The translations under genes and the position numbers were made by a program. The notes beneath the pieces are model-generated. The model was not told where the DNA came from. It saw only the letters and a program-made list of their open reading frames with translations, and did no database searches. Shown piece by piece: positions 1-64,000 of a stretch of 64,000 bases of DNA. Every line of letters begins with the position of its first letter. Within the stretch, counting starts at the first letter, position 1. Source of the stretch: Ascidia mentula (lineage: Eukaryota > Chordata > Ascidiacea > Phlebobranchia > Ascidiidae); the NCBI GenBank assembly GCA_947561715.1, contig OX387199.1, forward strand, positions 22,139,001 through 22,203,000. Direction: 5' to 3'.

Positions 1-829
1 AGAAACATCTGAGGCAAGTTGCAATCACTGCCCTTCCGCGTGCATTTGAACCCGTGCCCGTTCTGCCATCGGAGGTGGGACGAGCAATCGTTGCAGGTAT
101 CGTCATCACAGATGGTGGATCGATGGAGGCAGGTGGAGTCGGGACAACGGAAGTGCGTCGGGCATTCCATGTCGCATGGGACGCCAGGGTTACAAGGGTG
201 GACGAGGGAATCGCACAACTGACGTTTGGTTTTGTTGCAGTTCATGTTGGGGTCATCCGGGTTCAAATGGTTGTGACACGTGTTTGAATCGTCGAAACAT
301 TCGCAAGTTCGCACGAGACTGAAAGAGAAATAAGAAAATTATGTTTGTAAAATTAATAAATAGGGCTCACAATTTGAAAATGGTAATTGGTGAGCATATA
401 ATTCATACAACAGGAAGGGTCTTCAGTTTGCACTGAATGAATAAAGTTGACAAACAAACAGCATTTTAATAAAGGGTTAACCACTAGTGTCGCTGCAAAA
501 CCTGCTGTTTAAAGATCATATGTGCATTAAAATAAAATGAGAAAATTGCAATGTGGATTGCATGGCAACCATGTAACCCCTAAATACACATTCACCCCCA
601 AATTCAAGACAATAAAAAACACTTTAAATCAACCTAACTTGAGTTTGAGGCATATGACGTAGCATGACGACACAAATCTGGGGTTTCCCCGTCACAATAA
701 CATTCATCACTTAAGTCAGGGCAATCAATGACGTCATCACACACGCTTTTGCTGGAGATTATCGTTTCGTTGTCGTGGCAACGGAAGCAAGTGGAATTAA
801 ATTCAGCGAATATCGATTGTCTGACGTCG
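1..829 (-). pseudogene. Partial copy of the LDLa-module receptor gene (A exon and B exon)
   Basis: This is a near-identical copy of 19038-19873. The A-type exon occupies 1-318 and runs off the window. It encodes paired LDL-receptor class A modules with the CPTHFRCPDSTC and CNDCSS signatures. The B-type exon is at about 638-829 and has the CDDVIDCPDLSDEC calcium-binding signature. The A exon has an intact acceptor at 318/319. At the 3' end of the B exon the donor used by the paralogue (AG|GTGGGC) reads AG|TTAGG; only a GT one base earlier remains, which would change the phase. Similarity to the second copy stops at about 984, so no upstream exons or signal peptide follow. I read it as a truncated duplicate. 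It could still be the 3' half of a gene with different 5' exons, because the window cuts it. Confidence 0.7.
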
Positions 830-1341
830 CTTTAAACAAAGTGATGTTTTACTTGTATGATTTAATTCACAACAGAAACTTGTTGATTGTTGGTAAGTAT
901 TCCGTCTAACCAACTCATATAAATACAGAATACCCTCATGGTACATTAGCACCCTTGCCTGAGCGTTAAAATGATTTTGGAAAATGAATGGAATGAATTT
1001 ACGCGGTTCGCCAGGTATTTGAGAACGCGAATTTTACGGGAACAGCGAAGTTGTGACAACCTGTAACTCTCAGGAAGGGAAGTCTGCGTCAGTTAAGTTA
1101 CCGCGCGAGCGACGCTTCCAGAAAGAATATCGTTAAAAGTTGGACGGGCAACCGCTTGTGGTCGAGATATCTTGCCTGGGTTTGTGTGTTACAAAAAGTG
1201 CTACAAAATCTAAACATTTCACCCGAAAATTGCTAAACTGAATATAAACCTGTAGTGTATAAATTTTTTGTACATAAAAAAAAAAGTGTTAGCTTTTGGA
1301 ACTCATCTTATTGCTCTGTCGTAATTCCTTGCGTGTATTAT

Positions 1342-1530
1342 TCATTCACGTAGAATTTCGTCACACCTGACTAACTCCAAGTTTCTCGGTTGTAAACACC
1401 AGTCATGCATTTCGTTCAACTCAATTGTAGACCAGGTGGAATGCCAGTCGCCTATATAACCTGGTTTAATTATATAGGGACCGTGCATTACTGGCGAGCG
1501 GTGCTGCCTAATATGCTGTTTCACGACCAT
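1342..1530 (-). CDS. Small ORF of 62 codons, duplicated (doubtful gene)
   Basis: An ATG-initiated ORF on the minus strand that reads open for 62 codons and has an equally long open counterpart at 23909-24097 in the second duplication unit. The two differ at only three residues that I can see, and all three are replacements (I/N, I/T, H/L). That pattern gives no sign of purifying selection. I recognise no domain. Part of the same sequence (the stretch around TCCAAGTTTCTC) also occurs at about 6300. It may be a noncoding repeat that happens to be open. Confidence 0.2.
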   Translation of the reverse strand: MVVKQHIRQHRSPVMHGPYIIKPGYIGDWHSTWSTIELNEMHDWCLQPRNLELVRCDEILRE

Positions 1531-2554
1531 TGTGATTTACACCATATCCACCGACTGATTCAACGCTTCACCGGTTTTTAACGCCTTCTTCACTCAACTG
1601 GATCGAAAATAGTCATCGAGTTATCAGGGGTTTTCCATTTCGTTTCACTGTTAAAAAAGATTCGTTCAGTGTTTTTAGTTTAGTTTTGCGATTTGCTGGT
1701 TTCTGTTGAATGGAAGGTTTAAGCTGGCTTTATCCCTGCAATTTCATTCGGTCGCTCTAAAAAGTATCCCGAAATCTTGTTTTCAAGCTTGTATGAAGTT
1801 TATTTACAGAATTAAAAAACAGCAAACTGGGTATAATTTAACTACACTGGGGATAGGTCATACAAAAATATGCGCTGCATGACGATAAAACGATGAAACG
1901 TAGGGAAAATACCATGAGGACATTTTCATTTAAAAACTTGTGTAAATAATCTTGTTTAATATCAGTCAATGATTCAACATAAATTTACTGTTTGACGAGA
2001 TCATGTCACGATTATAAACACATTCCATGAAATCGGATTTAGATGCGAATTAAATGCGCTTGCTTTTAATTGTAAACACATTAAAAACAAACAAAGAAGC
2101 TAACTAAGCTCCTCATGTAAAAACAACAACGATTTAATATCGGTTGCCTAGAAAAAGCTGCATCAAAAAGCAGTATCTGATTTCGCTAATTATGGTTCCA
2201 CAAGAATTTATAATTCAATGCATAATTGTTGATTCAAAGTTTCACCAGCAAACAGTTAAATCCGAACAAACAGTGTATTATCATTCTTTGGGAATAAATT
2301 ACTGAATTTAAGATAAAAGAAAGAACGATCTTATTGGTTGATTTAGTCACGTTAGTGAAGTTGCATTAGTAGTAAACAATGTTCCGACTTGCTGGTAAAC
2401 TAACCATGCCCAGAAATAAAAGCAAAGTGCTAAAAAAATGCTGGACCTTACTTGTTTACTAGCGACAGAGTAGTGCAGTCACCAACTGCAGTGACGAGAC
2501 TTGTTTGCTTCTGTGGGTAAACAATTGTTTTTCTATCTTTACTTTCTTCTTTTC

Positions 2555-3612
2555 TCAGGTTGCGGGACCTTCTGACTCCGAGTTGTCAGAACTAGAACCT
2601 TCTTCAAATTGAGCGTCTTGTTCATTATTTTCTGTACTTCTAAATTGTGGATTAAATAATGTTTTCATCAGAGCTTCTTTCTCTTCCTGCCTATTTCCGT
2701 AGTATCTGTGAAAATATTAAATTCATTAGAGCGGTATAAAGTTTCTATTTATTTCTATAGCGATTGTTTATGAATAAAATGCCCATCCAACAGACAAAAA
2801 AACAAGGTTTTATTATTCTACAATTATGGGTTTATTGTTTCATGACCTTGCATTAACCTTGTAAAACTTCTTTCTGCTTCCGCTGTCCGTTGTTTGAATG
2901 AGCCTTTAAATATACTGGATTTCTCAGTTTCTCTCAAGATATAAATGTTTTTTTCCAAAAGACAGACTACGATGTAAGACATCACTGGGACGTAACGGAG
3001 TTCATCATTTTCAACAAGTCGTCTGGCGATTTCGAACACCAGCAGGACGGCGATGTCAAAAAACTGACCTTCCTTAGTCGACTTATACTTGGTACAAACC
3101 GATTCAGTCATAAAGTTTTTGAAATAAGTTGGAAATTTATCAAGATCTGATCTCGCTCTCAGAATGGCTTTTATAGATTTTGGAGTAAATTTTTTTTCTT
3201 TTGACTTCATATCTTCTTTGCTGTCTGCAGAGGTTATAATTACGCCATTTCCAGGTTGCTTTTTAGTTGGATTGGCAAGCAACATAACGTCCTGTTTGGT
3301 ACCACAATTGAAGTAGAAATAGTTTCCCTTCTTAAATTTGTTTTTGTTTCGCACAATGTCAATGAACGTGTAAAGTAACTCCTGTCCGTTGCGTTCTTTT
3401 TGAAATGTGTAGCTGTCTACCAGGTTTTCTGGAGGGGGAGGAGGAGGAAGATGTGACTCTTCTTCTTTTTTATTTTTGCACCACAACTCCAAATCATCCC
3501 GCAGTTTGCCGTGTGTTGCTTTACGTTCATCAGGATCAATCCCTTTGCGTTCCAACAACTGGGTGCGAAATTGTTTGTCAAAATCTAGAAATTCCTCGAA
3601 AGATTCTCCCAT
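2555..3612 (-). CDS. LLANPT-family protein, copy 1 (unknown function)
   Basis: Two exons on the minus strand: 2858-3612 and 2555-2705, joined in phase (ACA AG|A TAC) through a GT-AG intron of 152 bases, giving about 301 aa. I do not recognise the family. It shares with the genes at 7563 and 26710 an N-terminal FDKQFR-type segment, a central core of the form CGxxxDVMLLANPTKKQPGNG followed by IIT, then FFDIAVLLVFEIARRLV and a PVMSYIVVCLL segment. The second exon carries EKEALMKTLFNP, which matches EKEQLMKQLFNP in the 7563 gene, so the exon join is supported by conservation. Its C-terminus is acidic and serine-rich, whereas the other two copies end in basic stretches. No signal peptide; the hydrophobic segments look too short and interrupted for confident membrane spans. 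Probably intracellular. Confidence 0.75.
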
Positions 3613-5424
3613 TGTTTTAGTTATAAATAAATCAACTCTATTTGATAAAATCTAAACATTCAATTTAGCGACTTGTTGACAGAAAAAAGTAACATTTGGG
3701 TAAATTTTACATATAGGACACATATCATATGTTAGATCAAAGATTTTTTTTGAGTATTTGTTTTCTTCACCTATACACCAACACGCTTGAAAATACCCAA
3801 AAGTAGTTACTCGATATCTGCGTGATCAATTCATCCAGATCTTGCCTTTCATCAAACTTTATGGTAACGTTTTGCGAGCCTGAAATTACCTTGTGCTTTG
3901 CTTTGTACGGAAATTTGATTCTGTGTAACTTCTAACTCCACAGTGTCTCTCTCTATATATATCCGACCCTTTGATTCTAAACACAATGTTTATTGTGATT
4001 GCTGTAAATGCTTTATTTCCAAAACGATGTTCGATGGATCGTTTTGCTTTCGGCCACGATTTCAAACCTGAATACCCGAAATTCTAAACGAGCGCATGTG
4101 GCGTTACCAACAAGCTTTTTGCATTGTTACGAAATAATATCGCTTAGCAACGTAAGCAATTTAACAAACACAGTTCGACGTGGATTATTCAGCGACAAAC
4201 TTTTCCCACAGTAATTTGACGATCAGATTACAAACCGACGCCGGATCAATGGGGAAAGTTTATAAAACTTAAACTAACAAGGAAGAGTCAGTTGATTAGC
4301 AAACAGTTTACAAAATCACACATACGTGAAAAAAGTTTTGAAACCTAAAAAAAAATTTAAAACACCTTCTGGTGATTCCCCCGGGGGTAAACACCATCAT
4401 ACACGTGTGTTTTGTTGATATATCTTGTGGTTGTACGTCTATGTATATGTGCCAACACTGTTAAGAGATTCGGAAACCTTGCGAACTAAAATTGACTGGC
4501 AAATGTTTTTGTTTTAAGTATAAGCTATGAAGGCAATGATGCTTTTCACAGTGAGTTGCGGAAAAGGTGAAGGATGTTTCGATCTAACAGGTCTTATCAG
4601 TGCAGCTATGGCATGACTTACAACGGTATTGTCAGCTAAATATATTTTTCTTTTATTTGTTTTTAATATATTTGTATTAAGTAGTTGGAATATTTGGGCT
4701 AGGAGCAGTCATGTGCAAAATATTTTTTTAATTTTAACTAGGGTGCATGGAATTACGGACCAAAGTGGGTTTCATGGAAACAAATTCTTGCACAGCTGCA
4801 GGGTAGGATGCGATTAAGTATGAGGCACTTGCTTCTTGTATGTGACGTATTGAGGTTTTGTGATACAACAATCGTTATTAATGACCAATTTAGGTTTTGT
4901 GACGGAATAATAAGTCTTTGTACAAGTTTATGTTTTAGCAAAAAAGTCAGCAATTTTGGCCCAACCATGTTACAAGCCGCAAACAATTACGTTGTGTGGG
5001 CAGCAAACCGCCTACAAGTTTTAAATGGCAAATAGTTTAGGATTTTTTTTGTAGTGGTAGATAATATAAAGACCTCAGGAATATTTCATTCCTTCTGCGG
5101 CAATCTTTCTTTCAATCCCCGGCGAGATGTTTTTGTCTGATATTAACTTTACGTTGAAATTATTTGGGAAAGCTTCACGCTTCGTCACATTAGCAAGAGA
5201 TTAAGTTCATATGCGAAATCATCACACGATGTTAATTTGAAGGCGTATAAGTGATGAGCGAATGATTGTGTTCATTTCTGTCTACAGATTTAATTAACCT
5301 TGCGGCTTAAAACGCATTTATTTGCATAGTTTTGCAAAGCAAACACCCAATTAGACGACCAATAACTTTAAATTTATATGTAGAGATTGATATGCTCTGT
5401 AGTTATTGATTTTGCAGTTCAAAT
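3613..5424. other. Gene-free spacer; diverged copy of the inverted upstream repeat
   Basis: No gene seen. The stretch at about 3760-4220 is a diverged copy of the left arm of the inverted repeat (5425-6095), in the same orientation, and includes the TATATATATCCGA-type run and the segment about TTGTTACGAAATAATATC. The rest is AT-rich sequence in which I see no structure. Confidence 0.5.
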
Positions 5425-6095
5425 ACAAAACAATCCCATTAAATACGATAACGCCAGGTAAATATTTGGATTACTATCAAATATAACTGCAATAAGTAAA
5501 ACCAAAGTTTTGCATTTTTCCATTAACACAGTGTAGAGCAAAACAAACGTGGTTCCTAACTGCAACAACACAAACATAAACACCCACATATTCTAAAACT
5601 TTTCGCCCAATTAAGTGTCTGTCAAACATAATCAAAAAATGTTTTTGGCAAATCCTTATTCCACTGCACACACATAGTAACACATAGCACCGATGTTCAC
5701 CCAGAACGTGTATGGCTTTCATCAAACATTATGTTAATGTTTTGTGGACCTGTCATATTAACCTGGTGCCTTGCTAACTCCACGGAAACACTATTGTGTG
5801 TAACTGTCTCCTGACTCCATATAGTGCCTCTCTATATATCCGATCCTTCGTCTTTTGCGCACGATTCAAAACCTGATTACTTGAAATTGTACCCCACCCC
5901 CAAGCGTTACCAACCGATTTTTATATTGTTACGAAACAATATCACTTAGCAACGTAAACAATTAACAAACACCATGTAACGAACATTCTATGTAAGTTGC
6001 TCAGCGACAAATATTTTCCCAAGATCATATTACGTATGGATGGCGCGTCCTTCCACACCGTTAACACAAGACAACAATAAACACAATGTTCATTA
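5425..6095. repeat. Long inverted repeat, left arm
   Basis: This arm matches the reverse complement of 6615-7281 along most of its length, with scattered substitutions and small indels. Landmarks are the outer end CCCATTAAATACGATAACG (about 5435), which pairs with the same motif reversed at about 7255, and the inner end GGATGGCGCGTCCTTCCACA (about 6037), which pairs at about 6646. Arms are about 650-670 bases around a spacer of about 520 bases. No ORF of note in it. Confidence 0.85.
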
Positions 6096-6342
6096 AATCA
6101 CGACAATAAATGTTATTTTCTTTTATACCAATTGGCGCAGCTTCTCCTTAGATGGAGATATAATTATGTGTGTATCTATATTACAAACGATGGGATTTAG
6201 CATCAAGGTACCCCCGGTGAGTCACCAGTGTTTGTTTTTGTTTGAAGTCACTCCATTGTTACGGGGTTAGCGTGGGTTAAAATTTCTCCACGCCTGACTG
6301 GCTCCAAGTTTCTCTGTTGTAAACACCAGCAGTCAAGCATTT

Positions 6343-6575
6343 TAACGGTGTGGAAACACACGCTATCCGTACGCAATATGTTCTTGGGGAAATACCTGTA
6401 GCTGAACAACTCACAAAGAATGTTCGTTAAAGGGTGTTTGCTAAATTGTTTATGTTGCTAAGTGATATTGTTTCGTAACAATACAAAAAGCGTGTTGGTA
6501 ACGCCACATGGGCTCGTTCACAAATGCGGGTATTCAGGTTTGAAATCGTGGCCGAAAGCAAAACGATCCGACTCA
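6343..6575. repeat. Third, partial copy of the repeat, inside the inverted-repeat spacer
   Basis: This stretch repeats the right-arm sequence at about 6650-6870 in direct orientation (GTGTGGA...CAACTCACA, then AAGTGATATTGTTTCGTAAC) but is more diverged. Its closest relative in the window may be the copy at 3.76-4.22 kb, because both carry the GGCCGAAAGCAAAACGATC segment that the arms lack. Confidence 0.7.
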
Positions 6576-6614
6576 CTTCGTTTTGGAGACGAAGCATTTG
6601 CCGCAATCATAATA

Positions 6615-7281
6615 AATATTGTGTTTATTGTTGTCTTGTGTTACCGGTGTGGAAGGACGCGCCATCCATACGTAATATGATCTTGAGAAAATATTTGTCA
6701 CTGAACAACTCACATAGAATGTTCGTTACATGGTGTTTGTTAATTGTTTACGTTGCTAAGTGATATTGTTTCGTAACAATATAAAAAGCGGTTGGTAACG
6801 CTTGGGGGTGGGGTAGAATTTCGAGTAATCAGGTTTTGAATCGTGCCCAAAAGACAAAGGATCGGATATATATAGGGAGGCACTATGGAGTGAGGGGACA
6901 GTTACACATAATCGTGTTTACGTGGAGTTAGCAAGGCACCAGGTTAATATGACTGGTCCACAAAAACATTACTATAAACTTTTGAGGCAAGGCATGCACG
7001 TTCTGAATGAACATCGGTGCAAGGTGTGTTACTCTTTGTGTATAGTGGAATAATTTCCCAAAATTTTTTTGGATTAGTTTTGACAGACGCTTATTTAAGC
7101 GAAAAGTTTTAGAATATGTGGGTGTTTATGTCTGTGTTGTTGCAGTTAGGACCAACGTTTGTTTTGCTCTACACATGTGTTTACGGAAAAATGCAAAACT
7201 TTGGTTTTACTTATTGCGGTTATATTTGATGGTGATCCAAATATTTACCTGACGTTATCGTATTTAATGGGATTGTTTTTG
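6615..7281. repeat. Long inverted repeat, right arm
   Basis: Reverse complement of 5425-6095 with scattered differences. It ends about 280 bases upstream of the ATG of the LLANPT-family gene at 7563, so it forms that gene's upstream region. It contains a TATA-like run GGATATATATAGGGAGG at about 6863. Confidence 0.85.
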
Positions 7282-7562
7282 TTAGGAAGTGGCCATACGT
7301 TGAAAACATCAACGTGGCGCATAAAAGTGGCATATTAGTGTGACGCCATATTAATATATATATATTATTAAGCCAGATATGATATCAAGCGTACAGTGAG
7401 TATAGACCTGAGTCTGATAACTTCCGAGAACCTTAGGGACTCGTTGTGTTTTTTGAACGTTTGTACAAATTGTTATCATATTTGGTCATAAATAGTAACG
7501 GTTACAAAAGGGAAATTATTTGTTTCAATAATTCAGCTTAGGTTTGAAATAAAGTATCTGAA

Positions 7563-8654
7563 ATGGCTTCAACTGCTGCCATTTCCGATGATTATGAGAA
7601 GTTTGCGGAGTTTGACAAAAACTTCCGCGATCAACTAACTAGACCAGGAATTGAACCTGATCCATCAACATTATTCAATGAAATTTTGCTAAGAAATTTA
7701 AAAAGACATTGTGAAAAATATAAACATTGTTTGCCATCGGACGATTTAATGCCTCGATACAAACTTACAGGGCACAAGGGACGAGACTTACTTTACACAT
7801 TCATTGAAGTTGTGAAAAACAGATCCTACTATAAAAAAGGAAATTATTTCTTCTTCCGCTGCGGGTCTGATGCTGGGGATCGAGATATAATCTTGCTCGC
7901 CAATCCAACTGATAACCAACCTGGGAACGGGTTAATAATTACTTTTGCTCTTACAGAACAACCCAATGGTTACAAATATTTTATCAATGATGGTCACGCC
8001 CCAAAATTGCGTGGGTTTTGTAATTACTTTCAGAAGTTTATGACAGAATCATTCAACATCGAAGGCCGCAATAAACGCAAAGAGGGTCGTTTCTTCGAGC
8101 TTTCTGTTCTCTTTTTGTTCGGGATTGCCAGACGACTTGTTCCAGACAATGAAAATAGTCCAGATATAAAGAAAAAGCTTGATTCCATTCCTGTGTCATC
8201 CTGCATCGCCGCTTGTCTATTGAGAATCGACAGGAAGAAGACTGAAATCGCCAGGAAGAAGACTAAGTCGAAAGAATGGGAAGAGAATATAATCGAAGAT
8301 CTGATTTACATTTTTCGAAAGGAATTTGATAAAAGAGAAGAAGCAGCAAGAACAATGCTGGAAAGGTTAGTTTTTAAAAATACCCTTCAACTTAACTTTT
8401 AACAGAAGCAATTTCATTTGCACTTAGTCTGTTGTATTTTACTAATAACACACAAAGAAATCTCTGCACGCTTGTATATTCTAATGTGTTTGTAAAATGT
8501 GTTCGTTTAAAATAGGTTCAAAGAGCAAAGATGTGTGAAGGAAGAAAAAGAACAACTGATGAAACAACTCTTTAATCCAGCTTTTGCCAATGATACTAAA
8601 ATGTTCACTGATCAAAGAGTTGGAAGAAAGCGAAAACTTGTTGAAGAAAAATGA
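7563..8654 (+). CDS. LLANPT-family protein, copy 2 (unknown function)
   Basis: Two plus-strand exons, 7563-8365 and 8516-8654, join in phase (CTG GAA AG|G TTC AAA) and give about 313 aa. The first ATG of the long ORF is used. Conserved blocks: FAEFDKNFRDQL near the N-terminus; RDIILLANPTDNQPGNG followed by LIIT in the middle; FCNYFQKFMTES; RFFELSVLFLFGIARRLV; SIPVSSCIAACLLRI. The tail from the second exon is charged and ends GRKRKLVEEK, which looks like a basic nuclear-localisation-type cluster. The last third is rich in E and K and may form a coiled coil. No known domain recognised. Neighbours are its inverted paralogue at 2.6-3.6 kb and a degraded fourth copy at 10.1 kb. Confidence 0.78.
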
Positions 8655-10079
8655 GAAAACATTAAACTCTCGTGACACCAGTTTCGAATATATTCTGTTT
8701 GTTCTTATGAATTGCAGTTCCATATATCCATATATATATATATATAGGTTGTCAAATTATACTCGATTTGTGCTTTGCTTTATTTTCTAGTTCTATATAT
8801 ACGATATGTTGCGACGAAAGAAATATATTTTAAATCCTTTAAAATGTTCAATGTTCATGTTCTCTGATGTCAGAGCAATGACGTAGAATGTTTTTTCATC
8901 TACTGATTAACTGTTAGTTGTGTGCACTTAATTGTACTTGATTAATAACGCTTTACCTGTGACTATGTTCAAAGACACTTTGACTTTCGTTTATCGCGTT
9001 AAAAAGAGTCTTGTGCATTTTATTGAGTGTAATATTAAGTTTGTTAATTGCTAAATTCCTGTAAACACTGTTTAATCAAAAATCGTTGTCGCTATAATTT
9101 TGCAAATGACACTGTGTTGTTTTGTTTAAAATTTTAATCGAAAGACTATTTCTGTCTTTTAAATATCATTGTACACAGAATGTTTGTGTGTTTGATTGAA
9201 AGGGTTAAGAAAACCACTTTCAGTCAAGAGTATGCGGTTCTACAACTGCTAAATGTGATAGGTTACCTTAGAAACTACACAAGCAATGATGCCCAAGAAA
9301 TTGTTGAAACCCTTGTATTCCATATATGCGAAGGTGCAGTTTCGAATACATGAGTTCATCGTTCCTAAAAACTGATATATCATAACATAATATGCGTGGT
9401 CATCGTCAGAAACATTTGTAGGCCAAGTTGGATTAGGCCGCTACATGACAATCGTTTTAATTTTTCCGGCCGAAACGTGTGTCTCACATTGCTTGTGTAC
9501 TTTAGAATACAGCAGTCAGTCTCTCTTCCGAAAGAGAGCCCAACCCGGATAATTCAGTTGGTAGACGTAAGACTGATACGGCACATTTCATAATTTGGGG
9601 TAAGAGATAGTCTTTCCGTTTCCCACCTGTGAATTTTGAATTGCAAATCGTCTTACGGAGATACTCACAGATACTTCTGTTTACCGGTCTTGATAAGGAT
9701 AAAATTCTCCTTAAAACGGAAAGAGTGGAGATAAAAACTTTGAAAAACATTTACAGTTGTCCCGTGTTAGATCTTTGCCCCTCATTTAGTCGTGGTGAGC
9801 CTATTCGGCGTTAAGGTTGATTCGTGATCAAGATAACGTGTGGGTGTTTTTTATGCCTGAAACCGACGTGGTCAGACGGGTGAATTACTTGTTTTTTTCC
9901 TGTTTCGCTGCTGTCTCTTTACAGGTTTTATTTGCACTCCTAAAAGTTATCTAATGCACCATTTCAGCACTTCTTCTGCTGCTGTTCTTTTGTTCAAAAT
10001 TTTTCTGTAGATCAATGTCGTCCAAACGAAAATTATTTTCGACACGAAAAACAATTCCATATGGCTGTTTTCAATTAAG
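8655..10079. other. Gene-free spacer
   Basis: AT-rich sequence with no gene I can support. A short TA microsatellite lies at about 8728-8746. A weak tRNA-like A-box (TAATTCAGTTGG) sits at about 9550, but I find no matching B-box at a sensible distance. Confidence 0.4.
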
Positions 10080-10430
10080 GAGTGGATTGGCGGACATCAC
10101 CATCAATAAGTCGTCTGACAATCTCGAACACCCAGAGAACAGAGACCTCGAAAAATCCACCTTCCTTCGTTTCCAGTGTAGACTACGGTGCTGACTAAGT
10201 AGCCATAAATTTCTGAAAGCAATCCCAAACCCAGGCAAAAAGGCATAAACTCCACGAAAGAAGCTATAATGGTTTGGTTTGTAAGTGATGATGTATTAAT
10301 CCATCCATCCATCAGTTGGGTTGGATAATAGCTCGCAAGCAAGATAATAGCTCGATCCCAGCAACAGATTTGCAGCGGAAGAGGAAGTATGGAAACTAAA
10401 AATGGGTTGTGACCACCAGGTATCATAATG
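10080..10430 (-). pseudogene. Degraded fourth copy of the LLANPT-family gene
   Basis: Read on the minus strand, three conserved blocks of the family appear in the correct order but not in one frame. About 10320-10410 matches the FRCGSDAGDRDIILL-ANPT block at nucleotide level (CTTCCGCTGC, GCTGGGATCGAG, CCAACCCAACTGATGG). About 10200-10250 matches the GFCNYFQKFM block. About 10085-10175 reads EGGFFEVSVLWVFEIVRRL. The intervening sequence is shortened or altered, so this is a pseudogene remnant. The 5' part of the gene is not recognisable upstream. Confidence 0.72.
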
Positions 10431-11507
10431 AATTATGAATCTGACGTTCTTCTGGTGAAAAACAACACATATACACCATGCCTGGCTTTATTCCCAAAAC
10501 TTGTCTTCAATAAACTTCTAGAGCGAGTCGTGCCATCTTCCATCAAATACGTATTCTATTATAAATTTAGTAAGTGTTGGTTTACCAGAATATCTCGTGC
10601 AAAATCTATCTATAAGTTCAATCAACTCCCGATTGCTTTGTTTTTAAACAAATTCGTAGCAAGACGAAAACTGACTGGGAATCATTTTACAAATTTCGTC
10701 TTTTGTCATTGCTTCAGGAACAAAGAAATTAAACAAAAACAGAAAAATATGGAAAAATCTGAAAAAAATATACCAATAAATGATTTATGTCACAAATTCT
10801 GAAACGGCTATTTTATTACCTGTGCATTTCCATAAATTTTTACATTAGGTACTAAGTACTGAGAATAATATTTTCGAAATATTTGCTTTCTTTGGGCCGG
10901 TGTAAGGTTGGAAGAAATACTTAATTTTGACATCACCATTCAATGGGTTACGATGAACAGGTACGCTCAGAATATTAACTTCTTGTTCTGAAACTTTGCA
11001 AATCCAGGCAATATAACATTTAGATATCGTTAAACTTTCCGTATGAAGATCCCGTATATTGACCACTTTATCCGCCAAAAACGCAATGTTTATTAACTTA
11101 TGCCAATTTAAAGGTTTGTTTTGTTTTCAGCCAATGGACGAATTTTTATCTTTCGGTATTTCCAACCAGGGTGCTTTGGTTTTCTACAAGGGAAATTACC
11201 TTTATGCAAGGGTGTCAAGTTCTGTTACGTCACGTAGCGGTGAACCTAGTGTTAAATGTTGGAAAGGCTTACTGACTTTTTTCCAGTTTTATTTAGTACG
11301 TTAGTGACAATTCTTTAACTGCAAAATTTTTAAATCAAACCACGATTAAAAAGTTGGACCGGAAGGGCGTTGACGTCATCTCAGCATAAAACCAATCGAG
11401 CCAGGCGTTCTTATTCATTGTAGTCAAGTGATTGTTGCGTATTTCAACCTAGAAAGTAATTTGACATTTTTACCTTTCAACCTGAGCTCTTTCGTTGTTG
11501 TTAAACC
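10431..11507. other. Gene-free or unresolved spacer
   Basis: I see no gene that I can support. On the minus strand about 10845-11115 stays open for roughly 90 codons without an ATG and reads like possible coding sequence (VSEQEVNILSVPVHRNPLNG). The stretch at 10500-10660 is open for about 50 codons in one minus frame. Either could be debris of the neighbouring pseudogene or of an unrelated gene. Confidence 0.3.
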
Positions 11508-12117
11508 ATGAACAAAATCTTCACCTCCTGCATCCTTCTCCTCCTCATCAGTACCAACGTCGTCATGACATTCCCAGGTGAGGTTGATTTTGAGTTCCAT
11601 TTTGCGGGAGTTTTGTACACTTTGTTACGATAGGAGTTGGTTTAAACCTGAATTTTAAAGATGGTTGTTGGTTTCTTTAACTAAATATATTCGGGATAAT
11701 TATTTTTGGAACTGAACACGTGCGTCTCATGACACACGATTATTTGTTGTTAGTTTCAATTACTTTATTCCTTTTGCATATGAGCAAACGATAACCAAAA
11801 CACATGAGGCATTGCCGTATGGTGAGCGAGATATCGTGAATCCCTGAAAATTGCATTATAAAAATCTACGTTAAGTAAAGAAATGGAGTGAAGAAAAAAA
11901 TCAAGTGGTTATTTATTTTCCAGGAATGTCATGTGATTTCATCAAGCCCCCAGAGATATTACGTGGATATTACTGCACAGATGGGAGTTCACCGGATTGT
12001 CGTTCTGAAGCAATTTGCGAACCCAAGCTTCCATTCGGTCAACGACAACCTCACTACTGTTGTTTGTGTCTGGAGAGTAGGAGCTTTTGCTTAAGTAAAC
12101 CCAAAATTTGTGAATAA
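11508..12117 (+). CDS. Small cysteine-rich secreted peptide (unknown)
   Basis: Two exons, 11508-11577 and 11924-12117, are joined in phase (CCA G|GA ATG) and encode 87 aa. The first exon is almost entirely a signal peptide: MNK followed by a hydrophobic run (SCILLLLISTNVVM) and a likely cleavage region near TFPG. The mature part of about 64-68 aa has nine cysteines, including a CC pair in YCCLCLES, and is otherwise polar with prolines near the start. A polyadenylation signal AATAAA follows at 12123-12128, six bases after the stop. The splice sites (CAG|GTGAGG and TTTTCCAG|G) are strong. I cannot assign a known family; spacing of the cysteines does not match a motif I know. An odd cysteine number suggests dimerisation or a free thiol. 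It is probably a secreted defence or signalling peptide, which is inference only. Confidence 0.75.
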
Positions 12118-12122
12118 CCTGG

Positions 12123-12128
12123 AATAAA
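12123..12128 (+). terminator. Polyadenylation signal of the cysteine-rich peptide gene
   Basis: Canonical AATAAA hexamer directly after the stop codon at 12115-12117. Confidence 0.6.
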
Positions 12129-13190
12129 TCGCCTTCTGTTACAAAAATACCTGAACTGACTTGATCACGTTTTAACGGGCTGCACAAAAGATGGTTTTAT
12201 TTCCTTTCGTAAGTGTTAATGTTCTTAACCGTTAAAACAGTTCCATTGCGAATGCCAGCAAGCACTTAATTCAAATTCTTCTGGCCAAAAACTATAATAG
12301 TACATATATTTTATTCGGTATATACCATATCGTTATACTTAAAACGCTCAAAACGAATCAACGGTACATTAACGTCCACAACAATCCTGACAGAAGTTTT
12401 TGTTGAAATAATTTCAAATACCATAGTTGTAATTGGTAATTTATTATTATTTTGCTTGTTCACAAAGTGAGTCCAAACTGATCATTCATCAGTCTGTTGA
12501 AGTTCATTCAAACTTTTTATGCAGATGCAATTTCCCGTGGTCACGACATTCCGGAACAATAATGCTTTGAAAGTCAATTTAAAGCGTTCCGCATTGCTTA
12601 GCAACAGTGCTTGTCAATAAACAACAGTGGCATGGTTTGTTTGAATTTGCTTCAGTCATTTGCACAGAGGCCAGCATTAACTCATCGCAACCTTTCGCAT
12701 TCAGTATCAGATTGAATTTACAGTTGTTCAGTCGGACTTTGGAATGAATCCAATGTCCAAAGGTAATGCAACCTCCACTGCATATGTAATGATTCACTTT
12801 AAATTCCGCTGCATCCGTTTGAGACTTTAGACTTCCGTTCCGGTTCGCTAGGTTTGTTCATTGTACCGACCTTAGAATTTCCGCAGATCGATCGAATGTT
12901 GCACTGATGTGGTCACAGGATGTTAAGTTCAAAGTTTTTGTCACAAACGTCACAAATAAATAAGATTCTCTGTCGCGTCACGAGTGATGACGTCATGGAT
13001 CGATCTACAGTCCTTTTCCAATCGAGGGAAAAGGTTACACCGTATCGAAAACATCAAATATTTACTGCACAATATTCTGTTTGCAGTCAGTTATACAAAC
13101 AACCAATATTACTTCAATACATCATAAAAATATTGCTGTAAAGAGCGCAAATCAACCGTGTTATGTTTTTCTGTGGGGTTGCAGATCGTT
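12129..13190. other. Gene-free spacer between the peptide gene and the receptor 3' end
   Basis: No gene or repeat recognised. It should hold the 3' untranslated regions of two convergent genes, the plus-strand peptide gene and the minus-strand receptor gene. Confidence 0.4.
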
Positions 13191-16100
13191 TTAAACTTGG
13201 GCGGTTTGAAAACCCGTGCTTTGGGTTCTCGGTTGCCTGGACAACTTTGAGCTGACTTTGTGAACCACATTCTTGCGCAATTTATCCAAAGCGGTGGAGT
13301 ATATGAGAGGGTTGATGGCGCTGTTAATGGGAAGCAGAATAACTGCCGACACGACGTAAGCCACAGAGGGCAAAGTGAAACCGGTGAAATGGAGGAAAGT
13401 CATCAGGGAAAGTGGAATCCAGCTACAGAAGTCGGTGAGAATGAGGATTATGATTTTGTTCTGCATATCTGCAACACAACGGGAAGATACATAGATGTGA
13501 CAAAATGGGAGGCGGTTATTTCGGCTAGAATTTAAGTCATATTCACGTCATACAAATACAATGGTTTACGTACTTTGTGACGACTGACATAGAAATCTTA
13601 TTCACGCAACACTCGAATAAATTCGTGAAAAAATTTCATGTTATGGTAAACGTGGATATACGTAGAGCATGGAGGCGAGGCCGTTAAAATACCGAAAGAT
13701 GCATTTTTACTTTGGTATTTAAAAACGACAGCGCGCGCATTGGTGGTGTAATGATTTGTAGAAGAGGTGACTTGGTTTGCGGAGTTACTTTTCAGAACTA
13801 GTCAGTGAGGGTCTGTATATTATTGGATGACAGTCGACGAAGAAAGTTTTAATCAAACCTTTATTTTTCTTTGAAACTCGTGCATTCTGACCATGGTTGA
13901 CAATCCGCCCACTTTTGGTCGACTTTTTGTAGATGATAAAGTACGAGAAGGCAACGTACAAGAATGCGACGAAGTTAAAAGATATAATAGACATCGTATA
14001 ACTCCACGCCTCATCCGACGAAGTGACGAACAATCTGCTTATGCACACACTGTTGCTGCTGTAGTATCTAAAATTGAAAAGGCCATTTTTCTTTTACAGA
14101 TGATATTTCAGGACGTTCCAAGAGAAAGAAATACAAAGAAATTGAACTGTTGGATAGAAGATAAACAGAATAAAAAAAATATTTTGCTTCGGTAAAGAAT
14201 TCACGTGATTTCATACAATCGGGTTTTACATGGTTGAAGCAGTTAGGCAGAGTCCATAACACAAGCTTTGCACGGGAGGATTCTGCTGGCTCGCGAGCCT
14301 ACGCTACCGATAAAGGAACAACGAATTCACCAAATCGTGTGTGTGTGGAAACAAACTTGGACTCGTCGTACCCGAAATATCCTTTCGGCTTATCCAGTAT
14401 ATGGTATCCACCTCGGATGAGCACATGGTAAAGATCCAACCATGACGTAGCAAGGTTTGTTTGTTTCCAGGCGGAAGTGACGTCGGTGTGGTTTACGTCG
14501 GGATAAAACTCCACCACTCGCTTCACAAAAGTTTTCATGTCTGTATAGAAACAAAAGTTAGCGTTTGTAAATTCTAACGAATACAAATTTGAAAGCACAC
14601 AACAATGTGTTACGGAACAGTGGGAGAAATTTGTTTGATGCTTATGTAAAGAACTATACTTCTAACTTACAACAAGCAGCTTAACAATGGAAAGAATAAT
14701 TTTATTCATTGCCATAAAGTTTCGCCACTTTTACGTAAACGCTTTGCCATTAAATTCATCAATAATTTGGGTGAAATCCACTTGCAAAACTACAACTTTG
14801 GTCAGAATATTTTACCGGAAAAATCGACCGTGACGTCACGAAAGAACAAATTTTTTTCGACCCAAGCTTTGGCGCCACCATCACTCCAAGGGCAACACAT
14901 GTCCCACTGGACCGCCACGAGAGGTCGCTGTTGCAGTATTCCCCCGAGTAATGAACCCCCACTGATCCAAGTATGATGAGGTAAACTCCCATGAGAAAAT
15001 CTGAGGCACTGAGATTGAACACTAGAATGTGATTGGCGCGCGACGATGCGTGACCACCACGTGACTGCCTTGCCGGTTTTATTTCTTTTAACATCACCAT
15101 CTGCAAAAATTGTTGTATTTGTTTTTTCGAATTATACTTAATGGGATACAGACTTTAACGGCCCAGTAAATATGTAAGGTGCACGCTCAAATGGATTAAA
15201 AAGAACTTATTTATTAAAGTAAGCACTTCGCACCAGAAGAAATCCATTGAGTGTTATAATATTTCATGAAAGAATATTTGAGCATTTGTTTCGAGATACA
15301 GACAATATTCAATGTCGTGTTCTGTGACGTGTTTCTACAGCCGTAAGGCGAACACTTAGTTTTCTGAGTAAGCAGACTAAAGTCGAAACCAGAGTCAGAC
15401 TTTATCAGATAAAACCTTAATACTTTCCATGTTGCCTAAACTTGCTGCAAGTCCCATGATCCACACAGCTCCACGTAACAAAGGGTTCGCGATTAATTCG
15501 TATCTCGATGAAAACGACATTCCACTTGATGACGTCACCGAGGGACATTCGTCACTCCAGTCACTGCAATCTCCGACGCCATTGAATTTCTACACAGTAG
15601 TTTGAATCTTGTTACTAAGAACAATCCACCACCATGAAGATTTATGTTTGAAAAAAGAACTGCAAATGTTCCGGTTTTCGCTTCGAAAAATGGCAACTAG
15701 GGAACGTCCCTCGGAGAAATTAGAAACAATGTTCATTGATAAAAATATCACCTCATACCAGTTTTTTCGGCACAAATAGAGGTTTTCCACTTTCGCAATA
15801 AAACCTTCCGTCGTGTGAGCATCCCAGTTCATCCTCCGACCTATCACAGTTTATCTGACCGTCGCCAATTTGATGCTTGCCGATTGAAAGCTGACAGAAA
15901 AGAAAACAGAAAATTATTAATAATTTGTGATGGAAATCAATTTCAAAGTTTTTAGACAGGTTATTTAATAACTTGACTGTGAAGTTTCCACGTGTGTCCA
16001 CGCAGAAGAATTGTTATTGGAATAAGGTTAAAGGTTGAAAGCGTTTTTGAAAAAAAGCGTAATTGAAAAAAGTCGGAGGAAAAAGTGGCTGATCCAGCTA

Positions 16101-19100
16101 AGCTGCAATACCTGGCTGCCAAGCCTGTGAACCTAATGATCGCGATACGATAGCTGTGATTGCCAAGAAGGACCTGCGCAGTGGGGCGATTCAGTCAATC
16201 ATGCCAATGCATGAAATATTACTGCGTAATGAAAAACAAATTACTATTTTGAAACAAACATTAATTAAAACAATGACACTTTTGTGTTACACCGTACTGG
16301 CTTGCTCAAGTTCCTGCTTCCATGCATCATAAAGTGCACTTCAACGCTAGTATACAATTTAGGAACCTTCGGATTTAACTAATTACTCACTGCAGCGCCA
16401 CCAAGCGACTGGCAATGCATACGACCTGGGCACAATACTCTATTTTCGTCACTTCCGTCCACGCAGTCGACGAAACCATCCCATACTTTCAGTTGATCGA
16501 TGCTGACGTAGCCGTCCATTGTGTTGCAAGCGAACTTCGACGTGCAGATCGTCGGGTCTTCATCGTGGTAAACGTAAACGTCGTTAAAGTAAGCGTGGTT
16601 GCATTCAATGAGTCCGTTGCATAGGTTAGGTTTAACGTGATCTGGGAAAAAGAAGGTTTGATAAGAAACGTGTCGAAAGTTGAGTCCCTCAGAAATTACA
16701 ACATGTCTGTCATCAGAACCACGAGCAAAGAACCTTGTTTTTTTCATTAACTGTAATTCTGTGCAGTTTTCAATTAAGTCGGTCAAACGTTTTAAACACT
16801 ATACCGTGTTCATCAACAACAAAGGAGTCGTTTGGTATTTGTTTTATTTAAGTTTTTTTCGAAGTTGCGTTTTGGAAGTTTCGAACTAAATATCGGTCAG
16901 GGTTATTAGTAAATGTTTCACAAAAATGCCATAAAATTAAATGACGGAAATGCTGCCGCCAATTCCCAGATTGGACAAAATGCCCCAATCGTGTTCAAGT
17001 TCATTTGAGGGTTATGAAAATCACTTTAGCGCCCAAAGTGAAGAGCGCAGTTAAGTCCCTGAGAAAATACTACTCGGTAGTTTCCATGCAAATATTGTGG
17101 CATGATTGCTAGTATAAATTCATTCGAGCAAATAGAGAAACATGATTATAAAATGTTATAAATTCACATTGTTGCTGTCCCACTTGTATCAAGTACACCA
17201 GAATGGTTTATTAACAGCTACAGTACAGCTAATGCAACATGGTCACTTACAGTCGCTGCATTCAAACAGTGGAACCAGATGTTGATCCCTGCATCCAGTT
17301 TTAATTTCGGGTTTGGACGAATTTCTTGTAAATTTCTCACAAACTTCCGTACACTCGTCCTCGGCCGGTGAATTGTAATCTCTCCGACTTCCAGATAAAA
17401 TTACGCATTCGCTTCTTCCATCGCAGAAAATGGCTGTTTTCTGCTCGCAAGTTTCGGATGCCAAATGACTGCATCTAGTCAACAAATTCAATTTTACTGC
17501 ACAAAAACTTGAAAACAACCTCTCATATACGCGTATAGTTTCAAATATTACTAAAATGACTTTGTGTCAACGCTTCTATTTTTTTAAGAACTGATGATGA
17601 GAAACATGTTTTATTTTATATTGAACCAAAGTCAAAATAAAAGCATGAGGTTGCTATGGTGAGTGGTTGTACACAAGCTCCATCGAACAAAAAATAGTTG
17701 AAAATTTATGTTTTTTGCGTAACTGACTCAGAGATTTGTACACACAAATTTTCACAACAGTCATGCAAAACATAAATTTTAAACCATTTTCTTGTACCTA
17801 CCTTGTAACTTGTACCCAGTTTTAACAATGATGTTTTAAATTTCAATTTACCGGCATAGTTTTCCTGGCACTGTTTGGTTTCCACAAGGAGCTGTTCCAC
17901 TGCATAGATCCGACCTGAAACACAACATGCATTTATATTATGTAGTTTACAACTCTTGCTATGGCTTACAGTTCGTCCGATCCATCGTTGCAATCCACAA
18001 TTCCGTCGCAGACTTGACGAGTGTCAACACACAATCCACTTCCACAATCACCTCCGTTGCATCTGGATACGCTTTGTTGGGAGATGACGCTGAATGGAAG
18101 CGTTTGTGTCAACTAAGGTTAAATATATGAAATGAGCTCGTCATCGTTTGCAGTGGATTGTGACAACATACAGAACCACGTGAACATACAGTTGAGGACT
18201 TTGGTTATTGCTTGGATGTTGGTGGTGTTGTACACAGATCATGTCAAAAAACTATATTGGACTTGAGCATGTTCCAAACGGGTAGAAACCGATGTTACAT
18301 TTCGCGTTGCAACCAATGCAAGCTAAATTTTTCGTCACAAGCCAAACCAGACTAGTTATAAACGTCGAAGTCTTGCAACACAACATTTTTTACACCAGGG
18401 GTTCTAAGACCTTTTAGGGCCACGACACACGGTTTAAGAAACCCCGGTCTACACCATGGCCCAGTTTGATTATTATTAACTGCCCATAGTAATCATTCAA
18501 AATGCTATAGATTTGTTGAGATATGAGAGTTCTTACTGTGGTTGTAACTTCACAGAGTTTAGGAAGTTGACCTTCACACAAGCATTCGTCACTCATGTCG
18601 TAACAATCTATGACGTCATCGCATACGCTGGTTTTAGGAATGATGAGGTCATCATATAGGCAGTGGAAGCACAGGGAGCGATTGAACTGGGCCCACATCG
18701 ATGATCGAATGTCGCTGTGGAAAAAATCGAGATGTGTTGTTTTGTTACAATTTGGAGAAATACAATTTGGTATTATTTGTGTGCGGCCACTTTTTTGGTG
18801 CCACGAAAACATAAGTTTTTAAATTCTTCCCACTTTTGTTCGCCTAAAAGGAAGTTAAATAGCGTTCACTTTAAATGGAAACAAAATTATTTTAGATATT
18901 TAGTTTGAAGTATTGATGGCAGACCCCACAAGAAACAACAACATTTGAAGCAAATTACTTCGGATTGTCGGTGAGAAGTCCTTCGTTGTCAAGGAAACAA
19001 AGGTCACTCCCGTCATCGCAGTCTTTTACTCCGTACCACAGAAACATCTGAGGCAAGTTGCAATCACTGCCCTTCCGCGTGCATTTGAACCCGTGCCCGT

Positions 19101-22100
19101 TCTGCCATCGGAGGTGGGACGAGCAATCGTTGCAGGTATCATCATCACAGATGGTGGATCGATGGAGGCAGGTGGAGTCGGGACAACGGAAGTGCGTCGG
19201 GCATTCCATGTCGCACGGGACGCCAGGGTTACAAGGGTGGACGAGGGAATCGCACAACTGACGTTTGGTTTTGTTGCAGTTCATGTTGGGGTCATCCGGG
19301 TTCAAATGGTTGTGACACGTGTTTGAATCGTCGAAACATTCGCAAGTTCGCACGAGGCTGAAAGACAAATAAGAAAATTATGTTTGTAAAAGTAGTAAAT
19401 AGGGCTCACAATTTGGAAAATGGTAATTGGTGAGCATATAATTCATACAACAGGAAGGGCCTTCAGTTTGCACTCAATGAATAAAGTTGACAAACAAACA
19501 GCATTTTAATAAAGGGTTAACCACTAGTGTCGCTGCAAAACCTGCTGTTTAAAGATCATATGCGCATTAAAATAGAATGAGAAAATTGCAATGTGGATTG
19601 CATGGCAACCATGTAACCCCTAAATACACATTCACTCCTAAATTCAAGACAATAAGAGACACTTAACTTCACGCCCACCTTGGGTTTGAGGCATATGACG
19701 TAGCAAGACGACACAAATCTGGGGTTTCCCCGCCACAAGAACATTCATCACTTAAGTCAGGGCAATCGATGACGTCATCACACACGCTTTTGCTTGAGAT
19801 TATCGTTGCGTTGTCGTGGCAACGGAAGCAAGCGGAATTGTTGAATTCGGCGAATATCGATTGTCTGACGTCGCTTCAAACAAAGTGATGTTTTACTTGT
19901 ATAACTTAATTCACAACAGAAACTTGTTGATTGTTGGTAATTATTCGGTCTAACCAAATCATATAAATACAGAATACCCTCATGGTACATTAGCACCCTT
20001 GCCTGAGCGTTAAAATGATTTTGCTGCATTAATTTAATAAACTTTAACCATTTAGAATTATATCTTGCGGCAATGTAAAAGTAATGGTAACCGGTAACTC
20101 CATTCACATTTAGATAAGGTTTGGTAACAAAAATGTGATTTCTATGTACCTGGGATTTCCCAATAAAACCGTGCTGTTATCCTGGTTTACGTAACACAAG
20201 TCTATTGCGTCATCACAGTCCGCAATCCCGTCGAATAACAAGATTTGTGGCAGAACACAAGATCCCCCGTTCCTCGCGCACTTGAAACCGTGTCCGTTGT
20301 TCCATCTCTGTGATGACGAACAATCGTTGCACACGTCACCGTCACACACGGTTGACCTTGGTAGACACGTCATATCCGGACACCGGAAGTGGGAGGGGCA
20401 GAGCATGTCGCAGGGAAAGTCTTGGTTGCATGAGTTCGACAGGTGGCAAGCTGGAGGTGAAGTTTGGGCGCACGTGGTTTTGTTGAGAGTTAAGATATTG
20501 TGACAAATTCCGTTCGAATCAAAGCAGTCGCATTTCTTTATCATTCTGCGAAGTAAAAACGTGTAGATGAGCAAAGTGGAGTCAATAATATGATTTCTGT
20601 GAGCTGCAGGCCAAGAAGAGTCGCACCAAGCTGCACTGATGAGACCTTATGGGTCGAAACAGTGGCCATCTGTATGCAGCTCACAGAAAAAACATGTTTA
20701 GTTGTGGATGAATTTTTACCGAGACATGCATAAATTTGCCGGTGAATAATACAGCATTACAAGTGAAATATTAATTTGTTGTAGACGACATCATTAATTT
20801 AATATTTTTGAACACATCTCAGCCAAATTTTTTTCTAATATGTTCCTGTATTCATATGTGATGTGACTGTCGCCATATTTAAAGAAACTGTTTTCAATTT
20901 TACGCTTGCTTCGACGCAAACCCGGTGACCCTTAGTTGAAACTTAGGCCGCTTATAAATCCACTTACGTCGGGTGTTCTTCATATTTGCTGACATAACCA
21001 CATATTCCTTGTGCTTCCTTCTCACATTGGCATTCGTCCTTCAGGTTGGGGCAGTCAACCTTCCCATCACACACGTTTAAACTCGATACGATCGTGTGTT
21101 GTTCGTCTCGACACGCGAAACATATGGTGGAGTTAAATGAGGACCCGGTTCGGTTTCTGACGTCTCTGTAAATAAATTGTTTTGTGTTTGCAAAACATTA
21201 TTAGTCAGTAAACTTTAAATTTGCAGTTATATCGTTCCAAGCCAACCAGTGGGCCCAAAGCGTTTTACATCACGAAAAAGCGAAATGCAAAAAATGCAAA
21301 GTACATTACAGAATCAAGCCCAAGTTAAACCATGAACACCATAATCACTAATACGTAACTTTTACACCCACTTATATATTTCATTACAAACACATTAAAC
21401 TTACCTTGGGTCACCATTCAGATTACTCCCACTTTGAACATAGCATAAATCCGAACCATCGTCACAGTCAGAAATTCCATCAAACAGAACGTTTTGTGGC
21501 AGATTGCATAACCTTCCATTTCTCAAACACTTAAACCCGTGTCCATTGTCAAACCTTCTAGAAGACGGACAATCGTTGCAGAATTCATCATCACACAATA
21601 AAGCTCTTTGGCGACAACTTCCGTCCGGACAGCGATAAAAATCTGGACACCAACCGTCGCACAGTGTTTTACCGATGCATTGGGTGTGGCCTCGACAAAA
21701 CTCAACACGACGAATCGCACATCTGAAATGCAACCCAGCAAACGGGGCAGTGAGCAACTGAAATGCAACGCAGGTTTTTAATTGTTCTGGAAATTATTCT
21801 AATATAAAAGCATTGACACATTTTCGTGTGTACTTGAATTAATACAATAACCAGTACATGTAGTTATTTACGGCGCTAACGCCTTGCAAACGCAATATAT
21901 TGACTTTCTGAATTTCTATCAAACCATGCCAGCAATTGGCAAAGTCTTATCGTAAGTGGAGAATACAGGACTGCACAAAAATAAATTAACTAAAACAAAT
22001 TTTGCATTGCTGTTGGATGGCTTAACTCAACCTACAGGCTTAACTCAACTTACAGTATAGTTAAACGTACATTAAATATTCTGAAGTAAGGTTGGTTTCG

Positions 22101-22669
22101 TCCGACACAATTTCTGGTTTTCTTTCGTCGCTTTTGTCTGGACAATCGGCGAAGTTGGAACAAAACCGATTTTGTAAAATTATTGTTCCGTCGTCGCAGA
22201 TAAAATTCGGTTTCCACTCTGTGGGGGTAAATAATGTAATCAACTCTATTAAGCAAGTTTGCATGAGTCGTACAACCATCTGGTCAAGCGCATAAAATAT
22301 ACAGCATTTTTTTTGAAAAACACGTTTTTCGAATATTTGATGACGCATGCAGTTTATAATATGAAACGTCTCCATTTTTTATCATAGGAATATTCCTGAC
22401 AGCCTCAGTAACTCAGTGTGTGTACTTCGTAAAAGAAAATTAAACGGATTAATTAAGAATCCCAAATCATGTTTGATCATAACCTTCAGAAAGAGTGACT
22501 CTGTGGTTTGGATATTTTTGTTCGAATTGATCACCAGACGATTTCCAAACCAGTCAGTTACATGTATAGATAAATAAGTTTAACCAATCACAAATCACAT
22601 ACCTGTAGACCTGGAGTTTTGAAAGCTGAGTAAAAGGAGCAGGATTAACAAAATGAGGGAGCCCATCAT
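13191..22669 (-). CDS. LDLa-module-rich leucine-rich-GPCR-like receptor (relaxin/GRL101 type)
   Basis: Minus-strand gene. Exons in transcript order: 22603-22669 (signal peptide MMGSLILLILLLLLSFQ), 22071-22218, 21405-21722, 20968-21165, 20150-20545, 19679-19873, 18959-19357, 18537-18714, 17970-18112, 17852-17914, 17251-17474, 16391-16641, 15759-15890, 15416-15589, 14879-15100, then about 13859-14058 and 13191-13468. Phases close across the first fifteen exons. The ectodomain is many LDL-receptor class A modules (CDDGSDLC, CDDVIDCPDLSDEC, DCVDGSDEN); I see no leucine-rich repeats. TM1 (NPLLRGAVWIMGLAASLGN), TM2 (NLSASDFLMGVYL), TM5 (AFLYVAFSYFIIY), TM6 (TDFCSWIP) and TM7 (LPINSAINPLIY) match relaxin-receptor or snail GRL101-type receptors. 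The TM3-TM4 exon is not found between 14059 and 14878, so the gene may be incomplete. Likely a plasma-membrane receptor. Confidence 0.82.
14059..14878 (-). other. Interval where the TM3-TM4 exon of the receptor should lie
   Basis: Between the TM2 exon and the TM5 exon I find no sequence resembling TM3 with a DRY-like motif or TM4. The minus strand instead has an exon-like ORF at 14299-14535, preceded by ATACAG, with an NHT glycosylation site and the string GYHILDKPKGYFGYDESKF. It does not look like a transmembrane segment. Joined directly after the phase-0 end at 14879 it would read ACA TGA and stop. Its origin is unknown. Confidence 0.5.
20629..20681 (+). ncRNA. Type I hammerhead ribozyme motif
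   Basis: All catalytic-core positions are present in order. Stem I 5' strand AGCTGCA is at 20629-20635. The CTGATGA box is at 20636-20642. Stem II GACC/GGTC (20643-20646 with 20652-20655) closes loop TTATG. The GAAA box is at 20656-20659. A short stem III ACAG/CTGT (20659-20662 with 20670-20673) closes a 7-base loop. The cleavage triplet GTA is at 20672-20674. Stem I 3' strand TGCAGCT is at 20675-20681. Short stem III with open stem I is the form known from animal genomes and some retroelements. It lies in an intron of the receptor gene, on the opposite strand. An upstream 12-base segment at 20597-20608 (CTGTGAGCTGCA) can also pair with TGCAGCTCACAG at 20675-20686 and would compete with stem I. 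Activity is untested. Confidence 0.8.
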
Positions 22670-25009
22670 GTCAGTTTAAAGCAAAATATTCACTGACTAT
22701 CGTAACATACGATGACGTATTAGTGGTAAAGTTATTTGGAAACCAAACACAAACCTCCTGCCTCAGCTCATTAACGTCTTTAATAAATGCAAACTATTCG
22801 TTTCTGCTAAGTATATTAATTGACAACACGTGGTACTAAACATCACTATACGCCCCTCTTATACGTGTGGAAATGAATGGAATGAATTTAAGCACTTCAT
22901 CAGAAATTTGACAGGTTGTGACAACCGCTCACCCTGAGGACGGGAAGTCTGCGTTAGTTGAGTTGCCACGCGAGCGACGCGTGCAGGAAAAATAACCTCG
23001 TTAAAAGTTGGACGGGTAACCGCTTGTGCCCGATATATCTTGTCTGGGGTTTGTGTGTTACAAAAAGTGCTACAAAAGCTAAACCTTTCAACTGAAAATT
23101 TCTAAACTGAATCACCAAACATTACCGTTTGCAATTCAATGTCGGTTGAGCCAGGTTCTTTGTGCAGTTTTTTTTGTTGAAGATCACATAAAGTTTTAAA
23201 GCCCAGCCTGTACGGAAAGAATTCGTTTTAAAGCGAGCAATTGTATATCCAGTCATTTTAAAGCTTTGCTTTTGTAAAGCCTTGTACTAATTACATGTGG
23301 TGGATTGGTAATGGATCAGGATACGCCAAGAGCGCATCCTTATTCCAGCGTCATTTAGTTGCGTTTACAAGAAAAATCTATGATCATTAATTTGTGAAGC
23401 GGTTGTTGTAGTGGGAGCAGGTTCTTTCTCCCGCTTATCACCCTAAATTTAAGACGCCAAACAATCTTTGCTAATCTTTTAAATCTTTGCATCTCTTCAG
23501 CTGTCTCAGTCCACATGGTGATGCCAGAGAGCCAGTTTTCCAATTCTACAACTCATTTCTAACTTTTGTATTTGGTGAAGCCGCTACAAAATTTATTGTA
23601 ACATCCATATGTATCGCAGCTTGTTTTTCGAAGTTCAAGTGGACGAGTTTCATGCCACAACATCCCACAACAGATGAATATCCTTTTCAAATTTCGGTTC
23701 CTACTTCAGTGCGAATCCGTTGTTGCAAAAGTTGTCGAACTTCAACCTGAACATTCCGGATTGGTTAAAAATAGTTCACGCTTGATCAGTCATGTGAGAA
23801 ATTAATTCCGAAAAGTTCGCGACTACCGTTGCCGACTGCAACAACGACAAGAGTGTTAGCTTTTGGAACTCATCTTATTGTTCTGCCGTAATTCCTTGCG
23901 TGCATTATTCATTCACGTAGAATTTCGTCACACCTGACTAACTCCAAGTTTCTCGGTTGTAAACACCAGTCAAGCATTTCGTTCAACTCAATTGTAGACC
24001 AGGTGGAATGCCAGTCGCCTGTATAACCTGGTTTAATTATATAGGGACCGTGCATTACCGGCGAGCGGTGCTGCCTATTATGCTGTTTCACGACCATTGT
24101 GATTTACACCATAACAACCGACTTCAACGCTTCACCGGTTTTTAACGCCTTCTTCACTCAACTGGATTGAAAATAGTCATCGAGTTACCAGGGGTTTTCC
24201 ATTTCGTTTCACTGTTAAAAAAGATTCGTTCAGTGTTTTTAGTTTAGTTTTGCGATTTGCTGGCTTCTGTTGAATGGAAGGTTTAAGTTGGCTTTATCCC
24301 TGCAATTTCATTCGGTCGCTCTAAAAATTATCCCGAAATCTTGTTTTCAAGCTTGTATGAAGTTTATTTACAGAATTAGAGAACAGCAAACTGGGTATAA
24401 TTGAACTACACAAGGTACAGCACATGCAAAAATATGCGCTGCAATGTCGACAAAACGATTTTAAAACACGACAAAAGACACTTTTATTCAAAATCTCCTG
24501 TAAATAAGCTAAAACCAGTCAATGCTTAAAATAAATTTTAAAGGTTGATAATATCGTGCCACAATTATCAATACCAACCATGCAATCAGATTGAGATGAG
24601 ATTTAAATGCGTTTGCTTATATTTGTAAACACATTAAATTCAAACTAAATACTAGGCTACGCACATCAAACTATCGACCAGCAAATATTGGTTGCCAAGG
24701 AACGCAAAGTTAAAAAGCAATATCTGGTTTTGCCAATTTTGCTTCTTCCAGATTTTATAATTCAATTCAAATACTTACAAGAATAAACAAATCCACAATC
24801 AAAAAGAAAAACTCAATGCTGCACTAAATAAATACTCGGTAAAGAGATTGCGAAAATAGGAATTTGTTGGTGAAAAATAACATTAACTGAATATTCAGGT
24901 TGGTGTCACAAGACTGATACGTTTTATCGTTTTTCCAATTGTGAATGATCAAATGAGTAAATTCATGGTGTCCAGGTTAATATTCATTTGAACGCATTGC
25001 GTTGTCAGT
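22670..25009. other. Intergenic part of duplication unit 2
   Basis: This holds the upstream region of the receptor gene and the 3' flank of LLANPT copy 3. About 22868-23118 and 23850-24415 are shared with unit 1. About 23119-23849 has no counterpart in unit 1 and no gene or transposon that I recognise. The 62-codon ORF copy lies at 23909-24097 on the minus strand. Confidence 0.5.
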
Positions 25010-26710
25010 TTATTTTTTCTTTTTCGCTGATTGTTTCTTCAGATTCCTGCTTGTTGTTCCAGAAGAGCTAGGAGTTTCTTCAGAAAAGCTGGCTGAAGGG
25101 GTTAAATTTAACCCTTGGACACTTTTAGAGAGGTCTTCAATTTCTGGAATGAAGAGTTCTTTACTCTTGTCGTTTAGATTTTGTTTGAGGTCTTGTTTCT
25201 TTGCATTGTTTGCACGTTTGAAGAAACTGTTGAAGTTAAAGAGGTGCTTATTACCCAGTTAGGAACAATGACGCAATGATAGCAGGAAAATCCCATTACA
25301 AATTAAATTAAATGTTGCACATCTGTTTCTATTAAATAAGTTTCACGTAGGGAAATGCCCATCTCGTGTACCATGTTTTTAAAACAGGATTTGTATAACT
25401 TATTTGCAGGTTAGGTCATTTACGTGCTTTTAAGTGAAACTGAATAAATGAACAACGTGCTGGTATCAGTTTACACAAAAGAAAAGTTTTACATGTAATT
25501 TCGCAGTCTTTCTAGTAACCATGAAGATTAGGAGTAACACTTTTGTCGGGTTTTTATCAGTAAACAATAAAACAAATATGATTCAACAAGGAAAAGTAAA
25601 AGCTCTACGATGATTACATCCCTACACACCGTTTATGCATGTTTACTGCCGCTGCTTCCCTTCTGTCGCCTCGAAAAACGTCGATTAATTCCTCCAAAAT
25701 TTCTTCCTCATGATCCAACAAATCTTTCATGAAACTGGCAACAGTTAAAAAACAAAGTTATTTGCAAATAATAGCGTGAGCAAAAAATGTCAATAATAGA
25801 TTTACTTTTTTCATGCAAAAGAAACAAACACCGAGAAAAACTTTTTAAAGATAAAGAACCATAGAAGTCAATCGGTAAAATATGCTGAAAAATATTATTA
25901 TTTTCCTGTTGTAAACTGATACAGAATTTTAAAAACCGACCTCATCAGCAGATTTTTGCTTGATTCATCAGAAGTCTTGTCCATTTTCTTTAATGCATTC
26001 TTTTCCCAATTATTTCGACTTTCTACTCTCAACAGACAAGCGACGATGCAGGATAGCACAGGAATGGAATCGAGGGACTTCTTCTTTCGAGGACTTTTTT
26101 CAATATCTGGAACAAGTCGTCTGGCAATCTCGTACAAAATGAGAACGGAAAGCTCGAAAAATATATCATTGCCATTCAGACTGACTGGTTTTGTCATAAA
26201 CTTCTTAAAATACTCCCAAAACCCACGCAATTCACTGCCCTTTGCCAGAATGTATTGGTAACTGCTAGGTTGTTTGTTACCCTGTGTGTTAGAAACATTG
26301 GCGGAGGTAATAATTATTCCGTTCCCAGGTTGCTCTTTAGTTGGGTTGGCGAGCAAAATAATATCTCGACTCTCATTAGACCCGCAGCGTAGGTAGAAAC
26401 ATCTTCCTTTTTCAAAATTTGCTTGGTTTTGAACACTTTTTGTGAATGCAGAAAGCATTTGTTGCCCTTTGCATCCTTCCAGCCTGTATTTAATCATATT
26501 TTCTTTTATCGGCACAGGGATTTTCTCCCATTTTTTTTTCCCTTCATTGTAATCTTGGCAATATTTTGTCAGGTTTTTAAACAGAGTTTCATTGAGTGCT
26601 ACTGTTGAATCGGGTAATATCTCTAGTTCAGGCTTTTTGTCGCGGAATGTTTGCAGTTCGTCACGGAATGCTTTGTCATCATCTACAAATTCCTGATAAT
26701 CATCCGTCAT
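25010..26710 (-). CDS. LLANPT-family protein, copy 3 (unknown function)
   Basis: Three minus-strand exons: 25941-26710, 25630-25734 and 25010-25226, all GT-AG and in phase (ATG AG|T TTC; AAA CG|T TTC), giving about 363 aa. Core blocks: DDYQEFVDDDKAFRDEL at the N-terminus, SRDIILLANPTKEQPGNG followed by IIIT, FWEYFKKFMTKPV, FFELSVLILYEIARRLV, and SIPVLSCIVACLL. The second exon resembles the EENIIEDLIYIFRKEF segment that copy 2 encodes without an intron, so an intron was gained or lost within the family. The last exon gives a serine- and threonine-rich stretch and a lysine-rich end (SAKKKK) of nuclear-localisation type. Function unknown. Confidence 0.77.
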
Positions 26711-27359
26711 TGTTGCAGTTACGTAAGATATTGTGTACTAAATTTCAGCTGCAAAATGTTATTTAAGGGTTACGCCCGTGTCGTTTGTAGCAGATTGCTT
26801 GTATAATGTCAATTTGTAATTACGAAAAAATGCAATATATTTGATAGTTAGCGGTAATGTTAAAAATGTTGCATTGCAACGAAAACATTTTAATTTATAT
26901 TATTATGATTTTGCTGGGCCAATATTTTGTCTCGTCATAAAGTTTTATTATTGTGTTTTTTTCCGACATGAGACAAAAAATGCTTCGTGCTCCATGCTTC
27001 GAACCGAAGAACACCAACATATAACGGTAATTTGTGCACTTCTGTTATTCTCCTGGACACGTACAAAAATTAAATAAACTTTCATTGTTTCGGGAACACG
27101 TAGCCATGTCTGATCTAAGATATTTGTGAAGTCAACGCCAATCACTTCATTTAATTCAACATCGTTAATTGCACAACCACACTTTAAAACCTTGAAAAGT
27201 ACATCTATGGCACCGTTTAACAGTGGGCCACACACACAATATAATTCGTTGCTGACGTTGCTGTGAGTTAGCTAAGCGTAGCTCCCCACTCGAAACCTGT
27301 TACCCCTCGTCGTCCTGTTTGGCATTTTTCAGACCTCCGTACGCGGTGTTGTTTTTTAG
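26711..27359. other. Gene-free spacer upstream of LLANPT copy 3
   Basis: No gene. About 27100-27250 is a first, isolated copy of a segment (TTAATTCAACATCGTTAA through GTGGGCCACACACACAATAT) that recurs at about 28600, 30765, 32090 and 33580. Confidence 0.45.
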
Positions 27360-28978
27360 AAACGCAATATCACTCGCTGACGACTAAGCCACAATAAATA
27401 ACTAAATTTGACTTAAGTTTTGTAAATGTTTGTCTCTCAGTGTAAACACCTGGACACCATAAATTATAAAATAATTTTAAAGATCGTAAAAAACATCACA
27501 ACGCATTAAATCCATGCATAAAACCCCAGCAGACGGACAACAACCTCATATCAGGTGCGGTTCCTTTTCAGGGTTTGCTTACCGGGTTCACTCATTACAG
27601 AAACCTATTATAGTTTCGCTCTTATCAAAATGGTTTGTCTGTAACTGTTTACTACATCACAACTCTACCGCATCCTCCAGCCCAGCGTTACGAAACAAAC
27701 CCATTTCCGTAAACACTTTGCCCATCACGCCAATTGTAGTAGTTTGTGTTGTAAACTTGCGCCACACAAAACTACGTTCAATGTCACGGAATCTCTGCAC
27801 GCCAGACGCCACCACAAATTCCTTTGTTATTGAGGAAAACAAACCATTTTTAAGCTTGAAGGGCGACGTTCGAAGAACCCAAATGTGTTCGTGCGTGTAA
27901 AGTATGACGTCACCTATGGATTAGTCAGCCTGCGTTGAGCGTGCAAGTAGGTAGGTTGTGCTACGATTGGCGGTATGCTAAATTTAACGATGACTAAATT
28001 TAACATCAACCTCAAACTAACCTTATTACATGTTCATTTCACAAAATTATGTTTGCATCATTTTTGTTTATAGTTGATTACCACAAAGGAATGTTACTTA
28101 TCAGTTGTTTTCTCAATAGTGTTTTTACGCTGCATGGTCTCCATTAGGCGGGGGTATCAAAAAAGTCGGCGAGGCGAGTTTTTGGAATCAGCGAGACTCA
28201 CGGCCGTGCGCGAGCAGAGAGATCGGCGGCGGCGAAGTTCAAGATTGGGCGGCATGTTTTCTGATCGGCACAAATTTGCAAACAGTGAAGCTACGACATG
28301 CATTGTTACGAAATATGGAGAAGCCAATTATTCGAAACTGGTTGAATGTTTGTACCCAGCCAAAGGTAAGAACTCTTTTTCGAGCATTGTTTATTGTTAA
28401 TGTATATAAATTTAAATTCGTCTACTTTTTTTGCAGCCTGCAAGAGTGGATAAATTTGGCGTTGGAATATCTGGGACGGTTGCTGTACATTTCCGACAGA
28501 AATGCTCGGAAATACGTTTCGCTTTATGAGATAAAACCGTCTAAGCCTGAGATAAAATGTGAGTAACCCGCGTTCAAAGTTTTAAATAACAGTTATTTAA
28601 CAGTGGGTCGCACACACAATATTATTCGTTGCTGACGCTGCTGTCATGAAGGTAAGTGTAGCGATGCGTCCACCACAAACCCGATTGTTATTTCTCGAAT
28701 GCAGGAATATTAATTTGCTCAATCTGACCTGCAGCTGCTCGGGAAACATATCAGCATCTTATATTTGATTAGGAAAAACAAACCAAACTATCAAATCCCT
28801 CGCTTACAGGACTCAATAAAGAAGTAACTCGTATCGTGTTCTAAGGTGAGCGATTCTGATACTTCACTCACAAACACCCCCTTGTTACGTCACAATATGG
28901 CCTCGTTTCAGTCGAACCACATTCGATTTCACAAACCAAAACTTTCCCCAAAAGCAATCTTTAAAAATCAAACCTGCA
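27360..28978. repeat. Roughly 2.1-kb tandem repeat, unit 1
   Basis: Similar along its length to 29498-31154 (offset about 2138 bases). It opens with GACGACTAAGCCACAATAAA and closes near AAAAATCAAACCTG. It contains the short spliced ORF at 28134-28566. Confidence 0.8.
28134..28566 (+). CDS. Short spliced ORF of unknown function, copy 1
   Basis: First exon 28134-28365 starts at ATG and ends at a strong donor (CCAAAG|GTAAGA). If the acceptor is the AAG at 28444, the second exon 28445-28566 continues in frame (AAA G|AG TGG ATA) as EWINLALEYLGRLLYISDRN and the product is about 117 aa. The better-looking CAG acceptor eight bases upstream gives a stop after five codons. The N-terminal part is very basic (REQRDRRRRSSRLGG). 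The end of the second exon (AAAT|GTGAGT) is itself a good donor, so the real gene may continue. No family recognised. The paralogue at 30254 keeps exon 1 open with one in-frame insertion. Confidence 0.42.
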
Positions 28979-29497
28979 ACATATTACGATTGTACCTGCA
29001 GCTATAATCTGCTATGACGCATAACATTTGAACTTCCTCGTTGATTTACATTTTTCCCGCGCTGTATTCCGACGAACACCAAAGATTATTTACCGTAACT
29101 ACGTTCAACGACCGAATCACCGAACGTCACCGTAGAGTCCTTTGCTATTGAGGGAAACAAACCGCATAAAGCTCCAACGATGATTCATTGAAGCAGAACC
29201 TCACGTGATGTTCTGGAATTTCCAGAGCGAATATTAAAACTGTGTTGAAATTAACAGAAGCAAGTCGTAGCAATGTGACGAAATTTGTGCAATTTTGCGC
29301 GGAAACTTGTTCAGTGTCGAGCAACACTTTAAATGCCACGGAATCTCTATTGAAAGGAAACAAAGCATTTCAAAACTCCAACAGTGATTCTATAAGTCGC
29401 AACCTCTCGCAAAGTTCTGGAATTTATTTATGGGTCAAAGAGAACGCTTGCCGTCCTATATTCATTCACGTCACTTCCGTATCCGGGGTTGCTTAGA
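28979..29497. other. Spacer between the tandem units
   Basis: No gene seen. It has short open frames on both strands that I take as chance. Confidence 0.35.
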
Positions 29498-31154
29498 AAC
29501 GCAACATCGCGCGCTGACGACTGAGCCACAATAAATAACTAAAATGTTTTGTAAATGTTTGTCTCTCTGTGTAAACCCCTGGACACCATAAAGTATAAAA
29601 TAATTTCCAAAACCGTAAAAAATATCACAACGCATTAAAACCGTGCATAAAACCCCAGGAGACAAACAACAACCTCGTATCAGGTGAGCATTCATGTTCA
29701 TGGGCTGGTCACACATGGCACAGCAAGTTCGCCCGACGCAGAAACCTAGCACAGCTTTGCTCTTAACAAAATCGTTTGTCTGTAAATGTTTACTACATCA
29801 CAACTCTACCGTATCCTCCAGCCCATCATCACCAAACAAACCCATTTCCGTTAACACTTTGCCCATCACGCCAATAGTAGTAGTTTGTGTTGTAAACTTG
29901 TTCCACACAAAACTACGTTCAATGTCACGGAAACTCTACACACGTCACCACAAAGTCCTTTGCTATTGTGGAAAACAAATCATTTTTAAGCTCCAAGTGC
30001 GACGTTCGAAAAACCCAAATGTATTCGTGCGTGAAAAGTGACGTCACCAATGGCTTGGTCGGCCTGCGTTTAGCGTGCAAGTAGGTAGGTTGAACTACGA
30101 ATCGCGGTATGCTAAATTTAACAACAACCACAAAAACTAACCATATCACATGTCCATTTTACAAAATTATGTTTGCATCATTTTTGTTTATAGTTGATTA
30201 CCACAAAGGAATGTTACTTATCAGTTGTTTTATCAACATTGTTTTTACGCTGCATGGACTCCATTAGGCGGGGGTATCTAAAAAGTCGACGAGGCCAGTT
30301 TTTGGAATCAGCGAGACTCACGGCCGTGCGCGAGCAGAGAGATCGGTGGCGGCGAGGTTCAAGATTGGGCGGCTTGTTTTGGCGGCTGTTTGATCGGCAC
30401 AAATTTGCAAACAGCGAAGATACGACATACATTGTTACGAAATATGGAGAAGTCGATTATTCGAAACTAGTTGAATGTTTGTACCCAGCCAAAGGTAAGA
30501 ACTCTTTTTCGAGCATTGTTTATTGTTAATGTGTATAAATTTAAATTCGTCTACTCTTTTTGCAGCCAACAAGAGTGGATAAATTTGGCGTTGGAATATC
30601 TGGGACGGTTGCTGTACATTTCCGACAGAAATGCTCGGAAATACGTTTCGCTTTATGAGATAAAACCGTCTACGCCTAAGATAAAGTGTGAAAAAAAAAC
30701 ATGCCGCTACCTCGTAAGTTGGCTGAGCAACCCGCGTTCAAAGTTTTATATAACCGTTATTTAACAGTGGGTCGCACACACAATATTATTCGTTGCTGAC
30801 GCTGCTGTAATGTAGGTAAGTGTAGCGATGCCTGTGCAAAGAAATATCGCGTCCTCCACAAACCCTATTGTTATTTCTCGAATGCGGGAATATTTAATTC
30901 GCTCCAACTGACTTGTAGGTGCTCGGGAAACATATCAGCATCTTGTATTTGATTTGGAAAAACAAACCAAACCAACAAATCCCACGTTTACCGTCCTCAA
31001 TACAAAAGTAACTCACATCGTGTTCTAAGGTATTTCTGATACTTAACTCACAAACATCACCTTGTTACGTCACTATTGCCTCGTTTCAGTCGAACCACAT
31101 TCAATTTCACAAACCAAAAATTTGCGCAAAAGCAGTCTTTCAAAATCAAACCTG
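29498..31154. repeat. Roughly 2.1-kb tandem repeat, unit 2
   Basis: Second copy of 27360-28978 in direct orientation, with scattered substitutions and small indels. Confidence 0.8.
30254..30764 (+). CDS. Short spliced ORF of unknown function, copy 2
   Basis: Exon 1 at 30254-30494 matches copy 1 apart from substitutions and three extra codons (LFWRLFDRHK against MFSDRHK), which preserve the frame. Exon 2 from 30574 to the stop at 30764 continues as EWINLALEYLGRL when the AAG acceptor is used, as in copy 1. The donor-like GTGAGT at the end of copy 1 exon 2 is GTGAAA here, so the reading frame runs on for a further 27 codons or so. An in-frame insertion, rather than frame-breaking changes, between copies hints at coding. 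I do not recognise the protein. Confidence 0.4.
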
Positions 31155-31359
31155 TAAGAGTGGGGTCCGCAAAATGCCACGGAATCTATCTTTATCAACT
31201 ATAGAATTTTGGCGGCACGAACCCACTTTACGACACATAGTTGGGGACAATGATCTTACCATAAGCGACTTCCCGTCTGACGCAACCCTTTTATGTGCTC
31301 ACCGCGGGGCATGGCGATATTATTGCAATCCCGGTCCCGATTTAAGAAATTTCTTTTTG

Positions 31360-31442
31360 AAGTCACACCTGATTCTACAAATTGTTTTCTGACGTCACAC
31401 CTGATTCTACAAATTTCTTTCTGACGTCACACCTGATTCTAG
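31360..31442. repeat. Short tandem repeat, about 33 bp unit
   Basis: Two full units and part of a third (GACGTCACACCTGATTCTAC followed by AAATTTCTTTCT). The same unit is present at 34209-34275 and in degenerate form at 34360-34440. Confidence 0.7.
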
Positions 31443-34208
31443 TATCACGTGACGGCCTAACCCCGCAAACATAAGTTACTGAAGCCATGCCCGCTATGCA
31501 AGCGAAATGCACTAAGCCATCGCCAGTCTGTCAGCAATAACAATAGTTTTCCAAATATCTGAAGTTGTTCTGGGCGTTGTACGGTTTACAAAACTCCAAA
31601 CAAAAAGTGCAGAATATTCCAATCCGACCTTACCAGACATGCCGGTATTATCTTATAACAAACAATATCACTTAGCAATGTTACAATTTTGCTGCCTAAT
31701 CGTAATTCTTTTCTTTTGTTGCTCCCTCCATAATGCCTCGTTATAGAAAACCCCCAAAACGGTTGAAAAGTTTAATAATTTCCTGCACAAAACCCAGCAG
31801 CTCGACAATGAACTCCAATGCAAGTTGTTTGCTATTGGACAAATTAACGCCAGGCGTGCCTGCGTTCGTGGTTGCGTCATATCAATCAAAATCGCTGGCG
31901 TCAAACACCGAATCAGCCTTTTCAACCCCTTTAAATTTTAATATTAAATCAGGGGTTTAAATGTCTGTTTAATTATCACGTCAAAGGTGGCACCACTTTG
32001 TGCAGTGACGTTTAATAAAACACACAAAAAGAAACACTACCGTATATCTGACTCATGCTAAAATAAATCTTAAACCCAAGGTCAATCACTTAATTTAATT
32101 CAACATTATCAAATGTACAACGACACTTTATGACCTCACAAAATACATCCAGATTATGACACCGTTTAAACAGTCGGTCGCACTCACAATATAATTCGTT
32201 GCTAATGCTGTCATGTAGGTAAGTGTAGCTCCCCACTCGAAACCCGTTACCGATGCTGTCATGATTATTGCCAGGAGATGCTGTACGGTATCTAAGCCCA
32301 ATGCACACATCCTTCCTAGCAGGTGCTGTACGGTGTCTACGGCTCAACATGCGGCCGAACTTACGAGAGGAGCAGGTCTTGGCCCAAGGAGTGTGTTTCG
32401 CGCGTCTTTTATGGGTTGCGTCGACGGATACTTAACAAAAGGTGTGGAGCACTGTTGTGCTAAGTTTTATGGTCATAAACAGCACGGTTTGAAACGAGAA
32501 TATTATTTTATACGGTGATTATCGTCCTTATAGTTGTAACCACACGTTGAGTGCAGGTTCTATAACAGACAATGTTAACTGGGTGATTGGCCTAACCCTC
32601 GACATGATAAAAACCTTGATTATTCCCAACTCTACCCTATTATTAGGATGCACGCAGTTTATAATCGTTTTTTTTAGTTTTGTAAATGTTTGTCTCCCTG
32701 TGTAATTTCCTGTACATCATAAAGTATAAAATAATTTCAAAGACCGCAAAAAATATCACAACGCATAAAACCCCAGCAGACGAACAACCACCTCGTATTA
32801 GGCGAAGGTTCATTCTCAAGGCGGCTGGTAACACATGGCTTAGCAAGTTCCCCCAACGCAGAAACCTATCACATTTTGCTCCTCTCAAAATCGTTTCTCT
32901 CTTTGCATCATCTATTAAACAACGCATCGCAACTCTGCCGTATCCTCTCTCTAGCCCTTTGCTTTCCACACGTGTGGGTCGCGAGCCAAAGCTGGGACGC
33001 CTGAAAAATATTTTGGGTTCACGAGCTATGTTTTCTGGTATGTTTTTTCTACTTAAATGCCCACAACATTCAACTGCTACCACATTTAATAACATATCAT
33101 CCAAATTTGTGTAAAGAAACCGGTTGAGAATTTTGAAGATTTTTGAATGCAAATTAGGATTCTTTAAAACATTTGGACGCTACAAAAAAGGTTGGGAAAC
33201 TCTGGTCAAGCCTACGTCACCAAACAAACCCATTCCCACCAAAAATATTGCCCTTCACGCCAATTGTAGTGATTTATGTTCCAAACTTGTTCCGCACAAA
33301 ACTACGTCACGGAAACTCTACACACGTCACGATGTTCTGGAATTTGTTCATGAGTCGAACACTCGCCGTCCTGTTTTCATACACGTGATCTCCGTATAGC
33401 AGTTTGCTTCTACTGGAGCCTTGCTGCTCGTTAAAATAAGGGCTGTTGAAAGAACGCGGTCGTTACATTGCTCCATTGCCCCATGCTTCGAACCGAAGAA
33501 CACCAACATGTAACGGTAATTTGTTTTGGGAACACGTGGCCATGTCGGATCCAAGATATTTGTAAAGCCAATGTCAATCACTTAATTTAATTCAACATCA
33601 TTAAACGCACAAGCACACTTTAAAACCTTGGCACCGTTTATCAGTGGGTCACACACTCAATACAATAAATAACTTAATTTGATTTAAGTTTTGTAAATGT
33701 TTGTCTCTCTGTGTAAAATCCTGTACACCATAAAGTATAAAATAATTTCAAAGACTGTAAAAATATCACAACGCATTAAATCCCTGTATAAAACCCCGGC
33801 AGACGAACAACACATGACTTACCAAGCTCGCCCATCGCAGACACCTAACACAGTTTCACTCTAAACAAAATCGTTTTTCTGTTACTGTATACTACATCAC
33901 AGCAACTCTACCGTATTCTCCATGCAGCCCACCGTCACCAAACAAACCAATTTCCGTAAACACTTTGCCCATCACTGCAATTGTAGTGGTTTGTGTTGCA
34001 AACTTGCGTCACACGACTACTAGTAAGTTATTGGGCACTGAAAGTAAATTGCAGTCTCTCTTTATCAACTGTAGAATTTTGGCGGCACGAACCCACTTTA
34101 CGCCACACAGTTTGGGGACCCCGATCTTACCATAACCGACCTCCCGTCTGACGCAACCCTTTTATATCCGTTCACCTCGGGCATGACGACATTATTGCGA
34201 AACCTGGC

Positions 34209-34275
34209 CCTGATTCTAGAAATTTCTTTCTGACGTCACACCTGATTCTAGAAATTTCTTTCTGACGTCACACCC
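34209..34275. repeat. Short tandem repeat, about 33 bp unit, second site
   Basis: Two units of CTGATTCTAGAAATTTCTTT plus CTGACGTCACAC, the same repeat as at 31360-31442. Confidence 0.7.
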
Positions 34276-34423
34276 TTCTTCACTTGCCGCGCCCATGATT
34301 TAGCTTTGGTATCACGGGGCGGCCTAAACACACAAACAATAGTTGCTGAAGCGCAGGAGCTCCCAGTCTAGCATTTTCTTTCTAACGTCGCACTAGATTC
34401 CATAAACTTCTTTCTGACTTCAT

Positions 34424-35072
34424 CACACCCGATTCCAGATAATCCAGACGCTTTTTTCTGTTGCAAAATTCTCCATCAGACAATGAAGCTCTTTGGCGTC
34501 AGCTTCCGTCAAGACAGCATAAAAAATGTGGACACCAACCGTCGCACAGTGTTTTACCGATGCATTGGGTGTGGCCTCGACAAAACTCAACACGACGAAT
34601 CGCACATGTTTCAATCCAACCCAGCGAACGGGGCAGCGTGCAACTTTTTTAGTTTAGTTGCTCTGTCAATTATTCTGATGTGAAAACACAATATATTTGC
34701 GTGTGAAGTCAATACACTAACCAGTACATGTGGTTATTTACGGCGCTCACGCTTAACAAACGCATTATATTGATTTTCTGAATTTCTATCAAACCATGCT
34801 AGTATGTGAAGTAATGCGTGACATTTCTTGCCCAAATTATTTTGTATATTTGCAAAGTCTTACCGTCGTTAATGAATACAGGACTGTACAAAAAAATGAT
34901 TGAAACATTTTTTTTGCATTGCTAGTGCGTGGCTTAACTCAACCTACAGACTTAACTCAGCCTACAGTATAGTTCATCGTACATTAAATATTTTGAAGTA
35001 ATGTTGGTTTCTTGTGACACAATTCCTGGTTTTCCTTCATCACTTTTGTCAGGACAGTCCGCGATGTTGCGT
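34424..35072 (-). pseudogene. Fragment of the LDLa receptor gene (5' exons)
   Basis: Matches about 21577-22165 of the receptor gene in the same orientation: the 5' half of the A1 exon (GCATTGGGTGTGGCCTCGAC and TGGACACCAACCGTCGCACA are shared), the intron, and part of the first LDLa exon (TTTTGTCAGGACAGTCCGCG). The sequence on both sides is unrelated and the exons are cut, so it is a dead fragment. Confidence 0.75.
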
Positions 35073-35967
35073 CGTCGTGTTTAAAACGTCTACTAAGGAT
35101 GATTGACAGCTGTTTGGGATGGTTTACGACTTTCCTGGTTTTGCAATAAGTTGAATGTTTATAGCTTGATTTTCTTACATATGGAAATACTTCATCCTGT
35201 TACCGTTGATGCCAGAGTAAATTATTGCATGGCTAAACTATGCCCGGTACCTCCGGTCATCATTTATTAAACAATAATAAAAGGGATCTGTGGAAAAATT
35301 AAGTATTAAACGTCCTAAGAAAAACTTTAAGTTTATTAAACGTGGCGTCATTCAAGCAACCAGAAAATTGAGACACAATTTTTTTACAAAATTTGCTGAT
35401 AATTTTCTTCTACGCTTAAATAATAGACAATGGTTTCGGTTTCTCACGTCCCAAAGTGACTCCGAGCTCCCACTTTGACCAAAATAGCTTTTTGGCGTTG
35501 GAGCGTGACTTAAATTGGTAGGTTTAGGGCTTTGGAGTGATCCAGTAAAAGAACGGACCCGCGGTAAAAGGCTGTAAACCGGCTTTCGGCAAGTTATAAA
35601 AAGTTTGAGCTTTGTTAGTGAAAAGACACCACGGGAGTCAACTTATATTTTGTATTAGGACTTGTTTTATTTCTATATTAGTGGTGATTTCATGCTGCAA
35701 AATGATCGTTTTCTGATACGTTTCCCTACGTTCATCTAACTGTAACTATGTGAATGGTTGGTAGAATTCCAGCAAAGAAAAACAAAATCAGAGTTACATG
35801 GGTTTTATGGACAAATGGCCAGAGAACTAAAAGCGCCTGCAGCATATTAAAACTAGCAGTTGCAAATTGCCTCAGGCTTATATCACACTCCTTGTATTAA
35901 CACTTTCTACAGCAAGTTATTTGAGAAGTTGTTTTTTATAATCTGAAGTTGTTCAGCGCAAAGGAGA
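35073..35967. other. Gene-free spacer upstream of the MGST1-like gene
   Basis: No gene seen. A plus-strand open stretch at 35290-35478 without an ATG is rich in lysine and arginine; I treat it as chance. Confidence 0.35.
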
Positions 35968-37046
35968 ATGTTGCGTCTTTCCAATGTAACAGATGAGCTG
36001 ATTGGAGTGTTCGCCTTTTACGCCGCTCTCCTCACATTAACTCACGTCCTTCTCAGCTTCTTGACTGGACAAGCAAGGGTGAAAACCAAAGTAAGTTCTT
36101 TGATATAAGAACGGTAAGCCATAAACGGACGCCGTATAACTTTTACCAAGTGTAGACGCCAAGCTTTTTAATTCACTATTTAAGTGCATTGGAGCAAACG
36201 GCAGTGTTTTTATTGCTCTTCGTGTGCTATATGGTTCTGTACAAATGGTTTAATCAGCCAGGAATGTTAAAATTGTTGTCTTTTAATTGAAAAAACAATA
36301 ATTGACATATAATACATGCATTTGGTCGTCATACACTCTACAAAGTCTATATCGTATAAAATCCCATAACATCCCGGGTTGCTAACAACAATAACCATCG
36401 TTCAGTCCTTCGCAAACCCAGAGGATGCAGTCAGGCGTGGCGGATTGCAGTTTTATCGTGAAAGCGAGGACGTGGAGAGAATGAGAAGGTATTCTCTACA
36501 ACATGTTTCTCAAGTTTAATTAAAAGTTCACCCCATTGCTAACGTATTGAGTCACAACGAATTGCATGTCGTGAAAAATAACTGTCAGTATTTCATTGCG
36601 TAATTATTATCGTATGTCCCAATTAGTTACCGGAAAATAATGTTTTCCGCGTTTTGTTGAAGTTGTTGTCTGGAATGCCATCATATGCGTGAGGGATAAA
36701 CTGGTATTAAAAGTACGGGAATGCTTCAGTACAGAGCTACCACCATATGCTTTGTACTATACCTTTTATGTCATTGCGATTTTTAATTTTTTATGATTAC
36801 AGAATTCACAGAAACGGAATGGAAAACATTCCTCCGTTTCTTGTCACCGCCTTGCTTTACTCCCTGGCCGGACCCAGCTTGTACATTTACACATGGACAC
36901 TGAGATGCTTCACTATCGTTAGGTGGAGCTATCTGTGTTCGTACATGTTCAGGTTTCCCGCTCCTATTCGTTCAATTGTGTACTGCGTTGGTTTGTATTT
37001 TGTGCACTTACCCATGCTGTGTGCATTGTTGTGGTATTCTCTATGA
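35968..37046 (+). CDS. mgst1: Microsomal glutathione S-transferase 1-like (MAPEG family)
   Basis: Three exons, 35968-36090, 36406-36488 and 36803-37046, join in phase and encode 149 aa, close to the usual 155 aa of MGST1. The protein has four hydrophobic segments: FAFYAALLTLTHVLLSFL, PPFLVTALLYSLAGP, a third around LYIYTWTLRCFTIV, and the C-terminal YCVGLYFVHLPMLCALLW. The family signature lies across exons 2 and 3: FANPEDAV, then ERMRRIHRNGMENIPPFL, equivalent to ERVRRAHLNDLENIIPF in vertebrate MGST1. The enzyme conjugates glutathione to lipophilic electrophiles and reduces lipid peroxides in endoplasmic-reticulum and outer mitochondrial membranes, as known for the family. An AATAAA lies at 37370-37375. 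Confidence 0.92.
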
Positions 37047-37763
37047 CGTCACAAAGGTCAACGTCAGTAACTTTCAGCATCAGTCGTTCTGTCGCTTTGC
37101 TTGTTATTCTCACAACGGCGTACGCATTTATGCAATCACAAAAACACAATGGTTTAATACGTTTGTTGTACGTTTGCTTGCATTTCCCGAGTTTGGGTGC
37201 TCAATTCTATTTTCAGGAAGTAAAATTACCTTTTCATATATCCTTTGTGCGAAACAATTGGAAATTTGTATTTCTTCTAATGTAAGCTGTGAAAACGTTG
37301 TCATTTTGACGTACAGAGCTCAGATTTCTTTTGCAAAACAGATATGTCCGCGCACCTGACTTCACTTGAAATAAAGACACGACTAATTTGCCCCTTGAAA
37401 CGTCATACCAATCACGTGCGTGCAACCATGCGTAACGTAAACGGGGTTCGGGTCACGTAGTTCAGTGAAAGCCTTTGACTGTTGAAAAATAACAGCACTC
37501 CCCATGAATATTCGTTCATAAAAGAGCAATAGTCTTGTTTTAATAAGCAAGATTTTGCCAACAATTGCCCTTAGTTGAAAGTAGAAAATTCCTCCCGGAA
37601 CAATTGAACATGCAGGATAAATGGTCCAGTGTGTTTTCGAACCCTATATGAGATTTCTAAGTGATTAAATTTAGCAACTTTATGTTTCTTGTGGCCATTT
37701 GGGACAAACCAGCCGTTAATTTCTTGCTGGAACGACGTAGCGACAAGTATTCTTTGTATTTAA
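37047..37763. other. 3' flank of the MGST1-like gene
   Basis: Holds the likely 3' untranslated region with AATAAA at 37370. No other gene; open frames overlapping 36.9-37.4 kb are shadows of the MGST1 exon. Confidence 0.5.
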
Positions 37764-37898
37764 GGCCGGGTCCACACTCACGCTTTGCGCCGGCGGATTC
37801 TTTGTTTGTTTCATTGTCCCGAGCGTACGCCCGCACGCCGGCGTATAATGAAACAAACAAAGAATCCGCCGGCGCAAAGCGTGAGTGTGGACCCGGCC
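37764..37898. mobile_element. Perfect palindromic MITE, Harbinger-like
   Basis: Two 52-base arms (37764-37815 and 37847-37898) are exact reverse complements around a 31-base loop. The ends read GGCCGGGTCCACACT. The element is flanked by TAA on both sides (37761-37763 and 37899-37901), which fits the 3-bp TWA target site of PIF/Harbinger transposons. It has no coding capacity. Perfect arms suggest a young or recently repaired copy. Confidence 0.8.
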
Positions 37899-37901
37899 TA
37901 A

Positions 37902-48912
<11,011 letters not shown>

Positions 48913-50160
48913 GTTTACGTTCAAGGGAGGTTTGCGTCCAAAAGGCGATGATGTAGATTCGCATCTCCGTAGCTCCGTAACCGCGCTTCTTCTATATTCA
49001 AAACCATGGAATCATGGAACGCTTTTAAAATATTTCTGTTCTTTTCCGTTGAAAACTCCAAAGACCTTTTCTTGAAGTGTTTTTTTTTTATGATAAAGGG
49101 TCGCTTTATGCTGCTGGCGTCAAAATACCCCTTCTTTTTGTTGTCCGACCGTTGCCATAATTGTGACGTAATACTCCCTGTTTCAAGTGAACGCGATCAA
49201 AACATTACCGCTCTTGTGACGTCGCACTCCGATGGTGATTTAACAGTGCGGCATTTTTTGGCGTTATTTTAAAGATATTTTAGCCTTGTTGGGCGATGAT
49301 CTTGATGCGATTGTCCGCAAACGAGTCGCCAACAATTTCGCGGCACTGCTCGTCCCGTTTTTATTCGAGTGACAAAATGACATTTTCTAAGCGCTCGCGG
49401 ATGGTACATGACGTCAGACGCATGATATGATACGGTGATTCCCCTTCTCTATCTTTTAAGACTTTCTGCTGTTTCCCTGGTGTTTCTCTTCCAACCCCCC
49501 TTTTTTGCCGTCGTTGCAATAATCCCCTCCATATTAATCACAGCCTTGTGCACCGAACAACGCCCCTCCATCTGAGCGTTGGTTGCGACAACACGCTGTG
49601 TCGGCGCGTTGTTTCCCACCACTTGTGGGCGCTGTACGTCGGCGTTTGGTGGCTTTCCACGTTTTCATTTGCTCCGAAAGCTTTTTCCTTCTTTCCAAAA
49701 GGCAATAAAAGTTAGCGAGAAAGTGACGCCTGGTTGATTTCCGAGTATGTATTAAACCAGTTTGAACTGCATGATCACTGATAAGGCCGTGCAGAAAGAA
49801 GAAGAAATATGTAGTTTCGTTCAAATTTCTTAGACTTTATGTTAGTTTTCGGAGCGAAATTGTTACAACCATAAAATAATTTCGTCAAAATTGCGACAGC
49901 CGTGAAGTATGTCAGATTTTTTAGCGAACGATCATACGAAATAATACGACAATAATATTTTTTCCCTTTTTAAAAAAAATTTTCGCTAACTTATCACCAC
50001 TCATGCGCAGCAAACCATTTGTTCCTGCACTTTAGCGCATTGTGCAGCTTCCTGTGGTACATTCAAATTTTTTGGGGCCTTTGTGAATTCTATTTTTAGT
50101 GTATAATCTGTGAGGCCATTAAGATATCGTGTTTACAAACGCACGTGCTTGATTTTAATA
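48913..50160. other. Spacer between MLK and the BTB zinc-finger gene
   Basis: MLK 3' region followed by the upstream region of the next gene. No ORF or repeat that I can support. Confidence 0.4.
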
Positions 50161-53100
50161 ATGGAGGCATTAGAACTTCCAAGTGTGGACGTTCATTGCA
50201 AGACTGTGATGCAAAATCTTCATCGGTTGAAATGCAACGAAAAACTTTGTGACATGGCACTGGGTGCTGGAGGTGAGTTATCACAGAATATTTTATCAAA
50301 ATCAAGCTTACCTTTTTACCTACAACTCAGCCTTTTTCATGTTTTACTTAATCTATCAATATATTGTTAGTTTGTATTTGATCAAAAGTTCTGTAAACAC
50401 ATACTTGTGTCAGATTGGAAAAAATGGACTTTTGTGAAAATTTACCGATAATTTGTGCAATATTAATTAGCTAATGCATTACCATTTAAAAAATGTTGCG
50501 ATCGTCCGAGTAATTAATGATCGCCGCAACAAAATCCTCACGCATAAAACAAACTTTCCAATCTGATACTTGTGTGACACATTTATTTCTCTTTTCATTT
50601 ATACTTTTATGTTTAAAAAAAAAAAAAACGCTTCAGTATTTTTGATTTATGTTTTTTTTGCATTTTATGATATCATTTTTCCAGTTGCAACCTCTGTCAG
50701 TAGCACTTACGTCTATTTTGTTTTGACTCAGGACAAAAGTTTTTTGCCCACAAGTGCGTGGTGCTTGCTGCTTGTCCCATTCTTGAATCGTTCATTGATG
50801 AAACGCAGACTGAGTTCCCTTACGTTGTTTGCAATGAAGTTTCCTCAAAAGGTAATTATGGGTCATGTCCAGAATGAAAACATTGCATGCCTCTATTTAT
50901 GAGTAATTTTGATTATCTGACCAGTATAGATAAATCCTTTGGTACCACCAAGCAGAACAGACTGATCCTATGGTCCATATGACATTTTCCCTTAAGTTTC
51001 AAACAACGCATGTGTACCGGCAATCCAACATTAATCTGTTAGTTATTTTTTGTGCAGATTGGTAAAAAAATTTTGAAAATGTGAATTGTGCTACACACAC
51101 ATATATAACATTCATTCCAATCAGGAATCTGTGCAGTTAATGGTTGCCTGAATAGAAAAAATGATGTGTTTAAAGTAGAAAAAAACAAAACATTGCATTA
51201 ACATATATAAACAATATTGCATATAATTGGGCATATTATGTATTTTCTACCTACAGTGTGTTTTTTTTTCTGGTCAGGTTTGTCTTTATGGATTGACTAC
51301 ATCTATACTGGCATAGCACCCTCGTCTCTGGATGAACAATCAGAGTTCATCAAAGTGTGCGACACTTTTTTCATGTTTGGAAAACCTTTATCGACAGGTA
51401 TCAACATATTCTAACATTTGTCCATTTATGTTTTGTAATTTTACTCACAAATTTGTGCTTCATTGTATTGAAACATGTTTCTTTGTCGAAGCAGTGCCTG
51501 TTCATTTACACAGTAAGATGTCATCATAGTAATTTTGTAATTTATTTCAGATAAATCAAGCCCGGAAAAAGTTCCCAGCACTGAAGTTAAGAAACCCGGT
51601 CGAAAAAGAGGAGCCAAAAAAGCTAAAGCAGAACCAACTAAAACCTCAAGTACAAAAGAAAAACGAAAGTCAAAAGCTAATGATGACATGGTTCCTCTTG
51701 TTGATAACGATGTTGACAAGTTTACACTAGAAGACTTAATTGCTGAAACAGTTCAAGACGTAGATCTTGGTTACAGCGATGTTGAAATTAGCGATGATGA
51801 AGATGTGGCTGCAGAAGAACCTGTAAAGCCAAAACGTGCACGGAAAAGTAAGGAAAGCATTGGTAAGCCAACTCCAAAGAAAACCACAGCAAAGAAAACA
51901 GCTCCAAAAGTTGCAAAAATTAAAAAAAATACACCTAAAAAGGAAAAATTTTCAAAAACAGGCCGGAAAAATTTGAAAATTCCAAAAGAAGCTCCATTTC
52001 TATGCCCAAGAGAAGATTGTGATTTTCTTGGTGACGATAGACCACAACTTTTAAAGCATTACAAGTAAAGTGGGGTTTATAATTGACATTGTACATATAT
52101 TTTTTTATGCTAATCAGTTTTTACTTTACTGCTTTTCACAATTTTTCTTATAAACCAGGATTCTGTAACATTTTAAACACTGCATCTTTACAAATTATGT
52201 CAAAACTTGGATGACTTTGCATGCAACCTATATGCACATGCTAAATTATGTTTACATTTTTTTAACCCAACGCTGTGTTGTGGCAGCATCTTCATAGGAA
52301 TTTCAATTGGTAAATTCAAACAATTTCCAGAATTTAAGCACAAATTTAAATACCAGGCATATCGCGCCCAACTCATCGCCTTAATAAACCAACACATTGT
52401 TTTCTTTTAACAAAATATCCTTTGTTCAAGGAAACACCAACAGAAGAAGTTCAAATGCAAGGAATGTGGTTCAGTTTTCTTGATATACGACGTACTGAAA
52501 GCCCACGAACTGAGCCATGAAGGAATAATACTACCAGCGGAAGCTCCATTCAAGTGCCCAGCTACTCACTGCCCAGTTATTTGTGAAAACCAGGTTCTGT
52601 TATGGAGGCATTACAAGTAAGTGTTGTAAAGGAATATTAACAGCTCCGATTGTGCCCAGTAAAGTGATCGCAACCTTGCCCCACATTTTTGGGGGATTTA
52701 AAGCAATACAATATTTTTGCAGCTGGTATATATGCAATATATTTTTTGCAACATGCTGATTTAATTGATAAATGTAATATATAGAGAGAAAACGTCAAAA
52801 AATTGACTACAGGAATCAGCCTTTGCAAGTTGGTGACCGACGGATCTGTCTTTACGAATCAATATAATTCCTAGAGCTCCAAAGGGAGTAAAAGACGATC
52901 AGCGCCAGAATACGATGTTTATTTCACAGAAATATTAATTTCGCCTATTGGCATCTTCAGTTTCTGTCTTATTTAATCTATTTGAATAAGACAGAAACTG
53001 AAGATGCCAATAGGCGAAATTAATATTTCTGTGAAATAAACATCGTATTCTGGCGCTGATCGTCTTTTACTCCCTTTGGAGCTCTAGGAATTGTAATATA

Positions 53101-55506
53101 TATATATATATAGTTTATTTTGATGATAAAAGTATATACTTAGTCTCTGGAACTTAAATAGTGTCATTCAAATAAATTGAAATAAATTTTCAAGACAACA
53201 TGGAAGGATGCGTTTCAAGTGTGAATATTGTGAGGAGAAGTTCAACTCGAACAGAGAGTTGCAATTCCACCACATTTCTCATGTGGGCCAGCAAACTTTT
53301 GATTGCGAGGTTTGCAGCATGAAATTTTTCAGTGAGTCCAAGTTGGAGGCACACAATGCTACCCACATCAAAAGGTGTTTTTTTTTTGTACATTTGTGGT
53401 TTTGACATAAAAACAAACTTATTTATTTGTCTTTGTCGTCCAAATTGCTTACACAGAGTGGCAGAAGATCAACTTAGTGACCCCCAAACTAACGATGAAA
53501 GTGCAAACGAAGACTCTGGAAATCAAACTTCAAATTCCACTGGTGACAAGGAAAACATTGTTGTCATAGCAACCACTGGTCAATTCGTTTGTCAAATTGG
53601 GGATTGTGGCAAAGAGTTTGGTACAAAGGATAAGTTGGCATACCATAGCAGGTATGTTGATTCTGTTCTTGGTTGAGCTTTTCTTTTCAAGTCTTTGTAC
53701 ATTACAATATTTTTATGATAGCCCGAGAAATGTTTATACAGTTTCTAATCCTTCTACGTTCATAAATAATGACAATTTGTGCTGAAAAATAGTTTTTTGT
53801 AATTTTGTGCGTTTTGAAAAAAAATTATAAGGGTTGCCTTGGAATTTTCCGACAAATTGTGGTCCAAGTTGCAATATTACAAATCAGTAAGGATTGTGTG
53901 TGAATAATCACCTTATTGTCACATAAAGCAGAGCAAGGGGGCATTGTAGTGATGGTACAGAGAATGAAATAAACAATGTTTGTCTTATATCGTGTACATA
54001 TAGTGTCATAATCTGATTAATTTGACATTTAGTCTGTAAGATTTCATCCCTATTGTGGGTCTGACTTACAAATACATGTATAACTTTTTGACGTTCTTTT
54101 TGTAATTACAAGGTCACAAAGTGCATACTTTTTAGAAACCACAGTTTATCACAACGATAAATTTGGTAATCATAAACTATGAACTACTAGAAGTGCCAGA
54201 AAAACAATAAAATACAAGTGCAGTTGATAATGATATTCTCACTAACTACCGGCTTAGTGTGTGTGACATCATTGAAATGTGATTTTAAGAAACCACAGTG
54301 AGAAAAAGGTCCAATGTACGATGTGTGATCAGAAGTTTCACCATTTGAGGGAGTTAAAAGTGCACGAACGAACCCACACAGGGGAACGACCTTTCAAATG
54401 TGACGTTTGCGGAAAATCTTTCACTCAGAAAAGCATTCTTGAAAGTCACATGTCAACCCATGGACCGTGAGTTAATGTAGTTCGGTTATCGTTTACTGCT
54501 AACATTTATTTCCAATGACTGGTTGGTTAATTTTGCTAGAATCTAACCCGCTAATAGAATAAGAAGTTATTAATTTAAAATAGGACCATTTAAGATTGAA
54601 GTTAGCTGGTTTATTACATTTTAGAAGACAAATCTATTTTGCCTGCTTTTCAAAATTGATTGGTTATATATTATACAGGACCAAGGGTGAGATATGTGCA
54701 TTCTGTGGGCTCGCCTACACCTACAAAAAAAGTCTGGCCCACCACATTAAGATGAAGCACGGAAAGAAGCCAACATACACTTGTGATATTTGTGGCAAGG
54801 GATATGATCTGTATGTTACATTGGTTGCTTTGTTTTTCACAACATTTCATGGCAATTTCTGTCTGTGCATTCCAGGTTGGCAAAATTCACCCAACACAAA
54901 GACACTTGTGTTGGAAATGAAAGTTTGATGTGCGAATTGTGCGGGAAAACACTAAAAAGTCAACTCAGCTATCAATGCCATACGGTACTCGTAACATTTA
55001 AATACTTTCTATCAGTGTGAAATTGTAAAGTGAATGTCATTAAATGCAACAAACTTAAGTTAAAAATTCTGGGAATCGTTCCTCATTATGTTGCAATTAC
55101 CATGACAATTTCAACCCTTTTGTAATTTATACCATTGTGGTCTTTAAGATATTTTATGTTATTGTTCTCAGCTATTTTCTTGTTGAATAGAGATTTGTTA
55201 AATGGCAAGAAGAAATAATAACATCTGCTCCCTAAAGTTGATGCTGTAATCACAACAAACGTACAACATCAATTTTTTGTCACACAACAGGCCAGGTGCA
55301 AGGGGGTGGAGTACAGATGCCAGGCCTGCAAGTTAAATTTCAAGGCGCGAGATCTTTTCAAACAGCATATGATCGAAGTCCACGTTCCCAATCAGTCAAT
55401 TGACTGTCTGCCACTGGAGTACAGGCACCTTGTTCAATCACAAAAGAAGAAGGGCAACAAAAAAACAACAGAAGAAAATTCGGAGACATCTGAAGGAGAA
55501 AAATGA
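50161..55506 (+). CDS. BTB/POZ and C2H2 zinc-finger transcription factor
   Basis: Eleven exons: 50161-50272, 50732-50851, 51278-51397, 51551-52064, 52431-52616, 53195-53374, 53457-53651, 54290-54466, 54679-54810, 54876-54984, 55291-55506, in phase throughout, for about 686 aa. Residues 1-117 form a BTB/POZ domain ([20 protein letters not shown], then DYIYTG). Exon 4 is a basic linker with an AT-hook-like GRKRGAKK and an acidic patch. About twelve C2H2 fingers follow, for example [19 protein letters not shown], with one classical TGERPFKC linker; several have C-x4-C spacing and one ends in HC instead of HH. The architecture fits the ZBTB class of sequence-specific nuclear repressors or activators. 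I cannot name the vertebrate orthologue. Confidence 0.92.
52866..53092. mobile_element. Perfect 108-bp-arm palindrome in an intron
   Basis: Arms 52866-52973 and 52985-53092 are exact reverse complements, with an 11-base loop TAATCTATTTG. Ends read AATTCCTAGAGCTCC. It lies in the intron between exons 5 and 6 of the BTB zinc-finger gene. I see no clean target-site duplication. It has no coding capacity. It is probably a foldback MITE; a TA microsatellite follows at about 53098. Confidence 0.8.
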
Positions 55507-56553
55507 TCGTTTTTGAATCAAGCTAAATACACTTACCTGAAGGAAAAATTATGTGCATACCTAGTCAACATGGAGGATGTGATGCTGTGTTGGGGTTACA
55601 AACACAGGAAGTCTGTCACTAAAATTGGCGTATGACTGTCACAATTCTGCAGATTGGATGGAATATGGTGCTCAACAAGATCCTGGACGGACAGTCATAA
55701 GATATTTTTATTGGTTTAACAGTTTTAGGCCTGGTTATAATGGGACATTTTTATTTTGTTATTGAAGATTCCGTTGTTTGATTATGGGTTCCTGTTGTAT
55801 TCATGTGTGATTTTAGTCAGGTCAACAAATTTGTTGTTACATAAAAATATACAGCGCCCGTTCTAGAAGCAATTTGATTTTTAAGAAGACAACTGAAGAT
55901 GGATAAAACTAAAATGGACGTTTCGTTATAGGGATAGCAGATGGATAAACCCGTCTGTTTTGATTTATGCATATTGGATAAAAGGATTGAAGTAGTTCGT
56001 AATACATTTTTTTCAATAATTAGCCCCTAGTGAAGGACGAAATCTTCGATACAAACAAAAATAAGAGTTACAAAATATTTCAGAAAATGTACGATAATAA
56101 TGTAAGTGAGTTCGAGGTTTGGAGCTTTCTGTTTTGCATGACTGATTCTGGACTACAGTAAGAAATATGGCATTTTTGTGTATTTACTGGCGGTTTTGTT
56201 GGCTTAGATAGGTTACTTTACTATTGCACTAAACAGTAGTTTTAGTAATCTAACGCCTCAGTTAAATTTTAAACGTTGCATAAAACCCTTTTCCGTTAAA
56301 ACCCTTGCCGGTTGTTTTGCCCTGCACTGACCTGCGTGCCGGATGATTGGCGCTCTCTTTGTCGCCAAATAAAAGTACAAGCAGTATACTCACATCAAGT
56401 AACCTTTTATTTGTATTTCTTTTTTGGTATTTCAAATACGGTTATTCGAAAAGAAGTATTTAGTTAAAAGACGCAAGCTGTTTTGTTTTTGGCATAGGGA
56501 GTCCAGCACTGCTGTTTGTAAATAAATTCAGTGCTTTACACAAAATTTAAGAA
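55507..56553. other. Spacer between the BTB zinc-finger gene and lin7
   Basis: No gene seen. It presumably holds the zinc-finger 3' untranslated region and the lin7 promoter. Confidence 0.4.
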
Positions 56554-58402
56554 ATGGCTCTCACTTCTGAACCACTTACACTGGAAAGGGATATCAATCG
56601 TGCTTGCGATCTAATCGACATTTTGAAGGTGGGAAAATTAGTATATTTTTCTGTGAAAAAACTTGCATAAAGTGTGAAAATAACTTGTAAGTAAGATATT
56701 TTATGAAAAAACGTCGTGCGCAGAGGATTTATCATCCGCTCACTTTTACGAAAATTTACCAATAATCCGTGCAATATTGATGAGCTACTGCATTAACATA
56801 GGAAAAAAACGTTTCGATCGTCCGCGCAATTAACGATTGCCGAAACAAAATCCTCTGCGCAATAAACAAACTTTCCAATCTGGTATTTTGCTACAAAAGC
56901 CTTTCCTAATAATATGTTTTATGTGTTGCTTGTTTGTAATTTCCTCTGCAATAGCATGGAACAATTGTGTTAAATTGAGCTTGTTACATTTGCAGCAAAG
57001 TGGCCAAGTTCCAACTCAGAAACTGGAACAACTTCAAGCAGTTCTAAAAAGTGAATTTCTTCGAGCTGTCCGTGAGGTTTATGAGCATGTTTACGAAACT
57101 GTTGACATATCAGGAAGCCCAGAAATTGCTGCAAACGCAACCGCAAAGGTAGTTACATCACAACAAAATGTCTTAATTTGTGTTTTGTTTAATGTTTACC
57201 ATCTTGAGAATAATGAAAATGTTTCATGTGTAAAAGTACTTCAACTATAATTTAACATTTTACCAACAGCACATCCCATTAAACATGTGACATTTTTATG
57301 TGACCAGTAGTTGCTTAAGTATCTGCTCAGCCCTTAATGGCGAAAAGTAATCTTGTATTTAGTCAATAAACTTTATTTGAGTTCCTAAACAAGTTCTAAA
57401 TGAACAACCTGTCTTATATAACCCCTCTTATGGTGTCTGGCCATGCAAGTGTGCAGAGGCATAATATATATTATTGCGTAATAATCTCTGGTATTGGGCT
57501 TTATTTGTTTCTAAATTTTGTGTACACAGGCAACTGTAGCAGCATTTGCAGCCAGTGAGGGTCATGCCCATCCTAGAGTGATTGAGCTTCCAAAAACAGA
57601 CGAGGGCCTTGGGTTTAATGTGATGGGTGGCAAAGAACAAAGTTCTCCCATATATATTTCTAGAATTATTCCTGGTGGTGTCGCAGATCGTCACGGAGGT
57701 TTAAAGAGAGGAGATCAACTGCTCTCTGTGAATGGTGTGGTAAGTTACTTTGTTAATAAATTAATACTTTTCAGTCACATAGTTTTAAAAACAATGTTTA
57801 CTCATCACAACCGAAATAAATTGATTTTAAGCTATTTGTCATGTAAGACCTCAATAAAAGAGGTGGCAATTTGGTTTAATTTCCATTCTGACGTAACCAG
57901 GCATATTCATTGCTCAAAAGCAATATTTGGCTATGCCTAGTATTGAGAAAAAAGCCCTTTTGGACAATTTTAATTCAGACTAAACATGATACATTGTGCA
58001 TCCTTACAGTTGATTTTAATACACAACAATTGTTGCAATCGAAATCCTAGAAGTATGGATTTTATGTCATCCCAATAATAGCTAATGTTTTGTCAAATTT
58101 TGTTTTCATTCACCACTGTTAAAACCTTATTCACACTGGGCTATTTACGAAGTTAAGAAACACTGTTCTAGACATGTTACAAATTTAGTATGATTTGGGG
58201 AGACTTTTTATGATGGAATTTTAATTTCTATGCGCAGTCGGTGGAAGGGGAGTTTCATGAGAAAGCTGTGGATTTGCTCAAAGCTGCCCAGGGAAGTGTT
58301 AAACTGGTTGTTCGGTACACACCAAAAGTCCTCGAGGACATGGAAAATAGATTTGAAAGAATGAGGCTTTCCAGACGACAAAACCAAAACAGCTCGGGTT
58401 GA
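56554..58402 (+). CDS. lin7: LIN7 scaffold protein (L27 and PDZ domains)
   Basis: Four exons, 56554-56628, 56996-57148, 57530-57739 and 58238-58402, all phase 0, encode 200 aa, the normal LIN7 size. Residues 1 to about 70 form the L27 domain ([16 protein letters not shown], then [20 protein letters not shown]). The PDZ domain is at about 95-175, with the carboxylate-binding loop GLGF near residue 102, [20 protein letters not shown], and the closing [12 protein letters not shown]7 binds LIN2/CASK and Pals through L27 and receptor tails through PDZ, in the tripartite complex at cell junctions and synapses. The C-terminal tail [10 protein letters not shown] is conserved in the family. Two AATAAA signals follow at 58692 and 58705. 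Confidence 0.97.
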
Positions 58403-58691
58403 ACAAACAACATTGTTTTCTGATAAATCATGTTGGTTCGTATACTTCGATTGCTGCTTGTCAATAGTGTAATTTTGTTGTTGTGGTGCCATATTCGCTA
58501 ATTGCTCTGGTGAAAACAAAAGTTTAGTTTAATATTATCTTATTTGTTGGTCCCTTTGTAATATTTTTTAAGTTGCTTACACTAACTGTCCACATTGTGA
58601 CGATCATTTAAAATTTGTAGTCACAATACATTTACAAAACTATATTTTAATGGAGATTGTGTTTGTACAAATTGCATCTCTTACATATGTC

Positions 58692-58710
58692 AATAAATGT
58701 TATAAATAAA
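58692..58710 (+). terminator. Polyadenylation signals of lin7
   Basis: Two AATAAA hexamers at 58692-58697 and 58705-58710, about 290 bases after the stop. Confidence 0.55.
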
Positions 58711-59013
58711 CAACTGTCTTTTTAAATGATATATAGTCTACCAAATGGTCAATATTGATTTATTTAAATGCAAACCACAAACAGTACAAGGAACAGACTA
58801 CTGTACACAAGTGTTTGTATATTATGATATAATGTATGTATAATACATTAGACACACAATCAAATAAAATGTGAAGCGAAATTTTACGACATTTCAGTCT
58901 CTGAACTGTTGAAATAATACAACCACTATTACTAACACCACACCATCATATTTTTGCAGTTTCTTCCAACACCGTTTTTTAATAAACAAATATTCTCACC
59001 GGTCATTCATAAC

Positions 59014-59019
59014 TTTATT
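59014..59019 (-). terminator. Polyadenylation signal of the D-serine dehydratase-like gene
   Basis: AATAAA on the minus strand about 90 bases past the stop at 59108; lin7 and this gene are convergent. Confidence 0.45.
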
Positions 59020-59107
59020 GATTTTTTTGTTATTAGGCATTTAAACCCATACCTATAGAAACTGAAGCCTTTGATGCAAATTCGTGATTTTATTTTAAAC
59101 GTGATCA

Positions 59108-60698
59108 TTACCAACCCTTTACAGGAAACCATTTATCCACAAGTTTATCGTTTTCATCTGCAATGTGGAACACAGAGTGCATAGCACATGTGGCACAGGA
59201 ATGGTCTGGTCTAATTCTTAACAAACTACCCCGGGGGTATTTGGAAAAATCGAGACCACTTGATGGGTTTTTGGCCGTCACCACACCATGTTCTTGCGAC
59301 ATAGAGCGTAAAATTAACTCTGGGTGTCCAACAATCGAACCATAACCACTACCCGGGGTCTTCTTAAAACCATCACCACCACCATGCAAGCTCAAGGCTG
59401 TGAACCCACAGTCGACAATCATGTAGTTCCGTGCTTTATCGGGATAATGGCCAATGATGGTTGTTACCACAAAACACCCAATATCTGCCTCCTTACAAGA
59501 TCCAATAACCATCTGAAAACACAATTTTTTTGGATTCGCTTCAGTGTTTCATGCTTTCACATGATAGGCCCCACTGGACAGGTCCTTACTTGGCTACCAC
59601 AGCTATCATATTGAGATCATTAGGTTCACAGGCTTTGCAGACAAGTTCCATCAGCCACTATTTCCCAACAAGTCTGAGCATATTATTTGAATGCACAACC
59701 TTGGCTAACCAGGACAAATACCCCACCAACTGCTCAGGGGTTGAATATTGTGATCAGGGTACACTGCTTCCATGGCTGCTATGCCTGAGAGCCTAATACT
59801 TTTGAGATCATAGACATAATGTGATTACTAGTTACTTTGTTCAGTTAATTGTACACCTTTAGTGACAGTAAGGTTAGTGGAATTTCTGCGATTAATTTAA
59901 AAAGGATTTATGGAAAAACAAACAAACAGCAATGTATGAAAAAATTACCTGCATTTTATCATAGAGCACATAATTTCCTGGATGCCATTCTGTAAGATTT
60001 GACATGACATTTGTCGGGTTGCTGCAGGATGGTGTGCAACCAATGCCATATTCTAAACATTCAATATTTTGGTCCTTTAACCTTTCGACGACCTTCAACA
60101 AAAGTATGGTGTTTCGTGTTGCAATTTCTTGAACTTCTGTCGTATTAGAGCAACCATAAGTTTCAGCACCAGAATGGGCATAAAGTGCCTTAAAACTTGT
60201 ACAACTTGAGCTGCTAAGAAATTTAACAAGTTCATCAAGTTCTTGAGAATCATGGCAAACACCTGCTCTGGCATTTTGACAAGAAACTTTAACTACAACT
60301 GACCACCTCTTTCCATCTGCAAGCGGATAGTTTGGCAGCAACCTGGCAATTTCCAAGCTATCAACAAGTACTGAAAAATGATCCATCTCTTTGCTTATGT
60401 CTTGACACCTTTGAATTTTGTTAACAGACAGCGGGACGCCATACAGAATGTCATCAAAACCATTTTCCATTAAACAAACGGCCTCAGGAATAGTTGAAAC
60501 CACCATGCACTTTCGCGAACCTCCTGTCTGCATAACTGCCGCTTCAACGCATTTTGTCGTTTTAAAGTGAGGCCTCAATTTCACACCAAACTTCTTTGCA
60601 AGGTCAAGCATTCTGGTTGAGTTTGCTTTGACAATATGTTTGTACAACACAAGGGCAGGGGTTTGTAATTCATCGACGTGTGCTGGTGAACAAGCCAT
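59108..60698 (-). CDS. D-serine dehydratase-like PLP enzyme (alanine-racemase-fold, zinc-dependent)
   Basis: Two exons, 59949-60698 and 59108-59512, join in phase 0 and give 384 aa, the usual size of eukaryotic D-serine dehydratase. The N-terminal barrel starts with ELQTPALVLY, has the PLP-lysine motif RPHFKTTKC (K46), then GFDDILYG and ALYAHSGAETYG. GIGCTPSC and EWHPGNYVLYD follow. The second exon has the zinc ligands in DHSCATC (H354 and C356), the His-x-Cys pair known from chicken and yeast enzymes. These enzymes convert D-serine to pyruvate and ammonia in the cytosol, and some relatives act on D-threonine, so substrate is not certain. No signal peptide. Confidence 0.93.
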
Positions 60699-61029
60699 AG
60701 TTGCGTCGTTTGCTCATGAAGTGCTTTTGAATTGGTTGCTGCTTTAAACTGTTCCAAACAGTCAGTTCTTGCTTGGTCTCAGATTAAAGGCTGCCAATTC
60801 GACTCTGCTCTGCAAATTTTTGGTAATTGTGTGCAAAAACAGCAGTCAATGTTACGTCACTAGCGGTGCCAACGCTGTTATAAACGCAGTGTTTGCAAGG
60901 CCAAGGAGAAGGGGCTGTAACGTTACGGCTAACATAGGTAAGCGTCCAAGATCAGTAAACTAGACAAAATCGGTAACCCAAACACGTGACTGCAGCGGCA
61001 ACCAGGGAGGGTACATATTTTCATCCAAG

Positions 61030-61510
61030 GGGGGTAATTGAAATCATTTACTTTATACCTTGTACTGTGTCCACGATAGGTAACTTTGTTATACGTTAGA
61101 GTAGTCACGCTATACCTTGCACTATGTCCATGATGGGTAAGTTTGTTAAACGTTAGAGTAGTCACGCTATACATTGCACTATGTCTATGATAGGTAAGTT
61201 TGTTAAACGTTAGAGTAGTCACACTATACCTTGCACTATGTCCATGATAGGTAAGTTTGTTAAACGTTAGAGTAGTCACGCTATACCTTGCACTATGTCC
61301 ATGATGGGTAAGTTTGTTAAACGTTAGAGTAGTCACGCTATACCTTGCACTATGTCCATGATAGGTAAGTTTGTTAAACGTTAAGGTAGTCACGCTATAC
61401 CTTACACTATGTCCATGGTAGGTAAGTTTGTTAAACGTTAAGGTAGTCACGCTATACCTTGCACTATGTCCGTGATGGGTAACTTTGTTAAACGTTGAAC
61501 AATTAACGAA
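61030..61510 (-). repeat. 57-bp tandem repeats, left arm
   Basis: About eight units. On the minus strand each unit reads in frame as FNKLTYHGHSARYSVTTLT, because 57 is a multiple of three, producing an ORF of 199 codons that I do not consider a gene. Confidence 0.85.
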
Positions 61511-61544
61511 CTTACCTATGATGGGCATAGTGCAAGGTATAGCG

Positions 61545-62490
61545 TGGCTAATCTAACGTTTAACAAACTTACCTATCATGGACATAGTGCAAGGTACAGC
61601 GTGACTACCTTAACAATTAAGAAACTTACCTATGATGGACATAGTGCAAGGTATACCGTGACTACCCCAACGTTTAACAAACTTACCTATCATGGACATA
61701 GTGCAAGGTATAGCGTGACTACCCTAACGTTTAACAAACTTACCTATCATGGACATAGTGCAAGGTATAGCGTGACTACCCTAACAATTAAGAAACTTAC
61801 CTATCATGGACATAGTGCAAGGTATACCGTGACTACCCCAACGTTTAACAAACTTACCTATCATGGAAATAGTGCAAGGTATAGCGTGACTACCCTAACG
61901 TTTAACAAACTTACCTATCATGGACATAGTGCAAGGTATAGCGTGACTACCCTAACAATTAACAAACTTACCTATCATGGACATAGTGCAAGGTATACCG
62001 CGACTACCCCGACGTTTAACAAACTTAGCTATCATGGACATAGTGCAAGGTATAGCGTGACTACCCTAACGTTTAACAAACTTACCTATCATGGACATAG
62101 TGCAAGGTATAGCGTGACTACCCTAACGTTTAACAAACTTACCTATCATGGACATAGTGCAAGGTATAGCGTGACTACTCTAACGTTTAACAAACTTACC
62201 TATCATGGACATAGTGCAAGGTATAGCGTGACTACCCTAACGTTTAACAAACTTACCTATCATGGACATAGTGCAAGGTATAGCGTGACTACTCTAACGT
62301 TTAACAAACTTACCCATCATGGACACAGTGCAAGGTATAGCGTGACTACCCTAACAATTAAGAAACTTACCTATCATGGACATAGTGCAAGGTATAGCGT
62401 GACTACTCTAAAGTTTAACAAACTTACCTATCATGGACACAGTGCAAGGTATAGCGTGATTCCCGTAACAATTAATGAAGTTACCTATCG
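61545..62490 (+). repeat. 57-bp tandem repeats, right arm
   Basis: About 16-17 units, open as a 316-codon frame of the same 19-residue repeat. A variant unit with ACAATTAAGAAACTTACC recurs at intervals of two to four units in the left half of the arm, a higher-order pattern. Confidence 0.88.
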
Positions 62491-62651
62491 ATGACGCAGT
62501 ACAGGTTAAATGATTTTAATTACTCCCCTTGGATGAAAATATGTACCCTCCCTGTTTTCCGCTGCAGTCACGTGTTTAGGTTACTGATTTTGTCCAATTT
62601 ACTGATCTTGGACCCTTACCTATGTTAGCCGTAACGTTACAGCCCTATATG

Positions 62652-62785
62652 AGGCCAAGCGCCCGACTCGTACACCAAGAAATAAACCTGATCGGATTCA
62701 TGCCCAGGATGACCTGGGTTCAAATCCCGGTATGGTTAAAAAAAATTCTGTGAATGGCAGTATGGTCAAGCGCCCGACTCGTACT
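62652..62785 (+). mobile_element. tRNA-derived SINE-like fragment
   Basis: A B-box GGTTCAAATCC at 62717-62727 sits in a TPsiC-like arm (CCTGGGTTCAAATCCCGG). An A-box-like CCAAGCGCCCGACTCGTAC lies about 60 bases upstream, and an A-rich run follows. The 18-base CAAGCGCCCGACTCGTAC recurs exactly at 62767-62784, so a second truncated copy abuts. The acceptor arms do not pair, so this is not a functional tRNA gene. Leucine- or serine-tRNA-like origin is a guess. Confidence 0.6.
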
Positions 62786-63040
62786 CGTTTACGGCGTATA
62801 ATTATGAAAAATACATGCTGATAAATTGTGATTTAATACGAACAAGTAGCCAATAGATCGCCTATTTATCGCAACTTCATCGTACAATTTTGCCGGTTCG
62901 CCTTCATTTGCATTGAAAATAATTGTAGAAAACAATCGAAACGTCTGTATAAAGTTCTCTACCATTGTATTGGCTATCTTGTTCATATTAAAGATATATA
63001 AAACCGTGAGTTATGTTTCTAAATTGTGAATTAGTTCATG
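62786..63040. other. Gene-free spacer
   Basis: Short AT-rich stretch; nothing seen. Confidence 0.35.
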
Positions 63041-63047
63041 TCGGGTT

Positions 63048-63200
63048 TAAGGTGGCTGTACACAGAATGCGTAATGCGTGAACGTACGTAAATCGCATCC
63101 GAAAACGGACCGACAGATTACGCACGTAAACGGACCGAATTTTCGTTCCGAACCATCCGTTAAAAGGCACTGTACACAGAATCCGTTATCGTACGAATTT
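63048..63200. repeat. Two direct copies of a Harbinger-like terminus
   Basis: TTTAAGGTGGCTGTACACAG (about 63046) and TTAAAAGGCACTGTACACAG (about 63160) share CTGTACACAGAAT followed by a CGT-rich stretch. Both start next to a TAA/TTAA, like the target site of PIF/Harbinger elements. Confidence 0.45.
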
Positions 63201-63327
63201 ACGCTTGGTTGCGCATGTCAACAAACGACCGATGACTGCTGCTGCGCACATGTACAATACAATTGCAGATCAGTGATTTTCCTTTGGTATCCTTGCTCAA
63301 AGATGGCGGATACTTGGATCAACAATA

Positions 63328-63456
63328 ATGGCAAACGTTGAAACTGCAACTCAAGTTGTCAAGGCTACTGTGGTTTTACATAACTGGTTGCAGAGCAAAA
63401 ATTTGAAGAAGTCTTTGGAAACTAGGGAATACAGTGCATTGGTGCCTATGAAGTAA
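63328..63456 (+). pseudogene. Harbinger-type transposase C-terminal remnant
   Basis: A 42-residue open frame reads [20 protein letters not shown], like the vxxxxxLHNfL segment near the C-terminus of PIF/Harbinger DDE transposases (HARBI1 relatives). Nothing of the catalytic core is present upstream, so it is a remnant or last exon of a deleted element. Confidence 0.45.
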
Positions 63457-64000
63457 CTGTTGAATTTGTTGAGGAAGCTTGACGACAAGAGGAAACTGTA
63501 TGTCTTCCCAACATCAAAGATTTCACCACTTTTCACCAGGGGAAGTTGCTTGGCATTACAACATTTTTTTTCCCTGTTTCACAGGGAACAACCCTTGAGT
63601 AAGACCGACTGCTTTTCTTTTTTATGTTTATTGTTTTTTTTTGTAATAAAATAACAGTTAATGCATACTGAATGTTGGCATATATAACAATGCAAATTGA
63701 AGAGGTATTTGAAGGAAATAAAAAACACTACAGATGAATAGAACAGAACACTGGCAGTAAAATACTAAAGAAAGTGAACAGTGAAATGAAAAGAGCAGTA
63801 CCAATACTTGTGTTTCAAGTAAATTGCAGTCAAACATGTAAAAAAAGAACTGAAAGCAGTTTGATATTTGCATGTACACAATGAATACAAAGCTATAGTT
63901 TCCTGCATCTCAACTTTGTCATAATCTGCCAGTATTACAGTAATGGCTACAAAAGCTTTATGCATGTTGTTTGGCAATGCATCTAATCTTTGTTCAATAA
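63457..64000. other. Gene-free edge of window
   Basis: AT-rich with no gene that I can support. Confidence 0.35.

What the first reader, a model, noticed from the sequence alone, without database searches (positions are those of the whole stretch)
20629..20681. Complete type I hammerhead ribozyme inside an intron, antisense to the receptor gene
Every conserved core element is in place: CTGATGA, a 4-bp stem II, GAAA, a short stem III, the GTA cleavage triplet, and a 7-bp stem I that pairs perfectly across the motif. Hammerheads are known in animal genomes, often in retroelements or as lone copies; this one sits between two LDLa exons on the opposite strand. An upstream 12-base segment could pair with the same 3' strand and switch the ribozyme off, suggesting a regulated or dimeric form.
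Basis: partly seen in the sequence, partly recalled or inferred. Interest (0 to 1): 0.82.

Follow-up and report, generated by a model that had tools for sequence, protein, structure and literature searches.

The report
Hammerhead ribozyme in a retrozyme insertion
The self-cleaving RNA motif is really there, but it is one decaying copy of a small mobile element found throughout this sea-squirt genome, and the shape of its insertions suggests that a particular class of retrotransposon copies it around.

Summary
The hammerhead motif is present and correctly read: type I, cleavage expected between 20674 and 20675. It is not a lone intronic regulator. It is the right arm of a 123-bp insertion (20565-20687) with a 10-bp target-site duplication (TSD; 20555-20564 / 20688-20697). 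The left arm is an inverted piece of the same element's 3' end; this explains the "12-base competing segment" (a 15-bp perfect inverted repeat). The genome is an ascidian's by its mitochondrial code. It holds hundreds of related sites, including one insertion of 283-bp tandem units with hammerheads: a non-LTR retrozyme, a known kind. Fourteen of 14 paralogous intron copies found have a broken core, CTCATGA, so host use is unlikely. The most interesting part is anatomy: adjacent opposite arms are head-to-head, never tail-to-tail (22 to 0; 11 to 0 in a partly overlapping set), with ends clustered in two zones about 30 nt apart. GIY-YIG elements taken as Penelope-like elements (PLEs) in this genome show the same (17 to 0). 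This supports mobilisation by PLEs, so far proposed mainly from co-occurrence. The family hammerhead is predicted to work as a dimer. Nothing was assayed.

The parts
20555..20564 (.). left copy of the target-site duplication, AAAAACGTGT
   Evidence: 9 of 10 identical to the right copy; by my reading of the alignment both copies are 10/10 identical in 4 of the 15 intron copies (L008, L009, L012, L013)
20565..20612 (-). left (inverted) arm of the insertion: reverse complement of the element's own 3' end including the ~30-nt tail
   Evidence: 20566-20609 matches the 283-bp unit on the minus strand at 81%, E 0.001, outer end at unit position 45; the inner boundary is approximate
20613..20687 (+). 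right arm of the insertion, carrying the hammerhead
   Evidence: 20619-20691 matches unit positions 229..283 then 1..17 at 86%; outer end near unit position 17
20629..20681 (+). type I hammerhead ribozyme, intact core
   Evidence: 15 pairs listed; Rfam sub-threshold hit
20674..20675 (+). expected cleavage site GUA|UGCAGC
   Evidence: position follows from the hammerhead core (inference; not assayed)
20663..20669 (+). stem III loop TGGCCAT with the palindrome TGGCCA, predicted dimer contact
   Evidence: stem III strand: dimer -18.7 kcal/mol against -1.5 for the hairpin
20594..20608 (.). 5' half of the 15-bp perfect inverted repeat with 20675-20689 that competes with stem I
   Evidence: folding
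20688..20697 (.). right copy of the target-site duplication, AAAAACATGT

Best explanation
The hammerhead lies in a short, 5'-truncated, head-to-head insertion of an ascidian non-LTR retrozyme with a 283-bp unit. Inferred life cycle: a tandem genomic array is transcribed; hammerheads in the multimer, probably paired as dimers through their palindromic stem III, cut it into 283-nt units that may circularise. A Penelope-like reverse transcriptase / GIY-YIG endonuclease in trans then primes cDNA synthesis from both cut DNA ends, in either of two internal start zones about 30 nt apart just downstream of the ribozyme. The two cDNAs join head to head, giving an insertion with 3' ends facing outward, one arm often carrying the ~30-nt tail, and a TSD of roughly 10-20 bp. 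The window copy is such a product, fixed in an intron before the host gene was amplified; it has no evident host role, and its inverted arm should trap the ribozyme in an inactive hairpin. Shown from sequence: the anatomy, the copies, the orientation bias, TSDs in a minority of insertions, the broken paralogues. Inferred: cleavage, dimers, circles, and the identity of the enzyme.
For: Copies: 46 matches (40 of 1132 first-look candidates scored); 92 exact core-pattern matches, reversed control 0; 452 tip matches with up to 3 mismatches in 35, control 0. Unit: L091 holds 3.5 tandem 283-bp units (TRF, 99% matches), four hammerheads with intact core (one with a stem III mismatch) plus a fifth in the inverted arm, and an 11- or 12-bp TSD. 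Window copy: minus arm with outer end at unit 45, plus arm at 17; TSD. Family: 71 distinct composites; adjacent arms 22 minus-plus, 0 plus-minus, 3 and 2 same-strand; of 93 outer ends 41 lie at unit 1-30, 41 at 31-65, 11 elsewhere; TSD score 9 or more in 17 of 67 against 42 of 1340 mismatched-flank controls. Second, partly overlapping set: 40 insertions, 11 minus-plus, 0 plus-minus. Local PLEs: 121 GIY-YIG matches, frames up to 892 aa; neighbours within 6 kb 17 minus-plus, 0 plus-minus; 3 of 3 close pairs fetched are inverted repeats of 544-612 nt at 99.5-100% identity, 2 of 3 with a 12-bp TSD and arms differing by a tail; 6 of 6 fetched 3' regions, about four types, hold by eye a minimal hammerhead. 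Precedents: inverted pLTR, 31-bp tail, 9-bp TSD (PMC3846280, passages); both target strands extended, two adjacent internal RT start sites that match the tail (PMC11167929, parts 1-2 of 4).
Against: No RNA evidence and no assay. No gathering-score Rfam hit in the window or 10 relatives; a genome search with RF00163 found none, though its controls rang nowhere. ViennaRNA does not favour the monomer hammerhead: P about 0.05 for the window 60-mer, 0.025 for an L091 60-mer. Copies show no purifying selection on the core: 14 of 29 distinct tip-chosen hammerheads have an intact core; mismatches per site 0.066 in the core, 0.046 elsewhere. No similarity between a retrozyme end and a PLE end was shown. 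L061-L090 were chosen by a tip that includes the tail, which inflates the 31-65 class. Some of the 17 TSDs are doubtful (L066 is a T run, L078 is element sequence). PMC3846280 explains head-to-head PLE copies by self-priming on an antisense template, not by priming from both DNA ends.
Confidence: 0.77

Rival explanations
1. A host-recruited intronic ribozyme that regulates the receptor gene or an antisense transcript, switched by the upstream segment.
For: Intact core and a perfect competing pairing in the window copy.
Against: 14 of 14 paralogous copies found read CTCATGA, which changes the invariant G5 (the role of G5 is recalled); the switch strand is the kind of inverted arm seen in other insertions; the trapped fold is favoured by about 13 kcal/mol; the gene's own transcript carries the complement, which is no ribozyme.
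Confidence: 0.03
2. A DNA transposon of the MITE type whose terminal inverted repeats contain hammerheads.
For: Inverted termini and TSDs; some insertions have outward hammerheads in both arms.
Against: Arms are of unequal length with variable inner junctions, many copies show one arm only, units occur head-to-tail at 283 bp inside one TSD-bounded insertion, TSD lengths vary, and ends fall in two zones rather than at one point.
Confidence: 0.04
3. A retrozyme moved by a LINE or another reverse transcriptase, the inverted arms arising by twin priming or self-priming.
For: 5' inversion by twin priming is known in LINE-1 (recalled); animal retrozymes have been proposed to use LINEs or PLEs (PMC7229834); 150 RVT_1 matches were scored here, some in frames of over 1200 aa.
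Against: Internal start zones with an optional ~30-nt tail and the same head-to-head geometry are found in the GIY-YIG elements of this genome and in published PLEs; no poly-A end was noticed in the listing.
Confidence: 0.15

Closest known systems
Metazoan non-LTR retrozymes (Cervera and de la Pena 2020, PMC7229834; parts 1-2 of 6, section 14 and passages seen)
   Same: Type I hammerhead in 170-400 bp units, single to tandem copies, GC below 50%, TSDs longer than 4 bp, co-existing PLEs with minimal hammerheads
   Different: Head-to-head insertions with an optional tail are described here; the main text of that paper has 0 occurrences of 'inverted', 'tunicat' and 'ascidian' (supplement not seen). 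Stem III loop palindrome and a shared 14-bp dimer stem are predicted
Newt and axolotl hammerheads acting as dimers (same paper, passages)
   Same: Short stem III, in one axolotl type capped by a palindromic loop; dimers more active there, predicted here
   Different: There 1-2 bp and a tetraloop; here 4 bp and a 7-nt loop containing TGGCCA; activity not tested here
Penelope-like elements with minimal hammerheads (PMC11167929 parts 1-2 of 4; PMC3846280 passages)
   Same: Head-to-head inverted arms, tandem copies, ~30-nt tail, short TSD, internal RT start sites, AC-rich start region
   Different: PLEs encode RT and GIY-YIG endonuclease; this element encodes nothing, and its hammerhead has a 4-bp stem III rather than the 2-bp palindromes read in 6 of 6 fetched local PLE ends

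Membership tests
Type I hammerhead ribozyme | conserved catalytic core with three helices, open at stem I | tested here: met
   sub-threshold Rfam hit
Type I hammerhead ribozyme | gathering score of an Rfam hammerhead model | tested here: not met
   25.1 bits against 48.5; none in the window
Type I hammerhead ribozyme | loop 1 - loop 2 tertiary contact | not tested
   no internal loop in stem I is evident by eye; PMC7229834 reports self-cleaving mussel hammerheads lacking most of the conserved contact nucleotides
Type I hammerhead ribozyme | self-cleavage | not testable with these tools
   needs in vitro transcription
Metazoan non-LTR retrozyme | type I hammerhead in tandem units of ~170-400 bp | tested here: met
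   283-bp units, 3.5 copies, TRF 99% matches; further multi-piece insertions. The window copy itself is a partial unit
Metazoan non-LTR retrozyme | many dispersed copies and TSD longer than 4 bp | tested here: met
   TSD score 9 or more in 17 of 67 against 42 of 1340 controls
Metazoan non-LTR retrozyme | GC below 50% | tested here: met
   unit is 23% C and 24% G (TRF line)
Metazoan non-LTR retrozyme | no LTR, primer-binding site or polypurine tract | not tested
   not searched for
Metazoan non-LTR retrozyme | circular and linear RNAs of unit length | not testable with these tools
   no RNA data on hand
Penelope-like element | ORF with RT and GIY-YIG endonuclease | tested here: not met
   the insertion is 123 bp and the unit 283 bp, too short to encode them
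Penelope-like element (insertion signature only) | head-to-head arms, optional ~30-nt tail, short TSD | tested here: met
   for the retrozyme; for local GIY-YIG elements
Penelope-like element (the local helper candidates) | reverse-transcriptase domain in the same frame as GIY-YIG | tested here: inconclusive

The most novel reading that the evidence does not exclude
Animal retrozymes carry the integration signature of Penelope-like elements (both DNA ends primed, two internal start zones about 30 nt apart, head-to-head products), so PLEs are their mobilising machinery, and the multimeric RNA is cut by double hammerheads that share a palindromic stem III in both the parasite and its helper.
Probability: 0.48. 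Interest if true: 0.6.

Novelty: new member of a known kind. Interest (0 to 1): 0.42.

Why it matters
Which enzyme moves animal retrozymes has been argued mainly from co-existence, shared hammerheads and tandem structure (PMC7229834, PMC7761336; passages). Insertions with the detailed PLE signature, in a genome with many long GIY-YIG frames, turn that into a testable pairing of parasite and helper. It also shows how an isolated intronic ribozyme can be a retroelement scar rather than a regulator: the apparent switch is a by-product of integration.

Tried and rejected
First thought was a MITE with hammerheads in its terminal repeats (after); rejected when arms proved unequal and a TSD-bounded tandem insertion was found. 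A type III reading, suggested by the best Rfam hit, was rejected: a pair is marked non-standard in its stem I there, and the type I pairing is complete. Rfam on 10 relatives gave nothing at gathering score. RF00163 over the genome gave nothing, but its controls rang nowhere, so it is uninformative. Covariation of stems was not pursued: copies are close relatives. Purifying selection on the core was tested and not found. The loop III palindrome was tested by shuffling: 372 of 5000 shuffles reach 6 for TGGCCAT, so that loop alone is weak; 174, 117, 38, 746 and 41 of 5000 for five other loops; of 34 loops that I copied from the listing (completeness not checked), 21 hold a palindrome of 4 or more and 13 none. 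A TSD for the third PLE pair (L101) and for the window palindrome at 52.9 kb was not found.

Selection of loci: composites come from 76 loci brought in by similarity to the window (L016-L030), by core pattern (L031-L060), by tip pattern (L061-L090) and L091. L053-L055 (another subfamily) were left out, L048 and L049 also; alignments under 28 positions were dropped, and duplicates. The 22 minus-plus composites come from these groups as 5, 6, 10 and 1. The window copy (L056) is not among the 22: its short left arm missed the threshold and was found.

Full report
The motif. One search shows, on the + strand, AGCTGCA 20629-20635, CTGATGA 20636-20642, GACC-TTATG-GGTC, GAAA 20656-20659, ACAG-TGGCCAT-CTGT and, after A20674, TGCAGCT 20675-20681. 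The 15 pairs of the type I hammerhead (7, 4 and 4) were checked by script. Rfam reports it only below threshold (25.1 bits, gathering 48.5), and nothing in the window reaches a gathering score. The pattern GCTGCACTGATGA-N8..20-GAAAC-N5..20-TATGCAGC has 92 exact matches in the genome of 195,842,439 bases and none for the reversed pattern, so the motif belongs to a real family.

The organism. The single COX1 match lies on contig 79. Its frame has 18 AGA/AGG codons; under the ascidian mitochondrial code they read glycine, in stretches such as GGFGNW and DPGGGGDPILYQ (that these glycines are conserved is recalled). So the genome is taken to be a tunicate's. The species was not identified.

The element. 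A search with the window stretch gave 46 matches (40 of 1132 candidates scored): the window itself, 14 places at 21.67-22.12 Mb of the same contig that match nearly the whole query, and dispersed places matching mainly the part around the ribozyme. A longer relative led to a 283-bp unit. L091 is one insertion bounded by an 11- or 12-bp TSD: 3.5 head-to-tail 283-bp units (TRF 99% matches), four hammerheads with intact core and a GUC site, one of them with a stem III mismatch, and a partial unit in inverted orientation with a fifth hammerhead. This is the architecture of metazoan non-LTR retrozymes: type I hammerhead, 170-400 bp, tandem, low GC, TSDs above 4 bp (PMC7229834; parts 1-2 of 6, section 14 and passages).

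The window copy. Against the unit, the window gives a minus-strand arm 20566-20609 ending outward at unit position 45 and a plus-strand arm 20619-20691 ending near 17. Flanks AAAAACGTGT and AAAAACATGT fit a 10-bp TSD; by my reading the two copies are identical in L008, L009, L012 and L013 of the 15 intron copies. The insertion is thus 20565-20687. On the minus strand it ends about 17 bases upstream of a plausible splice acceptor (CAG, 20546-20548; inference), antisense to the frames of the presumed host gene. Of 5 such frames, Pfam sees LDLa below cut-off in 1 and nothing in the two nearest.

No host function evident. All 14 paralogous intron copies found have CTCATGA where the window has CTGATGA; more may exist, since only the best candidates were scored. 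In trees of the flank and of the element the window copy falls among the others, and it shares TTATGGGTC with L002-L005, which favours a back-change or gene conversion in the window over an ancestral intact core. The trees are midpoint-rooted without an outgroup, so retention of the ancestral state is not excluded; nor is an assembly error. With its left arm the RNA folds into a long hairpin: -41.9 kcal/mol against -28.7 with the hammerhead enforced, P about 3e-10. Without the left arm P is 9.8e-05 for 20613-20687 and about 0.05 for a 60-mer. These are equilibrium figures without tertiary contacts or magnesium.

Dimers. For an L091 unit the monomer hammerhead is not the best fold (P 0.025 for a 60-mer), but two 54-nt strands co-fold at -47.9 kcal/mol (one 60-mer alone: -17.5) into a double hammerhead whose stem III strands pair with each other over 14 bp, with a bulged U on each side. 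For the window's stem III strand alone the dimer is -18.7 against -1.5 kcal/mol. The 6 PLE 3' regions fetched, about four types, carry by eye minimal hammerheads whose stem III is ACGU or AGCU, self-complementary. PMC7761336 (passages) says such PLE motifs may self-cleave as dimers. Dimeric action here is a prediction, and the palindrome in TGGCCAT alone is not statistically striking (372 of 5000 shuffles).

Insertion signature. Mapping the unit onto loci L016-L091 and removing duplicates gave 71 composites. Adjacent arms are minus-plus 22 times and plus-minus never (same strand 3 and 2). Of 93 outer ends, 41 fall at unit 1-30, 41 at 31-65 and 11 elsewhere; the ends are BLAST ends and scatter within each zone. 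Several composites have one end of each class (for example L076 13/56, L084 9/62, L082 9/46). TSDs scoring 9 or more occur in 17 of 67 spans against 42 of 1340 mismatched-flank controls; a few of the 17 are doubtful (L066 a T run, L078 element sequence). In a second, partly overlapping set, the rows, 40 insertions have 11 minus-plus and 0 plus-minus junctions. Loci L061-L090 were picked by a tip that includes the tail, so the share of tailed ends is inflated; the orientation result should not depend on that, and 6 of the 22 minus-plus composites come from loci chosen by the ribozyme pattern alone.

The same in local PLEs. GIY-YIG matches number 121, from 150 scored of 382 candidates, with frames up to 892 aa. 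Neighbours within 6 kb are minus-plus 17, plus-plus 5, minus-minus 1, plus-minus 0. Three close pairs were fetched: each is an inverted repeat of 544-612 nt at 99.5-100% identity with 3' ends outward. L099 and L100 have 12-bp TSDs and one arm longer by a tail of roughly 40 nt; L101 also has unequal arms but no TSD was found. I call these elements PLEs from their GIY-YIG domain, long frames, tandem and head-to-head copies and minimal hammerheads. In rotifer PLEs, inverted pLTRs, a 31-bp tail and 9-10 bp TSDs are described, with self-priming on an antisense template as that paper's favoured cause of the head-to-head form (PMC3846280, passages). A lizard PLE protein extends both target strands and starts reverse transcription at two adjacent internal sites whose interval is the tail (PMC11167929, parts 1-2 of 4). 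The ascidian retrozyme fits this in geometry, in the spacing of the two zones and in an AC-rich stretch (TATACACAA) at the first.

What is known and what is not. PLEs as candidate mobilisers of animal retrozymes are in print (PMC7229834; PMC7761336; PMC8969392; PMC11722881; passages only). I saw no description of head-to-head retrozyme insertions with tails in the listings or the passages read; these cover only an open-licence library, and most listed papers were not opened. Key papers (Cervera and de la Pena 2014, Lunse 2017, Craig 2021) are not held. For tunicates the listings led to one report: 9 type I hammerhead loci in Didemnum vexillum (PMC8704543, passage). The family is therefore a new member of a known kind; the PLE signature is the part worth following.

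Verdict. Observation right; lone or regulatory reading not supported; retrozyme membership well supported by DNA; PLE mobilisation probable; catalysis, circles and dimers untested. After rechecking, the odds were lowered slightly because the helper's reverse-transcriptase domain is unconfirmed.

Noticed in passing
window 52863-53095: A near-perfect palindrome (114-bp arms, 98% complementary, 5-nt centre); both arms contain CTGAAGATGCCAATAGGCGAAA facing outward, by eye a PLE-type minimal hammerhead with an ATTAAT stem III. Looks like a PLE-derived head-to-head insertion; no TSD found.
   Followed up: partly
window 4575-4618, minus strand: A decayed retrozyme hammerhead (CTGATAAGACC...GAAAC), 84% identical to the unit over 44 positions, with G8 changed to A.
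   Followed up: partly
G000 C52 21.67-22.16 Mb: The presumed host gene, with LDLa-like cysteine-rich frames, is amplified; at least 15 copies of this intron lie within 0.5 Mb.
   Followed up: partly
L053-L055, L099 near 2268 (minus): A second retrozyme subfamily with a longer stem III (for example loop TGCGTGTACACACC, palindromic centre) and a different body.
   Followed up: no
window 61054-62489: 57-bp tandem repeats in two adjacent blocks of opposite strand (7.8 and 17.3 copies), open in frame over long stretches.
   Followed up: no
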